Shown here: positions 1 through 64,000 of the stretch, piece by piece | How positions within the stretch are numbered: the first letter of the stretch is position 1 | Layout of the letters: every line of letters starts with the position of its first letter | Origin: Tessaracoccus sp. OH4464_COT-324 | Lineage (GTDB): Bacteria; Actinomycetota; Actinomycetes; Propionibacteriales; Propionibacteriaceae | DNA length: 64,000 nt | Reading direction: 5' to 3' | NCBI RefSeq assembly: GCF_003932855.1 | Contig: NZ_RQYZ01000001.1 | Location: 248,001-312,000 of the forward strand | Notes under the pieces: generated by a model | Seen by the model: only the letters and a program-made list of their open reading frames with translations | What the model was told of the DNA's origin: nothing | Databases searched by the model: none | Translations under genes and position numbers: made by a program

Positions 1-211
1 AGCCGATGGGTGCGGATTCCGGCCAGGCCACGACGTGCCCTACACCCGCTCGGACGATCTGGTTGCAGCCCGGGCACCGGTAGTCCTTCGTCGATTGTCC
101 GGGGCGAATAGTGCGGGCAAGGTAGGAGCGCCCGGCGACGAGGACGCGGCGGGTATCCTGCCCGATCAGCAGCGGGCGGGGAGCGCGGGTATGCTTCGAC
201 GGGCGTGCCAT
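1..211 (-). CDS. Small CxxC-containing protein next to nucS, 3' part missing
   Basis: The frame starts with ATG at 211, overlapping the nucS stop by one base (TGATG), and runs off the left edge after about 70 residues. The visible part is basic at the N-terminus and carries YRCPGCNQ (half of a possible zinc ribbon), then a GVGHVVAWPE stretch. A short protein with this CPGC...HVVAWP signature sits beside nucS in many actinobacteria, where databases often call it an ATP/GTP-binding protein; I see no nucleotide-binding motif here. Function is unknown. The coupling to nucS suggests cotranscription and perhaps a role in the same mismatch-repair context, which is inference only. Confidence 0.7.
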   Translation of the reverse strand, partial: MARPSKHTRAPRPLLIGQDTRRVLVAGRSYLARTIRPGQSTKDYRCPGCNQIVRAGVGHVVAWPESAPIG

Positions 212-903
212 CAAAACAGCCGATCCTCGGCGTTGTCGAGCCCGCGTAGCGCGTCGTAATCAACGAGTAGCGTATCGATTCCCCGGTCATGCGCGAGGGT
301 CTTCGCTTGAGGTTTGATCTGCTGGGCGGCGAACACCCCGCGAACCGGGGCCAGCGCCGGGTCGCGGTTCAGCAACTCCAGGTATCTCGTGAGCTGTTCG
401 ACGCCATCAATCTCTCCCCGGCGTTTGACCTCGACCGCGACATAGCCCTTGGTGTTATCGCGCAGAAGCAGATCCACTGGGCCGATCGCCGTCATGTATT
501 CGCGCTGTACCAGCTGCCAGCCAGCGCCGAAGGTCTGTGGGTGTTCCGCTAGCAGGGCCTGCAGGTGTGCCTCGACGCCGTCCTTCTGCAGACCCGGGTC
601 CAGTCCCAGCTCGTGATCGGTGTCCAGAAAAACCTCCCCGATCTTTATCGTGAGCGTGTCCTCCTTGGCTCGGACAATCCACTCCTGGGTCACCCCCAAC
701 TCCTGCGCCACCTCGGCGGAGGGCTCCTGCACCGTCAAGGTGCAAGGCGAACTCATCCAGTTGAGCGGCTTGTAGGCCCTGTCATCGGCATGGACAGAGA
801 CCGAGCCGTCGGCCTTGATGAGAAGCAGCCTCTTCGCCATGGGCAGGTGCGCACTTAGCCGACCCGCGTAATCAACCTGGCACTGAGCAATGACCAACCT
901 CAC
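211..903 (-). CDS. nucS: Mismatch-specific endonuclease NucS
   Basis: NucS cuts both strands at certain base mismatches and is the core of the MutS/MutL-independent mismatch repair of actinobacteria and some archaea, acting with the sliding clamp. The 230-residue protein has the family N-terminus ([19 protein letters not shown], then [20 protein letters not shown]) and a C-terminal RecB-like nuclease core with VDLLLRDN followed by [17 protein letters not shown], giving the D...E-x-K metal site. Length is normal. The start is GTG at 903, because the protein then begins exactly where the family does; no strong ribosome site precedes it. It lies 34 bases downstream of the AI-2E transporter gene on the same strand. 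Confidence 0.95.
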
Positions 904-924
904 CGGATCAAACTACCATTTTGG

Positions 925-939
925 AGGCGGAAACCGCCT
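925..939 (-). terminator. Small perfect hairpin after the AI-2E transporter gene
   Basis: AGGCGG and CCGCCT form a 6-bp stem around a three-base loop, and the stop codon of the upstream minus-strand gene lies in one arm. There is no T-run on the minus-strand 3' side, so it may only stabilise mRNA or weakly attenuate read-through into nucS. Confidence 0.3.
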
Positions 940-2077
940 ACCTCGCATCCAACACAGGCTGGAGCAATTCCTTCCACAGCAGGATGAGCGCGGCAGCGGT
1001 TGGGATGGCCAGCACGGCACCGATCACACCAAGCAGGATGCCGCCGATGATGGCGGACAACACCACCAGCGCACCGGGCACCTTCACGGTTCGCCGCATG
1101 ATCGTCGGGTAGAAGAAATAAGCATCCAACTGTTGGTAGATCACAAAGAAGACCACGGCGGCGATGCCCGCGCTGGGGCTGATGGTGAACGCAACGACCG
1201 AAATGATCACCGCGCCGGTGGGAGCGCCCGCGACCGGGATGAAACAAAGTAGGCCATGCATGAAGCTGAGCGCTACGGCGTAGTCGCGGAGTCCGATGAT
1301 GTAGAGGTAGGTGAACGTTACGACCGTTGCGATCGTGACTGAGATCCCCATGCCCTGGATGTAGCCCGAAACGCCCTTGAAGATCTCGTTGGCGATGTAG
1401 CGGGCCCGGGGCCTGCGGCTGGCCGGAGCCAGGTTGTATACCAGTTGCTTGATCGCGTCCAACGAGGCGAGGAAGTAGAGAGTGAGCACCAGGGTCATGA
1501 TCGCCGAGAACACGATGTTCACGACCACGGCGCCGGCGCCCAGAACACCATTGAATACCTGGTCTCCCAGCCTGGGGCTGCGCAGAAAAGTCTGAGCACG
1601 ATCAATCAGGCCGTAGCGTTCGTTCAGTTTGCTGATCTGTTCGTTGCTCGTGAGGTTCTCCAGCAGATACGGCAAATTCCGAATCAGCAGCGTGGCCTGC
1701 TCGGTGAGGAGCGGAACGACGGTGATCACGCCAATGGCCACCACCCCAACTGCCATGAGCCCGACGAGCGCAACCGCGATCTTGTGATGCACTCGGCGAG
1801 AGAGGAAATCGACCAGGGGGCTGGCTCCGAGCGCAAGCATGAAAGCCAATAGGACAAGGAGCAGGATGGACTGAACAGTGACGAGAGCCTGGCTCAACGC
1901 CAAGGCAAACATGACCCCTAGGGCGCCGTAGAACCCCATCTTGAAGGGAGACTGGCCGGAAACGGGCTCGATGACGGGTGGGGGAGGAGCCACCGGCTCC
2001 TCCTGCTGTACGGGCTTAGGGGCGATGGCCCCCTTCATCCTGCGCGCCCAGTCGCGTTTCAGCTTCTCCCTACCCAT
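938..2077 (-). CDS. AI-2E family (PerM-like) membrane transporter
   Basis: A 379-residue polytopic membrane protein of the AI-2E/PerM/TqsA family. After a basic, proline-rich cytoplasmic N-terminus (residues 1-45) come paired N-terminal helices, a soluble central loop (about 120-190) and a cluster of C-terminal helices including MTLVLTLYFLASLD and the LLCFIPVAGAPTGAVI segment typical of the family. Substrate cannot be told from sequence; members have been linked to autoinducer-2 export and Na+/H+ antiport. The start is ATG at 2077, overlapping the stop of the DivIVA-like gene (TGATG) and preceded by GAAG; a GTG one codon earlier is the alternative. It is translated as part of the DivIVA-like/AI-2E/nucS run. 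Confidence 0.85.
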   Translation of the reverse strand: MGREKLKRDWARRMKGAIAPKPVQQEEPVAPPPPVIEPVSGQSPFKMGFYGALGVMFALALSQALVTVQSILLLVLLAFMLALGASPLVDFLSRRVHHKIAVALVGLMAVGVVAIGVITVVPLLTEQATLLIRNLPYLLENLTSNEQISKLNERYGLIDRAQTFLRSPRLGDQVFNGVLGAGAVVVNIVFSAIMTLVLTLYFLASLDAIKQLVYNLAPASRRPRARYIANEIFKGVSGYIQGMGISVTIATVVTFTYLYIIGLRDYAVALSFMHGLLCFIPVAGAPTGAVIISVVAFTISPSAGIAAVVFFVIYQQLDAYFFYPTIMRRTVKVPGALVVLSAIIGGILLGVIGAVLAIPTAAALILLWKELLQPVLDAR

Positions 2078-3192
2078 CACTCAGCTTCTTGGTTGTGCTG
2101 GGCCGCCCCGGACTCAACCAGTTTCTTGAGATGTTCGTACTCGGCGGCGAATCCTGTGGACGAATCGCCGAACTCGGCGTTCGACTCGTCGGCGAGGGCC
2201 CGCAGGTTGGACAGCTGCGCCAGCGCGGAAGCCTTGCGCCCCTCCAGTACGCCGATCTCGCGCAGAATCTGTTCCTTGCGCAACTCGATCTCTTCATGGA
2301 ACGCCGTGTACAGCGCACCCGCCTTGGTCCGGGCTTCGGCGATGATCGCCTCAGCTTCCCGCCGGGCAGCGACCCGGGATTCATCGGCCTCCTGCGCCGC
2401 GACCTGTCGAATCTGCAACGCCTGCTCGCGTGCTTCTGCCACCGATCGGGCAGCGGTGTCCGCATCGGCGGCGCTGGCCTGCAACCGCGCCTCGACGCTC
2501 TCGCGAGCTTCCGCGCTGACCCGTTTCAGCTCGCGAAGCGAGCGCTCGGCCTCCTTGTGGGCCGCCTCACGGATGGCGACGGCATCACGCGTGGCTTCTT
2601 CGAGGAGTTGGCTGGCTGCGAGCCGGGCCTCCTCGAGCGCCGCATCGCGTTCGGTGTTTCCGGCTGCGATGATCGATGCGCGCTGCTTCAGTGCGTCTGC
2701 CCGAATCCGCTCGGCCTCGTCCCGGGCCCGTGCCATGTCCTGTTTCGCGGATGCCTGCTGCTCCTCACGCAGTTGTTTCAACGTCGCCAATCCGGTGATT
2801 CGGATGTCCTCAGCTTCTTCCGCTGCTGAACTGCGCAGTGCGCTGGCGGAGCGTCGGGCTTCGGCCAAGATCCTGGCGGACTCCGACTCCGCTCGCTCCA
2901 CAATGTTCCTGGCCTGAGACTCGGCCGCCCTCAGCAATCCGCTTGCGTGCGCGCCCAGCCGCTCGAACTCCGTCTCGCCAACCTGAGCGCGGACGAACGT
3001 GACCTCCTGCTGAACCGTGCGGAGACGATGTCGGAGCTCGCTTACTTGGCTCTCCACCTCCCGGACGTAGGAATCAACGGAATGCCGTTCGTAGCCCAGC
3101 ATGGAGGTGGGAAAACTGCCGGCGGCGGTGGCCTTCTCGTCGAAAAGGTTCAGTCCTGTTTCTTCGGTTTCGAGGTCGCGCGAGGGATCCAC
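2077..3192 (-). CDS. DivIVA/Wag31-like long coiled-coil protein
   Basis: A 371-residue protein, almost wholly alpha-helical and coiled coil. A short N-terminal region has the DivIVA-type pattern (FPTSMLGYERHSVDSYVREV, near residues 29-48), then Ala/Glu/Arg-rich heptads run to the C-terminus. Such proteins localise at poles or septum in actinobacteria and organise growth or division; SepIVA and Wag31 are the nearest known analogues. GTG at 3192 is chosen because AGGAG lies seven bases upstream; the frame stays open further upstream but without a comparable site. It is followed by the AI-2E transporter gene with a one-base overlap. Localisation and partner are inferred only. Confidence 0.75.
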   Translation of the reverse strand: MDPSRDLETEETGLNLFDEKATAAGSFPTSMLGYERHSVDSYVREVESQVSELRHRLRTVQQEVTFVRAQVGETEFERLGAHASGLLRAAESQARNIVERAESESARILAEARRSASALRSSAAEEAEDIRITGLATLKQLREEQQASAKQDMARARDEAERIRADALKQRASIIAAGNTERDAALEEARLAASQLLEEATRDAVAIREAAHKEAERSLRELKRVSAEARESVEARLQASAADADTAARSVAEAREQALQIRQVAAQEADESRVAARREAEAIIAEARTKAGALYTAFHEEIELRKEQILREIGVLEGRKASALAQLSNLRALADESNAEFGDSSTGFAAEYEHLKKLVESGAAQHNQEAE

Positions 3193-3247
3193 GATTGCTC
3201 CTAACGATCGGTTGAAGTTCAGCCTAGTCGGCTTTGCGTGCAAAGCA

Positions 3248-3274
3248 GGGGCGGGCGCCGAAAGCGCCCGCCCC
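3248..3274 (-). terminator. Strong GC hairpin after mce
   Basis: GGGGCGGGCGC and GCGCCCGCCCC form an uninterrupted 11-bp stem with a five-base loop, 15 bases downstream of the mce stop. On the plus strand AAAA follows the stem, so the minus-strand transcript has TTTT before it rather than after it. It probably separates mce from the DivIVA-like gene. Confidence 0.6.
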
Positions 3275-3288
3275 AAAACTGCTGAAAT

Positions 3289-3723
3289 CTACTTCGCCAG
3301 CTCGACGATCTCCAGCAGCACCCCGCCGGCGTCCTTGGGGTGGACGAAGTTGATGCGCGAGTTGGCCGTGCCGCGCTTCGGCTCCGGGTACAGCAGGCGT
3401 ACTCCGCGCTCGCGCAACACTGCGCAGACGTGGTCGATGTCGGCGACGCGGTACGCGAGCTGCTGCAGGCCCGGGCCTTTCTTGTCGATGAACTTGGCGA
3501 TGGTCGACGCCTCGTTCAGGGGAGCAAGCAGCTGAATCTTGGCGTTCTCCTCCCCCTGGGCTCCGGTGCCGATCATCGCTTCGGCGACTCCCTGCTCCTC
3601 GTTGACCTCTCGGTGCAGTTCACGCCAACCGAATTTCTCGGCGTGGTACCTGATGGCCTCGTCAAGGTCGGGGACGGCGATGCCAACGTGGTCGATGCAG
3701 ATGAACAGATCAGTATTCTCCAT
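3289..3723 (-). CDS. mce: Methylmalonyl-CoA epimerase
   Basis: This enzyme interconverts (2S)- and (2R)-methylmalonyl-CoA between propionyl-CoA carboxylase / transcarboxylase and the B12-dependent mutase, central to propionate fermentation and odd-chain breakdown. The 144-residue protein is of normal length for this vicinal-oxygen-chelate (glyoxalase-fold) family. It has FICIDHVGIAVPDLDEA (metal-binding His at the start), GPGLQQLAYRVADID and a C-terminal INFVHPKDAGGVLLEIVEL with the last metal ligand. ATG at 3723 begins MENTDLFICIDHV, close to the Propionibacterium enzyme start. It is transcribed divergently from a small membrane-protein gene and, as in M. tuberculosis, lies close to nucS. 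Confidence 0.93.
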   Translation of the reverse strand: MENTDLFICIDHVGIAVPDLDEAIRYHAEKFGWRELHREVNEEQGVAEAMIGTGAQGEENAKIQLLAPLNEASTIAKFIDKKGPGLQQLAYRVADIDHVCAVLRERGVRLLYPEPKRGTANSRINFVHPKDAGGVLLEIVELAK

Positions 3724-3863
3724 GAACCAAGACTCTACACAGCCCGTTCTGTGTGGCCCGCGGGGGCTCCCGTTGCAGCGAGCTCCGCTATGCTCGGCGT
3801 GGCGCTGCCCCACTGGGCTTCACGGAGAGGCACAATACGTGGGGGCCGTTTGAAGGAGGAAAC

Positions 3864-4019
3864 GTGGTCAGTTGGATCAAGAAGATCGTCATCGTGCTGG
3901 CCGTATCTTTTGTTGTGTACTACCTGTTCACCCGGCCCGAGGCCGCGGCCGAGGCGGTTCGTACATTCTTTGGCGCTTTCGAATCGATCATCACGTTCTT
4001 TGCGACGCTGGCCCGGTGA
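3864..4019 (+). CDS. Small conserved single-pass membrane protein
   Basis: A 51-residue protein starting at GTG 3864, set by a perfect-looking GGAGG five bases upstream; the longer open frame upstream has no such site. It has one hydrophobic helix (KKIVIVLAVSFVVYYLFT, about residues 5-22) then an amphipathic tail with PEAAAEAVRTFFGAF and FESIITFFATLA. Tiny proteins of this shape occur in many actinobacteria without an assigned role. It ends three bases before the PH-domain gene, so the two are very likely cotranscribed and may act together at the membrane (inference). Confidence 0.7.
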   Translation: MVSWIKKIVIVLAVSFVVYYLFTRPEAAAEAVRTFFGAFESIITFFATLAR

Positions 4020-4022
4020 CCC

Positions 4023-4541
4023 ATGATCTGGCGGCTCCTGGATCCGCAGGTGGAACGCCATCTCTTGGTTAGCGAGGGCGAGGTGATCGTCGACGAGGTG
4101 CGCAAGCATTGGGCCGCGAGCTTCCCGTGGTACTGCCTGCTGTGTTGCGCTCCCGTGCTCTTCCTGCTCATGATCCCTGCGGGGAAGCTGTTCTGGCTGC
4201 CGATGCTGCTGGGGCTGGGTGCCTTCTTCGTGTCGATGTGGAAGATACATGTGCTCTACATGGATCGTTTCGTGATCACCAACATGCGCGTCTTCCGGAT
4301 TCACGGCGTTTTCAACCAACTGTTGGCGACGATGCCGATGACGCGAATCCTAGACATCTCGATGAACCAGTCCTTCTCCGGACAGTTGTGCGGATACGGT
4401 CACTTCATCTTCGAGTCTGCGGCGCAGGACCAGGGGCTGAGGGAGATCCGTTTCGTCGGCGATCCTGCAGAACGCGACCTGACCATCCAGCGGGTGATCC
4501 AGCTGGCCGGTCTCCGCGCGAGCGCCAAGCTGGGCGGCTAG
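4023..4541 (+). CDS. PH-domain (YdbS/bPH2-like) membrane protein
   Basis: A 172-residue protein with two adjacent hydrophobic helices (about residues 35-80: WYCLLCCAPVLFLLMIPAG and LPMLLGLGAFFVSMWKI) followed by a bacterial PH-like domain. The domain is marked by MDRFVITNMRVFRIHGVF, then MTRILDISMNQSFSGQLCGYG and FESAAQDQGLREIRFV. Proteins of this type are widespread, membrane-anchored and mostly uncharacterised. It follows the 51-residue membrane protein by three bases and is convergent with pgm. A hairpin spanning its stop codon probably ends the transcript. Confidence 0.8.
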   Translation: MIWRLLDPQVERHLLVSEGEVIVDEVRKHWAASFPWYCLLCCAPVLFLLMIPAGKLFWLPMLLGLGAFFVSMWKIHVLYMDRFVITNMRVFRIHGVFNQLLATMPMTRILDISMNQSFSGQLCGYGHFIFESAAQDQGLREIRFVGDPAERDLTIQRVIQLAGLRASAKLGG

Positions 4542-4560
4542 GTTTCCCCAGCCGCCCAGC
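4529..4560 (+). terminator. Hairpin between convergent PH-domain gene and pgm
   Basis: GCTGGGCGGCT (4529-4539) and AGCCGCCCAGC (4550-4560) form an 11-bp perfect stem with a ten-base loop. The left arm includes the last codons of the PH-domain gene. The gene on the other strand, pgm, ends at 4590, so the hairpin may serve both directions. Confidence 0.55.
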
Positions 4561-4578
4561 CGCCCAGCCGCCCAGCCA
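4547..4578. repeat. Four tandem copies of an 8-bp unit (CCCAGCCG)
   Basis: The unit CCCAGCCG occurs three times followed by a fourth copy with one change at its last base. The unit equals the 3' arm of the hairpin at 4529-4560, so the array provides several alternative partners for the single 5' arm. It lies in the 48-base gap between two convergent genes and encodes nothing. Confidence 0.8.
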
Positions 4579-4589
4579 ACCAGGCGGGT

Positions 4590-6206
4590 TCAACTCAAAG
4601 CGGCGTCAACGATCTGTTTTGCTGCTTGCTGTACCTCAGCCAGGTGCTCGGCTCCGAGCAGGGACTCGGCATAGATCTTGTACTTGTCCTCGGTGCCGGA
4701 GGGCCGCGCCGCGAACCAAGCATTTTCTGTGGTCACCTTGATGCCGCCGATCGGCGCATTGTTGCCGGGAGCACTCGACAGGATCGCGGTGATGTCTTCC
4801 CCGGCCAGTTCCTTGACCGTCACGTCGGCAGAACTCAGCTTGCCCAGCCGCGCCTTCTGCTCGCGGTTTGCGTCGGCGTCCACGCGGGCGTAGAACGACT
4901 TACCGAAGGCGTTTTCCAACTCTGCGTAGTGCTGGCTCGGAGTCTTGCCGGTGACCGCGATGATTTCGGAGGCCAGCAGAGCCAGCAGGATGCCATCCTT
5001 GTCGGTGGTCCAGGTTTGACCCACGAGATCCAGGAAGGAAGCGCCCGCGGACTCCTCGCCGCCGAAACCGAGCTCGCCCGACATCAGCCCCGGAACAAAC
5101 CACTTGAATCCGACCGGAACTTCGACGAGTCGACGCCCGAGTCGGCGTGCGACTTTGTCGATCAGGGAGGAACTGACCAGGGTCTTGCCGACGCCGGAGT
5201 TTGGGTCCCAACCCGGACGATGCTGGAAGAGGTAGTCGATCGCCACCGCCAGGTAAGCGTTGGGATTCATCAGACCGTAATCCGGGGTGACGATGCCGTG
5301 CCGGTCGGAGTCGGCGTCGTTGCCCGTCGCTACGGAGTAGCTGCCGCGTTGATTGACGAGCGAGGCCATGGCGTCGGGGGAAGAGCAATCCATGCGGATC
5401 TTGCCGTCGGTGTCCAGCGTCATGAACGGCCACCTTGGGTCAACACGAGGGTTGACCACCTGGATAGGCAGGCCGTGCTCGGCCAGGTATTCCCAGTACT
5501 GCACGGAGGCCCCACCCATCGGATCCGCGCCGTGGGTGAGACCCGAGGCTTTGATGGCGTCGAAGTTGATGGCCGACGCGAGCTCGGAGCAATAGGGGGA
5601 TCGGTAGTCGTAGCGCTCGACCTCCGCCGACTCGTAAGCAACTCGCCGGATACCGCTCGGGTTGGCCATCAGTTCGTTTGCCCGGTCCGCGATCGCCCGC
5701 GTCGCGTCGCTGTCCGCAGGCCCACCGTGGGGTGGGTTGTACTTGAAGCCGCCGTCGCGTGGGGGATTATGCGACGGGGTCACGACGATGCCGTCGCATT
5801 TCGCCGTGTGCTCGCGGTTGTAGCGAATGATGGCGCGGGACACGGCGGGCGTCGGCGTGTACTCGTCGGCGCGTTCCGCGAGGACCTGCACATCGTTGGC
5901 AACCAGAACCTCGATTGCCGTCTTCCAAGCAGGCAACGAAAGGCCGTGCGTGTCCTTGCCGATGAACAGCGGTCCGGTGACCCCGGCCGCCTTGCGGTAC
6001 TCGACGATGGCCTGCGTCGTGGCTGCGATGTGGAGCTCGTTGAACTTGGTGTCCAGGCTCGATCCCCGATGCCCTGACGTGCCGAAGACCACCTGCTGGT
6101 CTGGGTCGGTCGGATCCGGGGTGCGGTCGTAGTAGGCCGATATCATCGCGTCGACATCGACCAGATCTGATTCCTGGGCCAGCTGGCCCGCGCGTTCGTG
6201 TGGCAT
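4590..6206 (-). CDS. pgm: Phosphoglucomutase (alpha-D-glucose-1-phosphate / -6-phosphate)
   Basis: It interconverts glucose-1-phosphate and glucose-6-phosphate, connecting glycolysis with the glucan genes downstream. The 538-residue protein has FGTSGHRGSS near the start, the phosphoserine loop VTPSHNPPRDGGFKYNPPHG, the metal loop TGNDADSDRHGIV, the sugar loop GFGGEESAGASFL and a C-terminal ARPSGTEDKYKIY phosphate-binding loop, all in the order of the phosphohexomutase superfamily. Length fits the bacterial Pgm type (about 545). ATG at 6206 (MPHERAGQLAQ) is chosen as the family start; the frame is open upstream but overlaps the divergent ybbN-like gene region. It is convergent with the PH-domain gene. 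Confidence 0.95.
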   Translation of the reverse strand: MPHERAGQLAQESDLVDVDAMISAYYDRTPDPTDPDQQVVFGTSGHRGSSLDTKFNELHIAATTQAIVEYRKAAGVTGPLFIGKDTHGLSLPAWKTAIEVLVANDVQVLAERADEYTPTPAVSRAIIRYNREHTAKCDGIVVTPSHNPPRDGGFKYNPPHGGPADSDATRAIADRANELMANPSGIRRVAYESAEVERYDYRSPYCSELASAINFDAIKASGLTHGADPMGGASVQYWEYLAEHGLPIQVVNPRVDPRWPFMTLDTDGKIRMDCSSPDAMASLVNQRGSYSVATGNDADSDRHGIVTPDYGLMNPNAYLAVAIDYLFQHRPGWDPNSGVGKTLVSSSLIDKVARRLGRRLVEVPVGFKWFVPGLMSGELGFGGEESAGASFLDLVGQTWTTDKDGILLALLASEIIAVTGKTPSQHYAELENAFGKSFYARVDADANREQKARLGKLSSADVTVKELAGEDITAILSSAPGNNAPIGGIKVTTENAWFAARPSGTEDKYKIYAESLLGAEHLAEVQQAAKQIVDAALS

Positions 6207-6287
6207 GCAGCCAATCCTAGGCCGTTTGGTGTGCGGGCACGCTCGGTGCAGTTGAATCGGGGCAGCCCGGCCGGGAAGAATATGGTC

Positions 6288-7175
6288 ATGAACGATTTCT
6301 CGCGTCCCGGTGCCGTTGACTTGTCTGGGCTCGTCGGGCAGGAGCAGCCCGTGCAGGGTTCTCTGTCGGCCAGCTACGTCCTGAATGTTTCTGAGGCAGA
6401 TTTCGAGAAGGTTGCCGCCCAGAGCATCCAGTACCCGGTGATCATGGAGTTCCACTCGCCACGCGACCCCCAGGGCGCGGTGATGAGTGAGAGCCTCGCC
6501 CGGCGGATCAACGCAGCCGGCGGCCGATTCCTGCTGGCGAGAGTCGACGTCGATGAGCAGAAGCGGATCGCCGCGGCGATGGGGATCACTGCCGTACCCA
6601 CGGTGGTGGCGCTGCTAGGTGGTCAGCTGGCGCCCCTGTTCCAGGGGACGAAGTCGGACGAGGAGATCGGCGCGGTCCTCGACCAGGTGGCCGCCGCGGC
6701 CGTCGCCAATGGAATCACTGGCCGCGCGGAACCAGTTTCCGCAGCTACCGAGAACGGTGCTGCGAATCCACGGTTTGCGGCGGCAGATCGGGCGCTCGCC
6801 GAGGGCGATTACCGGTCAGCGTTGGCCGAGTTCGACAGGATGCTCGTGGAAACTCCGAACGACCTGGAGGTTGTGGCCGGGCGGGCGCAGGCGGCGCTGC
6901 TGGTTCGCTCGCTTTCCTTCGATCCGGCACGCATTGTGGAGTGCTCCGACGAGGAGTCCCTGTCCGCCCAGCTGGATGCGGCCGACCTGGAAGTGATCCA
7001 GGGCCATGGCGATGCGGCGCTCGATCGGCTGCTGCACTACGCCTCGAAGGCCAGCGACGAGGAGCGAGAAGCGGTACGTGTGCGTTTGCTCGACCTGTTC
7101 GAGATCCTCGGCCGCACCAATCCGGTCGTGCTGAAGGCCCGCCGTAGGCTGACCACGGTCTTGTTTCGCGCCTAA
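6288..7175 (+). CDS. Co-chaperone YbbN/CnoX-like thioredoxin-fold TPR protein
   Basis: A 295-residue protein with an N-terminal thioredoxin fold (about residues 30-140, including VPTVVALLGGQLAPLFQG) and a C-terminal TPR-like helical half (about 160-295: RFAAADRALAEGDYRSALAE). The thioredoxin CxxC is absent: the equivalent stretch reads FHSPRDPQGAV. It should therefore be a holdase/co-chaperone rather than a disulfide reductase, as in E. coli CnoX. Of two ATGs at 6282 and 6288, the second has the better spacing from GGAAG. The M. tuberculosis homologue (Rv1324) also lies near glgB. Its stop overlaps that of the convergent Nudix gene. Confidence 0.85.
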   Translation: MNDFSRPGAVDLSGLVGQEQPVQGSLSASYVLNVSEADFEKVAAQSIQYPVIMEFHSPRDPQGAVMSESLARRINAAGGRFLLARVDVDEQKRIAAAMGITAVPTVVALLGGQLAPLFQGTKSDEEIGAVLDQVAAAAVANGITGRAEPVSAATENGAANPRFAAADRALAEGDYRSALAEFDRMLVETPNDLEVVAGRAQAALLVRSLSFDPARIVECSDEESLSAQLDAADLEVIQGHGDAALDRLLHYASKASDEEREAVRVRLLDLFEILGRTNPVVLKARRRLTTVLFRA

Positions 7176-7945
7176 AAGCCCGCTTCCGAGTACCCTCGAT
7201 CGCCCGCGAGCAACCGGGATATTCGTCGCGCCGACAGTTCGCTGACATGCTCCGCCACCTCGGCCGGAGCCACCCAGTGAAGGGCCTTCACCTCCTGATC
7301 TCCGGGCGTCAGCCCACCCACAACCGAACTTGGCAACACGCCGCCATCGAAGATGAACTCCACGGCGTCGGACCAGCCGAGGCTGGGCGGCATCCAATCG
7401 ATGAGGCCCGGCTGATCGAGTTTGATCAGCAGACCTATCTCCTCGTGCACCTCCCGAGCCGCACCGATCCGGGGCGACTCTCCGGGTTCGACGACGCCCC
7501 CTGGCAGTTCCCAGTCGTCCTTGTAGCTGGTCTCCAGCAATAGAACGCGGCCGGTTTCATCACGAAATAAAACATGCGCGATCAGCCTCTTCTTGGGCAA
7601 CACCGAATCCATCACCGCGGAGAAGCCTTGCGCTCCTTGCACGACATCTGAGGCCAGCCTGGCATAGATCAGGAGATCCAGGTGGTCGCCGACTGGTGTG
7701 CTGATCTCCTCCCGGAGCCTGCCCTCCAGCCGAAAACCTGCCTGGTGCAGGGCCCGCCGGGCAGGGACATCGTTGGCGGGGATGCGCACGCTCAGGCGGC
7801 GCAGTTTGCGACCGACCAGAGCGTCGTCGGCCGCCAGGCTGATGCCCTGAGCCAGCAGATCCACACTCACCTCCTGCTGCGCCCAGCTGAGCCGCGCGGT
7901 GCCGTCGGAGCCAACCGTCACTTGGACGCTGAACTCCTTGCCCAT
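7172..7945 (-). CDS. Nudix hydrolase with N-terminal GNAT-like segment
   Basis: A 257-residue protein. Residues about 110-257 form a Nudix domain with a complete Nudix box (GVVEPGESPRIGAAREVHEE followed by IGL), so it should hydrolyse a nucleoside diphosphate linked to another group; the substrate is unknown. The first 100 residues resemble the C-terminal end of a GNAT acetyltransferase (RRLSVRIPANDVPARRALHQ then AGFRLEGRLRE) but lack the acetyl-CoA loop, so they may be a vestigial or repurposed domain. ATG at 7945 overlaps the glgB stop by one base, making it the last gene of the glucan operon. A link to NDP-sugar or maltose-phosphate metabolism is only suggested by position. Confidence 0.8.
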   Translation of the reverse strand: MGKEFSVQVTVGSDGTARLSWAQQEVSVDLLAQGISLAADDALVGRKLRRLSVRIPANDVPARRALHQAGFRLEGRLREEISTPVGDHLDLLIYARLASDVVQGAQGFSAVMDSVLPKKRLIAHVLFRDETGRVLLLETSYKDDWELPGGVVEPGESPRIGAAREVHEEIGLLIKLDQPGLIDWMPPSLGWSDAVEFIFDGGVLPSSVVGGLTPGDQEVKALHWVAPAEVAEHVSELSARRISRLLAGDRGYSEAGF

Positions 7946-9837
7946 CAAGCCGAGAATTTCAGCCAGATGGAGCCGAGCGGCGGCACGGTGACACAGGCGC
8001 GCGCAGGGAAGTGGCTCCAAGGCTCGTCCACCGCCGTGATCTGGCCAAGGTTTCCGAACTGGCCCGAACCGTCGTACGCCGGGGCATCCGTGTTGAGTAC
8101 CTCTTGCCACACTCCTGCCTCCGGCAGACCGATCTCGTAGTCCACGAGCGGTTCGGGGGAGAAGTTTGTCACACAGGCGACATGGTTGCCGTCCAGGTCG
8201 TGGCGCACCCAGCTGAGTGTGTTGTGGCCGGCGTCGTCGGCGTTGATCCAGGTGAAACCCTCCGGGGCATGATCGAGCTGCCACAGCGCAGGATGCTGGC
8301 GGTAGATCATGTTCAGGTCGCGGAGCAACCGTTGCAGGCCACCGTGGCCCCACAGGTCCGAGACCCACCACTCCAAACTGGCCGACTCGTTGAACTCAGG
8401 GCGCTGCCCGAACTCGCAGCCCATGAACAGCAGCTGCTTGCCGGGGAAGCTCCACATGAACGAGTAGAAGGCTCGGAGAGTTGCGAACTTCCGCCAGTCG
8501 TCCTGAGGCACCTTGTTGAGCATCGAACCCTTGCCGTGCACCACCTCGTCATGGCTGATGGGCAAAACGAAGTTCTCCGAGTAGTTGTACACCATCGCGA
8601 AAGTGAGCAGGTTGTGCTCATACTGACGGTAGACCGGATCCAACTCCAGGTAGCGCAGCGAGTCGTTCATCCAGCCCATGTTCCATTTGAAGCCGAAGCC
8701 CAAGCCGCTCTCGTCGACGGGTTTCGTCACCCCAGCGAAGCTGGTCGACTCTTCAGCCACCATGATGATGCCCGGCTCCCTCTCATGGAGGTGTCGGTTG
8801 ACATAGCGCAGGAAATCGATAGCCTCAAGGTTCTCCCGTCCGCCATACACGTTGGGCACCCACTCGCCATCGTTGCGGGAGTAGTCCAAGTAGAGCATCG
8901 AAGCAACCGCGTCGACGCGCAGACCGTCAACGTGGAACTCCTTGATCCAGTAGAGCGCGTTCGACACGAGGAAGCTCTTGACCTCGTTGCGGCCGTAGTT
9001 GAAGATGTAGGTTCCCCAATCCCGGTGCTCGCCTTGGCGCGGATCTTCGTGCTCGTACAGCGCGGTGCCGTCGAATCGACCCAGGCCGAAGGCGTCCTTC
9101 GGGAAGTGGCCGGGAACCCAGTCCATGATGACCCCGACGCCGGCTTGGTGCAGTCGGTCGATCAGGTAGCGCAGATCGTCGGGTTTGCCGAAGCGAGAGG
9201 TGGGGGAGAAATACCCGGTTACCTGGTAACCCCAACTGGGCTCGAACGGGTGCTCGGCAAGCGGCATGAACTCGACGTGGGTGTAGCCCTGCCAGGTGAC
9301 GTACTCCACCAACTCGTCGGCGAGCTCAAGGTAGGACTTTCCGCGTCGCCACCCCCCCAGGTGCACCTCGTAGATGCTCATCGGCTCGGCGTGGGGCTGG
9401 GAAGATTCTCTGCGGGACATCCACTCGTCGTCACTCCACACGTATTTGGATTCGTAGACGATCGACGCGTTGTTCGGCGCCTGCTCGGAGAACTGGGCAA
9501 CCGGGTCGGATTTCTCATGCCAGTTGCCCCACTGGTCCTCGATCTTGAACTTGTAGAGCGTTTCCTCGCCTAGGCCCTCGATGAAGAGCGCCCAGACGCC
9601 GGTGGCTGGGATGAGCTGCATATCGTCGCCCATCCAGTAGTTGAAGGGCCCGGTGACCAGCACACGCTTGGCGTTGGGGGCCCAGACTGCAAACCGCACC
9701 CCGGTTATCTGGCCACGCTCGTCGTCCTCGACGGTAACGACCTTCGAACCGAGCCGCTTCCAGATCTCTGTGTCGCCACCATTGTGGAATCCCTCGAAAT
9801 CCCATCCAGCGAGTCCGCCGAACTTGTCGTGCGCCAT
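7945..9837 (-). CDS. glgB: 1,4-alpha-glucan branching enzyme (GlgB)
   Basis: GlgB makes alpha-1,6 branches in glycogen-like glucans; in the GlgE pathway it branches the chains that GlgE extends. The 630-residue GH13 enzyme has a CBM48 domain (about residues 35-130, [20 protein letters not shown]) and a TIM barrel with the nucleophile in [14 protein letters not shown], the acid/base in [11 protein letters not shown] and the third Asp in [12 protein letters not shown]. It lacks the extra N1 domain of the longer mycobacterial form. ATG at 9837 is fixed by AGGAG just upstream; the frame stays open further but overlaps mak. The Nudix gene follows with a one-base overlap. Confidence 0.95.
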
Positions 9838-9911
9838 TTCATCTCCTTCACGTGGTGTTGCACCCAATCTACCGGGTAGCACCGCCGCGGTCAGGAGGTG
9901 GGGAGAACTGC

Positions 9912-11024
9912 TCAGCCGGAGATGCCCAGCAAGGAGCCGAGCGCGGATAGCGGAACCCTCAGCATGTGCGGCCTGAACCTGGCCTCGTAGACCGCCTCGT
10001 AACAGGCCTTGTCGATGATGTAGGCGCTGAGCAGGCCATCGGCGGTGGCACCGTAGCCGTCGAGAAAAGCGGACTCCGCGTCGGCGAGCCATCCCTTGGG
10101 GGCCTGCCCGGCGCAGGCCGCGTAATGGAACGACCGCAGCATGCCTGCGATATCGCGCAGCGAAGAGTCCGGCTGGCGGCGTTCGGCGAGCGTCTTCATT
10201 GGCTCGCCTTCGAAGTCGACGTAGCACCAGCGCCCGTCACTTTGCAGCACCTGCCCCAAGTGGCAATCCCCGTGAACGCGTTGGGTCACCACCTGCTCAG
10301 GAAGATTCGCGAAAACGCTGGCCGCGGCTTCCACGAACTGCGCCAACTGCGGCAGCTCAGCCACCGCGGATTCGAACCGTTGGGTGAAGACTCGGCGGAG
10401 AGCCTCTCCCGACTGTTCGGCGGTCGGCAGGCGCTCGGCGAGCAGCGAATGGACCTTCGCCAGTTGGTGTCCCAGATCCGCAGCCGAGGTTTGGAAGCAT
10501 TCTCCTGAACGGGCGGCTGCGACGCACACGTCGTAGCCGTCGACGGCCCTGGGCAAGGCCTCGACGAGCAACCCGAGGGCGAAGCCTCCATGCTCCCAAA
10601 CGCCTAACAACTCGGGAGCCGCCCCGGATCCGCGGAGGGCTTCCAAGAGTTCAGCCTCGATCCCACGGCCGGGCTCGACTCTACGCAGCACTTTCATGAG
10701 CGTTGAGTTGTCGTAGAAGAGGCTCGTGTTCGACTGTTCGCCCGCGAACCGGCGACCGCTCTTGGGCGGAGGCAGCGATGGCGCGGCCAACGGCCAAAGG
10801 GCGAGTGGGTGATCGACGGCCTCCCGGATTCCGGGCAGGGAATCGGTCAGCACGGGAACGTGGTAGATCTCGGTGGTGTTATCCGCGTACTCGACGTGCG
10901 CCAGAAGACTCGTCACCTTGCCTTGCGGAAAGGAGGCCACTTCAGACAGCCGACCACCGCGGCCGCGCCCGCCAAACCAACGGGCGTCGCGGACCAGTCG
11001 CCATAGTTCCTCATCGATGGTCAC
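9912..11024 (-). CDS. mak: Maltokinase (Mak/Pep2-like)
   Basis: Maltokinase phosphorylates maltose to maltose-1-phosphate, the donor for GlgE. The 370-residue protein starts with an N-cap sequence typical of the family ([20 protein letters not shown]) and has an aminoglycoside-phosphotransferase-like kinase lobe with [12 protein letters not shown] (catalytic loop) and [17 protein letters not shown] (metal-binding DFE). It is shorter than the mycobacterial enzyme (about 450), mainly through tighter loops as far as can be judged by eye. Its start overlaps the glgE stop (ATGA), so the two are translationally coupled. Trehalose synthase TreS, the usual maltose source, is not in this window. Confidence 0.85.
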
Positions 11025-13006
11025 TGGCTCAACCTCAGGATGTGGGCAGGCTGCGCAGGGTAGAGTTTGACGAAATTGCGTTCCTCCCAGACGAAATCCT
11101 GGCCCGTCAGCTCATCGTGGGCGAACACGGGGCGGCTGCGGTCGAAACCAAGCGCCTCGAAATCCAGGTAAACCTCGGAGATCACGTCGTGCTCGGGTGA
11201 GAGGCTGCACACAGTCAGCACCACGTCTTCCATGTCGACCTTCGAATAGGCGATGATTTCGTCGTGCGGCACATGATGGAACCGGACATCGCGCAACTGC
11301 TGCAGTGCCGGATGGGCCTCACGGATCGCGTTCAGCCTGCCAATCAGCATGTTCAGGTTGGGCTCCGAGCCGTAGTCGCGCGGACGATACTCGTACTTCT
11401 CGGAATCCAGGTACTCCTCCCGCCCAGGGGCCAGCGGCTCGTGCTCGAACAACTCGAAGCCCGAATACACGCCCCACGACGGTGACATCGTCGCGGCCAA
11501 GATGGCCCGAATCGCAAACGCAGCAGGATTTCCCGGCTGCAGGAAGAAGGGGTTGATATCCGGGGTGTTGACGAAGAAATTTGGTCTGTAGTAGTCGGCC
11601 ATCTTCGTGGACAGATCCGTCAGATACTCGGTCAGCTCCCACTTCGAGTTGCGCCAGGTGAAGTAGGTGTACGACTGCTGGTACCCCACCTTGCCGAGAG
11701 CCGCCATCATCTGTGGGCGTGTGAACGCCTCCGCCAGGAAGATGATCTCCGGATGAGTCTGGTTGATCTCCTTGAGCAGCCAGTCCCAGAAGTCCACCGG
11801 CTTCGTGTGGGGATTATCCACCCGGAAGATCGTCACCCCCTTCTCTATCCAGAACTCGAGCAGCCGACGAGCCTCGTGGTAGATGCCGACTGGGTCGTTG
11901 TCGAAGTTGATCGGATAGATGTCCTGGTACTTCTTGGGCGGATTCTCCGCGTACGCAATGGTGCCATCCAGCCGGGTGGTGAACCACTCGGGATGCTCCC
12001 GGACCCAGGGGTGGTCGGGGGAGGCCTGCAGGGCGAAATCGAGCGCCACTTCCAGCCCCAGGCTCCGGGCCTTGGCGACGAAACGATCGAAAGCCGCGAA
12101 ATCACCGAGATCGGGATGGATGGCATCGTGACCGCCCGCAGCCGAACCTATTGCCCAAGGGGACCCCGGGTCGGCGTCGCTGGCATCAAGCGTGTTGTTC
12201 TTGCCCTTCTTGAAGGCGTTTCCGATCGGGTGGATCGGTGGGAGATAAACGACGTGAAAGCCCATGGCGGCCGCAGCTTCCAACCGCTCGTGTGAGGAGT
12301 CAAAAGTACCGGAATGCCAGCCGTCGTGATCCTGCCAGGCGCCCTGGCTGCGGGGAAAGAACTCGTACCAAGAGGAGTAGAGCGCGCGACGGCGCTCGAC
12401 CCGGATCGGGTATTCCTGGGTGGGAGAGATCAGCTCTCGGGTGGCGAAGCGCTGCATGGCCCGGGCGACCGGGCGCGAGGTGGTGATATCCAGCATGTCT
12501 TCCAAGGAGGACTCCGGATCCCGCAGGATGTCGGCGGCCGCTTCCAACAGCTTCGCTGCAGCATCCACTCCCAGCTGGGTGGCGTTCTGCGCGGCCTGAT
12601 CCAGCAACAGCCGGCCCTCCGACAACACCAGATCCACGTCCATCCTGACCGGCAGTTTCTTCTCCGCATGGTGCACCCAGGTCGACCAGACGTCGGACCA
12701 GCCCTCGACGCGGAAGGTCCAGTCGCCCTCCTCAGCCATCCGGACATAGGTCTCCCAGATGTCGAGGCCCTTCGGCTCGATGTGGGCCATGTCGACCCGA
12801 CGCTGTTGGCCGCTGGGCGATGTGAGGATCACGGAAGCGGCCACGGCGTCGTGCCCTTCACGGAAGACGTGGGCGGTTATCCGCAGCCGTTCATGCACGA
12901 CCGCCTTCACGGGATAGGTTCCCTCTTCGATGACGGGGCTGACCCCGCTGATAGGGATTCGGCCAAAGCCGCCGGGTGTGCGAGTCAAGCGCTTGTTGGG
13001 AATCAC
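11021..13006 (-). CDS. glgE: Alpha-1,4-glucan:maltose-1-phosphate maltosyltransferase (GlgE)
   Basis: GlgE transfers maltosyl units from maltose-1-phosphate to the growing glucan. The 661-residue GH13_3 protein has an N-terminal all-beta region, a helical insert (about residues 150-210), then the barrel with RALYSSWYEFFPRS, the nucleophile in TIFRVDNPHTKPVDFW, the acid/base in IFLAEAFTRPQMMAAL and the third Asp in FVNTPDINPFF, all characteristic of GlgE. Length is normal. It sits between glgX (17-base gap) and mak (4-base overlap). The mak-glgE coupling matches substrate supply and use. Confidence 0.96.
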   Translation of the reverse strand: MIPNKRLTRTPGGFGRIPISGVSPVIEEGTYPVKAVVHERLRITAHVFREGHDAVAASVILTSPSGQQRRVDMAHIEPKGLDIWETYVRMAEEGDWTFRVEGWSDVWSTWVHHAEKKLPVRMDVDLVLSEGRLLLDQAAQNATQLGVDAAAKLLEAAADILRDPESSLEDMLDITTSRPVARAMQRFATRELISPTQEYPIRVERRRALYSSWYEFFPRSQGAWQDHDGWHSGTFDSSHERLEAAAAMGFHVVYLPPIHPIGNAFKKGKNNTLDASDADPGSPWAIGSAAGGHDAIHPDLGDFAAFDRFVAKARSLGLEVALDFALQASPDHPWVREHPEWFTTRLDGTIAYAENPPKKYQDIYPINFDNDPVGIYHEARRLLEFWIEKGVTIFRVDNPHTKPVDFWDWLLKEINQTHPEIIFLAEAFTRPQMMAALGKVGYQQSYTYFTWRNSKWELTEYLTDLSTKMADYYRPNFFVNTPDINPFFLQPGNPAAFAIRAILAATMSPSWGVYSGFELFEHEPLAPGREEYLDSEKYEYRPRDYGSEPNLNMLIGRLNAIREAHPALQQLRDVRFHHVPHDEIIAYSKVDMEDVVLTVCSLSPEHDVISEVYLDFEALGFDRSRPVFAHDELTGQDFVWEERNFVKLYPAQPAHILRLSQ

Positions 13007-13023
13007 GCTTGACAGCCTACCCG

Positions 13024-15165
13024 CTATTGTGTGTCGGGTCGGGCCGTTTGTTCAACTGCTAGCCATTCCGCCAATTCCGCTGCGGAGGAGGCCACGTCGG
13101 CGCGGAGCACGAGAACACTGCGCGCGGGAAGGTCAAGCGCCTGCCGCGAGAGATACGGTCCCGGTGGTAGTTCGTCTTCGGCGCAACTGCTCCAAGCGAC
13201 TGCGTAACTCCGCCCCATCTGTGTCCCGGGCAGTGTCAATGGGATGTCGACCGCGGCGGCGTTGAAGTAGATCAGGAAAGCTTCATCCACCTCGGAGCAG
13301 TACATGCCCAACGTCTTGCGGGTGTCATCGGCCCAGGCATCGGGAGACATGAGGTTGCCATCAACATCCACCCAAGTTAGGTCAATTCGGTGCAACGGCT
13401 CACCATCGGCATCGGTCAACTCGCTGTGGTAGCGGTAATCGGTTCGGCGAAGAGCGGGGTGGTCTGAGCGCAGTTGCAGCAAACTCTTCACCGCGCTGCG
13501 TACGGAGGCCCACTCGGGGCTGATGCGCCAGTCCACCCAGGACACCGGAGAATCCTGGCAGTAGGAGTTGTTATTGCCGCCCTGCGTGCGGCCGAACTCG
13601 TCGCCAGCAACGAGCATGGGCGTGCCCACGGCGAGGATTTGGCTGGCCATCAGATTCTTTACCTGTCGACGTCGCAGCCGATTGATCGACTCGTCCTCGG
13701 TTTCGCCCTCCCAGCCGTGGTTCCAGGAACGGTTGTTGTCGGTGCCGTCGCGGTTGGACTCCCCGTTCGCTTGGTTGTGTTTCACGTCGTAGCTAACCAG
13801 GTCTCGCATCGTGAAACCGTCGTGCGCTGTGATGAAGTTGATAGTTGAGTGGGGGCCGCGTCCCGGACGGTCGTAGATGTCAGCGGATCCCGCGAGCCGG
13901 GTGGCCAGTTCTCGGACACCCGTGGCCTGACCCCGCCAGAAGTCGCGCATCGAGTCGCGGAACTTGTCGTTCCATTCGCTCCAGCGTGGGCCGAACGCGC
14001 CCACCTGGTAGCCGAACGGTCCGATGTCCCACGGCTCTGCGATCAGCTTGATGTCCGCCAGTTCCGGGTCATTGTCGATCAACTCGCGCATCGGGTGATT
14101 GTGCGCCACGTGGTGGTTCTCGTCCCGATACAGAGTCGTGGCCAAGTCAAAACGGAACCCATCTACCCCCATCTCCTTGACCCAGTATCGCAACGAGTCC
14201 TGAATCAGGCGGCGGACCATCGGCTTGGCCGTGTTCAGCGAGTTACCACAGCCGGTGACGTCGTAATCGCTCTGGTTCCCCTGGCCCATCCTGTAGTAGT
14301 CGCTCTGGGCGATTCCCCGAAAGTTAAGGCTGGGGCCGTCAATGCCGCCCTCCGCCGTGTGGTTGTAGACCACGTCGAGCAGCACTTCGATGTCGTTTTC
14401 GTGCAGCGCAGAAACCATCTCTTTGAACTGCGTAACCTGGTCTGCGAGCATCCCGGGAGCCTTGTACATGGCGTGGGGCGCGAAGAAGCTGAGCGTGTTG
14501 TACCCCCAATAGTTGCGCAATCCTTTGAGCGCGACGAAGGGCTCAGAGACGAAGTGATGCACCGGCAGCAACTCGACGGCCGTCACACCGAGATCCTTCA
14601 AGTAGGCGATCACGTCTGGATAGGCCAGGCCGAGATAGGAGCCGCGCAGGTGATCGGGCACGTAGGGATGGAGCCTGGTGAAGCCGCGCAGGTGCAACTC
14701 ATAGATTACGGTCTCACTCATCGGTCGCCTACGCCGGATCGGCGTAGGCGCAGGCGTGTTAGCCACAACCACGCTGAGCGGAACATGCCCCAAGGAATCA
14801 TTCAGGTCGAGCTGGTGCGGGGCGTCGCTTCGATATGCCCGGATGTCGGCTCGAAAATCCACTCCACCGCTGATCGCCCTTGCGTAGGGATCGAGCAACA
14901 ACTTCTGCGAATTGAACCGGGAGCCGTTTTCGGGCGACCACTCGCCGTGCACGCGATAGCCGTACTGCTGGCCTGCTCCGATGCCGGGTACGAAACGGTG
15001 CCAGCAGCCATCTGATTTTCTCTCCATCGGGATGGTGTCCGGAGTGGACCTGTGACCTACTAGGATGAGCTCAACAGACTCAGCAGAGGGTGCCCACAGT
15101 GAAAAGCGGACACCGTCGTCGGTTAGGTGTGCGCCGAGCGGCGCGTCAGTGATGGCGTTCGACAT
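13024..15165 (-). CDS. glgX: Glycogen debranching enzyme GlgX (isoamylase type)
   Basis: GlgX hydrolyses alpha-1,6 branches of limit dextrins or trims glucan during synthesis and breakdown. The 713-residue GH13_11 enzyme has an N-terminal CBM48 (about residues 8-110), then MSETVIYELHLRGFT, the nucleophile region VDGFRFDLATTLYR, acid/base in IKLIAEPWDIGPFGYQVG and the third Asp in FITAHDGFTMRDLVSY. Length fits. ATG at 15165 is preceded by GGAAGA. It is first in the minus-strand glucan operon, 89 bases from the divergent cysteine desulfurase gene, so the operon promoter should lie in that gap. Confidence 0.95.
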   Translation of the reverse strand: MSNAITDAPLGAHLTDDGVRFSLWAPSAESVELILVGHRSTPDTIPMERKSDGCWHRFVPGIGAGQQYGYRVHGEWSPENGSRFNSQKLLLDPYARAISGGVDFRADIRAYRSDAPHQLDLNDSLGHVPLSVVVANTPAPTPIRRRRPMSETVIYELHLRGFTRLHPYVPDHLRGSYLGLAYPDVIAYLKDLGVTAVELLPVHHFVSEPFVALKGLRNYWGYNTLSFFAPHAMYKAPGMLADQVTQFKEMVSALHENDIEVLLDVVYNHTAEGGIDGPSLNFRGIAQSDYYRMGQGNQSDYDVTGCGNSLNTAKPMVRRLIQDSLRYWVKEMGVDGFRFDLATTLYRDENHHVAHNHPMRELIDNDPELADIKLIAEPWDIGPFGYQVGAFGPRWSEWNDKFRDSMRDFWRGQATGVRELATRLAGSADIYDRPGRGPHSTINFITAHDGFTMRDLVSYDVKHNQANGESNRDGTDNNRSWNHGWEGETEDESINRLRRRQVKNLMASQILAVGTPMLVAGDEFGRTQGGNNNSYCQDSPVSWVDWRISPEWASVRSAVKSLLQLRSDHPALRRTDYRYHSELTDADGEPLHRIDLTWVDVDGNLMSPDAWADDTRKTLGMYCSEVDEAFLIYFNAAAVDIPLTLPGTQMGRSYAVAWSSCAEDELPPGPYLSRQALDLPARSVLVLRADVASSAAELAEWLAVEQTARPDTQ

Positions 15166-15254
15166 TGTTCTTCCGTAGTTAGGACAAGCAACCAGCCGAT
15201 TTTGCCAGAGATTTAATGTTCATGCACTCCTGTCGGGCGTAGTCTTGGCTACTG

Positions 15255-16364
15255 ATGTCCAGCTATGTAGACCACGCTGCAACCTCCCCGATCCGTCCGG
15301 AAGCACTGGCGGCCCTCCACGAAGGCGCTCAGCTTGTTGGTAACCCGGCCGCTCTGCACCGCGCTGGGCAGCGGGCGCGCGCCCGCCTTGAAGAAGCACG
15401 CGAGGAGTTGGCCGCCGCAATCGACTGCCGACCTCCGGAGGTCATCTTCACCTCCGGAGGATCAGAGGCGGACTCAATCGCGGTCCTCGGCGGTTGGCGG
15501 GCCAGCGCCAGACCACGAGCATTGATCTCGGCGATTGAACACCCTGCGGTCAAAGAATCCGTCCGGCATGGGGCCGAGCTGCTACCCGTCACCCAGGAGG
15601 GAACCGTGGACCTGGGGATCGCAGAAGAACTGCTGGACGAACGGGTTGGCCTAGTGAGCGTGCAGGTAGTCAACAACGAGACAGGGATCATTCAGCCGGT
15701 GCCACAGCTGCTTGACCTGAGCGGTCGACACGGCTGCTGGTTGCACACCGACGCAGTACAAGCCTTTGGCCATCTGCCGCTGAGCTTCGCCCAGCTCGGC
15801 GTCGATCTCATGAGTCTGTCCGCGCACAAGATCGGCGGCCCCATCGGAGTGGGGGCGCTGATCGCTAAAACCGGCGTGGAACTCACCCCCGTTGGGCTGG
15901 GGGGAGGACAAGAGCGCGGAGTTCGTTCCGGCACTCAGTCTGTGGCGCTGGCAGCAGGGTTTGCGGCAGCCGCGACGGCCATGGTTGAACAACGAGCCGC
16001 AGAACGTGCGCGGTTGAGCCAGTTGAATCTGAGAGTTCGCGAGCGCCTGGCGGGATTGGGCGCACGATTGACCAGCGAAGCGCAGAAAACGACGCCACAC
16101 ATAGTGCACGCCTCTTTCCCGGGTACGCGAGCCAACGACCTACTCGTGCTGCTGGATCAGCGAGGCGTCTTCGCTTCGGTGGGCAGCGCCTGCCGCGCGG
16201 GTGTGCATCAGCCATCGGAGGTGCTGTTGGCGATGGGTGCGACCGCCGCCGAAGCAGCCTCCTGCCTGCGTTTCTCCTTCGGTTGGAACACCACCGAGGA
16301 GGAAGTGGAGAGGCTCTGTTCGCAGATCGGCCCCGCTCTGGAACTGGCACGCAGCGCATTCTGA
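15255..16364 (+). CDS. Cysteine desulfurase (IscS/NifS-like)
   Basis: A PLP enzyme that takes sulfur from cysteine as persulfide and, from its position, passes it to MnmA for 2-thiouridine at tRNA wobble U34. The 369-residue protein has [15 protein letters not shown] at the start, [23 protein letters not shown], the PLP lysine at residue 192 in [12 protein letters not shown] and the sulfur-accepting Cys313 in [16 protein letters not shown]. Length is that of the family. ATG at 15255 matches the family start; the mnmA gene follows 28 bases after its stop, the same order as Rv3025c-Rv3024c in M. tuberculosis. Confidence 0.93.
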
Positions 16365-16392
16365 CGTAGAGTTGTCGCCCGAGGGAGGCGAT

Positions 16393-17463
16393 ATGCGAGT
16401 ATTAGTAGCGATGAGCGGGGGAGTGGACTCCGCAGTCGCTGCCGCGCGAATGGTGGCGGCGGGGCACGAGGTCACCGGGGTGCACCTTGCGCTTAGCAAA
16501 AACCCTCAGGCGTACCGCAGCGGTTCCCGTGGCTGCTGCTCTCTGGAGGACTCACACGACGCACGCCGCGTCGCGGACAGGCTGGATATCCCCTTCTACA
16601 TTTGGGACTTCGCGGACGACTTCGACAGGTCCGTGGTGCAAGATTTCATCGAGGAGTATCGGGCAGGACGCACCCCAAACCCGTGCCTGCGCTGCAACGA
16701 GAAGATAAAGTTTGCCGCGGTCCTGGACCGTGCCGTGAAACTAGGCTTCGACGCGGTGGCCACCGGCCATTACGCGCGGCTGGAGCACTCCACTGGACGC
16801 GTACGGCTCTACCGAGCAGCCGACCGGGACAAGGACCAGAGCTACGTGCTCGGTATGCTCAACCAGGCACAGTTGAGTCGCTGCCTGTTTCCGCTGTACG
16901 ACGTGGCCAAGGCCCAGGTAAGGGAGGAGGCCCGCGCGCTCGGCCTCGGCGTGGCGAAGAAACCCGACAGTCATGACATCTGCTTCATCCCGGACGGTGA
17001 CACGCAAGGCTTCCTCGCCAAGCACCTGGGCCGCGAGCCCGGACCGATTGCGGACCGCGACGGGAACGTGCTCGGAACCCACGCGGGCCACCACAACTTC
17101 ACGATCGGACAGCGCAAGGGGCTCGATCTGCGCGTGCCCGCCGAGGACGGCAGCCCTCGCTACGTGCTGCGGATCGAGCCCAAACACAACACCGTGGTGG
17201 TGGGGAACAAGAGCGCTCTTGCTGTGAAGGAAGTGCGGTGCATCCGGCCGACCTGGACCCAGGAGCCCCGCCTGGGTACCTGGCGGGGGAGCGCCCAGTA
17301 TCGGGCCCACGGCGCGGACCTAGCCGCCACCTTCGAAACGGACGGCGAAGAGCTGCAGGTGCGCTTCGACGAGCCGACCCTCGGCGTCGCACCGGGCCAG
17401 AGCGTGGTGCACTACCAAGGCGACGAGGTGCTGGGCAGCGCAATCATCGCGGAGGCGCACTGA
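16393..17463 (+). CDS. mnmA: tRNA-specific 2-thiouridylase MnmA
   Basis: MnmA activates U34 of Lys, Glu and Gln tRNAs by adenylation and inserts sulfur at position 2. The 356-residue protein begins with the PP-loop [14 protein letters not shown]. It then has [19 protein letters not shown], the first catalytic cysteine in [25 protein letters not shown], and the second cysteine in [16 protein letters not shown], then the C-terminal beta barrel with [13 protein letters not shown] at 16393 follows GGGAGG at good distance; the open frame upstream only overlaps the desulfurase gene. The MetE-like gene starts on its stop codon. Confidence 0.95.
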
Positions 17464-18395
17464 TGCTCATCACGGCGGCGGGATCCGTGCCCGGAACCGA
17501 CTTCCGTGGGGCGCTGTCGACGATGCTTGAGGCCCTGCCAGAGCGGCTGCCCCTGCCCGAGTTGCCGGCGCGTGGCCCGGAGTCACAAATTATTGGTCGG
17601 GCGCTGGGTCTGGTTGATGGCCTCTGCTTCGACCTGCAGCCAGCAGGCTGGCGCCTCACTCAGCACTCGGACGCCAGCCATCGCCGCGCCAAGTCCGTCT
17701 GGCGGCGCGACCTGGACGACCTGGAGGAATTGCTACAGGAGTTCAGCGGTGTGCTGAAGGTTGGGGTTGCCGGTCCCTGGACGCTGTCGGCCACCGTCGA
17801 GCGGCCAGCAGGTGACAAACTGCTGGCCGACCACGGGGCGCGCCGGGAGGTGACGGGTGCGCTCAGGGAGGCCGTCGTCGAACTCCGCCGAGAGCTGTCC
17901 CGCAGGGTCCCGCTGGCCAGGGTGGAGGTGCAGTTGGACGAGCCCGCTCTGGTCGGGGTGCGCCTCGGGCGGATCGCGACGTCGTCCGGGTTCTCCCGGC
18001 ACCGAACCGTCGGGGATGAAGAGCTGGCCGCAGCGCTGGGCTTGGCCGGCGGGGACATCGTGCACTGCTGCGCAGACGGGGCCTGGCTGGATATCGTTGC
18101 GCGTGCCAGGGTACCGGAGATCTATCCGGACATCCGCTACGTTCAGTTGGACCAGCTAGGCGAATGGGTCGAATCGGGTGGGCGGGTGATCCTAGGGGTC
18201 ATCGAAACCTCGGCTTGCCGCGTCATAAGCCGAGACGACGTGCTCCGCCAGGCCAGGACAGTCACCCGCGAGCTCGGCGCGGACGACTGGCTGACCCTGG
18301 CGCCGGCATGCGGGATGGCAAGCTGGCGCCCCGCCGACGTGACCCGCCAGCTGAGCATCCTGCGGGCGGCAGCTGATCGAGATCTTCTCACTTGA
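17463..18395 (+). CDS. MetE C-terminal-like (UROD/MetE fold) protein
   Basis: A 310-residue protein resembling only the C-terminal catalytic barrel of B12-independent methionine synthase. It has ARVEVQLDEPALV, DIVHCCADGAW (His and Cys where MetE has zinc ligands), RVILGVIETSACRVIS and LAPACGMASWRPADV (where MetE has the last zinc Cys). The family is conserved next to mnmA in actinobacteria (Rv3015c in M. tuberculosis) and has no proven reaction; a zinc-dependent methyl or thiol transfer is possible. ATG at 17463 overlaps the mnmA stop by one base, so it belongs to the same operon. Confidence 0.8.
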   Translation: MLITAAGSVPGTDFRGALSTMLEALPERLPLPELPARGPESQIIGRALGLVDGLCFDLQPAGWRLTQHSDASHRRAKSVWRRDLDDLEELLQEFSGVLKVGVAGPWTLSATVERPAGDKLLADHGARREVTGALREAVVELRRELSRRVPLARVEVQLDEPALVGVRLGRIATSSGFSRHRTVGDEELAAALGLAGGDIVHCCADGAWLDIVARARVPEIYPDIRYVQLDQLGEWVESGGRVILGVIETSACRVISRDDVLRQARTVTRELGADDWLTLAPACGMASWRPADVTRQLSILRAAADRDLLT

Positions 18396-18413
18396 GCTGG
18401 GTAGACTGTCGGC

Positions 18414-18614
18414 ATGGCCCTGTTCTCTAACCTGAACCTGAACGACTCGACACCACTTCGGGCCCACCCGATCGTCGGGATGGGGCCGAAACAGGTGCAC
18501 TCAACCAGGCTGAAGGTAATTGTGCGCGCGTTGACCCCGGTGGTGGCCGTGGCTCTCGGCGTTGGACTTTTCCTGTTGGGTCGGGTGTTCTACCTGGCGC
18601 TCACCGGGGGTTAA
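18414..18614 (+). CDS. Small single-pass membrane protein, unknown
   Basis: A 66-residue protein: a polar N-terminal half with no motif I recognise and one C-terminal membrane helix (ALTPVVAVALGVGLFLLGRV, about residues 39-58). It starts 18 bases after the MetE-like gene and its stop overlaps the stop of convergent hmuO. No clear ribosome site precedes the ATG, but GC use and position suggest a real small gene. In M. tuberculosis ligA follows the MetE-like gene at this place; here this small gene and the haem operon do. Confidence 0.5.
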   Translation: MALFSNLNLNDSTPLRAHPIVGMGPKQVHSTRLKVIVRALTPVVAVALGVGLFLLGRVFYLALTGG

Positions 18615-19240
18615 CGAGCGTTCAGGATGCCCCGGAACATCCGCTCGTTGAGCACGTAAGAATCTCTCACCGCTGCCAGGAAGGTTTCGCGCCCTGCTTC
18701 GTCCCAGGGCAGCGAGTCCAGTCGTGCCCGGTATTCGTCCTTGAATGGCTTGGGCTTCAGATCCGGAAACGAGTAGAAGCCAACAACCTCGTCGGCCGCT
18801 CCTGTCGCGCGCTGAAGGTTCCGCCCAATGATCCGCCCTCCGCTGAGGTCTCCGAGATAGCGAGTGTAGTGGTGCGCCAGGAACCTCGGGCCGTCGAGTT
18901 GATCAGCGCATAGGCGGATGTCAGCAGCGTAGTCGAGGGTTTCCGGATTCGCCCGCAACTGATCGCGCCATCCTGTGCCCCAGACTGCTGAGAAGCTCGT
19001 TGCAATGGCGGGTAGCCGGTTCAACCGCGGGTCGTGGAAGGCCGCGATCTCGGGGTAATTCCGCCAGGCATCGAGCCGGCTCTCCAAAGCCTCGTAGATA
19101 AACCACAGTTGCACCTGCAGTTCGAGGTGAGTTTTGAGGGCAGCGCCCTCGACCAGCTCAGTCATGAGAGGGGAACGCTCGGCGGCGTCGTGCTGTACTC
19201 GGGTTTGCGAACGAACGAGTTCAGACAGCGGCGTGCTCAT
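18611..19240 (-). CDS. hmuO: Haem oxygenase (HmuO family)
   Basis: It opens haem to biliverdin, CO and Fe2+, releasing iron from the imported cofactor. The 209-residue protein has the proximal haem ligand His17 in SQTRVQHDAAERSPLM and the distal glycine-rich helix YLGDLSGGRIIGRNLQ, both hallmarks of the family, plus FLAHHYTRYLGDL. Length is typical (about 215). The ATG at 19240 lies 20 bases inside the end of hmuV and is preceded by AAGGAAG, so it is the last cistron of the haem operon and should be induced by iron limitation through the box at 24351. Confidence 0.95.
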   Translation of the reverse strand: MSTPLSELVRSQTRVQHDAAERSPLMTELVEGAALKTHLELQVQLWFIYEALESRLDAWRNYPEIAAFHDPRLNRLPAIATSFSAVWGTGWRDQLRANPETLDYAADIRLCADQLDGPRFLAHHYTRYLGDLSGGRIIGRNLQRATGAADEVVGFYSFPDLKPKPFKDEYRARLDSLPWDEAGRETFLAAVRDSYVLNERMFRGILNAR

Positions 19241-20027
19241 GGGCTTTCTTCCTTGCGTAGTTTCGGTCTGGTAGCACCAGCAACGCGCCGGTTACTGGAT
19301 GGGGGAACACCTCGATGGGTGTGGAGTAGACGCGGCTGAGCCGTTCACCGGTGAGTACCTCTACTGGCGTGCCTATTGCCTCGATCTTGCCCGCGTTGAG
19401 GAGAACAACTCGATCAGCGTACGAGGCGGCAAGAGTCAGATCATGCAGTACCGTCACGACGGCGGCGCCCCTGCCTGCGCGGCTGCGTAAGCTGGTCAGC
19501 AGCGCCTCCTGATGGCCCAGGTCAAGCGCCGCCGTCGGCTCATCGGCCAACACGACGCGCGTTCGCTGGGCACACGTGCGGGCGTAGGAAACTCGGGCCT
19601 GCTCGCCGCCGGAGAGTGTAGTAACGTCGCGGGCTTCAAAGCCCGACATATCCGCCAAGCCGATGGCCTCCAGCACGGCTGCCTCATCGTCGGCTGCGTA
19701 TGGGGTGCCGGTCCAGGGACGTCGTCCCATCTCCACGACCTCCCGAACTAGGTAGGAGTAGGCCACGCTCTGGTGCTGAAGCTGAACTGCACGCCTGCGT
19801 GACTGCCCAAGCTCGCTTAGGGTCGAGACGCTGTCCCCCATCAGTTGCACGTCCCCGGCGCAGGGAGCCGCATCACCCGCGATCACCGAGAACAGCGTCG
19901 ATTTCCCGGCCCCGTTCGGCCCGATGAGCGCTACGAATTCCCCGGCCGATACACCAAAGCTGACGTGGCTGAGAATCGACTTTTCTCCAACCGAATAACT
20001 GACATCACGCACCTCCAGGCAGTTCAT
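19221..20027 (-). CDS. hmuV: Haem ABC transporter ATPase HmuV
   Basis: The 268-residue ABC ATPase energises haem import with HmuU and HmuT. It has Walker A (LIGPNGAGKSTLFSV), Q-loop (RRAVQLQHQSVAYSYLV), signature (TLSGGEQARVSYART), Walker B (VVLADEPTAALDLGHQ) and the switch His (TVLHDLTLAASYADRV). Its start overlaps the hmuU stop (ATGA) and its end overlaps hmuO. Specificity for haem rather than siderophore is inferred from the neighbouring haem oxygenase and HtaA genes. Confidence 0.93.
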   Translation of the reverse strand: MNCLEVRDVSYSVGEKSILSHVSFGVSAGEFVALIGPNGAGKSTLFSVIAGDAAPCAGDVQLMGDSVSTLSELGQSRRRAVQLQHQSVAYSYLVREVVEMGRRPWTGTPYAADDEAAVLEAIGLADMSGFEARDVTTLSGGEQARVSYARTCAQRTRVVLADEPTAALDLGHQEALLTSLRSRAGRGAAVVTVLHDLTLAASYADRVVLLNAGKIEAIGTPVEVLTGERLSRVYSTPIEVFPHPVTGALLVLPDRNYARKKAHEHAAV

Positions 20028-21130
20028 CTCGTTCCCTTTCGCAGCAGCAAATAAAACACCGGCCCGCCAATGAAAGCGGTCAACATACCAATCGGGAGGT
20101 CAGCGAAGGGAACCAACGTACGAGCGGCGACATCCGCGCCTGCGACGAGGAGCGCGCCGCCCAAGGCGCTTGCCGGGATGAGCGTCCGGTGGGATGGGCC
20201 GAGAATCAGCCGAAACAAGTGCGGGACAATCAACCCGACGAAGGCAATCACCCCGGAGAAAGCCACACCCGCGGCCGTGAGGAGAGCCAACACGGTCACA
20301 CAAACAACGCGTAGTCGCTCGACGCGAACTCCTAGGTGCCTGGCCGTGTGCTCCCCGAGAGCCAGCAGGTCGAGCCGAGCGGCCAGTGACTGGGCCACTA
20401 GGAATCCGCCAATCAGGAACGGAAGGGTAGTAAAAACTGCTCGCCATAGGGCACCGTTGAGTGACCCGAGCTGCCAGAAGACGATGGCATCTCTTGAGAC
20501 TTGGTTGCCGAGGAACATCAGTAGCGCAATCACCGCGCTGGCTACCGCGTTCACGGCTATTCCGGTGAGGATCAGCGTGATCGTGCGGGCTTGGGAGCCC
20601 GAGCGGGCCAAGGAATAGACGGCAACCGTGGAGAGAACAGCACCAATAAACGCGCCGAGGGGTAGCGCCACGGGGCCAAGAGTGCTGGCGCCAACCCCGC
20701 TGACGATAACCAGGCACGCTCCCAGCGCGGCTCCAGCACTGGTGCCGATGATGCTGGGCTCCGCGAGCGGATTGCCGAAAAGCCCCTGGGTGAGGCAGCC
20801 GGCGATGCCTAGGCAGGCGCCCACGATCAACCCGAGAGCCACCCGGGGAAACCGGATTTCCCACAATGCGCCGTCTACCTGCATGATGCGGCGTTGTTCG
20901 TCTGGTGTCAGGGGAATCTCGCTGAGGTTGAGTTTTCGCAGAACCGACGCCCATACCTCGTCCACGGGGATCGAGAACTGGCCGATACCTGCGGAAATGA
21001 GGCCGAGCAGCGCGGCCGCCACGGTCAGCACGATGAGCAGCACGAGGGCTCGGCGGCCTCGCAGTGCTGGCCGCGGCGGGATGCTAATTTCCCCGCTGCT
21101 GGTGAAGAGCGGGATCTCGGCCTGGATCAT
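20024..21130 (-). CDS. hmuU: Haem ABC transporter permease HmuU (FecCD family)
   Basis: A 368-residue FecCD/BtuC-type permease with about nine or ten helices. Family marks are IRFPRVALGLIVGACLGIAG near residue 95, GLFGNPLAEPSIIGTSAGAA, LGVRVERLRVVCVTVLALLT and FVGLIVPHLFRLILGPSHRT, the last containing the coupling region for the ATPase. It starts with ATG on the last bases of hmuT (ATGA) and ends on the hmuV start. The N-terminal 30 residues are polar and cytoplasmic. It forms the membrane channel of the haem importer. Confidence 0.93.
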   Translation of the reverse strand: MIQAEIPLFTSSGEISIPPRPALRGRRALVLLIVLTVAAALLGLISAGIGQFSIPVDEVWASVLRKLNLSEIPLTPDEQRRIMQVDGALWEIRFPRVALGLIVGACLGIAGCLTQGLFGNPLAEPSIIGTSAGAALGACLVIVSGVGASTLGPVALPLGAFIGAVLSTVAVYSLARSGSQARTITLILTGIAVNAVASAVIALLMFLGNQVSRDAIVFWQLGSLNGALWRAVFTTLPFLIGGFLVAQSLAARLDLLALGEHTARHLGVRVERLRVVCVTVLALLTAAGVAFSGVIAFVGLIVPHLFRLILGPSHRTLIPASALGGALLVAGADVAARTLVPFADLPIGMLTAFIGGPVFYLLLRKGTR

Positions 21131-22275
21131 GGTTGGTACATGGCCTTGGCCAGCGCACGGATCACGTTTCCTGTGTTGGGTCCAAAGCTCAGCAGGAGTC
21201 CATCCTCTACGTCAATGATCCGTTGCCTGGTTCCTGCGGTGGTTTGCGCAACCCCGGGACGGGCCAGGAGCCCTTCCAACCCGCCGGTGGAGGTGAGTCC
21301 ACCGGACATCACGAGGATCATCTCCGGGTCCAGGGCCGCGAGGGCTTCCGCGTTGGCTGGTTTGACGTCTTCAATGCCCGCCGTGGAGGCCGAATCCTCG
21401 GCTCCAACAGCTTCGAGCAACGCCGCGGTTCCGTAGCCCTTACCGAAGATGAAGAAGACGCCGGAAGTACCACGGATATACAGCACGATGGTGCGCATCG
21501 GTTGGCTAGGAGCGTACTGGGCGATCTCCTGGCGAGCTGCTTCGATGTCGGCGAGCGCCGCGTCGGCGAGCTTTCGGCCCTCGGCCGGCACCCCCAGCAG
21601 GGAGGAGATGGCCACGATGTCGCGCTCGACAGTGTCCATCCTGCGCCCGGAGTCGAGGGTGACTACCGGGATCCCGGAGCCGCGAAGCTGCTCGACTACC
21701 TCGGGGGGGCCAAGGGTTGTGTCAGTGACGACAAGGGTAGGTGCCAACGCCAGGATTGCTTCGCCACTCAACTCGTGACCGTTCACGGTCACGAGTGGCA
21801 GCTGGGCCAGTTCGGGCGACAGGTCGCTGGCGGTGCGCCCGACCAGGACGTGTTCCAGCCCCAGCCCGACCGCGATCTGCGAGTAGGTGCCGGATATGTC
21901 GAGTAGCAGAACCCTCGATGCATCCGTTATCTCATGAGCCTGACCAGCGCTGTCGGTGAAGCTGACTGGGAAGGACTGCGTGGGACGCTTTGCAACTGGT
22001 TTGATGGTCTGGGCCACGGAGACATGGCTGGGCCCGGTGATCGTTCTGGGATCCGGCAGCTCGGGTGCCGCGCTGCTGGGTGCGGCGCTGGCGGCTGCCT
22101 GTGAGGTTTCGGCGGGCGTGGTTTGCGGGGTGGAGGCAGCGACCGTCGGGGAAATGGATGGGAAGGAACCGGAAGAGCAGGCAGCCAGGGCGAACACGGC
22201 GAGCAACGCAGCAAACAGCCCCAACGGCCCGCGGCCGGCCACACGAGTGACCGGCCGGGGACGTTTGTCAAGCAT
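21127..22275 (-). CDS. hmuT: Haem-binding lipoprotein HmuT
   Basis: A 382-residue substrate-binding lipoprotein. A signal peptide with lipobox (FALAACSS, Cys at residue 33) is followed by a Ser/Thr/Ala/Pro-rich spacer to about residue 80. The two-lobe periplasmic-binding fold of class III follows, with LGLEHVLVGRTASDLSP, LAPTLVVTDTTLGPPEVVEQ and IILVMSGG-like elements near the C-terminus. It would receive haem from the cell-wall HtaA protein and hand it to HmuUV. Its start overlaps the htaA stop by one base. The linker resembles that of other wall-spanning actinobacterial lipoproteins. Confidence 0.9.
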   Translation of the reverse strand: MLDKRPRPVTRVAGRGPLGLFAALLAVFALAACSSGSFPSISPTVAASTPQTTPAETSQAAASAAPSSAAPELPDPRTITGPSHVSVAQTIKPVAKRPTQSFPVSFTDSAGQAHEITDASRVLLLDISGTYSQIAVGLGLEHVLVGRTASDLSPELAQLPLVTVNGHELSGEAILALAPTLVVTDTTLGPPEVVEQLRGSGIPVVTLDSGRRMDTVERDIVAISSLLGVPAEGRKLADAALADIEAARQEIAQYAPSQPMRTIVLYIRGTSGVFFIFGKGYGTAALLEAVGAEDSASTAGIEDVKPANAEALAALDPEMILVMSGGLTSTGGLEGLLARPGVAQTTAGTRQRIIDVEDGLLLSFGPNTGNVIRALAKAMYQP

Positions 22276-24329
22276 CAGCGCTTTGCACCCTTTCGGGCGG
22301 CGGCACCGCCCAGCACGACGAGACCGAGGAACGCCGCAGCTGCGGAGCTCTCATCGTCCACGCCGGTGCGGGGGAGCTTGGTCTTGCCGAGAGGCTTGCC
22401 CTTGTCGTCGCACTTGGTGGTCTTCGTGCCGGTCTTGGCCGTGAAGGACACCGGATCGAGCTGGGCACCGGCCTCGTAGAAACCGGCGAAGGCCTTGGCC
22501 CCATCGGCGCTCAGGGTGGCGCTCAGCCCCTGAGCGCTGGCGTTCTTGGCATCCACCTTGATGTTGCCCGAGAGCGTGGCGAAGTGGACGTTGGAGAACT
22601 CGGAAACCTTGCCGTTCATGTCGCTGCTGCGCACATGGCCGAAGTAGAGCTCGGCCATGGTCGCGCTCTTCACGACGATCCGAGGATCGCTCAGCTTCAT
22701 ATTGAGTACCCCGTTGTGGCCGGAGAAGGTGATGGTGCCGCTGTAGGAGAGTTGGGTCCCATCACCGAACTTTGCGGTTGTCAACGGCCACACGAACTGC
22801 TTCCCGTCCCACTTTACGCCGCTGAGCTTCCAGTCGCCCTTGGCGATCCCGCCGCGAATGTAGCTGGTGAAAGAACTCTTGATGCCCCAGCTGAGGTCAC
22901 CCGTCGTCGTCTCAACCGTGCAGTCGGTCGCCGGCCTGCCGGGCGCGGGCTTGCTCGGCTTTGGTGCAGGAGCGGGCTTGCCGGGGGCCGGCTTGTCTGG
23001 TGTGGGCTTGCCGGGATTCGGCGCAGGAGCGGGCTTGCTTGGCTCGGGTGCGGGGGAGGGCAGTTTGCCGGGCATGTCTTCAGGCTTGGCTCCCTGAGCG
23101 CCACCGACGAGGGTCAGCGGGTCGAGCGCATCACCCGGCTTCATCCGAGAACCGAAAATCTGTTGGCCGGGCACAGTGAGCTTGGGAGTTGCGGAAAAGC
23201 TGAACCAGCCCTTGTCCACCTTGAGCGTACCCTCAAGGTCGGCCAGGTGCAGGTCCTTGTGGGTAACCGCGTCGGCCTTTGCCCGGGCCTGAGCCGGGGG
23301 AACGCTGGTGATGTCCGCCAGCAGACGGGCCTTCAGGTTTGCTCCTTCAGGCTTGGCGAAAACCACTCGGACGTTCGCGATGCGCATGTCGAAGCGGCCC
23401 GAGTAACCCGTCATGTGGATCGAGCCACCCACGGCGAGCGGGCTCTCCTCGGAGCTGTTGATCTTGCCCTTGACAGGAGACCAACGCAGGGTGTCACCGT
23501 GGGCGACGATCCCGTCGAGATCCACCTTGCCCTTCGCGATATCGCCTGCGAGATGCTGGCGCAGTTGGGTGTGGACACCCCAGTCAAGGTAGCCATCGAC
23601 GATGTCGTGGTGCCCGGGAACGCCCGGCTGGGGGTCGTGCGGCGGCCGCGGCTTGTCCGGTGACGGAGACGGCGACGGTGGTGGCGGGGGAGCCGGCTGG
23701 GTCTTCGGCGTCAGCTTGGCATCGATTGACACCGGGTCCATTTCGGCGCCCTGCTGCAGGAAGGGGGCGAGGACCTCAGCGCCCTTGGGGGCGAGGGTGG
23801 ACTTGGTCGAATTGAACTGAAGCTTGCCATCAGCGACCTTTGGCGCGCCGGTCAGGTTCACCAGAACCACATCGTCATGGCTAACCAGCTCACCCTGCTC
23901 GGTGAGGCTGACGAACTTGCGTGACTTGACGTCGGCCACGAGGTCGGCGCCGTCGCCACGAAGCTTCACTTTCAGGTCGGAGAGATGGATTTCCAGCTTT
24001 CCTTCGTGTCCGGTGAAGGTGACTTTGCCAGGAACTTCCACTTGGCCGGTCTTTGCCCCAGGGTCGTAGGAGCCAGTGGTTGGGGAGAAGAGGTAGTTGC
24101 CCCCGTTTTCCTGGACACCGTCGAGGGTGACAGTTCCCTTGGCTGGGCCGGTGAGATAGTTTCGGAACGACGCCCGGAATCCCCAGGTGAGGGTGCCGTC
24201 TGTGATGCTCTGGTCGGTGGGGTCCGCGTGTGCGGTGCCGGGTATCAGACCGACGCCAAGCGCGAGGGCGGCTGCGCTCAGTGTGGCAGTCAGTCTGCCG
24301 AGCAACCGCCCGCCGAAGGGCTTGCTCAT
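22275..24329 (-). CDS. htaA: Cell-wall haem-binding protein with three HtaA domains and LPxTG anchor
   Basis: A 684-residue secreted protein with a signal peptide (residues 1-35, ending GTAHA). Three HtaA domains each open with a D/G-x-L-x-WG motif: GTLTWGFRASFRNYL, YLDWGVHTQLRQHL and DLSWGIKSSFTSYI. Two Pro/Lys/Ala-rich linkers separate them, and a C-terminal sorting signal (LPRTG, hydrophobic helix, basic tail) ends the protein. HtaA domains bind haem through Tyr/His in corynebacteria, so this protein should capture haem or haemoglobin at the wall and feed HmuT. It is the first gene of the operon, preceded by a clear promoter and a DtxR-like operator. A class-specific sortase is not in the window. 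Confidence 0.93.
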   Translation of the reverse strand: MSKPFGGRLLGRLTATLSAAALALGVGLIPGTAHADPTDQSITDGTLTWGFRASFRNYLTGPAKGTVTLDGVQENGGNYLFSPTTGSYDPGAKTGQVEVPGKVTFTGHEGKLEIHLSDLKVKLRGDGADLVADVKSRKFVSLTEQGELVSHDDVVLVNLTGAPKVADGKLQFNSTKSTLAPKGAEVLAPFLQQGAEMDPVSIDAKLTPKTQPAPPPPPSPSPSPDKPRPPHDPQPGVPGHHDIVDGYLDWGVHTQLRQHLAGDIAKGKVDLDGIVAHGDTLRWSPVKGKINSSEESPLAVGGSIHMTGYSGRFDMRIANVRVVFAKPEGANLKARLLADITSVPPAQARAKADAVTHKDLHLADLEGTLKVDKGWFSFSATPKLTVPGQQIFGSRMKPGDALDPLTLVGGAQGAKPEDMPGKLPSPAPEPSKPAPAPNPGKPTPDKPAPGKPAPAPKPSKPAPGRPATDCTVETTTGDLSWGIKSSFTSYIRGGIAKGDWKLSGVKWDGKQFVWPLTTAKFGDGTQLSYSGTITFSGHNGVLNMKLSDPRIVVKSATMAELYFGHVRSSDMNGKVSEFSNVHFATLSGNIKVDAKNASAQGLSATLSADGAKAFAGFYEAGAQLDPVSFTAKTGTKTTKCDDKGKPLGKTKLPRTGVDDESSAAAAFLGLVVLGGAAARKGAKR

Positions 24330-24350
24330 CGAAGATCCTTTCAGTGGTAG

Positions 24351-24369
24351 TTAGGCAATGCTTACCTAA
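24351..24369 (-). promoter_or_regulatory. DtxR/IdeR-type iron box of the haem operon
   Basis: TTAGGCAATGCTTACCTAA (plus strand) is a near-palindrome with perfect TTAGG/CCTAA ends. By eye it matches 15 of 19 positions of the DtxR/IdeR consensus. It lies 21 bases before the htaA start and just downstream of the -10, over the expected transcription start, so an Fe2+-loaded DtxR-family repressor would block the operon when iron is plentiful. Confidence 0.8.
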
Positions 24370-24375
24370 CGCTCG

Positions 24376-24404
24376 ATTAAAATAGGTAACCAAGGACTTG
24401 TCAA
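24376..24404 (-). promoter_or_regulatory. Promoter of the haem operon
   Basis: On the minus strand TTGACA (24404-24399) and TTTAAT (24381-24376) are separated by 17 bases, a near-ideal housekeeping-sigma promoter. The DtxR-like box follows directly. A second possible -10, TATTTT at 24384-24379, would give only 14 bases of spacing. Confidence 0.7.
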
Positions 24405-24432
24405 TTGGTACTCCGGCGAATGCCTCTAAGAT
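24405..24432 (+). promoter_or_regulatory. Promoter of gatCAB
   Basis: TTGGTA (24405-24410) and TAAGAT (24427-24432) are 16 bases apart, upstream of gatC. The -35 directly abuts the opposite-facing -35 of the haem operon (24399-24404). A strong AAAGGAG ribosome site precedes the gatC ATG. Confidence 0.55.
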
Positions 24433-24461
24433 GTGGTGCAGTTTGCTAGCAAAGGAGTGCG

Positions 24462-24755
24462 ATGGCTGTTACGCCTGAGGACGTCGCGCGGCTCGCCGGG
24501 CTCGCGCGGATTCAGTTGAGCCCCGACGAGTGTGCCGAGCTTGCCCCGGAGATCGACGTGATCCTGGAATCGATGGCGGCGGTGGGTGAGGTTGCTCGCT
24601 CTGAGGTGGTGCTCACGACGCATGCGGTGGAGCGAACCAACGTCTTCCGTGACGACGTTGTGCGGCCCAGCCTGACCCAGGCCCAGGCCCTGAGCGCCGC
24701 GCCTGCGGTTGAGGACGGCCGCTTCCGCGTACCAGCCATCTTGAGCGAGGACTGA
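24462..24755 (+). CDS. gatC: Glu-tRNA(Gln)/Asp-tRNA(Asn) amidotransferase subunit C
   Basis: The 97-residue GatC belt subunit stabilises GatA on GatB in the complex that converts Glu-tRNA(Gln) (and possibly Asp-tRNA(Asn)) to the correctly charged species. It has [20 protein letters not shown] at the N-terminus and [20 protein letters not shown] with the conserved C-terminal FRVPAIL. Length is typical. AAAGGAG stands four bases before the ATG. The gatA start overlaps its stop, giving the classical gatC-gatA-gatB order. Confidence 0.95.
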
Positions 24756-26239
24756 TGCACACTGCAACCGCCGCCCAGCTTGGGCAGATGATCGCCTCCG
24801 GCGAAACCACCAGCGTCGCCGTGACCACGTACTTTTTGGACCGAATAGCTCGGTTCAACCCCAGGCTGAACGCCTTCATCCACGTCGACAGGGCGGGTGC
24901 GCTGTCGCAGGCCGCGCGCGTGGACGCCAGGCTGGCGGCAGGGGAACGGCTCGGGCCGCTCGCTGGGGTACCCGTCGGCGTCAAGGACAACTTCTGCACC
25001 ACGGACATGCCAACCACATGTGGTTCTCGCATGTTGCAGGGGTGGCTGCCCGCATACGATGCGACGGTCGTCTCCCGACTTCGTGAAGCCGGGCTGATCG
25101 TCGTGGGCAAGACCAACATGGACGAGTTCGCCATGGGGTCCTCGACGGAGACCTCCCACTTCGGGCCGACGCGCAACCCTTGGGACATCGAGCGCGTGCC
25201 GGGCGGCTCTGGCGGCGGTTCCTCGGCAGCCGTGGCGGCGGGTTTGGTTCCGCTGGCAATTGGGTCGGACACCGGTGGCTCTATCCGGCAGCCGGCTGCG
25301 GTCACAGGTACGGTGGGCGTCAAGCCAACCTACGGGGGAGTGTCCCGTTACGGCTGCGTTGCGATGGCCTCCTCGCTGGACCAGCCCGGTCCGTGTGCTC
25401 GAAACGCACACGACGCCGCGCTTCTGCAACAGGTCATCGGCGGCTACGACGCCATGGACGCCACCAGCCTCGAATTCGACATCAGCGATCTTGCTGAGGC
25501 TGCTCAATCCACGTCGCTGACGGGCATACGGATCGGCATCGTTGAGGAGTTCCGGGGTGAGGGATACGACCCCGGCGTGCTCGACCGCTTCGACGAAGCG
25601 GTGGCCGCGATGCAACGTCTGGGTGCAGAGATCGTCAACGTTTCCTGCCCGCGTTTTCGCTACGCGATGGCGGCCTACTACCTGATTCAGCCCGCGGAGT
25701 TGAGCAGCAATCTCGCCCGCTTCGATGGAATGCGCTACGGCCTGCGTGAAGGTGACGACGGTAGGCGCTCCGCGGAGGAAGTGATGAGCCTGAGCCGTGC
25801 GGCCGGATTTGGACGTGAAGCGAAGCGTCGCATCATCATCGGCACCTATGCGCTGTCCGCCGGGTATGCTGACCAGTACTACGGAGCCGCTCAAAAGGTA
25901 CGCACGTTGATCGTCGAGGACTTCAAGGAAGCCTTCGCCCGGTGTGATGTGCTCGTATCCCCGACAACGCCGAACGTCGCCTTCAAGCTGGGCGAGCGCA
26001 CAGCGGATCCGTTGTCCATGTACTTGGCGGACCTGTGCACGATCCCGTCCAACCTGGCCGGCAACGCCTCCGCATCCTTTCCCATCGGACTGAGCGAGGG
26101 CCTGCCGGTGGGCATTCAGGTGGTGGCGCCCGTCATGGGCGACGCCCTGCTTTACCGAGTGGGTGGTTGTCTGGAGCGCGAGCTGGGGTTCACGCGGGAG
26201 CTTGCGGCATCCACCGAGCGTTTCGAGAGGGAGATCTGA
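24755..26239 (+). CDS. gatA: Glu-tRNA(Gln) amidotransferase subunit A
   Basis: GatA is the amidase that frees ammonia from glutamine for GatB. The 494-residue protein has the amidase-signature Ser-cisSer-Lys triad: Lys in [16 protein letters not shown], the serine loop [20 protein letters not shown] and [20 protein letters not shown]. It also has the conserved [20 protein letters not shown] near the C-terminus. Length fits. The start overlaps gatC by one base and gatB begins one base after its stop. Confidence 0.96.
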
Positions 26240-26240
26240 G

Positions 26241-27716
26241 ATGAATTTCGCGGAAGCGCTAGAGAGCTTCGACCCCGCGATCGGTCTCGAAGTGCATGTC
26301 GAGTTGAACACCGCAACCAAGATGTTCTGCGGTTGCGCCAACGTTTTTGGCGCTGAGCCAAACACCAACACGTGCCCGGTGTGCCTTGGGCTTCCCGGGG
26401 CGCTGCCCAGCATCAACGGAAAGGCTGTGGAGTCCGCCATTCGGTTGGGGCTGGCACTCAACTGTGAGATAGCCCCCTACTCCCGGATGTCCAGGAAGAA
26501 CTACTTCTACCCGGATATGACGAAGAACTTCCAAACCAGCCAGTACGACGAACCGATCTGCGCCAACGGGCATGTCGACGTCGAAGTGGACGGCGAGACC
26601 TTCCGAGTGGAGATCGAGCGTGCCCACATGGAGGAGGACGCAGGCAAGTCGACGCATGCGGGCAGCAGCGGACGAATCCACGGCTCGGATTATTCGTTGC
26701 TCGACTACAACCGTGCAGGCGTGCCGTTGATCGAAATCGTTACGCGCCCCATCGTAGGCGCGGGGGCGAAGGCACCCGGCGTTGCTCGATCCTACGTCGC
26801 CCACCTCCGCGAACTGGTTAAAGTGCTAGGCATTTCGGACGCCCGTATGGAGCAGGGGTCGCTGCGTTGTGATGCCAACGTTTCTGTCTCCCCTAAGGGA
26901 TCCGGCAGGCTCGGCACGCGTACCGAGACGAAGAACGTGAACTCGTTGCGCTCGATCGAACGCGCGGTGCGGCACGAGATCGTGCGCCAGGCAGATTTGC
27001 TGGCCGAGGGGAGGAGCGTCGTGCAGGAAACGCGGCACTTCGATGAGTCCACCGGAACCACCAGTTCCGGCAGACCGAAGTCTGACGCCGACGACTACCG
27101 CTACTTCGCGGAGCCCGATTTGATGCCGGTGGCGCCGAGCACCGAGTGGGTTGAGCAGCTGCGTGCGACTCTCCCCGAGCCGCCCGCGAAGCGCCGGGCC
27201 AGACTGCAGAAGACCTGGGGGTTCAGCGACATCGACTTCACTGGGATCGTTTCCGCCGGAGCCCTGGATTTGGTGGAGGCCACCGTCGCGGCTGGAGCTT
27301 CCCCCGCGAGCGCACGCAAGTGGTGGGTCTCGGAGCTCGCGCGGCGCGCGAATGAGGCGGGTGTTGAGCTCGACTTGCTGGCCATCACTCCCGAACAGGT
27401 GGCGGATGTGCAGCGGCTCGTCGACGAAGGCAAAGTCACCGACAAACTCGCGCGACAGGTGATCGACGGTGTCCTAGCCGGTGAAGGCGAGCCCGCCGAG
27501 GTCGTCGAACGACGTGGGCTGGTTGTGGTCAGCGATACCGGGGCCCTTTCGGCCGCCGTGGACGACGTGATCGCGGCCAATCCGGATGTGGCAGAGAAGA
27601 TACGCGCTGGCAAGGTTGCGGCTGCTGGCGCGCTCATCGGACAGGTCATGAAAGCCATGCGTGGCCAGGCCGACGCCGCCAAGGTGCGCGAACTCATTCT
27701 CGATAAGCTCACGTAG
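26241..27716 (+). CDS. gatB: Glu-tRNA(Gln) amidotransferase subunit B
   Basis: GatB activates the gamma-carboxylate of Glu-tRNA(Gln) and adds the ammonia delivered from GatA. The 491-residue protein has the cradle domain with [36 protein letters not shown] (zinc-type cysteines), [19 protein letters not shown] and [12 protein letters not shown], then a helical region and the tail YqeY domain (about residues 340-491). ATG at 26241 matches the family start ([19 protein letters not shown]). It is the last gene of the operon; a GC-rich hairpin follows. Confidence 0.96.
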
Positions 27717-27726
27717 CTCGGCTGGT

Positions 27727-27757
27727 GCGGGCGGGGCGGGTGCTTGTTCCCGCCCGC
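27727..27757 (+). terminator. Terminator of gatCAB
   Basis: GCGGGCGGG and CCCGCCCGC form a 9-bp stem around a 13-base loop, starting 11 bases after the gatB stop. There is no long T-run, as is usual in high-GC actinobacteria. The remaining intergenic bases to 27924 show no coding signal. Confidence 0.6.
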
Positions 27758-27924
27758 CCGGGTCGGGGCTGGTTTCGAAGTTGCCTGTCGGAGCGCAGTC
27801 GCGGTAACGGGACCGGGATTGGGCTTTCACCGTCCGGCCCTGCGGTGGATGTGCCGGGAGGGTAGCGAGGGTTCGTTGTGTCCGTTCCGGGGTGCAGCAG
27901 TTGGGGCGGTCCCCACCGCAGTCC

Positions 27925-28524
27925 CTAGAGCCCTTTGACGTTGGCCAGGTACTTCTCCGGGTCTTCTGCGGTGACGAGCACGTCGGATTCTCGGCCGGAG
28001 AAGTGCAGCAGCAGCTCCTGGGTTGGCCCCTCGACGTAGACCACCTGCTGTCCCGATCCCAGGTTGCGGCTGTGTCCTCCAGCTGGGGTAACGACCAGAC
28101 GCACGCCCGTTGACCGCTGCGTTCGCTTGGCCAACAGCAGCATCGGAATCCGAAGGACTTGCGCCTGCTGCGGCGTCAAAGCCGCACGACGCCCCTGCGG
28201 GCGCAGCACATCCTCCAGGTGGATGTAGTACTCGGCAGGGTTCACCACTTTGTCGAGGACGCGCAACACACCGGCCGGACGGCGTAGGTCCTCCAACAGG
28301 GCTTCGAACCCCAGGCCATGCAGCGCCTCCTGCTGGAGGCGCGCGGTCAGCCCTGCAAACCGCGGGCAGCCGATGCCAGGCAACGCGCGCAGCCGGTGCT
28401 CCCGCACCCAGAGGTGAGCGGCTAGATCCTGTACTCGCCAACCGCTGCAGGCGGTCTGGGCTAGGGGGCCGGCTTCGCGCATGGCGGCTATCAGCTGTGT
28501 ACGCAGCTCGCGGGACAATGTCAT
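27925..28524 (-). CDS. TIGR03085-type DinB/maleylpyruvate isomerase-fold protein
   Basis: A 199-residue protein of the actinobacterial TIGR03085 family, distantly related to DinB and mycothiol-dependent maleylpyruvate isomerases. It has the N-terminal helix with WRVQDLAAHLWVREHRLRAL, the metal-ligand region VNPAEYYIHLEDVLRPQG and a C-terminal beta half with LLHFSGRESDVLVTAEDPEK. The histidines of AAHLWVRE and YIHLEDV would bind a metal. The reaction is unknown; a thiol-dependent detoxification role is plausible for the superfamily. It is divergent from hisI with a 96-base gap holding both promoters. Confidence 0.82.
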   Translation of the reverse strand: MTLSRELRTQLIAAMREAGPLAQTACSGWRVQDLAAHLWVREHRLRALPGIGCPRFAGLTARLQQEALHGLGFEALLEDLRRPAGVLRVLDKVVNPAEYYIHLEDVLRPQGRRAALTPQQAQVLRIPMLLLAKRTQRSTGVRLVVTPAGGHSRNLGSGQQVVYVEGPTQELLLHFSGRESDVLVTAEDPEKYLANVKGL

Positions 28525-28620
28525 ACGCTCAGCTTACCGATCGTTGGTCGGGTGCCTTGAGCCTGGCGGGCTGGGCACGGCAGAAACGGGTCGGCCCCGA
28601 TCCGGTAACGGCGGCAGAAT

Positions 28621-28968
28621 ATGCGCATGCGAGTGAAATACGATGCGGCAGGTCTGGCCCCCGCGATCGCACAGGACGTGGACACCGGCGAAGTCCTCAT
28701 GCTGGCTTGGATGAACGAGGAGAGCCTGCGCCGGACTCTGGCGACGCGTCGGGCAACTTACTGGTCGCGCAGCCGACAGGAATATTGGGTGAAGGGTGCC
28801 ACTTCGAAAAACACGCAGGAGGTGGTTGCCGTTCGACTCGACTGCGATGGCGATGCTCTGCTGTTGCTGGTCAGGCAGACGGGAGCGGCCTGTCACACGG
28901 GTGCGCGTAGCTGCTTTTTCCGGGAGGTTTCACTGAAGGACGACAGCCTGGTTGTGGCCGACAATTGA
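28621..28968 (+). CDS. hisI: Phosphoribosyl-AMP cyclohydrolase (HisI)
   Basis: HisI opens the purine ring of phosphoribosyl-AMP, the third step of histidine synthesis. The 115-residue protein has [33 protein letters not shown], the Mg/Zn site [11 protein letters not shown] with Asp residues and [13 protein letters not shown] with the zinc cysteines. It is a stand-alone cyclohydrolase without the HisE domain. Two ATGs lie close together (28621, 28627); the first is used here but MRVKYDA is equally likely. It is separated from the main his cluster by dnaE. Confidence 0.93.
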
Positions 28969-28989
28969 ACGCTTCCCTAAACTGGCGAG

Positions 28990-29742
28990 ATGGAGACTTT
29001 CGCAGGGCTTCCCGCCCACCCGTTCTTCGTGCATCTTCCCGTGGTTCTGCTGCCGTTGGCGGCCCTGGGCATCATTGCGCTCTCGGTGGTCCCAAGATGG
29101 CGCCGTTCCTTTGGCGTGCTTGTCATCGGCCTCCTCGTTGCGGCTACCGCATCGACTTGGTTGGCTAGGATCTCCGGCCAAAGGCTGGTCGCGCTCACAG
29201 GCGGTGGCCCAGAAGCTCACGCGGCATGGGGTTCCGCTCTCGCCTGGGTAGTCACCGGGTTCGCCTCGGTGGCGGGCGGCTGGCTGCTGTGGGCCCGACG
29301 CGGCGAGAGTTTCGGCAGGCATGTCGGCGCAGCGCTGTCTTCGGTGCTGGCACTGGGAACCGTCGTCATGGCAGCCTACGTGGGACACAGCGGGGCCGAG
29401 GCCACGTGGGGTTCTGTGCTGGGCAAGAGCCAGGTTCCAACGCCGACCGGGAGCACAGAGCCTGCCTCATCATCCTCCTCGGGTGCGCCCGAAACCGGTC
29501 AGCAGGGTGGTTTCACGTTGGATCAGGTCGCCCAACACGCCAGCCCGGAGGACTGTTGGGCCATCGTCGGTGACCAGGTTTACGATCTCAGCGCCTGGGG
29601 AGGTGAGCATCCTGGCGGGCGGCGCGCCATCTCCAACTTGTGCGGCACTGACGCCACTGCGGACTTCCAGAGCAAACATGGTGGCCAGCAGATTCCGCGA
29701 TCCGCACTGGATCGATTCCGCATCGGTGTTCTGAAGCGTTGA
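28990..29742 (+). CDS. DUF2231-like membrane protein fused to a cytochrome b5 domain
   Basis: A 250-residue protein. Residues 1-130 hold four membrane helices with the DUF2231 start (PAHPFFVHLPVVLLPLAALG). A Ser/Thr/Pro linker follows (about 145-168), then a cytochrome b5-like domain (about 170-248): FTLDQVAQHASPEDCWAIVG, the haem ligand in GGEHPGGRRAI and the second ligand in ADFQSKHGG. The b5 domain should face outside or inside depending on topology, which cannot be fixed here. It would pass electrons to an unknown partner. It starts 21 bases after hisI but a functional link with histidine synthesis is unlikely. Confidence 0.8.
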   Translation: METFAGLPAHPFFVHLPVVLLPLAALGIIALSVVPRWRRSFGVLVIGLLVAATASTWLARISGQRLVALTGGGPEAHAAWGSALAWVVTGFASVAGGWLLWARRGESFGRHVGAALSSVLALGTVVMAAYVGHSGAEATWGSVLGKSQVPTPTGSTEPASSSSSGAPETGQQGGFTLDQVAQHASPEDCWAIVGDQVYDLSAWGGEHPGGRRAISNLCGTDATADFQSKHGGQQIPRSALDRFRIGVLKR

Positions 29743-29838
29743 CCACCCCAGTTCGTTTCGCTGAGTGGCCCCAGAGATTGTGCCAACCCGGCCATTCCTC
29801 GGGTATTCTTGCGGCTGGTACTCGACGAAAGGTTCACG

Positions 29839-30045
29839 ATGGCGCGTCAAGCTCGTTACTACCATCACGGCCAGAGCCCCGCTGCTTGGACGGGAACGGT
29901 CATCGCCGTTGTCGGTTTCCTCGCGGTCACCGTAGGAATTTTTATGGGTCCCTCCTGGCTGGTGGTGTGGGTAGGCGCGGCCATCATCGCGCTGTCTGCC
30001 GTTGTCACACTGGTGATGAAGGCGATGGGCCTGGGCCAGCCGTGA
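29839..30045 (+). CDS. HGxxPAAW family small membrane protein
   Basis: A 68-residue protein with the family signature YHHGQSPAAWTGTVIAVVGF near the N-terminus and two membrane helices (about residues 20-38 and 43-62). Function is unknown; the family is confined to actinobacteria as far as I know. ATG at 29839 begins MARQARYYHHG, the usual family start. The gene overlaps the start of the SCO gene by four bases (GTGA), so the two are cotranslated. Confidence 0.8.
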   Translation: MARQARYYHHGQSPAAWTGTVIAVVGFLAVTVGIFMGPSWLVVWVGAAIIALSAVVTLVMKAMGLGQP

Positions 30046-30656
30046 TAGGTCGGCGGCAGTTACTCGCCGCTGGTTCGCTCGCGTTTCTTGCCGCGTGCTC
30101 CCGTCGGGAGGACGTGGTTGTTCGCGCCAGCGACGATGGCTTCCACGGCACATATCTCGCGGACGGTTGGCAGCTGCCCGACGTCGAGTTGACTGACCAG
30201 TTTGGTCGGGCACACAACCTTCGTACCGGCTGGGATACGAAGGTTGTCGCCCTCTTCTTCGGCTACCTGAACTGCCCAGACGTCTGCCCCGGGATAATGG
30301 CGGACATGGCTGTTGCGCGGCGGAGGTTGAGCCCGGAGCAGATGAGAGAGATCACGCCCGTCCTGATCACCACCGATCCGGCCCGGGACACCCCCGACGC
30401 GTTGAAGGTATATCTGGAGCGGGTCGACGAAGCTTTCGTGGGTCTGACGGGAGACCTGGAAGTGATTAAGCGGGTCGGTGCGGAACTCAAAGTGTCGATT
30501 GAGCAGGGCAAACAACTCCCCAGCGGTGGGTACGAGGTAGACCACTCGACCCAGATCCTCGGTATCGGCCCGGATCGGGCAGTGCACGTCGTGTGGAGCA
30601 CACCCGGCCTGCAGATTGGGGCGCTGCGGGAGGACTACGCCCGGCTCATCGGCTGA
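30042..30656 (+). CDS. SCO1/SenC family copper/thiol lipoprotein
   Basis: A 204-residue protein with a lipoprotein signal (LLAAGSLAFLAACSR, Cys near residue 18) and a thioredoxin-like SCO domain. The copper site is complete: the cysteines in NCPDVCPGIMADMA and the histidine in YEVDHSTQILGI. SCO proteins deliver copper or reduce cysteines for Cu-A of cytochrome oxidase, or act in thiol redox control. No oxidase or copper transporter gene is nearby. GTG at 30042 overlaps the stop of the HGxxPAAW gene and starts directly before the signal peptide; the upstream open frame is not coding. Confidence 0.88.
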   Translation: MIGRRQLLAAGSLAFLAACSRREDVVVRASDDGFHGTYLADGWQLPDVELTDQFGRAHNLRTGWDTKVVALFFGYLNCPDVCPGIMADMAVARRRLSPEQMREITPVLITTDPARDTPDALKVYLERVDEAFVGLTGDLEVIKRVGAELKVSIEQGKQLPSGGYEVDHSTQILGIGPDRAVHVVWSTPGLQIGALREDYARLIG

Positions 30657-30707
30657 GCCGTGTCCAGGAAACGCTAGAGTGAGGCGACGACCGATAGGGA
30701 GGAAGTC

Positions 30708-33700
30708 GTGGGTAAACAGTTTGTGCACCTGCACTGCCACACCGAGTTCTCAATGCTCGACGGGGCGGCCAGGGTCAAGGATCTGTTCGAGAACGCAGAG
30801 CGGATGGGGATGCCCGCGCTAGCGGTGACCGACCACGGCAACCTGTTCGGCGCCTACGAGTTCTACAAGACCAGCAAGAACTACAACGTCAAACCGATCA
30901 TTGGCCTGGAAGCCTACCTGACACCGCGCACGCACCGCAGCGAGCGCAAGCGGGTGCAGTTTGGCGATGGTACAGGCGACGACGTGGCCTCCAAAGGGGC
31001 CTACACCCACATGACCATGTGGGCACTGAACCGTGAAGGGATGCACAACCTGTTCCGGCTTTCGACGCGCAGTTCTCTGGAAGGCTTCTTCTACAAGCCT
31101 CGGGCGGATCGCGAGCTGCTCAACGAATACGGCAAAGGCCTGATCGGTACCACTGGCTGCCCGTCGGGCGAGGTACAGACCTTCCTGCGCTTGGGCCAGT
31201 ATGACAACGCGCTGGCATCGGCGGCCGAGTTCCGCGACATCTTCGGCGTCGGAAACTTTTACGTCGAGTTGATGGACCATGGTCTGAGCATCGAAAACCG
31301 GGTACGCAAGGATCTGCTGCGGATAGCGCGCGATCTGGACCTACCTCTGGTGGCGACGAACGATCTGCACTATGTGCATGCCCACGATGCAGACGCCCAC
31401 GACACGCTGCTGTGCGTTTCCGCCGGAGCCCGAAAGGCCCAAAACGATCGATTCAAGTTCGACGGATCTGGTTACTACCTGAAGTCTCCCGAGGAGATGC
31501 ACTCCCTGTTTAGCGAGTTGCCCGAGGCCTGTGATAACACACTGGCCATTGCGGAGCGCATCGAGACGAGCTTCGAAGAGGGCATGGGCGTGTACATGCC
31601 CAAGTTCCCTGTACCCGATGGGGAGACTGAGGAAACCTGGTTCCATCGGGAGGTGCAGCGCGGCCTCGAGTACCGCTACCCAGGGGGCATCCCAGCGGAA
31701 GTGCAGGAGCGCGCCGACTTCGAGTCGAGCATCATCTCGCAGATGGGCTTCAACGGATACTTCCTTGTGGTTGCCGACTTCATCAACTGGGCTAAAGACA
31801 ACGGAATCTGGGTTGGGCCAGGCCGCGGATCTGGTGCAGGCTCAATGTGCGCGTACGCGTTGCGGATCACGGATCTGGATCCGATTGAGCACGGACTGTT
31901 CTTCGAGCGCTTTCTGAACCCGGAGCGGGTCTCAATGCCCGACTTCGATATCGACTTCGACGATCGACGTCGCGGGGAAGTAATTGAGTACGTGACGCGC
32001 AAGTATGGCCAGGAGAACGTGGCGCAGATCGTGACCTACGGTTCCATCAAAGCCAAAGCAGCGGTCAAGGACGCCGCTCGCGTGCTCGACATGCCCTTCT
32101 CTGTGGGGGAGCAGATCACGAAGGCGATGCCCCCGGATGTCATGGGCAAAGGCGTTCCGCTGCCTCAGCTGTTCGACCCGGATCACAAGCGATTCGCGGA
32201 GGGAAACGAGTTCCGCGAGCTGTACAACTCGAACGCCGACGTGAAAACCGTCGTGGACACCGCGATGGGGCTCGAAGGGTTGAAGCGCCAGTGGGGTGTG
32301 CACGCGGCCGGGGTGATCATGTCACGGTCGCCGTTGATCGACATCATTCCACTCATGAAGCGGGAGAGCGACGGGGCGATCATCACGCAGTTCGACTACC
32401 CGGGGTGCGAATCTCTTGGCCTGATAAAGATGGATTTCCTGGGCCTGCGGAACCTGACCATCCTCGGCGACGCTGTGGACAACATCAAGCGAAACCAAGG
32501 GATAGACGTCGATCTGGAGAACTTGGCGCTGGACGACAAACAGACGTATGAGCTGTTGGCCACAGGGGAAACACTCGGGGTGTTTCAGCTCGACGGTGGC
32601 CCGATGCGTGCCCTGCTGCGCTCGATGCAGCCCGACTCCTTCTCGGATATCTCCGCAGTGGTGGCCCTCTATCGACCAGGCCCGATGGGCGCGGACTCCC
32701 ACAACAAATACGCGCGCAGGAAGACGGGCAAGGAGGAGGTCGAGCCCATCCACCCGGAGTTGGCAGAACCGCTGGCGGACATTCTCGACGAGACCTACGG
32801 CCTGATCGTCTACCAGGAGCAGGTGATGGCGATCGCCCAACGCGTCGCGGGCTACACCTTGGGTGGAGCCGACATGCTTCGCCGGGCTATGGGCAAGAAG
32901 AAGAAGGAAGAACTAGACAAGCAGTTCGCCACCTTCAGCTCAGGCATGACGGAGCGCGGTTACAGCGCCGACGCGGTGCGTACCCTGTGGGAGATCCTCG
33001 TGCCGTTTTCCGACTACGCCTTCAACAAGTCACATTCCGCGGCTTACGGGTTGGTGTCCTACTGGACCGCCTATCTCAAGGCGCACTATCCAACGGAGTA
33101 CATGGCCGCGCTCCTGCAGTCCGTGCGCGACGACAAGGACAAGCTCTCGATCTACTTGGCCGAATGCCGACACATGGGAATCCATGTGCTCCTTCCCGAT
33201 ATCAACTCGTCGGAGATCGCGTTCACTCCTGTCGGGAAGGACATTCGATTTGGTTTGGGAGCCATTCGAAACGTGGGCGACAAGGTGGTGTCCGCCTGGA
33301 TCGAGGAGCGAGACAAGCTCGGCCCGGCCAAGGATTTCAATGACTTTCTCGACAAGGCACCGCTGCTGATGTGCTCGAAGCGGGTCGTGGAGTCGCTGAT
33401 CCGGGCGGGCGCTTTCGACGAACTCGGTCACACTCGACGGGCGCTGATCTCTATTTTTGAGGCGGCGGTGGACTCCATCATCGACATCAAACGCAACTCT
33501 GCCAACGGTCAGGATGACCTGTTCGGCTTTGCGGCTGAGCCCGGAGACCAGCCGGAGCATGTTGTCGTGCCAGCCATTGAGGAATGGGATCGAAAGACCA
33601 AGCTCGGTTTCGAGCGCGAGATGCTGGGTCTTTATGTCTCGGATCATCCACTCAACGGGCTGGAGCACATTATCGCGGAGCACAGCGACCGTGCGATAGC

Positions 33701-34226
33701 CTCAACGGTCGGGGAAGATTCTTACGAGGGTCCCGCCACGCTGTGCGGCCTGATCACTAGCGTCAACCGCCGGGTCAATAAGAACGGCCAGGTGTACGCG
33801 ACGGTTACCCTCGAAGACCTGACGACCGGGATCGAGGTCACGGTGTTTCCGAAGCTGTACGAGCAAGTGTCTGCGCTGTTGGAACCCGACGCCCTGGTCG
33901 CTGTTGACGGCACCGTCGAGCGCGGCGAGGACCGCGGGCGCATGCGGGCCAAACACGTCTCCACCCCCCACTACAACCTTGACGGCTCCGTGGGGCCGGT
34001 GATCATCAACCTGGCCGAGTCCAGGTGCACCCCGGCGCTGGTCAAGCGGCTGAAGGCAGTGCTCGAATCGTACCCCGGAAGCGCTGAGGTACACGTCGAG
34101 GTCCGAGGGAACCGGCGGCTGACGACCTACCGCGTGAACGATCGCTACAGCGTCCAGCTGGCGTCTCCGCTGTTCGCGGATCTCAAGGCGCTGCTTGGCC
34201 CGACGTCGGTTCGGGTGATGCGATGA
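30708..34226 (+). CDS. dnaE: DNA polymerase III alpha subunit (DnaE1)
   Basis: The replicative polymerase catalytic subunit, 1172 residues. It has an N-terminal PHP domain (HLHCHTEFSMLDGAARV, then TDHGNLFGAYEF) likely giving proofreading as in mycobacterial DnaE1. The C-family palm follows with GPGRGSGAGSMCAYALRITD and the catalytic aspartates in PDFDIDFDDRRRGEV, then thumb and fingers with RPGPMGADSHNKYARRK and an OB/tau-binding C-terminus (from about residue 1000). GTG at 30708 is preceded by AGGGAGGAAG. The downstream membrane gene overlaps its stop by four bases. Confidence 0.97.
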   Translation: MGKQFVHLHCHTEFSMLDGAARVKDLFENAERMGMPALAVTDHGNLFGAYEFYKTSKNYNVKPIIGLEAYLTPRTHRSERKRVQFGDGTGDDVASKGAYTHMTMWALNREGMHNLFRLSTRSSLEGFFYKPRADRELLNEYGKGLIGTTGCPSGEVQTFLRLGQYDNALASAAEFRDIFGVGNFYVELMDHGLSIENRVRKDLLRIARDLDLPLVATNDLHYVHAHDADAHDTLLCVSAGARKAQNDRFKFDGSGYYLKSPEEMHSLFSELPEACDNTLAIAERIETSFEEGMGVYMPKFPVPDGETEETWFHREVQRGLEYRYPGGIPAEVQERADFESSIISQMGFNGYFLVVADFINWAKDNGIWVGPGRGSGAGSMCAYALRITDLDPIEHGLFFERFLNPERVSMPDFDIDFDDRRRGEVIEYVTRKYGQENVAQIVTYGSIKAKAAVKDAARVLDMPFSVGEQITKAMPPDVMGKGVPLPQLFDPDHKRFAEGNEFRELYNSNADVKTVVDTAMGLEGLKRQWGVHAAGVIMSRSPLIDIIPLMKRESDGAIITQFDYPGCESLGLIKMDFLGLRNLTILGDAVDNIKRNQGIDVDLENLALDDKQTYELLATGETLGVFQLDGGPMRALLRSMQPDSFSDISAVVALYRPGPMGADSHNKYARRKTGKEEVEPIHPELAEPLADILDETYGLIVYQEQVMAIAQRVAGYTLGGADMLRRAMGKKKKEELDKQFATFSSGMTERGYSADAVRTLWEILVPFSDYAFNKSHSAAYGLVSYWTAYLKAHYPTEYMAALLQSVRDDKDKLSIYLAECRHMGIHVLLPDINSSEIAFTPVGKDIRFGLGAIRNVGDKVVSAWIEERDKLGPAKDFNDFLDKAPLLMCSKRVVESLIRAGAFDELGHTRRALISIFEAAVDSIIDIKRNSANGQDDLFGFAAEPGDQPEHVVVPAIEEWDRKTKLGFEREMLGLYVSDHPLNGLEHIIAEHSDRAIASTVGEDSYEGPATLCGLITSVNRRVNKNGQVYATVTLEDLTTGIEVTVFPKLYEQVSALLEPDALVAVDGTVERGEDRGRMRAKHVSTPHYNLDGSVGPVIINLAESRCTPALVKRLKAVLESYPGSAEVHVEVRGNRRLTTYRVNDRYSVQLASPLFADLKALLGPTSVRVMR

Positions 34227-34765
34227 GCACTCCGGTTGTCGTGGACGGGCTTGCCCGGATTCGGTGGCGGGTCGTGACTTTCGCCGTGGTTTGCCTGGCC
34301 TCCGGCTCTCTCGCTGGTGTGTTGTGGGCGGCGCTCGCTCCCCGGGCCTACTATTCGCTGAGTGGCAACCTGCTGGCCACGCTCAGCGAACGCAGTTACG
34401 CCGAGATCATCGGCGGGGACGCGGCATTCACGATCATCACCGCCAGCTTCGGTCTGCTGCTGGGTCTTCTCGCCTGGGCGTGGTTTTCCAAGAGCGGACG
34501 CCTGCTGGTGGCGTTGGCGGTTCTCGGGGCAAGCTGCCTCACAATCGTGGCCTGGCAACTCGGGGAGCTGATTGGCGGTGCCGGTCTCACCGAACGCATC
34601 GCCACGGCCAGCGCCGGAGACCTGATCCAGATGGACCTTGAACTGCGGGCGATGAGTGCGCTTGCGGCTGGGCCCTTCGGCGCGATCACGCCGGTCATGC
34701 TGCTGGCTGCTTTTCTACCGGAGCGCTACGTGGACGTGGAGGGGGACGAAGAGCCGGGCGGGTAG
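34223..34765 (+). CDS. Four-helix membrane protein between dnaE and hisD
   Basis: A 180-residue protein with about four membrane helices (near residues 18-38, 67-88, 94-112 and 145-168) and an acidic C-terminal tail. It resembles the DUF2567-type actinobacterial membrane proteins in size and layout, but I cannot prove membership by eye. Its start overlaps the dnaE stop (ATGA) and hisD begins 12 bases after its stop, so it connects dnaE to the histidine operon. Function unknown. Confidence 0.65.
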
Positions 34766-34776
34766 ACTTCCGGGTT

Positions 34777-36072
34777 GTGCTTCGAATAGAGAATCTCCGA
34801 TCGGTGTCGGGCGAATATCGCCTGCCCCGAGCCCAGGTTGATGTGGACAGCGCACTGGGCGTGGTGCGCCCCATCATTGAAGACGTCATGGCGCGAGGCG
34901 CGGAAGCGCTGATTGACCTGGCTGAAAGGTTCGACGGGGTGCGCCCCGAACACCTGCGCGTTCCAGCGCCGACGCTCGCCGAATCATTGGTGAGGCTCGA
35001 ACCACAGCTGAGGCGCAGTTTCGAGGTGGCGATCGCGCGGCGCAGGCAGGTGGCCCAAGCTCTTGAACTGGACACAGCCACGACCGCGACAGAATTGGCG
35101 CCCGGCGCCCGCGTGGGTTTGCGCACTGTCCCGGTGAACCGTGTCGGGCTGTACGTTCCGGGTGGGCTCGCGCCGCTGGCGTCTTCTGTGATCATGAACG
35201 TGGTTCCGGCTCAGGTGGCGGGGGTGCGCTCGATCGCGCTCGCCTCGCCGCCGCAGAAAGAGTTCGGCGGGTTGCCGCATCCGAATGTTCTGGCGCTCGC
35301 GCGCCTGCTGGGGGTCTCGGAGGTTTACGCGGTCGGCGGAGCCCAGGCGATCGGTATGTTCGCCCACGGCGTCCCCGGGCTTTGCCGGAAGGTGGATCTG
35401 GTTACCGGGCCGGGCAACATCTACGTCGTGGCGGCCAAGCGTCTGGTGCGCGGACTCGTCGGGATCGATTCGGAGGCCGGACCGACTGAAATCGCAATCA
35501 TCGCCGACGAAACCGCCAACCCGGCCTATGTGGCTGCAGATCTGATCTCACAGGCGGAGCACGACCCGCTGGCGGCGTCGGTGCTCATCACGGACTCGGA
35601 GCCCCTAGCCGCGGCCGTGCAGGCGGAACTGTCCCGTCAGGTGCCCGGCCAGCAGCACGCCGAGCGGATCACCACGGCGCTCTCCGGAGTGCAGTCTGCG
35701 ATTGTGCTCGTGCGCGACCTCGACCAGGCTGTGGAGGTGGCGGATGCTTATGCGGCCGAGCACCTGGAGATCCAGACCGCCGATGCCGCCCAAGTGGCGC
35801 AACGCATCACCAACGCGGGAGCGATCTTCGTCGGCAATTATGCTCCGGTTTCGTTGGGGGACTACTCGGCCGGTTCCACGCACGTCCTGCCCACGGCCGG
35901 GTGCAGCTGTCATTCCTCCGGGCTGACGGTGCGCAGCTTCATGCGCAGCATCCATGTGATCGACTACACCCGGGAAGCGCTGGCGGAGATCGCCGACGAC
36001 GTGGAGCGTTTTGCCCTGGCCGAGCACCTGCCCGGCCACGCCGCAGCGATCACCGTGCGGAGGCGAGCATGA
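34777..36072 (+). CDS. hisD: Histidinol dehydrogenase
   Basis: Catalyses the last two steps of histidine synthesis, histidinol to histidine with two NAD+. The 431-residue zinc enzyme has [65 protein letters not shown] (catalytic Glu), [14 protein letters not shown] (ligand His) and [20 protein letters not shown]. Length is normal. GTG at 34777 is the family start. hisC begins on its stop codon. Confidence 0.96.
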
Positions 36073-37133
36073 TTGGCCTGCGCGCCGATCTAGTTGGGCA
36101 GCGGCCCTACGGGGCGCCGCAGCTGGATGTGCCGGTTGTGCTTAACGTGAACGAGAATCCGTACCCGCCCAGCGCGACGGTTGCGCGGGAGATGGGTGCG
36201 GCGATCGAGCAGCTCGCGAGCAGGCTGAACCGCTACCCCGACCGCGAGGCGCTGGAATTGCGGGCCGCGCTCGCCGAGTATCTGGGTTGCGGACTGTCTG
36301 CGGAGCAGGTGTGGGCGGCCAACGGATCGAACGAGATCATGCAGCAACTCTGCCAGGCCTTCGGCGGCCCGGGCCGACGGCTGCTCACCTTCCAGCCCAC
36401 CTACTCCATGTATCCCGAGTATGCGCGAAACACGTTGACGGAGTACGTGAGCGTGCCGCGCCGGGGGGACCACACCGTCGATGCCGAGTTGGTGTTGGCG
36501 GGGATTGCCGAGCACGAGCCGACGCTGACCATCCTCGCCAGACCGAACAACCCGACCGGCACCGGTATCGAGCTTGACGTGCTCGAGGAGATCCTCGCAG
36601 GCACCGATTCCCTGATCGTGGTGGACGAGGCCTATCAAGAGTTCTCATCGAAACCAAGCGCGGTGCAACTGCTGAGCAAGCATCCGAACCTTGTCGTGAG
36701 CCGCACACTGAGCAAGGCATTCGCGTTGGCCGGTGGACGGGTCGGCTACTTGGCGGCCAGCCGGGAGATAGTGGACGCCTGCCGCATCATCCGCCTGCCA
36801 TATCACCTCAGCGCCCAGACGCAGACCATAGCCCTTGTCGCGCTCAAGCATGCCGACGAGATGCTCGCCCGGGTGGCGCAGCTCGCGGCCGAGGCGCGCG
36901 CTTTCGAGGGGTGGCTCCTGGAACGCGGATACCGGGTACTTCCATCCGAAGCCAACTTCACGCTGTTCGGCAGATTCCCGGATCGGCATCGGGTCTGGCA
37001 GGGCCTGCTGGACCGGGGGGTGCTCATCCGGGAGACCGGACCCGACGGCTTTCTGCGCGCCTCGGCAGGAACACCCGATGAGATGGCTGCCCTGCGCGGC
37101 GCACTCGACGACATCGACCCAGTAAAGGAATGA
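36069..37133 (+). CDS. hisC: Histidinol-phosphate aminotransferase
   Basis: PLP aminotransferase of histidine synthesis, 354 residues. It has [67 protein letters not shown] and the PLP lysine in [23 protein letters not shown] at 36069 overlaps the hisD stop (ATGA); the frame is open upstream within hisD but not coding there. hisB overlaps its end by four bases. Confidence 0.96.
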
Positions 37134-37744
37134 GCATGGCGCGTATCGCTACGAAGTCCCGCAGTACCGGCGAGTCAACTATCAAAGTGAAGGTGAACCT
37201 CGACGGCACCGGTGAAGCGAACGTCTTCACCGGAGTCGGGTTCTACGACCACATGCTGGTCGCTCTGGCCAAGCACTCCGCGATCGACATCACGGTCGCC
37301 GCAGAAGGCGACCTGCACGTCGACGGGCATCACACCATAGAGGACACCGCGATCGTTTTGGGCCAGGCGATTGCTGAGGCTTTGGGCGACAAATCGGGCA
37401 TTCGACGCTACGGACACGCCGTGGTGCCCCTTGATGAGGCCGTCGCCGAGGTCGTGGTCGATGTCGCTGGCCGGCCCTACGTGCGCTGTTCGGGGGAGCC
37501 TGAAGGCCAGGCCTACGCGCTGATCGGCGGCTCTGGCGTCGCGTATGCCGGGTCGATGACGCAGCACGTCTTCGAATCGCTGGCCCTGAACGCGGGCCTG
37601 TGCCTACATGTGACGCTTCGTTCCGGCCGGGATCCGCACCACATCGTTGAGGCCCAGTTCAAGGCCTTGGCGCGTGCGCTGCGCGCGGCCGTAGAGCTCG
37701 ATGACAGAGCGGCGGGCGTCCCCAGCACGAAGGGCTCGCTGTGA
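37130..37744 (+). CDS. hisB: Imidazoleglycerol-phosphate dehydratase
   Basis: Dehydrates imidazole glycerol phosphate to imidazole acetol phosphate. This is the monofunctional 204-residue type without the phosphatase half. The two metal motifs of the pseudo-dimeric fold are seen: [17 protein letters not shown] and [19 protein letters not shown], plus [15 protein letters not shown]. The start at 37130 overlaps the hisC stop; a second ATG at 37136 is possible. The adjacent hisH start overlaps its stop. Confidence 0.95.
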
Positions 37745-38343
37745 AGAGGATCGGCATTCTCGACTACGGCTCCGGAAACTTGCACTCCGCCGCCAAGGCA
37801 TTCGAGCACGTTGGTGCGCAGGTTTTGGTTTCGAGCCGGCTGGAGGAACTGGGCACCTGCGAGGCGCTGGTGGTGCCCGGGGTGGGCGCCTTTTCCGAGT
37901 GCATGCGCAACCTGAATCAGGTCGGAGGTGTCGACTACATCCGCGGGTGGGTCGCCAAGCAGCGGCCTCTGTTCGGTATCTGTGTCGGGCATCAGGTCCT
38001 GTTCACGAGCGGCCTGGAAAACGGCACCCCGACGCCGGGAGTCGGCCTGTTCGACGGCGTCGTCAGTAAGCTGGTCGCCCGCCGGGTCCCCCACATGGGT
38101 TGGAATATTGTGGACGCCAACCAATCTTCCCAGCTGTTCGATGGGTTGGGCGGGGAGCGTTTCTACTTCGTGCACTCATATGCCGTGCAGCAAGGGGTGA
38201 TGGGAGCCGCGTATGCAACCCACGATGGAGTGCGCTTCGTTGCGGCCGTTGAACACGCTGGGGTGGCTTCAACCCAGTTCCACCCGGAGAAGAGTGGCCA
38301 GGCGGGGCTCCAACTGCTGGAGAACTGGTTGCGGCTGATCTGA
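37741..38343 (+). CDS. hisH: Imidazole glycerol phosphate synthase glutaminase subunit
   Basis: HisH frees ammonia from glutamine for HisF. The 200-residue class I amidotransferase has [20 protein letters not shown], the nucleophile in [12 protein letters not shown] (oxyanion and Cys) and the His/Glu pair in [17 protein letters not shown] at 37741 overlaps the hisB stop. The partner HisF is not encoded in this window; the gene after hisA is unrelated, so hisF must be elsewhere. Confidence 0.95.
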
Positions 38344-38398
38344 TGCTGTCCTTGTTTGGGGCTTTCTATTGGCGACGACTCGGATAGGCTTTGCGTTT

Positions 38399-39133
38399 GT
38401 GAAAACTCTTGAGTTGCTGCCAGCCGTCGATGTGGTCGACGGCCGGGCGGTTCAATTGGTCCAGGGGATTGCTGGATCCGAAAAGACATTCGGCGATCCG
38501 CTCGCCGCAGCTCTCAGATGGGCCGAGGCAGGCGCGCGCTGGCTGCATCTGGTGGACCTCGATGCTGCCTTCGGGAGGGGAAACAATGCGGAGACGATTG
38601 CGCGCATCGTGCAGGAGTGTGGCCTGCGCGTGGAGTTGACGGGCGGTATCCGCGACGACACCAGTCTGGATCGCGCTCTGGCCACGGGGTGTGACCGGGT
38701 CAACATCGGCACGGCGGCGCTGGAACGCCCGGAGTGGTGTGCCGAGGTGCTGGCGAAGCACGGCGAGCGGATCGCGATTGCCCTGGACGTGCGGGGCGAC
38801 CGGTTGGCCACCCGAGGTTGGACCGCTGAGGCAGGAAGCTGGGAGCCTGTGGTGGAGCGACTGGTATCCGAGGGTTGCGAGCGCTTCGTCGTCACCGACG
38901 TAACCCAGGACGGCACCCTGTCCGGACCCAATTACGAGTTGTTGGCCGAGGTAGCGAGGCTGAGCGGTAAGAAGGTTGTGGCGTCCGGCGGGATCGCTTC
39001 CCTGGATCACCTGCGGGCGCTGCGCGATCGGGTCGATTCGGGGATCGAGGGGGCCATCGTCGGGACTGCGCTGTACGTGGGGGAGATTGATATTCGCGAA
39101 GCCTTGGAGATTTGTGGGGTGACTGATGGCTAG
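38399..39133 (+). CDS. hisA: Phosphoribosyl isomerase HisA / PriA
   Basis: The 244-residue (beta-alpha)8 isomerase converts ProFAR to PRFAR. In most actinobacteria the same enzyme (PriA) also does the TrpF reaction; whether it does here depends on trpF elsewhere. Motifs are LLPAVDVVDGRAVQLVQG, WLHLVDLDAAFGRG, VELTGGIRDDTSLDRAL and VVTDVTQDGTLSGPNYELL, with VVASGGIASLDHL. GTG at 38399 (VKTLELLPAVDV) is preferred over an ATG ten codons earlier because it matches the family start. The FAR-HAD gene starts eight bases before its stop. Confidence 0.93.
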   Translation: MKTLELLPAVDVVDGRAVQLVQGIAGSEKTFGDPLAAALRWAEAGARWLHLVDLDAAFGRGNNAETIARIVQECGLRVELTGGIRDDTSLDRALATGCDRVNIGTAALERPEWCAEVLAKHGERIAIALDVRGDRLATRGWTAEAGSWEPVVERLVSEGCERFVVTDVTQDGTLSGPNYELLAEVARLSGKKVVASGGIASLDHLRALRDRVDSGIEGAIVGTALYVGEIDIREALEICGVTDG

Positions 39134-41465
39134 ACCAGCCGACGCGTTCGGTGTTGCGCAGGTGCACGCGCCGCAGCTGCTTGACGGCAAGTTGCGCGAC
39201 CTTCTGGCGGGCAAGAAAATCGCCATGACCGGCGTCACCGGTTTCATCGGCGAGCAGATGCTGTGGGCATTCCTCAACGACTGCCCCGAGACGAAGACGG
39301 CCGTGCTGGTGCGTCCCAAGGGGTCGCTGACCGCGGAGGATCGGGTGGCCCAGCTGCTGAAGAAGCCCATCTTCCGTAGCATCGTGACTGGTGCCGGTTC
39401 GGTGGCCGATCTGATGGCGGAGCGCGTCGAGGTCATCGCGGGGGATCTGCCCAACGTGCCCGAGCTGCCGCGGGACATTGACGTGCTGGTTCATTGCGCC
39501 GGTGACGTCTCCTTCGATCCCCCGATCGACCAAGCCTTCAAGACCAACGTGATCGGCACCACGGCGCTGATCGAGCGGTATCTCGAATCGATGCGGGGCC
39601 CCGGCGGCGAGCTGGAGCGGATCGGCCACTACGTGCACATCTCGACGGCGTACACGGCCGGGCGCCGACGGGGCGCCATCCCGGAGGCCAGCCACCCGCA
39701 CGACGTCGACTACCGAGAGGAGACCAGGGCCGCGCTGCAGATGGCCGAGCACGTCGAGGCGCGCTCCCGATCCTCCGAGCAGCTCGCGATCCTGCGCAAG
39801 CAGGCCGAGGCGGAGCACCGGCAGGCGGGCTACCTCACAACCTCCCAGGACACGGAACGCCGGCGCCAGGAGTGGGTCAAGGAGGAGCTCATCCAGGCGG
39901 GCACCGAGCGGGCCCGTTCTCTGGGGTGGACGGACGTGTACACCTTCGCGAAGGCGATGGGGGAGCGGGTGGTCACTGATTTGTGTCGCGACATCCGCGT
40001 CTCGATCGTGCGCCCAGCCATCGTGGAGTCCTCGCTCACCTATCCGCACCCGGGTTGGGTCGAGGGCTTCAAGATGGCCGACCCCATCATCCTGGCCTAC
40101 GGTCGCGGGCAGCTGCCGGAGTTTCCCGCGTCCCCGGACGCGGTGCTGGACATCATTCCGTGTGACTACGTGGTGAACGCGATCGTGGCCGTGTGCGCCA
40201 CGCAGCCGGAGGTGGGGCGTGCGGAGTTCTACCACTGCTCGTCGGGGGCGCGCAACCCGCTGACCTTCCGCGACGTCTACCACCACGTGCGAACGTACTT
40301 CGCCTCCCACCCCTACAACGAGGGCACCTCGTCCACCCCGCTGGCCACCTGGCGTTTCCCGGGGCTGGAACCGGTGGAGCGGATGCTGTGGGCCGGCAAC
40401 CTCGCGACGAGGTTGGCCGACCGGGCACTGAGTTTCGCACCACGCAGCAAGCGGGTGCGTCGCTGGGCCAGCGCCATCGACAAGGCCCGTGGTCAGCTCA
40501 GCTTCCTGGAGCGTTACCTGCGCATCTACGGGGAGTACCTGCAGTCTGAGGTGCATTTCGTGGACGACCGCACCCTGGCATTGCACAATTCACTGCACCC
40601 CGATGACAAGCAGCGCTTCGGATTCGATTCCGCGGGCTACGACTGGACGCACTACCTGCAAGAGGTTCACGTGCCAGCGATCACAGACCCGGTGCGCCGG
40701 CTGGAGGCGAGGCGGAAACGCCGCGCCAACCGAGTGACGACATTCCGAGAGCTCAAGCCGACGGCCGAGCCAGTGCTCGCCGCCTTTGATTTGGACGGTA
40801 CGGTGATGGCGACGAACGTCGTCGAGACCTACCTGTGGGCCAAGATGCCGGAGCTGCACCCGATGGCCCGGGTGGGTGAGTTGGCGAGGATCGTTGCTTC
40901 GCTACCTACCTATTTGGGGGCGGAGCGACGAGATCGTGGCGTTTTTCTGCGCTCCATCTACCGCAGGTACGCAGGCGCGGATCTGGCGCGACTCGAACAG
41001 TACGTCGACGAGCGTCTGGCGCCCCTGATCCTGGATCGGATGTCGCCGGAGGCCATCCGTCGGGTGCGCGAGCACCGTAGTGCTGGGCACACGACGGTGC
41101 TCATCACCGGGGTGATCCGTCCTTTGACGCGGCCGTTCGAGGGCCTATTCGACACCATCATCGCCGCCGACCTCGCGGTTGATGAGCGCGGCCGCTGCAC
41201 CGGATTCCTGTCAGGGCCGCCGATGGTGGGCGAGTCGAGGTCTGCGTGGCTCAGACATTTCGCTTCGCTGCACGGCATAGATCTCAGCCAGTCCTACGCC
41301 TACGCGGACTCGCATGTTGATCTGCCGATGCTGCTCACGGTGGGCTACCCGGTCGCGGTCAGCCCCGACATCGGTCTCATGCGTGCTGCCAAGCAGCGTG
41401 GCTGGTCAATCGTCGACTGGCCAGCGATGAGCCCAATTCCCCGCTGGAAGAAGCCAAAGGCCTAG
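39126..41465 (+). CDS. Fatty acyl-CoA reductase (FAR-type) fused to HAD-IB phosphatase
   Basis: A 779-residue two-domain protein. Residues about 25-430 are an extended SDR of the fatty acyl-CoA reductase/male-sterility type: the NAD(P) loop MTGVTGFIGEQMLWAFL, VLVHCAGDVSFDPP, VHISTAYTAG and the YxxxK pair in DVYTFAKAMGERV. Residues about 550-779 are a HAD-IB (SerB-like) hydrolase: AAFDLDGTVMATN with Asp555/Asp557, TTVLITGVIRPL and YAYADSHVDLPMLLTVGYPV. Together they would reduce an activated acyl chain to aldehyde or alcohol and remove a phosphate. The start overlaps hisA by eight bases, and the LarA-like and PlsC-like genes follow. The true substrate is unknown. Confidence 0.85.
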   Translation: MARPADAFGVAQVHAPQLLDGKLRDLLAGKKIAMTGVTGFIGEQMLWAFLNDCPETKTAVLVRPKGSLTAEDRVAQLLKKPIFRSIVTGAGSVADLMAERVEVIAGDLPNVPELPRDIDVLVHCAGDVSFDPPIDQAFKTNVIGTTALIERYLESMRGPGGELERIGHYVHISTAYTAGRRRGAIPEASHPHDVDYREETRAALQMAEHVEARSRSSEQLAILRKQAEAEHRQAGYLTTSQDTERRRQEWVKEELIQAGTERARSLGWTDVYTFAKAMGERVVTDLCRDIRVSIVRPAIVESSLTYPHPGWVEGFKMADPIILAYGRGQLPEFPASPDAVLDIIPCDYVVNAIVAVCATQPEVGRAEFYHCSSGARNPLTFRDVYHHVRTYFASHPYNEGTSSTPLATWRFPGLEPVERMLWAGNLATRLADRALSFAPRSKRVRRWASAIDKARGQLSFLERYLRIYGEYLQSEVHFVDDRTLALHNSLHPDDKQRFGFDSAGYDWTHYLQEVHVPAITDPVRRLEARRKRRANRVTTFRELKPTAEPVLAAFDLDGTVMATNVVETYLWAKMPELHPMARVGELARIVASLPTYLGAERRDRGVFLRSIYRRYAGADLARLEQYVDERLAPLILDRMSPEAIRRVREHRSAGHTTVLITGVIRPLTRPFEGLFDTIIAADLAVDERGRCTGFLSGPPMVGESRSAWLRHFASLHGIDLSQSYAYADSHVDLPMLLTVGYPVAVSPDIGLMRAAKQRGWSIVDWPAMSPIPRWKKPKA

Positions 41466-41476
41466 AAAGGATCCTG

Positions 41477-42985
41477 ATGACCAGGCCCGGTTTTGTGATA
41501 GACGTTGACACCCGCACCCCGGCGCTGCTGGGAGCATCCGGCCAGCGGTTCTGGCTCCAGAGGATGCCGGAGGGCACTCAAGTGGTCTACCCGGCGGAGG
41601 CGACAGCGTCGAGTGATCCCTCGCGCCTGATCGAGTCCGCGATCAGCGCACCGATCTCCGGCGAGGCCCTCGTCGAACGGCTGCGGCCGGAGACCAAGCT
41701 CACCATCGCGGTCCTCGACGATGGCCGTCCCTATCCGCGTGCGCGGTTCGACGTTCGTCGCGCGATCGTCGAGCGGCTGCTGGAGCTGGCCGCTAGGCGC
41801 TGTGTCGATGACGTCATGATTGTGGTCGGCTCCGGGCTGAAGAAGAGATGGAGCGCTTACGACGTGACCCGCACCTTGGGCGATCGGGTTGCCAGCAGCT
41901 TCCAACCGGACGGGATGATCATCTCCCACGACATCACGAGCGCTCTGCTCGTCCCGGTGGGCACAGTGCAGGGCCACGAGGTGCAGCTGAATGCGCGGGT
42001 CGCGGAGAGCGACCTGGTGATCGTGGTTGGCGTGCAGAGCGACAACTCTAACGGTTCCCCGATCGTGCGCAGCCTCGTTGATGTCGAGACTCTCCGGCGC
42101 ATCGGCCCGGGCTCTTCGGACGATTTCAGGGCGGGGGTTGCGGCCACTGTGCACGGCGCGACGGATTTCTTTGCGATTCAGGCGGTGCTGGGTCAGCCGA
42201 GCCTGCTTCACGGACTCGAATTCGCGGCCAAGCGCGAGTGGGAGTGGAATCTCGCAGACAAGCTGCGCTACGTCGGGCTCAGGCAGATTGAGGCGTTGGC
42301 ACCCAAACTGGTGCGCCGACGGCTGGCGGCGCCGTTGGCGGACTACGCCGTGTTGGATGTGCTGGGCGGAACCCCGGACGCTGTGTTCGCTGAGGCACGC
42401 CAAGTCTGGGCAGCCGCCAACTCGGTGCCGGTGGCCAGGCAGGCGGATGTCGCGCTGATCACGGTATGGGGAGGCAGCTTCGACGAGGACCTGTCCGGTT
42501 CACCCATCAACGCCGCCGAGCACGCGTTGGTGGACCGGCTGGGCCATTGCTCCGGACGCCCCTACGTTCGTGACGGTGGAGTCGTCGTCGCATTCCACCC
42601 GCTGAGGCCGGTTTTCTCCAACCGAAGGCAGGCCGCCGCCGGTGATTTCTTCGCGCGGGTCTTGCCGCGCTCCATCGACCCGGCCGAGATGCTGGAGGCG
42701 GAGCAGGCGGCATCGGTGGATCCCTGGTATCTGGATCTTTACCGCAGGCAGTTCGCGGACCATCCGCTCGCCACCTTCCAGTCCTGGTACAAGGTGGCCC
42801 GGGCCGCCGGCCGGTTGGGCGACGTGATCTGGGTGGGAGCCGATCGACGGACTGCGGATCTGTTCGGGCACCGCGCTGCGACGGCGCTGCCCGACGCACT
42901 CGAAATCGCGTCCGACAAGGTGGGCCGCGATCCGCAGCTGACCTTCCTGCACGGCATTGGTCTGGCGCTGGGGCAGCTGTCGTGA
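41477..42985 (+). CDS. LarA-fold (DUF2088) protein lacking the nickel-pincer catalytic residues
   Basis: A 502-residue protein of the lactate-racemase (LarA/DUF2088) superfamily. Recognisable elements are LTIAVLDDGRPYPRARFDV, aligning with the SDHTRPVP loop of LarA, HDITSALLVPVG, and VWGGSFDEDLSGSPINAAEH, aligning with the NGGYPLDQN region. From memory of LarA, its catalytic histidine in GFHRP and the HFFAGFSGGRKSVLPG cofactor lysine/histidine stretch have no counterpart: the first site reads VVGSGLKKRWSAYDV and the second QSDNSNGSPIVRSLV. It is therefore unlikely to be a racemase. AAAGGA precedes the ATG. It is coupled with the PlsC-like gene downstream by a four-base overlap (GTGA). Confidence 0.75.
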   Translation: MTRPGFVIDVDTRTPALLGASGQRFWLQRMPEGTQVVYPAEATASSDPSRLIESAISAPISGEALVERLRPETKLTIAVLDDGRPYPRARFDVRRAIVERLLELAARRCVDDVMIVVGSGLKKRWSAYDVTRTLGDRVASSFQPDGMIISHDITSALLVPVGTVQGHEVQLNARVAESDLVIVVGVQSDNSNGSPIVRSLVDVETLRRIGPGSSDDFRAGVAATVHGATDFFAIQAVLGQPSLLHGLEFAAKREWEWNLADKLRYVGLRQIEALAPKLVRRRLAAPLADYAVLDVLGGTPDAVFAEARQVWAAANSVPVARQADVALITVWGGSFDEDLSGSPINAAEHALVDRLGHCSGRPYVRDGGVVVAFHPLRPVFSNRRQAAAGDFFARVLPRSIDPAEMLEAEQAASVDPWYLDLYRRQFADHPLATFQSWYKVARAAGRLGDVIWVGADRRTADLFGHRAATALPDALEIASDKVGRDPQLTFLHGIGLALGQLS

Positions 42986-43755
42986 CCCGCGAGCTCAAGA
43001 AATGGTCGTGTGGTGGGGGCCGGCGTCGCAAACGCTTCACCCTGGCCGCCGACGTGGCGCAGGTGTTCCTTCCGAGCGCGGTTCCGGCGGGTGCCGGGGA
43101 GCGGCGCAAGTCCCGCAGGGGCACCAGGCTGAGCGACGTGCGCACCTCCTTCCTGTCCGCGCTGTTTTGGCCTCGGGTGGAGGTTGAGGTGGTGGGGGCA
43201 GAGTCGCTGCTCGGATTGGAAACCCCCATGGTGTTCGCCGTAAACGAGATCGGCGCTTACGACATGCAGATTCTACGCATGGCGTTGCCGCGCAGCCTTC
43301 GCCCCCGAGAGCACCAGCTGACTCGGGCGTTGGCGAAGCGCCGCAACGTGGCAGTGACCTCGAATGAGCCGAAGGACGGTCGGCTCGTGGGCGAGTTCTC
43401 CACCGTTGCGGCCGAGCTGGCGAAACAGCATTCGGTGTCGATCGTCCCGGTGGGCATCGTCGGATCATATGGGTTGGCCGACAAGCTTCAGCTGCCGCTG
43501 AAGCGTCGCCCGAAGGTCTCGGTGCGGTTCGGCGCGCCGGTCAGCGTGCTGGGCAAGAGCATCGAAGAAGCAACCGACCAGGTGCAGGCTCGGGTCGAAG
43601 CGCTAGTGGGCGAGGGCGAGCTGTCCTGGTGGGAGGTCGAGCAGCGCCGCGTCCGCACAGGTGTTCAGCCGATGGCCGAGGTGCCCAGGTGGCGGCGATT
43701 GTGGGAGCAGGGCCAGCGCAGGGACGGCGACGGGCAGAACAGGATCTGGGGCTGA
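42982..43755 (+). CDS. PlsC-like acyltransferase-fold protein with altered active site
   Basis: A 257-residue protein with a basic N-terminus and the fold of 1-acylglycerol-3-phosphate acyltransferases, seen in MVFAVNEIGAYDMQIL and SIVPVGIVGSYGLADKL followed by VSVRFGAPVSVLG. In the family the first stretch is NHxxxxD; here His is replaced by Glu (NEIGAYD) while Asp is kept, and the usual FPEGTRS motif is replaced by NEPKDGRLVG. It may have lost acyl transfer, may use a different mechanism, or may bind lipid. GTG at 42982 overlaps the LarA-like stop. A 70-base gap separates it from yebC, so it ends the cassette. Confidence 0.7.
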   Translation: MTRELKKWSCGGGRRRKRFTLAADVAQVFLPSAVPAGAGERRKSRRGTRLSDVRTSFLSALFWPRVEVEVVGAESLLGLETPMVFAVNEIGAYDMQILRMALPRSLRPREHQLTRALAKRRNVAVTSNEPKDGRLVGEFSTVAAELAKQHSVSIVPVGIVGSYGLADKLQLPLKRRPKVSVRFGAPVSVLGKSIEEATDQVQARVEALVGEGELSWWEVEQRRVRTGVQPMAEVPRWRRLWEQGQRRDGDGQNRIWG

Positions 43756-43825
43756 GCTAGGGGCGGGGTGCCCGTTTCCGGTAGGCTTGGGTCGTTTCTT
43801 TGCCATCTAGCTGAAAAGGATGACT

Positions 43826-44599
43826 ATGGCGGGTCACTCCAAATGGGCAACCACCAAGCACAAGAAGGCTGTCATCGATGCCAAGCGCGGCAAACTGTTC
43901 GCGAAGCTGATCAAGAACATCGAGGTGGCGGCTCGCTCGGGCGGCGGCGATCCAGCCGGCAACCCGACGCTGTACGACGCCATTCAGAAGGCCAAGAAGT
44001 CGTCTGTACCCAATGACAACATCGACCGTGCGGTGAAGCGCGGTTCCGGCGCCGAATCCGGTGGGGCCGACTACGAGACCATCATGTACGAGGCCTACGG
44101 GCCGGGCGGGGTCGCCGTGCTCATCGAGTGCCTGACCGACAATCGCAATCGTTCGGCGTCCGAGGTGCGGGTCGCCGTTACCCGCAACGGGGGCACGATG
44201 GCGGATGTCGGGTCGGTGGCCCGCCTGTTCTCCCGCAAGGGCGTCGTCACGCTGCCGAAGATGCACAACGGCACAGAGCTGACTGAGGACGACGTGATGG
44301 AGGCGGTGCTCGAAGCCGGGGTCGAGGAGGTGGAGGATTCCTTCGACAAGTGGGAGGTGTTGAGCGATCCCAACGACGTCGTTGAGGTGCGCAAGGCCGT
44401 CCAGGCCGCCGGTTACGAGTACGACTCGGCCGAGGTGCAGTTCGTCGCTTCCTTCAACTCGTTGATCGACGACGCAGAGGTTGCGCGCAAGGTGTTCAAC
44501 CTGATCGATGCGCTTGAGGATTCGGACGAGGTGCAAAACGTCTACACGAACTCGGAGCTGAGCGCCGAGGTCGAGGCGCAGTTCGCGGAAGAAGACTGA
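43826..44599 (+). CDS. yebC: YebC/PmpR family protein
   Basis: A 257-residue YebC-family protein. Members were annotated as transcription regulators; recent work on the family also ties them to translation through ribosome stalling motifs. It starts [20 protein letters not shown] and has [35 protein letters not shown] and a C-terminal dimer-like domain. ATG at 43826 is chosen: AAAAGGA ends too close to the earlier ATG at 43820. It is upstream of ruvCAB, its usual actinobacterial position. Confidence 0.95.
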
Positions 44600-44604
44600 T
44601 CCGG

Positions 44605-45126
44605 TTGGTTCGAGTCATCGGCATCGACCCCGGTCTCACTCGTTGTGGGATCGGGGTCGTCGACGCTTCCGTGGGCCGGGCCGAGCTGGTCGCCGTCGGC
44701 GTGCTGCGCACGTCGTCGGATCTGGGCACGCCTGAGCGGCTGGTGCAGATCGAGGTCGGGCTGATGGAGTGGCTGGCCGAGTACCGCCCGGAGGCCATGG
44801 CGATTGAGCGGGTCTTTGCCCAGCAAAACCTGCTGTCCGTCATGGACACAATGCAGGCGGCCGGCGTCGCTTCTTTAGTTGGTGCACGATCCGGCCTGGA
44901 CGTGGTGTATCACACCCCGAGCGAGGTGAAGGCTGCGGTCACGGGCTCGGGCAGCGCGGACAAGGCCCAGGTGGCGGCGATGGTGCAGCGTATCTTGAGG
45001 TTGGTGGAGCCCCCGAAGCCGGCGGACGCGGCGGACGCGTTGGCGGTTGCCGTGACCCACGCGTGGCGGGGCACTCGAACGAATCGGTATGCGGCCGCGA
45101 TAGCGAAAGCGAAAGGAAGCAGATGA
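44605..45126 (+). CDS. ruvC: Holliday junction resolvase RuvC
   Basis: RuvC cleaves Holliday junctions with RuvAB. The 173-residue protein has the acidic catalytic residues in VIGIDPGLTRCGIGVVD, AIERVFAQQNLLSVMD and PKPADAADALAVAVTHA. The start must be TTG at 44605, six bases after the yebC stop, since the catalytic IDPG stands seven residues later and no ATG or GTG lies between. It is probably translated by coupling to yebC. ruvA overlaps its stop by four bases. Confidence 0.95.
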   Translation: MVRVIGIDPGLTRCGIGVVDASVGRAELVAVGVLRTSSDLGTPERLVQIEVGLMEWLAEYRPEAMAIERVFAQQNLLSVMDTMQAAGVASLVGARSGLDVVYHTPSEVKAAVTGSGSADKAQVAAMVQRILRLVEPPKPADAADALAVAVTHAWRGTRTNRYAAAIAKAKGSR

Positions 45127-45728
45127 TCGCCCAACTCACTGGCACCGTGCTTTCTGCAGAGGCCACCTCGCTGCTCGTCGACGTTCAGGGTGTCGGCTAC
45201 CACGTCAGGACCACGGCGCCTACGGCTTCCGGGGTGCGGGTAGGCGAGCGGCAGACCATTTTCACGACGCTGATCGTGCGCGAGGACTCGCTGTCCCTGT
45301 GGGGTTTCAGCACGGCGGGGGAGCGCGACGCGTTCGAGCTGGTGCAGTCCGCGTCCGGCGTCGGTCCCAAGGTTGCGGCGGCGATGCTCAGTGTATTTTC
45401 TCCAGGGGAGTTGCGCGACGTGATTCTGCGTGAGGATGCGCGTAGGCTGACTTCGGTGCCGGGGATCGGCCCGAAGGGCGCGCAGCGGATCATCATCGAG
45501 CTCAAGGACCGGGTGCTGACGTTGAGCGACGGCGGGCCCGGGCTGCCCGTAGTAGCGGCCGACGACGCGTGGCGCGCCCAGGTTGCCGACGGGCTGCAGG
45601 GGCTCGGCTGGAGCATGAAGGAAGCAGATCGTGCGTGTGACGCTGTGTCGCCGCTGGTGGCGGACGACCCGAGCATGTCGATTGCTGCGTTGATGCGTGC
45701 GGCTCTCAGCGTATTGGCGAAGAAATGA
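45123..45728 (+). CDS. ruvA: Holliday junction branch-migration protein RuvA
   Basis: RuvA binds the four-way junction and loads RuvB. The 201-residue protein has the OB-fold N-terminus ([20 protein letters not shown]), two helix-hairpin-helix motifs ([14 protein letters not shown] and [19 protein letters not shown]) and a flexible linker before the RuvB-binding C-terminus. ATG at 45123 follows AAAGGAAG and overlaps the ruvC stop (ATGA). The ruvB start overlaps its end. Confidence 0.95.
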
Positions 45729-46753
45729 GAGCGGATTCTCCGGTGGATCCGGATGCCAAGAACGAGGAACGGGCGTTCGAGGCCGCACTCCGTCCGAAGC
45801 TGCTGGGCGAGTTCGAGGGGCAGCCCCGGGTGCGGGACCAGCTGGCGTTGGTGTTGGATGCCGCGCGGCACCGCGGGTCGGCCCCCGACCACGTGCTGCT
45901 GTCGGGCCCTCCGGGCCTGGGTAAGACCACGTTGGCGATGATCATCGCCAACGAGCTCGGCGTGAGCCTCAGAATCACTTCCGGCCCGGCTATTCAGCAC
46001 GCAGGGGATCTGGCAGCCATCCTGTCCGGGCTGGAGGAGCACGAGGTGCTGTTCATCGATGAGATCCATCGGCTGTCGAAGCCTGCGGAGGAGATGCTCT
46101 ACCTGGCGATGGAAGACTTCCGCGTTGACGTGATCGTCGGCAAGGGACCGGGGGCGACAGCCATCCCGATTGAGCTTCCCCCGTTCACCCTGGTGGGCGC
46201 CACGACGCGCGCGGGGTTGCTGCCTGGGCCGTTGCGCGACCGTTTTGGGTTCACTGCGCAGCTGGATTTCTACCCGGACGAGGCTTTGGCCGGCATCGTC
46301 GGTGTTTCGGCGGCGAAGCTGGGCGTGCGACTGCCTGGGGACGCGGCGATGGAAATTGCGTCGCGCAGTCGAGGCACACCCCGGATTGCGAACCGGTTGT
46401 TGCGCAGGGTCCGCGACTACGGGCAGGTGAAGGGGCACGACGTGTTGGCGCGTCCCGTCGCACGGGCAGCACTTGAACTGTACGAGGTGGATGAGCGGGG
46501 CCTGGACCGGCTGGATCGAGGGGTGCTGGAAGCGCTGGTGAATAAGTTCGGCGGCGGGCCCGTCGGGCTTTCGACGCTGGCCCTCGCGGTCGGTGAGGAG
46601 GTGGACACCGTCGCTGAGGTTGCGGAGCCCTTCCTGATCCGCGAGGGATTCATGATGCGCACCCCGCGTGGGCGCGTGGCGTTGCCGGCCGGATACCAGC
46701 ACCTTGGGCTGAAAGTTCCGCAAGGATTGAGCGAAACCCTGTTCGAGCGCTGA
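45725..46753 (+). CDS. ruvB: Holliday junction ATP-dependent helicase RuvB
   Basis: The 342-residue AAA+ motor of branch migration. It has Walker A ([16 protein letters not shown]), Walker B ([19 protein letters not shown]), [20 protein letters not shown] with sensor and arginine finger, and the C-terminal winged helix ([20 protein letters not shown]). It overlaps ruvA by four bases. An 84-base gap then leads to yajC. Confidence 0.96.
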
Positions 46754-46837
46754 CGGCTGGGGGATTCCAGTCAGCTTGGGCTATCCTGAGCGGTGGCCTG
46801 TGCTTCAGGCCTCCGCACACGTCAGAAAGTACCGCGA

Positions 46838-47194
46838 ATGCCGCCTATCGACTTGCTGGTCCTCATGGGTCTGTTCCTTGCCCTTTTGCTGTTCTTCGGA
46901 ATGCGCGCTCAGAAGAAGCAGGCCAAGGCCGCTGCGGAGCTGCATTCGCAGCTTGAGCCCGGGGTGCGCGTCATGCTGCACAGCGGTCTGTTTGCCACCG
47001 TCTCGCACGTCGGAGAGAAGCAGCTGATCGTCGAGCTGGCCCCTGGCTGCGAGGTGACCCTGGTTAAGGGCGCGATCGCGCGCGTGATCGCGCCGGATGA
47101 GGAAGAGTTCGAGTTCGCTGACGAGGCCGAGGCCGTGGAGGAAGCTGATTCCGATCAGGCTGCCAGCACGGCGCAGGAATCCGAAGAGCGCTGA
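46838..47194 (+). CDS. yajC: Sec translocon accessory subunit YajC
   Basis: YajC is a small membrane partner of SecDF. The 118-residue protein has one N-terminal helix (IDLLVLMGLFLALLLFFGMR), the conserved RAQKKQAKAAAELHSQLEPG, VMLHSGLFATVSHVGEKQLI and a long acidic C-terminal tail common in actinobacteria. ATG at 46838 gives the family start (MPPIDLLVL); the ribosome site is weak. secD follows 25 bases later. Confidence 0.9.
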   Translation: MPPIDLLVLMGLFLALLLFFGMRAQKKQAKAAAELHSQLEPGVRVMLHSGLFATVSHVGEKQLIVELAPGCEVTLVKGAIARVIAPDEEEFEFADEAEAVEEADSDQAASTAQESEER

Positions 47195-47219
47195 GACCAC
47201 GTCAATATAAGAGTTAAGT

Positions 47220-48761
47220 ATGGCTACGAGATCTGCTAACCACGGGAGGCCGGGCGCTGTCCTGATCAGCCTCTGCGTATTCATCGCCCTGTTGTTCGCC
47301 ATCATGGCTGGAACGAGAACGTGGGCACCCAAGCTGGGCCTGGATCTTCAGGGCGGCATGACCATCACTTTGACCGCAACGAACGCCACTGTCACCCCGG
47401 AGTCAATGGAATTGGCGGTGGCGATCATCCAGCAACGTGTCGACGGCATGGGTGTGGGTGAGGCTTCCGTCACCACGATGGGTGACCGCAACATCGTCGT
47501 GTCTGCGCCCAACGTGACCCGCGATGATCTGGTCGAGTTGGTTGGTGCCACCGCTCAGCTTGAGTTCAGGCCCGTCCTCAGCGTCGCTCCGGCGGTGCCG
47601 AGCGATGAGAAGAAGGAAGAGCTGGACCCGCTGCCCCGGCCTGAGGGCGGGCAAGGGACTCTGCTGGCGGTCTCCGACGTGTTGGCCTACCAGCCCACGG
47701 CTGACGCGCAGCAGAAGTTCAACGACTTCGTCTGCGGCGATCCCTACGAGCGTGCGCTTGATCAGGCCCAGATCGTCTGCGACGTTTCGGGCACCCAGAA
47801 GCTGTTGCTCGGCCCAGTCGCTGTCCAGGGCAAGTCGGTGACAAATGCCCGCGCGGACATTCCCAGCGGCACGCTCAGCTGGGCGGTGGATCTCACCTTC
47901 AACTCGGAGGGCGCGAGCCGGTTCGCTGAAACCACCACCCGCTTGGTGAGCAACCCGGAGCCCACCAACATGTTTGCGATCGTGCTCGATGGCAAGGTTC
48001 GTTCTTTCCCTCGGGTGCAGAGCGCCATCACCAATGGCACCGCGCAGATCACCGGCTCGTTTACCCCGGAGGAAGCGAACCAGCTGGCCAACGTGCTGCG
48101 CTTCGGTTCGTTGCCGCTCGACTTTGAGCCCTCTCAGGTGGAGAGCGTCTCGCCGACTCTTGGTGGCGAGCAGTTGCGGGTTGGCTTGATTGCGGGTCTG
48201 CTGGGTCTGCTCGTGGTCGCCATCTACGCCCTGGCCTACTACCGCGGACTGGGCCTTGTCGTGATCGGGTCGCTGCTCGTCGCGGCCGGAACCACCTACG
48301 CATCCATGGTGCTGTTGGGATCCGCGGTGGGCTTCACGCTGAGCCTAGCCGCGATCGCGGGCGCCATCGTCGGTATCGCAGTCACCGCAGACTCCTTCAT
48401 CATCTACTTTGAGCGAATCCGCGACGAGGTGCGCGAGGGCAGTAGCCTTCGTCGGGCGATGGAGACCGGGTGGAAGAAGGCCCGGGGCACCATCCTCATC
48501 GCGGACTGTGTCTCGTTGTTGTCCGCCGCGGTGCTTTACATTCTCGCGGTCGGTGGTGTTCAGGGCTTCGCTTTCGCGCTGGGCCTGACGACCTTGATCG
48601 ACCTCGCGGTCGTTTTCTTCTTCACCAAGCCGTTGGTCAGCGTGCTTGGCCGTACCAAGTTCTTCGGTGAAGGGCACCCGTTGTCTGGCTTGAGCGCCGA
48701 TCACATGGGTGTCAGCCGCCAGCGGCTGCTCGGCCGCCGTGTCCAGCAGAAGGAGGCCTGA
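47220..48761 (+). CDS. secD: Protein translocase subunit SecD
   Basis: SecD with SecF uses the proton gradient to pull exported proteins through SecYEG. The 513-residue RND-like protein has one N-terminal helix, the hallmark LGLDLQGGMTITLTAT, a large extracytoplasmic P1 region (about residues 60-310) and five C-terminal helices with LAAIAGAIVGIAVTADSFII. Length is normal. It lies between yajC and secF, separated from secF by one base. Confidence 0.95.
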   Translation: MATRSANHGRPGAVLISLCVFIALLFAIMAGTRTWAPKLGLDLQGGMTITLTATNATVTPESMELAVAIIQQRVDGMGVGEASVTTMGDRNIVVSAPNVTRDDLVELVGATAQLEFRPVLSVAPAVPSDEKKEELDPLPRPEGGQGTLLAVSDVLAYQPTADAQQKFNDFVCGDPYERALDQAQIVCDVSGTQKLLLGPVAVQGKSVTNARADIPSGTLSWAVDLTFNSEGASRFAETTTRLVSNPEPTNMFAIVLDGKVRSFPRVQSAITNGTAQITGSFTPEEANQLANVLRFGSLPLDFEPSQVESVSPTLGGEQLRVGLIAGLLGLLVVAIYALAYYRGLGLVVIGSLLVAAGTTYASMVLLGSAVGFTLSLAAIAGAIVGIAVTADSFIIYFERIRDEVREGSSLRRAMETGWKKARGTILIADCVSLLSAAVLYILAVGGVQGFAFALGLTTLIDLAVVFFFTKPLVSVLGRTKFFGEGHPLSGLSADHMGVSRQRLLGRRVQQKEA

Positions 48762-48762
48762 A

Positions 48763-49878
48763 ATGGCGGAAGCCAAAGGCAGCATCGCCCACCGGCTTTA
48801 CACCGGACAGCTCAGCTATGACTTCATGGGCAACCGCAAGAAGTGGTTCCTCATCACCGGCGCTGTCATGGTCCTGGCGGCGTTGGTCCTGGCCTTTAAG
48901 CAACTCACGCTGGGCATCGAGTTCCGGGGAGGTACTGATTTCCAGGTGCCGACTGCGGTTCAGGCGAGCACCGTCGAGCAGGTGCGTAGGGCGGCAGAGC
49001 AGAGCTTCGAGGTGAAAGAACTCGACGCCCAGGTCTTTTCGATCGGCGACAACGCGATTCGGGTGCAAACCCGCTCCCTGAATTCCGCCGAGGTTGCGCA
49101 GACCCGTGCCGACATCGCTGAGGCGGTGGGCGCGAAGCCAGACGATGTCACTTACAACACTATCGGTGGATCCTGGGGACAGAAGATCTCCCGGGACGCG
49201 GCGCTGGCCGTTGGTGTCTTCCTGGTGCTGGTGATGGCCATGATCGCCCTCTACTTCCGCGACTGGCGCATGGCCGTGGCGGCCATCGTCGCGCTGGGTC
49301 ATGACATGCTGATCACCCTCGGCGTTTATGCGCTAGTCGGTTTCACCGTGACGCCATCAACGCTCATCGGTTTGCTCACCATCCTCGCATACTCTCTCTA
49401 CGACACCGTGGTGGTCTTCGACAAAACCAAGGAGAACACGCGCGGGCTGACCGACACGAAGAAGACCTATTCCCAGCAGGCGAACCTGGCGATCAACCAG
49501 GTGCTCGTGCGTTCGATCAACACGACCGTGATCGGCGTGCTGCCGGTATTGGCCATGTTCCTCGCCGGAGTCATCGGTCAGTCCAACCCGCTGAAGGACC
49601 TCGGCCTGGCGCTGCTGGTCGGAATGGTCGCGGGCGCATTCTCGTCGATCTTCATCGCGACGCCGCTGCTGGCCTGGCTCAAGGAGCGGACATCGGCCAT
49701 GGTAGAGCATCGCAAGCACATCGAGCGTCGGATGAAGCGTGCGACGGCGGACAGTGCCCGTGGTTCTTCTGAACCGGTCACTGTGGCCGCGTCCACCGCG
49801 GCGGAGGAACCGGTTCGTTTCGAACGGCAGCAGCGTCGCACGCACACCACCAGGGCACAGCGCAAGGGCAAGAAGTGA
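48763..49878 (+). CDS. secF: Protein translocase subunit SecF
   Basis: The 371-residue partner of SecD. It has the family start YDFMGNRKKWFLITGAVMVL, GIEFRGGTDFQVP, LTILAYSLYDTVVVFDKTKE and NQVLVRSINTTVIGVLPVLA in its six-helix membrane domain, then a basic cytoplasmic tail. ATG at 48763 follows AAGGAGG. Its stop overlaps the apt start (GTGA). Order and spacing match other actinobacteria. Confidence 0.95.
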   Translation: MAEAKGSIAHRLYTGQLSYDFMGNRKKWFLITGAVMVLAALVLAFKQLTLGIEFRGGTDFQVPTAVQASTVEQVRRAAEQSFEVKELDAQVFSIGDNAIRVQTRSLNSAEVAQTRADIAEAVGAKPDDVTYNTIGGSWGQKISRDAALAVGVFLVLVMAMIALYFRDWRMAVAAIVALGHDMLITLGVYALVGFTVTPSTLIGLLTILAYSLYDTVVVFDKTKENTRGLTDTKKTYSQQANLAINQVLVRSINTTVIGVLPVLAMFLAGVIGQSNPLKDLGLALLVGMVAGAFSSIFIATPLLAWLKERTSAMVEHRKHIERRMKRATADSARGSSEPVTVAASTAAEEPVRFERQQRRTHTTRAQRKGKK

Positions 49879-50399
49879 ACGAGGACCTTGGTGGGCTGAT
49901 CCGCGACGTCGTCGACTTCCCCAAGCCGGGCGTTGTCTTCAAGGATATTACGCCTCTGCTTGGGTCGCCGAAGCACTTCCAGCTTGCAGTGGATCAGCTG
50001 ACTGCGGCGGCCCCGGAAGGTGTGGACGCGGTCGTCGGGATGGAGGCACGAGGCTTCATCTTGGCGGCCCCTGTTGCCCTTCAATTGGGGGCAGCGTTCG
50101 TCCCGGTTCGCAAACCCGGCAAGCTGCCGGGGGATGTTTACTCGCAGTCCTTCGACTTGGAATACGGCTCTGAGACGCTGACCGTGCACCGTAACGCGAT
50201 TCGGGCCGGAGCCCGAGTCCTGGTGATTGATGATGTCCTCGCCACGGGTGGCACAGTCGTGGCCACTGCAGGCCTGTTGAAGCAACTGGGGGCCGAACTG
50301 GTGCATGTGGGGGTCCTTCTCGAACTCGGCTTCCTGGGCGGAAGGAAGAATCTCGCGGCGAATGGCATTACCCGGCTGACTTCCTTGGTTTACTGCTGA
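49875..50399 (+). CDS. apt: Adenine phosphoribosyltransferase
   Basis: Salvages adenine to AMP with PRPP. The 174-residue protein has VVDFPKPGVVFKDITPLLGS, GMEARGFILAAPVALQLG, VPVRKPGKLPGDV and the PRPP loop RVLVIDDVLATGGTVVATAG. GTG at 49875 overlaps the secF stop. In many actinobacteria rel follows apt directly; here a potassium-channel gene stands between them. Confidence 0.95.
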   Translation: MNEDLGGLIRDVVDFPKPGVVFKDITPLLGSPKHFQLAVDQLTAAAPEGVDAVVGMEARGFILAAPVALQLGAAFVPVRKPGKLPGDVYSQSFDLEYGSETLTVHRNAIRAGARVLVIDDVLATGGTVVATAGLLKQLGAELVHVGVLLELGFLGGRKNLAANGITRLTSLVYC

Positions 50400-50400
50400 T

Positions 50401-51465
50401 ATGGCGTATCGACTGAGAAGTGGCCCTCTCGCGCTGGTCAACCTACCGCGGGTGGCCACTTCTCCGTTCAAGGAGCTGACCCGCAGGGCCGTCGTCGCTG
50501 TCGTGTTATTGATGGTCAGCACACTGGTGGTCTGGCTGGACTCGTCGGCATACATCGACAACGTGGCTGGTGACGGTGTCGATTTCATCGATGCGCTCTA
50601 CTACTCGACCGTCACTCTCACCACCACAGGCTACGGCGACATCACCCCGGTGGCTCCACATGCACGACTTCTGAACGCAACGCTGATCACACCGCTGAGG
50701 GTCGCCTTCCTGATCCTGCTGGTTGGGACAACGATTGAGGTGCTGGCCAACGAAGGAAGCCGGGCAATCCGCGACTCCCATTGGAGGAAGAAAATGCGAA
50801 ACCACATCGTAGTCATCGGCTACGGGACGAAGGGCCGCTCGGCGGTGAACACGCTGCGCAGGCAGGGGGAGTCCGCGGACAAGATCGTGGTGATTGACGG
50901 GAAGGAGCCCGCCATCGCTGATGCCAACTTTGATGGCCTGGCCGCGTTCCTGGGCGACGCCACCCGGAGGGATCTACTCCGGCGCGCGGAAGTGCCAAAG
51001 GCACGCGAGGTGGTCATCTGCCTGGACCGTGACGACGCAGCGATCCTGGCCACGCTGACCGTGCGTCAGCTCAACCCAACCGCCAACGTGGTGGTTGCGG
51101 TGCGGGAACACCAGAACGTTCCGTTGGTGAAGCAGTCGGGTGCAACGAGTGTGGTGACCAGTTCTGAAACGGTCGGAAGGTTGCTCGGTCTGTCCGCGAT
51201 AGGGCCGGACCTGGGGGCCATCATCCAGGACATGCTCACCGGTGGGGAAGGCCTTGAGGTTCATCAGCGCATGGCGCAATCGAATGAGGTTGGGCAGTCA
51301 CCATCCACGGTTGCGGGTGAGAAGGTGATCGGGATCGTGCGCAACGGGACGCTGCGCAGATTCTACGATTCCACGGTGGCTAGGCTCGAGACCGGGGACC
51401 AACTGATCGTGATTCGTCGTGCCGCGCCCGCTGACCCGAACGTGATCCAGCCGCTCGACGATTAG
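50401..51465 (+). CDS. Two-helix potassium channel with RCK/TrkA-N domain
   Basis: A 354-residue channel subunit. It has two membrane helices (about residues 28-48 and 95-118) around a pore loop with selectivity filter TLTTTGYGDITPV. A cytoplasmic Rossmann RCK domain follows (from about 135: NHIVVIGYGTKGRSAVNTLR) and a TrkA-C-like end (about 260-354). It should form a ligand-gated K+ channel tetramer; NAD or other nucleotide binding is likely from GYGTKG. It starts one base after apt and is followed by rel after 38 bases. Confidence 0.9.
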   Translation: MAYRLRSGPLALVNLPRVATSPFKELTRRAVVAVVLLMVSTLVVWLDSSAYIDNVAGDGVDFIDALYYSTVTLTTTGYGDITPVAPHARLLNATLITPLRVAFLILLVGTTIEVLANEGSRAIRDSHWRKKMRNHIVVIGYGTKGRSAVNTLRRQGESADKIVVIDGKEPAIADANFDGLAAFLGDATRRDLLRRAEVPKAREVVICLDRDDAAILATLTVRQLNPTANVVVAVREHQNVPLVKQSGATSVVTSSETVGRLLGLSAIGPDLGAIIQDMLTGGEGLEVHQRMAQSNEVGQSPSTVAGEKVIGIVRNGTLRRFYDSTVARLETGDQLIVIRRAAPADPNVIQPLDD

Positions 51466-51503
51466 GCGTAAAATCTCCAATCACCTGGGTGATAGGAGAG
51501 ACG

Positions 51504-53759
51504 ATGGAGAGTCGCGAAAACGCTGATTCGCAATTGCCGTGGCAGAGGGTTCGGCACCGGCTGGCCCGCATTGGTGCGCCGCGTCCGCGGTCTGCGGTTT
51601 TGGACCCGCTTTTCTCCATAGTTCGCGCCAATCACCCCAAGGCAGACTTGGAAGTGATTTCCCGGGCCTATCGGACTGCGGAGCAGCATCACGCTGGGCA
51701 GTTTAGGCAACGGGGCGAACCCTACATCACGCATCCGCTCGCGGTGGCTACCATCCTCGCGGAACTGGGCATGACGGAGCCGGTTATCGTTGCCGCCCTG
51801 CTGCACGACACGGTCGAGGACACCGACTACACCCTCGAACAATGCCAGGCCGACTTCTCGGAGGAAGTGGCCAAGATGGTTGACGGCGTCACGAAACTCG
51901 ACAAACTCACCTACGGGGATACGGCGAAGGCCGAGACAATTCGCAAGATGATCGTAGCGACCTCGGAGGAAGTGCGCGTACTGGTCATCAAACTCGCCGA
52001 CCGGTTGCACAACATGCGCACCCTCGGCACCTTGCGTCCCGACAAACGAATCAGGATTGCGACGGAGACGCTCAATATCTTCGCGCCTTTGGCCCACCGA
52101 CTCGGGATGAACACCATCAAGTGGGAGTTGGAGGATCTCAGCTTTCAGGTAATCGAGCCCCAGTTCTACAACGAGATCGTTGACATGGTGCAGCAGGCCG
52201 CCCCGGAGCGGGAGGCCACTCTTCGCGCCCTGATCTCACAATTCCAGAAGATGCTGAGCGAAGCCAAGATTACCGCCACAGTATACGGCCGGCCGAAACA
52301 CTACTACTCCATCTACCAGAAGATGATGGTGCGAGGCCGGGACTTCCGCGACATTTACGACCTGATCGGGCTCAGGGTGCTCGTGGACGAGCCGAAGGAC
52401 TGCTACACAGTGCTCGGGGTGGCGCACGCGGCATGGAAGCCTATCCCGGGACGGTTCAAGGACTACATCGCCAATCCGAAGTTTAACCTGTACCAGTCTT
52501 TGCACACGACGGTGTTGGGCGCGAACCAGGAGCCGGTGGAGTTGCAGATCCGTACCCACGAGATGCATCGTCGGGCCGAGTACGGTGTTGCGGCCCACTG
52601 GAAGTACAAACAGAATCTGCGTAACGGCATCACACCCGAGGAAGCCGGGCTGCGCGCAATGCATCAGCTCGCTGTGATGAGTAAGGAAACCGAGGATCCT
52701 TCCGAGTTCTTGGACTCGGTGCTTTTCGAGATCAACTCGGATGAGATCTTCGTGTTCACCCCCAAGGGAGAGGTCACTGCGCTGCCGGCGGGAGCCACTC
52801 CCGTCGACTTTGCGTTCTCGGTGCACACAGAGGTGGGCTACCGGTGTATCGGCGCCCGAGTTAACGGTCGGCTGGTGTCACTCAGCACACCGCTGCAGCA
52901 GGGCGACAAGGTCGAGATCTTGACCGCCAAGACTGAGGATGCCGGGCCCAGCCGCGACTGGCTCAGCTTCGTAGTCAGTTCCCGGGCTAAGCAGAAGATT
53001 CGGCAGCACTTTTCGCGCGAACGTCGTGACGAGGCCATCGAGCAAGGCAAGGAACTACTGGCCAAGGAACTGCGCCGGGCGGGGGTACCACTGCAGCGGC
53101 TGCTGAACCTGGAAAACCTGACTGCAGTCGCCAACGAGTTGGGGCAGAAGAATGTCTCCTGCCTGTACAGCGCGGTTGGTGAAGGTCATCTCGGCCCACA
53201 GCATGTCATCGGCAAGCTGATCGCACTGCATGGGGGAGAGGACGAAGCCCTCGATACGGTGAGCGAGGACCAACCCAGCGTCGAGGGGCGAAAGAAGACG
53301 CGGCAGGCTGCCACGGCCGTCGTGCTGGTTGACGGCGACGACGCGGTCGTGGCCAAGTTCGCGAAGTGCTGCTCGCCGCTGCCCGGCGACGAGATCATCG
53401 GTTTCGTCACCAAGGGCGACGGCGTCAGCGTGCACCTGCGATCCTGCAGCAACGTGCCCGCGCTCCTGGAGCAGCCCGAGCGGATCGTCGACGTGCGGTG
53501 GAATGCGAACACCGGGGAGGCCTTCCTCGTCACCCTGGAGTTGCTCGGTATGGACCGTTCCGGCCTGCTCTCCGACGTCACAGCGGTGTTGGCGCAGCAG
53601 CACGTGGACATCGTGAGCGTGAACATCAACTCCAACAAGCAGCGTCAGTTCACCGGCAGGGTCACCTTCGAGGCGGCGGATCCGACGCACCTGCAGCACA
53701 TCATCAACCAGGTGCGCCGAGTGCCCGGGGTCTTCGACGTGTACCGGGTGCAGGGGTGA
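51504..53759 (+). CDS. rel: Bifunctional (p)ppGpp synthetase/hydrolase Rel
   Basis: Controls the stringent response by making and degrading (p)ppGpp. The 751-residue protein has an intact HD hydrolase domain (YITHPLAVATIL, AALLHDTVEDTDYTLEQC) and a synthetase domain (VRGRDFRDIYDLIGLRVLVD, YQSLHTTVLG, VELQIRTHEMHRRAEYGVA). TGS (EIFVFTPKGEVTALPAGATP), the helical/zinc-finger region (CCSPLPGDEIIGFVTKGDGV) and a C-terminal ACT domain follow. ATG at 51504 is fixed by AGGAG five bases upstream, although the frame opens at a GTG 15 bases earlier. A strong hairpin covers its stop codon. Confidence 0.96.
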   Translation: MESRENADSQLPWQRVRHRLARIGAPRPRSAVLDPLFSIVRANHPKADLEVISRAYRTAEQHHAGQFRQRGEPYITHPLAVATILAELGMTEPVIVAALLHDTVEDTDYTLEQCQADFSEEVAKMVDGVTKLDKLTYGDTAKAETIRKMIVATSEEVRVLVIKLADRLHNMRTLGTLRPDKRIRIATETLNIFAPLAHRLGMNTIKWELEDLSFQVIEPQFYNEIVDMVQQAAPEREATLRALISQFQKMLSEAKITATVYGRPKHYYSIYQKMMVRGRDFRDIYDLIGLRVLVDEPKDCYTVLGVAHAAWKPIPGRFKDYIANPKFNLYQSLHTTVLGANQEPVELQIRTHEMHRRAEYGVAAHWKYKQNLRNGITPEEAGLRAMHQLAVMSKETEDPSEFLDSVLFEINSDEIFVFTPKGEVTALPAGATPVDFAFSVHTEVGYRCIGARVNGRLVSLSTPLQQGDKVEILTAKTEDAGPSRDWLSFVVSSRAKQKIRQHFSRERRDEAIEQGKELLAKELRRAGVPLQRLLNLENLTAVANELGQKNVSCLYSAVGEGHLGPQHVIGKLIALHGGEDEALDTVSEDQPSVEGRKKTRQAATAVVLVDGDDAVVAKFAKCCSPLPGDEIIGFVTKGDGVSVHLRSCSNVPALLEQPERIVDVRWNANTGEAFLVTLELLGMDRSGLLSDVTAVLAQQHVDIVSVNINSNKQRQFTGRVTFEAADPTHLQHIINQVRRVPGVFDVYRVQG

Positions 53760-53798
53760 AGATCGGGCACCAGCCTTGAGCCGGTGCCCGATCTTCAC
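53756..53798. terminator. Bidirectional terminator between rel and the DUF349 gene
   Basis: GTGAAGATCGGGCACC (53756-53771) and GGTGCCCGATCTTCAC (53783-53798) form a perfect 16-bp stem with an 11-base loop. The left arm contains the rel stop codon; the right arm lies 14 bases from the stop of the convergent gene. It is the most convincing terminator of the window. Confidence 0.85.
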
Positions 53799-53811
53799 GC
53801 TCCTCGTGCGA

Positions 53812-55059
53812 CTAGTCGGTGTGGAACTCCGCGAGGGTGTCGCGCGCCGCCGCCAGCCAGGACTCGTAGGTCTCCAGCGACTTGGTGTGATCCTTCACCT
53901 TGCGAGCGTCGCCCTTGGCCTCGGCGTCGGCGAGCTGCGCGCGCAGCTTCGTGACCTGCGCCTCGAACAGCGCGACGGTGTCCTCAGCCCGCTTGCGGGC
54001 CTCGGGATCCGTGCGACGCCACTCCTCGGCCTCCAGCTCCGCGACCTTGTCTCCGATTCGCCGCAGCCGGTTGTCCAGGTCGCGCATCGCGCCGCGGGGA
54101 ACGTGGCCGATCTCGTTGTACTTGGTGAGAAACTCGCGGTGAATCTGCTTTGCGGTTTCCACCTCGGTCACCTCGGCCAGATCGGACTCGACCTGGGTCA
54201 GCAGCGCGATCTTCTGTTCGAGATTGGCGCCCTGCTCACCCTCGACGGCGTTCTGGGCCGCGGTGCGGGCGTCGAAGAACTGATCCTGGATGGCCCGGAA
54301 TCGTTGCCACAGCGCCTCGTCCTCGGAGCGGCGGGCGGTGCCGGCGGCTTTCCAGCGCTGCATCAGGTCGCGGAAGAGGCCGGCCGTTGCTCCCCAGTCG
54401 GTGGAGGTGGCGAGTGGCTCTGCTTCGGCGATGATGGCTTCCTTCGCCGCCTTGGCAGCCTCCCGGGACGCATTCAGCTCGGAGAAGTGCGCCTTGCGCC
54501 GCCGGGTGTAGTGCGTGCGGGCGGAGCTGAAGCGATGCCACAGCTCGTTGTCCGTCGCCTTATCCACCCGGGGGAGCGCCTTCCACTGTTCGAGCAGCGT
54601 GCGGAAACGGTCAACGCCACCGCGCCAGTCGTTGCTCCGCGACAGATGTTCAGCCTCGGCAACCATCTCCTGCTTCGCGGCGATGGTCTGCGCGTTTGCC
54701 TCGGCACGTGCAGCCTTGCGGGCTTCGATCTGACCAGGAAGCAGCTCCTCAAGGGCCTCCAACCGCTTGGTGAGCCCGGCCAAGTCGCCGACGGCGTTGG
54801 CGTCAGCGACATGAGTCTTGGCGGATTTGATGGCGTTCTTGGCTTCCTCGGGGCTCATCGCCTGCGCCTCAACGCGGCTGACAAGGAGTTGAACCTCGGC
54901 AGCCAGGTTTTCGTAGCGCCGCACATAGAACGCGAGTGCTTCTTCGGGGGTGGAGTCGGGAATCTGCCCGACGCTTCGTTCGGTGTCACCTACGCGGACG
55001 TAAACCGTGCCGTCCTCATCGACTCGGCCGAAGTTCGCGGGCGCTTGCTGTTCGCTCAT
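53812..55059 (-). CDS. DUF349 domain protein
   Basis: A 415-residue highly charged helical protein made of several DUF349 repeats, visible as W-K/R-x-A-rich segments such as LMQRWKAAGTARRSEDEALW and LLEQWKALPRVDKATDNELW, followed by F-x2-A stretches. After a short N-terminal region with GRVDEDGTVYVRVGDTERSV the rest is coiled coil. The family is conserved near rel and hisS in actinobacteria; function is not established. It is convergent with rel and divergent from the MBL gene, 30 bases away. Confidence 0.85.
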   Translation of the reverse strand: MSEQQAPANFGRVDEDGTVYVRVGDTERSVGQIPDSTPEEALAFYVRRYENLAAEVQLLVSRVEAQAMSPEEAKNAIKSAKTHVADANAVGDLAGLTKRLEALEELLPGQIEARKAARAEANAQTIAAKQEMVAEAEHLSRSNDWRGGVDRFRTLLEQWKALPRVDKATDNELWHRFSSARTHYTRRRKAHFSELNASREAAKAAKEAIIAEAEPLATSTDWGATAGLFRDLMQRWKAAGTARRSEDEALWQRFRAIQDQFFDARTAAQNAVEGEQGANLEQKIALLTQVESDLAEVTEVETAKQIHREFLTKYNEIGHVPRGAMRDLDNRLRRIGDKVAELEAEEWRRTDPEARKRAEDTVALFEAQVTKLRAQLADAEAKGDARKVKDHTKSLETYESWLAAARDTLAEFHTD

Positions 55060-55089
55060 GGTCTTAATCTATCCCGATAAGGTGATGTT

Positions 55090-55773
55090 GTGCTCATTCA
55101 TCGACTCACAGTTTCTCCGTGGCAGGCCAACTGCTACTTGGTACAGCCAGACCGGGCTCGCCCCGACGTCGTGATCGTCGACCCCGGTATTCTAGGGGCT
55201 CGCGACATCAGCGACCAGATCAGGTCCCTTGAGCTCGCGCCGGTGGCGCTGATCGGCAGCCACGGGCACATCGATCATGTTGGTGATGCCCACCTGCTGG
55301 CCGAAGAATTCGAGGTTCCGCTCTACCTCACCCGCGAGGACCAGCCGCTGCTGACTCGGCCGGGGCTCGCGCTCAGCCCGGAATCCGCGCAGTTCCTGCC
55401 GCAGTTGCTCGGGGGCACGGACAGGTTGCCGGCCGTTCGGGAGGTGGTGGACCTGCGTGCGGTACAGGACATCGGCGGGCTGACCGTGGAGTGTATGCCG
55501 GCGCCCGGTCACACGAAGGGCTCCGCGATCTTGAGCGTATCGTCGGGCGACGAGCGGGTGCTGTTCACGGGCGACGTGCTTTTCGCGGGCAGCATCGGGC
55601 GAACCGACTTCCCGGGCGGTAGCATTGCCGAGATGCGCGATAGCCTTCGCCGCATCCGCGCCGGATTCGACGACGCGCTGCTCTGCCTGCCGGGCCACGG
55701 CCCGGAGACGTCGCTCGGCGTCGAGAAGGAAACGAATCCGTACCTGCAAGACGACTTCCTGAAGGTGATTTGA
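55090..55773 (+). CDS. Metallo-beta-lactamase fold hydrolase (glyoxalase II-like)
   Basis: A 227-residue MBL-fold protein with the dinuclear metal site: SHGHIDHVGDAHLL (HxHxDH), MPAPGHTKGSAIL (His), LFTGDVLFAGSIGRTDFPGG (bridging Asp) and CLPGHGPETSLGVEK (last His). This set is typical of glyoxalase II/thioesterase-like hydrolases; in actinobacteria the thiol ester may be of mycothiol rather than glutathione. GTG or ATG choices near 55090 give the same fold. The M. tuberculosis homologue Rv2581c also precedes hisS. The hisS start overlaps its stop. Confidence 0.9.
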   Translation: MLIHRLTVSPWQANCYLVQPDRARPDVVIVDPGILGARDISDQIRSLELAPVALIGSHGHIDHVGDAHLLAEEFEVPLYLTREDQPLLTRPGLALSPESAQFLPQLLGGTDRLPAVREVVDLRAVQDIGGLTVECMPAPGHTKGSAILSVSSGDERVLFTGDVLFAGSIGRTDFPGGSIAEMRDSLRRIRAGFDDALLCLPGHGPETSLGVEKETNPYLQDDFLKVI

Positions 55774-57086
55774 TGGCCCGTCCCAAACCGATCTCCGGTT
55801 TTCCCGAGTTTCTGCCCGCCGGGCGGATCGTAGAACTCAAGGTTCTCGACATCATCCGAAGGACTTTCGAATTGCACGGCTTCGCGCCGGTGGAAACCCG
55901 CTCCGTCGAGCCGCTGGATCAGCTGGCGCGCAAGGGCGAGATCGACAAGGAAGTGTACGTCGTGAAGCGGCTGCACGCGGCGGAAGATGACGCCGCGGAA
56001 CTCGGCCTGCACTTCGACCTGACCGTTCCTTTTGCGCGCTACGTGCTGGAGAACGCGGGCCACCTCAGTTTCCCGTTCCGGCGCTACCAGATGCAGAAGG
56101 TTTGGCGCGGTGAGCGCCCTCAGGAGGGCCGCTATCGGGAGTTCCTTCAGGCGGACATTGACATCGTCGGGCAGTCGACGTTGGCTGCGCACCACGAGGT
56201 GGAGATTCCGCTCGTGGCCCTCGACGTGTTTCGCCAGTTGCACGCAGAACTCGGGCTGCCAACCGCGACGATCCACGTCAACAACCGCAAACTTTCCGAA
56301 GGATTCTACCGGGGCCTTGGCATCGAGGACACCGGGGCGGTCCTGCAGTGCGTGGACAAGTACGACAAGATCGGGCGTGCTGCCGTCGCAGAGCTTCTCG
56401 TCGCGGACCTTGGCCTATCGAGCGGGCAGGCGGAGGCCTGCGTCGCGCTGGCGGGGATCGCGTCGTCGGACGAATCCTTCGTTGACGACGTGCAGGCGCT
56501 GGGCGTCAGCCACGAACTGCTGGATGAAGGGCTGGCCGAACTCGCGCAGCTGGTGCGAGTGGCCGCGTCACCACAGCTCGTGGCTGACCTGAAGATCGCC
56601 CGCGGCCTGGACTACTACACGGGCACGGTCTACGAGACTTTCCTCGACGGGGCGGAGAAACTGGGCTCGGTCGCCTCGGGGGGACGCTACGATTCGCTCG
56701 CCTCGGATGGCAAGACGAGTTTCCCCGGCGTCGGATATAGCTTCGGCGTCACACGCATCCTGGCCCCCCTGGTCACCAAGGGCAAACTGCGGGCCACCCG
56801 CGACGTTCCTTCGGCGGTGCTGGTTGCTGTGGACAGCGAGGTCACGCGGGCCGAATCGATCCGTGTGGCCAGCCGGTTGCGCGCCCGGGGCATTGCCTGC
56901 GAGGTGGCACCCAGGGCGGACAAATTCGGCAAACAGATCAAATTCGCGCAGCGCCGGGGCATCCCATACGTGTGGTTCGGGGCGGATTCCGTGAAAGACA
57001 TCCGCTCGGGTGAGCAGATCGTCGCCGATGCAGATAGCTGGCAGCCTGCGGAGGAGGATCTCACGCCTGGGGTGATCGTCGACTAG
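55773..57086 (+). CDS. hisS: Histidine-tRNA ligase
   Basis: Charges tRNA(His). The 437-residue class II synthetase has motif 1 near FPEFLPAGRIVELKVLDIIR, motif 2 MQKVWRGERPQEGRYREFLQ with QADIDIVG, the HisRS-specific IARGLDYYTGTVYETFL and motif 3 in FPGVGYSFGVTRILAPLV, followed by the anticodon-binding domain (about residues 335-437). ATG at 55773 overlaps the MBL gene stop; a TTG one codon earlier is less likely. It is the last conserved core gene before the accessory region. Confidence 0.95.
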   Translation: MARPKPISGFPEFLPAGRIVELKVLDIIRRTFELHGFAPVETRSVEPLDQLARKGEIDKEVYVVKRLHAAEDDAAELGLHFDLTVPFARYVLENAGHLSFPFRRYQMQKVWRGERPQEGRYREFLQADIDIVGQSTLAAHHEVEIPLVALDVFRQLHAELGLPTATIHVNNRKLSEGFYRGLGIEDTGAVLQCVDKYDKIGRAAVAELLVADLGLSSGQAEACVALAGIASSDESFVDDVQALGVSHELLDEGLAELAQLVRVAASPQLVADLKIARGLDYYTGTVYETFLDGAEKLGSVASGGRYDSLASDGKTSFPGVGYSFGVTRILAPLVTKGKLRATRDVPSAVLVAVDSEVTRAESIRVASRLRARGIACEVAPRADKFGKQIKFAQRRGIPYVWFGADSVKDIRSGEQIVADADSWQPAEEDLTPGVIVD

Positions 57087-57131
57087 GGCGTGTCTCGCGA
57101 TCGTATGGTTTAACCGGTGACGGGTTAGGGG

Positions 57132-57150
57132 CCGCCACGCGGCAGGGCGG
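57132..57150 (+). terminator. Possible hisS terminator
   Basis: CCGCC and GGCGG pair across nine bases and are followed by TTT, 45 bases after the hisS stop; an overlapping GCCGC/GCGGC hairpin at 57131-57143 competes with it. Both are short, so this is a weak call. The rest of 57087-57259 shows no coding signal. Confidence 0.3.
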
Positions 57151-57259
57151 TTTGCAGGCTAGGCCAGGAGGATTCGTTCGTTGTCGCCGAACAGAAGGGA
57201 TTGTGCCAGGTCGGCAGCTCTGTGCCCCTGGAAAGCGATGGGGGGCGGGTAGTGAGCCG

Positions 57260-57511
57260 CTACACAGAGCGAGGATCTCGGAGGTTGGGGCTTCCTGGCC
57301 TAGAGCCACGAGGGCAGTAACTAACTTGAGGAGTATCGCGCAACACAAGAACGACTGAGGTCAGCACTCTCTGCGCCGATTCCACGTCGCTCAGGACCGA
57401 CCGATCCTCGTGAGGCAGCTCGACGCTGACTCGGGTCAGGGGCGCGGCCCGCGTCAGGGTGGCCGACGCCTCGAGGTGACCATCGCGCGGCAGCGCCAGC
57501 AAAGCAGCCAT
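57260..57511 (-). CDS. Hypothetical protein or gene remnant
   Basis: An 83-codon frame beginning with ATG at 57511, just after a CCCAGG that could act as a ribosome site. The first 55 residues read like an ordinary soluble protein (GHLEASATLTRAAPLTRVSV, then ELPHEDRSVLSDVESAQRVL), but the last 25 are Pro/Arg/Ser-rich and look out of frame, suggesting a frameshift near 57340. It begins 17 bases after the stop of the interrupted frame at 57528-57914 on the same strand, so both may come from one decayed operon. I recognise no family. Confidence 0.3.
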   Translation of the reverse strand: MAALLALPRDGHLEASATLTRAAPLTRVSVELPHEDRSVLSDVESAQRVLTSVVLVLRDTPQVSYCPRGSRPGSPNLRDPRSV

Positions 57512-57527
57512 CCTGGGGCTGTTTCTA

Positions 57528-57914
57528 TCAGGCTACAACGAACGTGTCCTTCCAGACATCCCGGACATCACCAAGCGTCACGCCATTCTCAGCGAGGCTG
57601 AGATCCTCCACATCACAGTCGATGGATTGCCGGAACGCCATCGCCGCAGCTTGGAGGCTTGCTCCGCAAAGGGCTCGCACGCTGGGGAGCGTCGCAAAAC
57701 AAGCTGCGCGTCCTCGTGCCGGGTGCCCGCCGAAGATAGCAAAGATGCTCTGAACGGTACGACAGGCCTTAATCAGACGGGGAAGCAGATCGGCACTCCA
57801 GCCGGGGTGGCGCGCGGCGATATGAATGAACGCTCCCCAAGCCGTGTCGCCGTTGAGGACCTTGTGATGAACCTCGTGCAGGTGACGTCAGGGGGTGCTC
57901 AGCGAGGTCGTCAC
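57528..57914 (-). pseudogene. Stop-interrupted reading frame, family unknown
   Basis: From a GTG at 57914 the minus strand reads VTTSLSTP, then a TGA at 57890-57888, then about 119 open codons to a stop at 57530-57528. The open part has a protein-like composition with helices: NGDTAWGAFIHIAARHPGWS, LIKACRTVQSIFAIFGGHPA, SLQAAAMAFRQSIDCDVEDL and a C-terminal DVRDVWKDTFVVA. No start codon other than an internal GTG lies after the TGA. It looks like a gene killed by one nonsense change, or the 3' part of a truncated gene. Family not recognised. Confidence 0.45.
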
Positions 57915-58013
57915 CTTACAGCTTGAGGCGATAAGCGTTGAGTTGAGAGGACACCGCCCCGACGACGCTATTCCTTTGTCCGCAGGAACAAACAACACCC
58001 GAGAGCCGGAATC

Positions 58014-58523
58014 TCAGTCACGGTCCTCCTCTTGACTCCACTCTCCGTCACCCCACATCAACGGCATGTCGAAGGCCTCGTCCCGGTGCTTGAGGAGAGC
58101 GCGGAGCATGTCGAAGGCCAGGCCGGGCTCGGCCCCGGTCAGGCGGATCGTAAGCCCGGACTCCCGGTCGACAATGTCAACCACCTCAGGGGGCTTCCCT
58201 CTAAACGACCCGGAAACAGGGTGACTCCCGGCTCGATCCCTCATCCACCGCCGCACCGCCCCGACGATAGCGATCACGCGATCGGCCGCCATCTCCCCGA
58301 AGCGTTGGAAGAACCCGGTGCCAACCAACGTCAAGCAGGCAAGGATGATGACAGCGGTTCCTGAGCGGGACTGCTCTGCGAACCCCCGCCTCAACGACCA
58401 GTCCCAGCCGCTCAGGCTGGCCTCAAGGGCCTTGCGCTCGTGCTCAGCGACATCGGCCCCGTAGGACAGGATGATCAAGTCATTCGGCTGTGTTGGCACG
58501 TAGCAAGTCTGCCAGAGCATCAT
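58014..58523 (-). CDS. Small membrane protein divergent from the TPR-CHAT gene
   Basis: A 169-residue protein: soluble N-terminus (about 1-54, with NDLIILSYGADVAEHERKAL), one membrane helix (SGTAVIILACLTLVGTGFFQ, about 54-73), an amphipathic or basic stretch (RVIAIVGAVRRWMRDRAGS) and a C-terminal acidic domain ending GDGEWSQEEDRD. ATG at 58523 or 58520, or a GTG at 58499 (VPTQPNDLIIL), could be the start; the last would leave 30 bases to the divergent CHAT gene. Family unknown. Its head-to-head placement with a caspase-like protease gene suggests a partner, substrate or regulator (inference). Confidence 0.6.
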   Translation of the reverse strand: MMLWQTCYVPTQPNDLIILSYGADVAEHERKALEASLSGWDWSLRRGFAEQSRSGTAVIILACLTLVGTGFFQRFGEMAADRVIAIVGAVRRWMRDRAGSHPVSGSFRGKPPEVVDIVDRESGLTIRLTGAEPGLAFDMLRALLKHRDEAFDMPLMWGDGEWSQEEDRD

Positions 58524-58529
58524 GGTGGT

Positions 58530-60893
58530 GTGGAAGTGCTACGCAACCTTCTGGGCTGGTCTCAGCACCCACGTGCTGTCCTTACCGACCAGCGCACGGG
58601 GGAGGTTCCTGCCTGGCTCGAGGACCTCGTCGCCTCCCCGCCCGCCCCTGGGACGCTGCCCACCCTATACCGCCGGGCGGAGGGCCGCTGCCGGCAACGT
58701 GAGGCGACGCTGCTGCGCATGCGGGCCCTGCTGGCGGAGGCGGCGCAGGAGTTCGACGTCACGGGCCGCACGCCAGCCGAACAACTGTTCCACCTCGGCA
58801 TGCAACTACGACTGTCCGGGAACTTCGATGCGGCACGCTCCTGGGTGACTGCTCTGTTGAGTCGATGGGACATCGAGCCGCTGTTCAGAGCCCGGCTGTG
58901 GCGCGAGTTGGCGGCCTTGCACGAAGTGGCCGGCGCTTACGACGACGGGCTCGCCTGCATCGCATCGTCCCTGTCGATCACCGATGCAGCCGCAGACGAT
59001 CCGGCGATGCGAACGGCCGCCTGCCAGACCCACCTTCAGCGATCGACCCTCTTGCGGCTCAGCGGGCGATACGAGGAGGCGCGCACGGCTATCTCGGACG
59101 CCCGTGCCGCCGCAGGCTCTGTGCCGTCTCCGCACATCGCAGGTCTCATTGCCCTCCGAACCGCGGGACTCGATCTCGTCATCGGTCATCTAGAGCAAGC
59201 CGCCCGGGCATATGCTGAAGCTGCACAGCTGTTCGAGGCAACCAGCCCCAGCAACCGCCGCTACGCCCTTGTCCGACAGGTGACTTGCTTGCGTGAGGCG
59301 GGCGATCTCGACGAGGCTACCGCGCTGGGCACCAGATTGCTGGCTGAGGTGCATGATGACCCCTACCGGACAGCCCAGGTGCTCCTCGAACTGGCGGAGG
59401 TCGAGATCGAACGCGCCAATCCCGTCCGGCTAGAGGATATTCTGCGCCAAGCTGATCCGCTGCTGACCGACGGCAACAGCCTGGAAGCTCTCCGCTGGCG
59501 GATGCTCGTGGCGCGCTCGGTGGTCCTGTTTCGGCGTGACGATACCCACGCCGAAGGTATTGCACGTGCGAATCTTGCGCAGGTCATCAATATCGCGGCC
59601 AGCTCCGGACGCAGGGACATCACCCGTGCCCTTGGAGCTTGCCACACCTTGGCACTGCTATGCACCGACGCTGACGTTCCCTTAGCGATCGAGGCGACGC
59701 GTGCCGCCGTCGTCGCCGCCGAACTCCAGCGAAGCTCCTTGACCGCTTCCGAGGATCGCTGGCGCTTGAGAAAGGCGAGGGAAGCTGTCTACGCTGTAGC
59801 CGCCCGACTGTTGGACGGTCACGGGCGCCATGCGGACGCCGCCACCGTGCTTGAACTGGGGCGAGCCGACTTGATTGAGGAAGCTGTGGGAGGTCGTCGA
59901 CTCCCCCGAACCATCACCTCGCCGACATCTTTCCGGCCGGAGGAGCTGTCTGCGAGGCTTGTGGAACTAAGTAGCCACATGCTCGACGATGCGCCACTGG
60001 AAGACCGACCCTTCCTGACCAAGCTGCCAACCCCGCGACCAGGTGAGCGATTCCTCTCGGTCAAGCTCATCGGCCATGGCGACTCCTGGACAGTGATCCG
60101 CGCCGTCGCCTCTACCGAGCACGGGTGGTCAACCGATTCCGTTGAGGCCCCATCGCGAGTATGCGCGCTGCTGAACCGCACTCGTCCTCTGACCCGAGGG
60201 GTGAGCCGCCGTACCTGGCGTGAACTGGCCCACACTCTTCTCCCGAAGAATCTGGGCGCTGGCCCGCTCGTCATCTCGCCCGACCCGCGACTGTGGTGCA
60301 TCCCTTGGCCCGCTCTGCCCATTGAAGGTCACCACCTCGTGGATCTTGGCCCGCTCGCCCTGACCCCGAGCCTTCGGACTCACCAGATCCTTCGGCTCCG
60401 CTTCCCAAAATCATGCACCGTGATGGTGGACATCGACGACAACCTGCGCGGATCTAACCTCGAGCGCGACGCCTTGGAGCATTGGGCACGCCGAACGGGC
60501 GGCCAATCAGGTTTGCTGTACGTGGCTGGGCACGCTACGTCGCCCGAGACCAAGGTAGGCATTACGGGCCTCGACTTCGATGCCCTCGCAGCATCTGATC
60601 TACCCGAGCTCGTGGTGCTCAACGGTTGCTGGACGGGGGTAGCGCGTCCTGAGGACGCCCGCGATCCCTTCAGCTTGGCCGTCGGAGCCCTTATCGGGGG
60701 AGCCAAGTGCGTCATCGCAGGTACGGGCCCCATCGGAAGCGAGGCCTCCGCGAGTGTCGGCGCGTTGCTGCTGACGCACCTCGCCAACGGTCACGACCCT
60801 GTGTCGGCGCTGAGGTTCGCGCAGATCGCCGTGCGCAACCAGCATCCCGAAGCGGGCCCCATGGACTGGGGCGGGCTCGTCGCCGTGAACTGA
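58530..60893 (+). CDS. TPR-CHAT protein (caspase-like protease)
   Basis: A protein of about 787 residues. Residues about 60-480 are repeated helical pairs of TPR type (LFRARLWRELAALHEVAGAY, LQRSTLLRLSGRYEEARTAI, RTAQVLLELAEVEIERANPV). The C-terminal 250 residues are a CHAT domain with ISPDPRLWCIPWPALPIEG, the catalytic His668 in LLYVAGHATSPETKVG and Cys700 in LVVLNGCWTGVARPE, then SLAVGALIGGAKCVIAGTGP. Residues are numbered from GTG 58530. That start is uncertain: GTG 58536 or a GTG at 58440 overlapping the divergent gene are alternatives. CHAT proteases serve in bacterial immunity and programmed death, activated through their TPR or partner domains. The flanking defence remnants support such a role. 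Confidence 0.82.
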   Translation: MEVLRNLLGWSQHPRAVLTDQRTGEVPAWLEDLVASPPAPGTLPTLYRRAEGRCRQREATLLRMRALLAEAAQEFDVTGRTPAEQLFHLGMQLRLSGNFDAARSWVTALLSRWDIEPLFRARLWRELAALHEVAGAYDDGLACIASSLSITDAAADDPAMRTAACQTHLQRSTLLRLSGRYEEARTAISDARAAAGSVPSPHIAGLIALRTAGLDLVIGHLEQAARAYAEAAQLFEATSPSNRRYALVRQVTCLREAGDLDEATALGTRLLAEVHDDPYRTAQVLLELAEVEIERANPVRLEDILRQADPLLTDGNSLEALRWRMLVARSVVLFRRDDTHAEGIARANLAQVINIAASSGRRDITRALGACHTLALLCTDADVPLAIEATRAAVVAAELQRSSLTASEDRWRLRKAREAVYAVAARLLDGHGRHADAATVLELGRADLIEEAVGGRRLPRTITSPTSFRPEELSARLVELSSHMLDDAPLEDRPFLTKLPTPRPGERFLSVKLIGHGDSWTVIRAVASTEHGWSTDSVEAPSRVCALLNRTRPLTRGVSRRTWRELAHTLLPKNLGAGPLVISPDPRLWCIPWPALPIEGHHLVDLGPLALTPSLRTHQILRLRFPKSCTVMVDIDDNLRGSNLERDALEHWARRTGGQSGLLYVAGHATSPETKVGITGLDFDALAASDLPELVVLNGCWTGVARPEDARDPFSLAVGALIGGAKCVIAGTGPIGSEASASVGALLLTHLANGHDPVSALRFAQIAVRNQHPEAGPMDWGGLVAVN

Positions 60894-61011
60894 CGCTGTC
60901 GGATCGCATCGGAATCGCTATGCCTCTACAGTCCTTCACCTTCCGCGACGGAAGCGAACAAGCGGTATCTGCTTCGCGCCTTGCTGCGAGTGCGGCTCGT
61001 ACCATTGAAGG

Positions 61012-61479
61012 ATGAGTCGTTTCGAATTAAGAGTCCTGCCGCAAGAGGAGGACTACCGGACACCATATGAGCTCGTGGAAGGGTTCGACGACCGTTGGTG
61101 GCACGATCGAGCTGGACGAGTCGGAGACGATGACCTCGGAGGCAAAGAATACCTGCAGTTCCTCGCAGACGGGAACGAGATCGGACGCGCTGAAATCACT
61201 GATTGTTCGCTCTCTGACAGCTATGACGGGATCGACACGCCAGTTGCAACTAAGGAGATCTGGCTCTTCGAGATTCGCCAAGACGCTCGGCGTCACGGGT
61301 GCGGAGCGGCATTTGCGCAACACCTGCTTGAGCACTACCAAGGGACCCCGCTAATCGCGTTTTCGGAAGACGCTGACGAATTCTGGTCAGGTATCGGATG
61401 GCGCTACTATCCACACAAAAGCGGAGAAGGTTGGCCCCACTACAGAAGCCTTTTCATCTCGGAGCAGGTCGGCCAGTAG
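61012..61479 (+). CDS. GNAT family N-acetyltransferase
   Basis: A 155-residue protein with the acetyl-CoA signature IWLFEIRQDARRHGCGAAFA (RxxGxGA type) and the C-terminal GNAT element EFWSGIGWRYYPHKSGEGW. The N-terminal half is acidic with no clear match. The substrate is unknown. GC content is visibly lower than in neighbouring genes, suggesting recent acquisition. The ATG at 61012 comes directly after GAAGG, so translation initiation may be poor, or the true start may differ. It follows the CHAT gene by 118 bases that hold only a small CTTCCG/CGGAAG hairpin. Confidence 0.7.
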   Translation: MSRFELRVLPQEEDYRTPYELVEGFDDRWWHDRAGRVGDDDLGGKEYLQFLADGNEIGRAEITDCSLSDSYDGIDTPVATKEIWLFEIRQDARRHGCGAAFAQHLLEHYQGTPLIAFSEDADEFWSGIGWRYYPHKSGEGWPHYRSLFISEQVGQ

Positions 61480-61502
61480 CGATCTCTCCTGAACTGAGCC
61501 AA

Positions 61503-61844
61503 TCAAGCGGTTAAAACGTGGTTCGCGCGCGTTTGTATCCTTCGTGACGTGAAAGTTTCACGGATGCTCAACCGCAGCACTTCATCGGCCGTGGCGTCGT
61601 CGTCGAGCAGCTCCGCCAACGCCTCAGACACCGTGAACCGCGTCAGCACCTCCGGCGTGTAGTACGACGCCGACCGCTGCCGCTCCGACGACCGGAACAC
61701 GAACTGACCCCGTGAATAGCGACGACGGCGACGCTGCCCCGTCACCGGGTCGGTGTCGGTCACGAAATCCTTCTTCGCCAGATGATCGACACGCTCCACC
61801 GGCACCACCCAGGACTCCTTCGTCAGGTTCCCATTGGGCGCCAC
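61503..61844 (-). pseudogene. Internal fragment of a DISARM-type adenine methylase (DrmMI-like)
   Basis: A 113-codon frame from GTG 61844; the same frame is open to about 61880 (LSYTCSLADVDLCEVAPNG). It resembles the middle of Eco57I/DrmMI-like N6-adenine methylases: KESWVVPVERVDHLAKKDFV and QFVFRSSERQRSASYYTPEV with LTRFTVSEALAELLDD, the stretch just before the SAM-binding CEPALGSG motif. Similarity stops after TADEVLRLSI near 61563; the last 19 residues are unrelated, so SAM motif and catalytic NPPY are gone. It cannot be an active methylase. Comparison is from memory of the family. Confidence 0.7.
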
Positions 61845-61882
61845 CTCGCACAGGTCGACATCAGCTAACGAGCAGGTGTAAC

Positions 61883-62824
61883 TCAGTCGACTTCTGGGGT
61901 CAACGGCTCAGCCGCTACGCAGGTCAGCGCCCGCTCGACCTCGCCACTCCGCCTGGCGTCGTTCCGTTCCGCGACGGTGTGCAGATCCATCGTCAGGTAG
62001 CGGCCCTCCGGCCAGCGTGAGGCCAGGATCAGCGCGTCGGTGTTCGGGGAGAGGATCCGGGTCAGCCGGTTGTTCTCCGTCGCCGAGTTTGTGACGTTAT
62101 GGGACTCGTCGACGACGACCGCGTCCCACTGGTGGCGGCGCAGATCATGGACGAAGCGCTCCTGCTTGAGAGTGTCGATGGAGATGATGACCCGCTTGAA
62201 GAACGTGAACGGGTTGCGGTTGGCGGGCAGCTTCTGCTTCACCCGCTCCACACCCTGCGAATCGAGGCGGACGAGCGGGATGGCGAAGCGGGTCCACATC
62301 TCGTGCTGCATCTGCTCCAGCACGTGACGAGGGGTGACGATGAGGATGCGCTCGCCGCGGCCTCGTCGGATCAACTCCGCCAGGATCAGCCCGATCTCCA
62401 GGGTCTTGCCGAGCCCCACGGCGTCGGCGAGCAGGATGCGGGGCCGCAACAGATTCGGATCGAGGGCCTTCGCGACCGCCCGGTGCTGGTAGCTGAGTGG
62501 CGTCGCTAGCATCTCGCCGACGACGGCGAGCCGTGGGTCGCTGATCGGGACGCTCGTCTTCATGAGCGTCGCCTCCACCCACAACCGGGCGCGGCGGTAC
62601 CTGGGGGAGCCGTCGGGGGTGATGCGGGCCTTCCGCGGGTCGAGCGGGACCACGTCGTCAAGGGTCGTGTGGAAGGTCGCCTCCTGGCCACGAACCAGGT
62701 CGGACAGCCCCAACGCCTCGATGCATGCCCCGCTGCTGATGGCCTCGACCTGGGTGACCAACCACTCCTCGTCGCGGACCACCACCACAGTCCCAGGGGC
62801 CAAGGCCGTCTCAGCTGCACACAT
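61883..62824 (-). pseudogene. DrmD-like SNF2 helicase N-terminus fused to a methylase fragment
   Basis: The frame starts with ATG at 62824 after GGAGG and encodes 313 residues. About 269 match the N-terminal third of a DISARM DrmD-type SNF2 helicase: ALAPGTVVVVRDEEWLVTQV, motif I ILLADAVGLGKTLEIGLILA, RILIVTPRHVLEQMQHEMW, NPFTFFKRVIISIDTLK and motif II WDAVVVDESHNVTN. Just at motif III (LILAS, where SATPH is expected), near 62018, the sequence switches in frame to RWPEGRYLTMDLHTVAERND, which resembles the N-terminal part of the neighbouring methylase. Helicase motifs IV-VI are missing. An internal deletion has removed the rest of drmD and the start of drmMI. Confidence 0.75.
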
Positions 62825-62969
62825 CCGACTCACCTCCGGCCGACAGCCTATCGGGTGATCCCTTTGCCAGCCGAGCATCCCACCTCGGGCTCCCACCCGG
62901 GGCAGAGGAGCTGTGGGACGGATATGGCGCGGTTGCCAGGACGAGCGCTGGTCTGCAATCATGGTCGGC

Positions 62970-63003
62970 GGTGCCCGGACGGCACCAGCCCGGAGAACCG
63001 GGC
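62970..63003 (+). other. Two tandem hairpins upstream of rtcB
   Basis: GGTGCC/GGCACC (62970-62986) with a five-base loop and GCCCGG/CCGGGC (62988-63003) with an AGAA loop stand one base apart, both perfect. The 385-base gap 62825-63209 between the helicase remnant and rtcB holds these, a tiny open frame and further self-complementary segments, but no full gene. It may be a structured 5' leader of rtcB. Confidence 0.4.
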
Positions 63004-63020
63004 CAACGAGAGGTCGGATG

Positions 63021-63104
63021 ATGGAACGGATGCAGAGCCAGCGTGTGGCACAGCAGTCGTTCCTGCGCGCTGCCATCCGCCGCCTCGATTCGGCGAACCG
63101 CTGA
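63021..63104 (+). CDS. Possible 27-residue leader peptide upstream of rtcB
   Basis: ATG at 63021 (or 63018) follows GAGAGG at a suitable distance and opens a 27-residue basic frame (MERMQSQRVAQQSFLRAAIR then RLDSANR, stop TGA). Its Shine-Dalgarno is complementary to CCTCTCG 17 bases after its stop. Translation is unproven and a chance frame is quite possible in this high-GC sequence. Confidence 0.25.
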   Translation: MERMQSQRVAQQSFLRAAIRRLDSANR

Positions 63105-63209
63105 ATCCCGGGGTCCCCGCCCTCTCGTCATCCCCACAACTCACCCGCCCTACGGCGAGAGGTGTTCGGGCACCCCTGTAATCCATTCACGAGAATCAGG
63201 AGTAGACCC

Positions 63210-64000
63210 ATGCATACTTTCCCGGTGCCTCTGAGCGGCACCGACAACACCCTCATGTGGGCCGAAGAGGCGGGCATCGAAGAGCCCGCGATTCGGCAGC
63301 TGCGCAACGTCGCCCACCTTCCCTGGACCCACGGGCTCAGGGTTATGCCGGACGTCCACTACGGCAAGGGGGCGACCGTCGGCTCGGTCATCGCGATGCA
63401 CCAGGCGGTGGCCCCGGCAGCCGTCGGCGTCGACATCGGCTGCGGCATGACCGCCGTGCGGACCAGCCTCACCCCCGACCAACTGCCCGACGACCTGGCG
63501 GGGCTCAGACACGGACTCGAACGCGGCGTCCCCGTCGGCAACGGGCAGCACCGCACCCACTCGCGGACCATCGACCTGCACCAAGCACTCGGGCGCCGGT
63601 TCAAGGAGATGTCGAAGGCCTTCGACGACCTCAAGGTGCACGACATCTCGCGGCGCTTCGGGAGCCTGGATGGGAAGGCCATCGCGCAGGTCGGGACCCT
63701 TGGCGGCGGCAACCACTTCATCGAGCTGTGCTCCGGCGATGACTCTCGGGTGTGGGTGACGCTGCACTCCGGGTCGCGGGGGATCGGCAACAGGTTGGCG
63801 ATGGAACACATGGTTGTGGCTCAGTCGCTGAGCCACAACCAGGGGCTGGTCGATCGTGACCTGGCCGTGTTCCTCAGCTACACCCCGCAGATGGAGGCCT
63901 ACCTGCACGACCTGTGGTGGGCGCAGTCGTACGCGCTGCTCAACCGGGACGTCATGCTCGCCAGCATCTGCGACGAGCTGGCCCACCGGATCCCCGGCAT
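63210..64000 (+). CDS. rtcB: RNA-splicing ligase RtcB, 3' part beyond the window
   Basis: RtcB joins RNA 3'-phosphate or 2',3'-cyclic-phosphate ends to 5'-OH ends using GTP and Mn2+, healing cleaved tRNA or rRNA. The visible 263 residues include LRVMPDVHYGKGATVGSVIA, the Mn ligand Cys78 in GVDIGCGMTAVRT, His169 in LGGGNHFIELCS and LHSGSRGIGNRLAMEHM, so the active site is intact as far as it can be seen. About a third of a normal 390-residue protein lies beyond the edge. ATG at 63210 follows CAGGAG. The long opposite-strand frame in this area is not coding. Confidence 0.93.
   Translation, partial: MHTFPVPLSGTDNTLMWAEEAGIEEPAIRQLRNVAHLPWTHGLRVMPDVHYGKGATVGSVIAMHQAVAPAAVGVDIGCGMTAVRTSLTPDQLPDDLAGLRHGLERGVPVGNGQHRTHSRTIDLHQALGRRFKEMSKAFDDLKVHDISRRFGSLDGKAIAQVGTLGGGNHFIELCSGDDSRVWVTLHSGSRGIGNRLAMEHMVVAQSLSHNQGLVDRDLAVFLSYTPQMEAYLHDLWWAQSYALLNRDVMLASICDELAHRIPG

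Follow-up and report, generated by a model that had tools for sequence, protein, structure and literature searches.

A TPR-CHAT protease gene standing head to head with a gene for a small EACC1-like protein was identified in Tessaracoccus sp. OH4464_COT-324, and the pair is best read as a candidate variant of the EACC1/caspase systems, with CHAT in place of the caspase, divergent genes and, in relatives, a TIR domain on the EACC1 side. The pair lies in the window, the whole 64,000-nucleotide stretch of DNA that was analyzed, with the small gene (169 aa; start ATG 58523, or 58520) at 58014..58523 on the minus strand and the protease gene (787 aa) at 58530..60893 on the plus strand, which confirms the divergent pair of the initial annotation. 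The small gene was assigned from its open reading frame, its homologues and a profile match via relatives; the protease was assigned from the Pfam CHAT model, an AF2 model and Foldseek/VIA matches. The frame of the protease is open upstream to GTG 58440, and its start is most likely GTG 58530, where it aligns with the T. bendigoensis homologue. With this start the genes do not overlap, as was first described, but are separated by a gap of 6 nt between the two start codons (58524..58529).

To define the distribution of the pair, genome contigs were scanned with the protease. This analysis revealed loci in Tessaracoccus bendigoensis, Kribbella kalugense, Kibdelosporangium persicum and Amycolatopsis sp. 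A133, and a further locus, in genome G1300, was new among the three matching genomes of 249 from the family of the Amycolatopsis genome. A homologous partner stood head to head with the protease in all six loci, window included, so that the linkage persisted where a missing partner had been set as the refuting observation, and pairwise protease identity across these loci was as low as 33%. The distance between start codons was 45 nt in Kribbella, 38 nt in Kibdelosporangium, 46 nt in Amycolatopsis and 46 nt in G1300; in T. bendigoensis it was about 1-10 nt, or a short overlap if an earlier protease start is used. At a seventh locus, in the Tessaracoccus genome G017, only the junction was left, a stretch of 342 nt that matches 58283-58624 at 83% identity, and the rest of both genes was gone. 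Comparison of the window with T. bendigoensis by the NG86 method gave a dN of 0.45 and a dS of 1.38 for the small gene, and a dN of 0.39 and a dS of 1.76 for the protease, the dS values being high and imprecise; as dN was well under dS, this suggests purifying selection on both genes. Taken together, these sequence comparisons support the pair as a conserved unit.

The family is rare, since among 394 genomes sampled across the class the protease was found in the window's own genome alone. Matches at E<=1e-20 were found in four genomes among 146 relatives (the window's own, T. bendigoensis, Kribbella and G017), and in one of 38 genomes of the Kribbella genus. In viral contigs, neither the protease nor the TIR-fused partners had a detectable relative. 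Plasmids yielded a single CHAT match, from Rhodococcus, that spans 26% of the protease, no match to the small protein and 11 matches to the TIR-fused partners, all to the TIR part only. A second CHAT locus in G000 (E 7.8e-5) and another in T. bendigoensis (E 9.7e-6) were ordinary distant CHAT matches and were left uncounted.

Analysis of the protease with Pfam gave a score of 69 bits for CHAT (PF12770) compared with a curated cut-off of 24, and scores below the cut-offs for the TPR models. Both catalytic residues were present, as initially annotated, namely His668 in the motif LLYVAGH (codon 60531..60533, plus strand) and Cys700 in the motif LNGCWTG (codon 60627..60629, plus strand); by curated score and dyad the window protein is a CHAT peptidase. 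The AF2 model (pLDDT 82.8) comprised a helical solenoid followed by the protease domain and resembled the TPR-CHAT structures of separase and Csx29 in Foldseek/VIA comparisons, with the transmembrane anti-sigma factor DdvA as the top Foldseek match (E 1.6e-10). Searches by sequence alone found no CHAT structure for the protease and no Csx29 chain at E<=1. The Cys was present in 6/6 loci and the His in 4/6, window included. Conservation of the dyad thus held for the close homologue in T. bendigoensis, which has both residues, but not for the wider set, in which the His is replaced by F in Kribbella and by R in Kibdelosporangium, where the gene is split over two contigs. Because the His is lost in two of the six proteases, proteolysis is not a function common to all of them. 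The enzymes of the two Tessaracoccus species, Amycolatopsis and G1300 are likely active, and that of Kribbella may be a scaffold.

The small protein, unassigned in the initial annotation, could be placed by profile comparison via its relatives. Direct searches found no family in Pfam and NCBIfam at E<=10, no match in PADLOC and no usable match in a profile search of the PDB (best E 0.36). Its T. bendigoensis homologue, also head to head with the protease, shares 50% identity with it. The Pfam EACC1 model (PF19953) did not match the window or T. bendigoensis proteins at E<=10; among the other partners there was no match for Amycolatopsis, none at E<=0.1 for Kribbella and none at E<=0.05 for G1300, and the best relative, the Kibdelosporangium partner (E 0.0053), scored 17.2 bits, under the cut-off of 23.6. 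Seven weak matches (E 2e-5 to 7e-4) that the small protein gave in large genomes were left uncounted; the three that were opened (L009, L010 and L015) overlapped, by eye, a MarR-like regulator with an ABC transporter next to it.

We also compared the partner domains with an EACC1 alignment built from 23 of 30 fetched loci of a single genus, that of Kribbella, with seven left out. Five partner domains aligned to the 23 EACC1 domains with an hhalign score of 53.5 (probability 95.8), compared with maxima of 34.0 for block shuffles and 19.2 for column shuffles (200 each) and a score of 23.9 for the reversed alignment. The score was 54.2 with six partner domains and 57.6 with three TIR-fused domains alone, and with all partners used the relation was detectable over the whole domain. 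When the Tessaracoccus proteins were used without these relatives the signal was lost: the window with T. bendigoensis scored 26.0 (probability 21.9) and the window alone 28.7 (probability 42.6), values that shuffles also reached in the five-domain test. With three canonical EACC1 sequences as the target, the window with T. bendigoensis scored 17.6 (probability 1.4). The window and T. bendigoensis proteins did align to the N-terminal domains of the first three TIR-fused partners (Kribbella, Kibdelosporangium and Amycolatopsis), with a score of 76.9 (probability 97.8) compared with a maximum of 51.3 in 200 block shuffles, and the C-terminal end of the small protein coincides with the domain boundary, at a W..W motif common to the partners. 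The small protein can therefore be connected to EACC1 by a chain from the window to the TIR-fused domain and from there to EACC1, via relatives only. We describe it as EACC1-like and not as a member of EACC1, because the window and T. bendigoensis proteins alone fall short of EACC1 and because the scores are under the curated cut-off.

The partners in Kribbella, Kibdelosporangium, Amycolatopsis and G1300 are larger (322-445 aa) and consist of the EACC1-like N-terminal domain followed by a CAP12/Pycsar TIR domain (PF10137). Members of this TIR family are known mainly as NAD-depleting effectors. The TIR parts of the Kribbella, Kibdelosporangium and Amycolatopsis partners, the three of the four that were scanned, all matched the PADLOC phage-defence candidate PDC-S35 (best E 2e-18). 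No CAP12-type TIR was detected at E<=1e-3 in any of three Tessaracoccus genomes, including those of the window and T. bendigoensis, and no NB-ARC at E<=1e-5 in the latter two. An NB-ARC gene lay near three of the four TIR-type loci (Kribbella, Amycolatopsis and G1300). As these genomes contain 10, 39 and 20 NB-ARC matches, respectively, in 7-10 Mb, we estimate that an NB-ARC neighbour within 10 kb would arise by chance in a few per cent of cases per genome. A TIR_2-TPR gene directly followed the protease in Amycolatopsis and G1300. An NB-ARC-like open reading frame was seen, by eye only, beside the Kibdelosporangium half-gene. Two further genomes found with the TIR alignment (G432 and G901) encoded proteins with other N-termini and were not counted.

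The small protein had also been described as a single-pass membrane protein, a claim that we now consider doubtful. Residues 54-72 (SGTAVIILACLTLVGTGFF; 58308..58364, minus strand) form a hydrophobic segment with a KD19 of 1.92, and values were similar in T. bendigoensis (1.81), Kibdelosporangium (1.93) and Amycolatopsis (1.88); EACC1 proteins gave 1.54-2.36 by the same measure. Kaur et al. 2020 attribute to EACC1 a conserved transmembrane helix whose central part carries a patch of small residues (PMC7159879, available sections). The window segment contains GTG. In Kribbella and G1300, however, charged residues interrupt the segment and the KD19 fell to 1.14 and 1.17. In the AF2 model of the small protein, residues 59-67 of the putative span form a strand, followed by a helix (residues 76-100); this model has a pLDDT of 60 and the other four models 42-51, so confidence in it is low. 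A strand-turn-helix is compatible with all six partner sequences and a membrane helix with four. The original description is favored by the hydrophobicity of four partners and weakened by the charges in two and by the modelled strand, and we lean towards a soluble protein.

The surroundings of the pair are decayed, as initially noted. PADLOC identified a fragment of a type IIG restriction gene (61503-61844) and a fragment of a DrmD-like helicase gene (61883-63076). On the other side, 3' of the small gene, a stop-free remnant of 119 aa (57531..57887, minus strand) without a Pfam or PADLOC match is partly common to T. bendigoensis at the same place (72% DNA identity over 137 nt). A remnant of a further gene (57162..57472, minus strand; 74% over 311 nt) is joined in G017, the decayed locus, to the broken small gene; there the open reading frame L005:1816-2544 had no Pfam or PADLOC match. 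Pfam and PADLOC scans of five open reading frames, those of the pair and three others reaching to 63076, revealed no STAND ATPase, gasdermin, Cas protein or sigma factor. The statement that no known CHAT trigger or substrate is adjacent therefore stands for these five frames, but TIR and STAND genes do occur in relatives.

Like caspases, CHAT peptidases belong to the clan CD proteases, and the pair resembles the EACC1/caspase systems in that a small EACC1 or EACC1-like protein is paired with a clan CD cysteine protease. In System 4 of Kaur et al. 2020, the published two-gene conflict system in which EACC1 is PF19953, the EACC1 gene is followed 3' on the same strand by the caspase gene (PMC7159879, available sections), and a caspase (PF00656) was the gene 3' on the same strand in all five EACC1 loci opened among the 30 fetched. 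Here, in contrast, no caspase is found at the N-terminus of the second gene, which encodes CHAT C-terminal to a TPR solenoid, and in none of the six loci is the EACC1-like gene placed upstream of the protease gene in the same orientation, all being head to head. The window protein also falls under every EACC1 cut-off, and the EACC1-like protein of four relatives carries TIR. Other systems are more distant. Csx29 of Craspase (type III-E CRISPR) differs in that no Cas7-11 was found here in the five scanned frames and the partner is EACC1-like, and separase is a eukaryotic cohesin protease with no partner in common. PDC-S35 differs from the window's small protein, which lacks both a TIR and a PADLOC match. 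Type IV Thoeris is similar in that a TIR protein neighbours a clan CD protease in the relatives; it differs in that the TIR here is of CAP12 type, fused to an EACC1-like domain, head to head with the protease and near STAND genes, and no TIR gene was detected in the scanned window frames, nor PF10137 in the genome.

By analogy, a CHAT protease with a long TPR solenoid would occupy the place of the caspase of known EACC1 systems, and the EACC1-like alpha/beta domain would dock on it and either hold it off or relay a trigger. Sensing of infection would then release the protease, proteins of the cell itself would be cleaved, phage growth would be stopped and the cell would be lost. In the TIR-bearing relatives the EACC1-like domain would link the protease with an additional effector that consumes NAD; the Tessaracoccus pair has no such effector and would act by proteolysis alone. 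We infer the complex, its restraint or triggering, the defence role and the substrate of the pair from analogy. The authors of the EACC1/caspase study propose sensing and protease-driven effector release (PMC7159879, available sections). A compact abortive-infection module, the use suggested in the initial annotation, is the most plausible one, because of the analogy with EACC1/caspase and because TIR-bearing partners match PDC-S35. The conserved pairing and the retention of both catalytic residues in T. bendigoensis favor that interpretation, but its other elements are weakened: the partner is EACC1-like and no separate family, and its membrane span is doubtful. We judge the chances that the pair is an EACC1-type conflict module with two components to be about even; against it are the failure of the Tessaracoccus proteins alone to reach EACC1, an EACC1 alignment from a single genus, the loss of the His in two of six proteases, the divergent genes, which form no operon, and the rarity of the module.

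Other explanations were also considered. The small protein could be a substrate of the protease or a membrane-bound effector, of which a fragment would damage the membrane or signal in a gasdermin-like way. The hydrophobic segment of the two Tessaracoccus proteins and two TIR-type partners, a variable linker that joins the central helix to the C-terminal hairpin, and the membrane helix likewise proposed by Kaur et al. are consistent with this idea, which we regard as unlikely given the charges in the Kribbella and G1300 segments and the strand and helix of the model; no gasdermin was matched next to the protease among the five scanned frames. Alternatively, the Tessaracoccus pair may be a relic of a larger TIR/STAND system that has lost its TIR, with the rest reused or heading for loss. 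The absence of CAP12 TIR from three of three Tessaracoccus genomes and of NB-ARC from the two searched, the broken junction in G017 and the fragments beside the pair all point in this direction. However, both genes are intact, with dN well under dS between two divergent species, and both catalytic residues are present in the two Tessaracoccus proteins; moreover, since EACC1 domains usually lack TIR, the TIR may be a gain and not ancestral. A relic is likewise unlikely.

We give far less weight to two further explanations. An ADP-ribose signal made by the TIR could activate the CHAT protease in the TIR-bearing relatives, with the Tessaracoccus pair answering a signal made elsewhere; in type IV Thoeris a TIR and a caspase-like protease activated by N7-cADPR act in this way (PMC12847820, available sections). 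The combination of TIR with a clan CD protease recurs here, but the window's genome lacks a CAP12-family TIR and the Kribbella protease lacks the His. That the CAP12/Pycsar family is known mainly for NAD-depleting effectors also argues against this reading, which is very improbable. Slightest of all is the prospect that the pair has a role in regulating transcription or development, in which the protease is either itself controlled or removes a regulator, as Csx29 cuts the sigma-factor inhibitor Csx30 (PMC10028731, available sections). The DdvA match fits such a role, but it rests on a TPR solenoid and CHAT fold common to separase and Csx29, and the scanned neighbours include no sigma factor.

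The reading of the pair as a variant EACC1 system also has a broader form, which is possible but which we hold only tentatively. EACC1-type domains would be soluble docking domains for clan CD proteases, whether caspase or CHAT, and the reported transmembrane helix would really consist of a buried strand, a turn at glycine and an amphipathic helix. Actinobacteria would swap both the protease and the effector (none or a CAP12 TIR), and the Tessaracoccus pair would be the minimal, protease-only form of an undescribed CHAT-TIR-STAND death system.

No report of EACC1 with CHAT or TIR was found in the literature searched, which covered openly accessible articles without their supplements; the whole word CHAT is absent from the main text of PMC7159879, and neither combination was found in the available sections of PMC8195603. 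EACC1 systems are predicted, and no experimental test was found in that literature. The two-gene, 3-kb TPR-CHAT form is easy to express, and the effect of EACC1 on a protease is directly testable with it. A soluble domain would call for a revision of the membrane-sensor model published for EACC1. The TIR-fused relatives would bring proteolysis and NAD+ consumption together in one gene pair beside STAND genes, an arrangement that resembles the layout of eukaryotic death complexes.

Downstream of the small EACC1-like gene that lies head to head with the TPR-CHAT protease gene, the window and the homologous T. bendigoensis locus (L018) alike carry a 137-nt stretch of 72% identity (window 57797-57933 versus L018:6517-6651). 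This stretch is decayed coding sequence to which no family was assigned. Also beyond the small gene, L018:3043-5832 of T. bendigoensis contains a vWA-domain protein (PF13519, E = 2.7e-6) and an ORF that appeared tubulin-like by eye. In G017, the Tessaracoccus genome with only a decayed junction, an ORF on contig C176 (L005:1816-2544) is an in-frame fusion of a broken EACC1-like gene with a stretch resembling the window remnant 57162-57472. Pfam and PADLOC scans of this ORF gave no match.

The Kibdelosporangium protease gene is divided over contigs C64 (L056) and C45 (L066), and the break falls precisely at profile positions 546/545; this split may represent an insertion or an assembly break. 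An ORF identified by eye as an IS3-like transposase lies immediately upstream of the second half of the gene. At L062:5708-9492 of genome G432, a TIR with a C-terminal beta domain similar to that of the head-to-head partners is preceded by a different N-terminal domain, and the gene adjoins an NB-ARC-TPR-like gene (by eye). A TIR/STAND pair thus occurs in G432 with neither an EACC1-like domain nor CHAT. In the EACC1 proteins of the retrieved EACC1 loci, the published transmembrane helix could equally be read as a strand, a glycine turn and a helix.

The pair in the window resides in a gene-poor, decayed insert (57087-63160) flanked by hisS and rtcB/aspS (gene names assigned by eye). On the 3' side of the protease gene, a 155-aa ORF (61012-61479, + strand) looked GNAT acetyltransferase-like by eye; a Pfam scan of it returned no match. 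The surroundings of the T. bendigoensis pair are unlike those in the window, and this difference suggests mobility.
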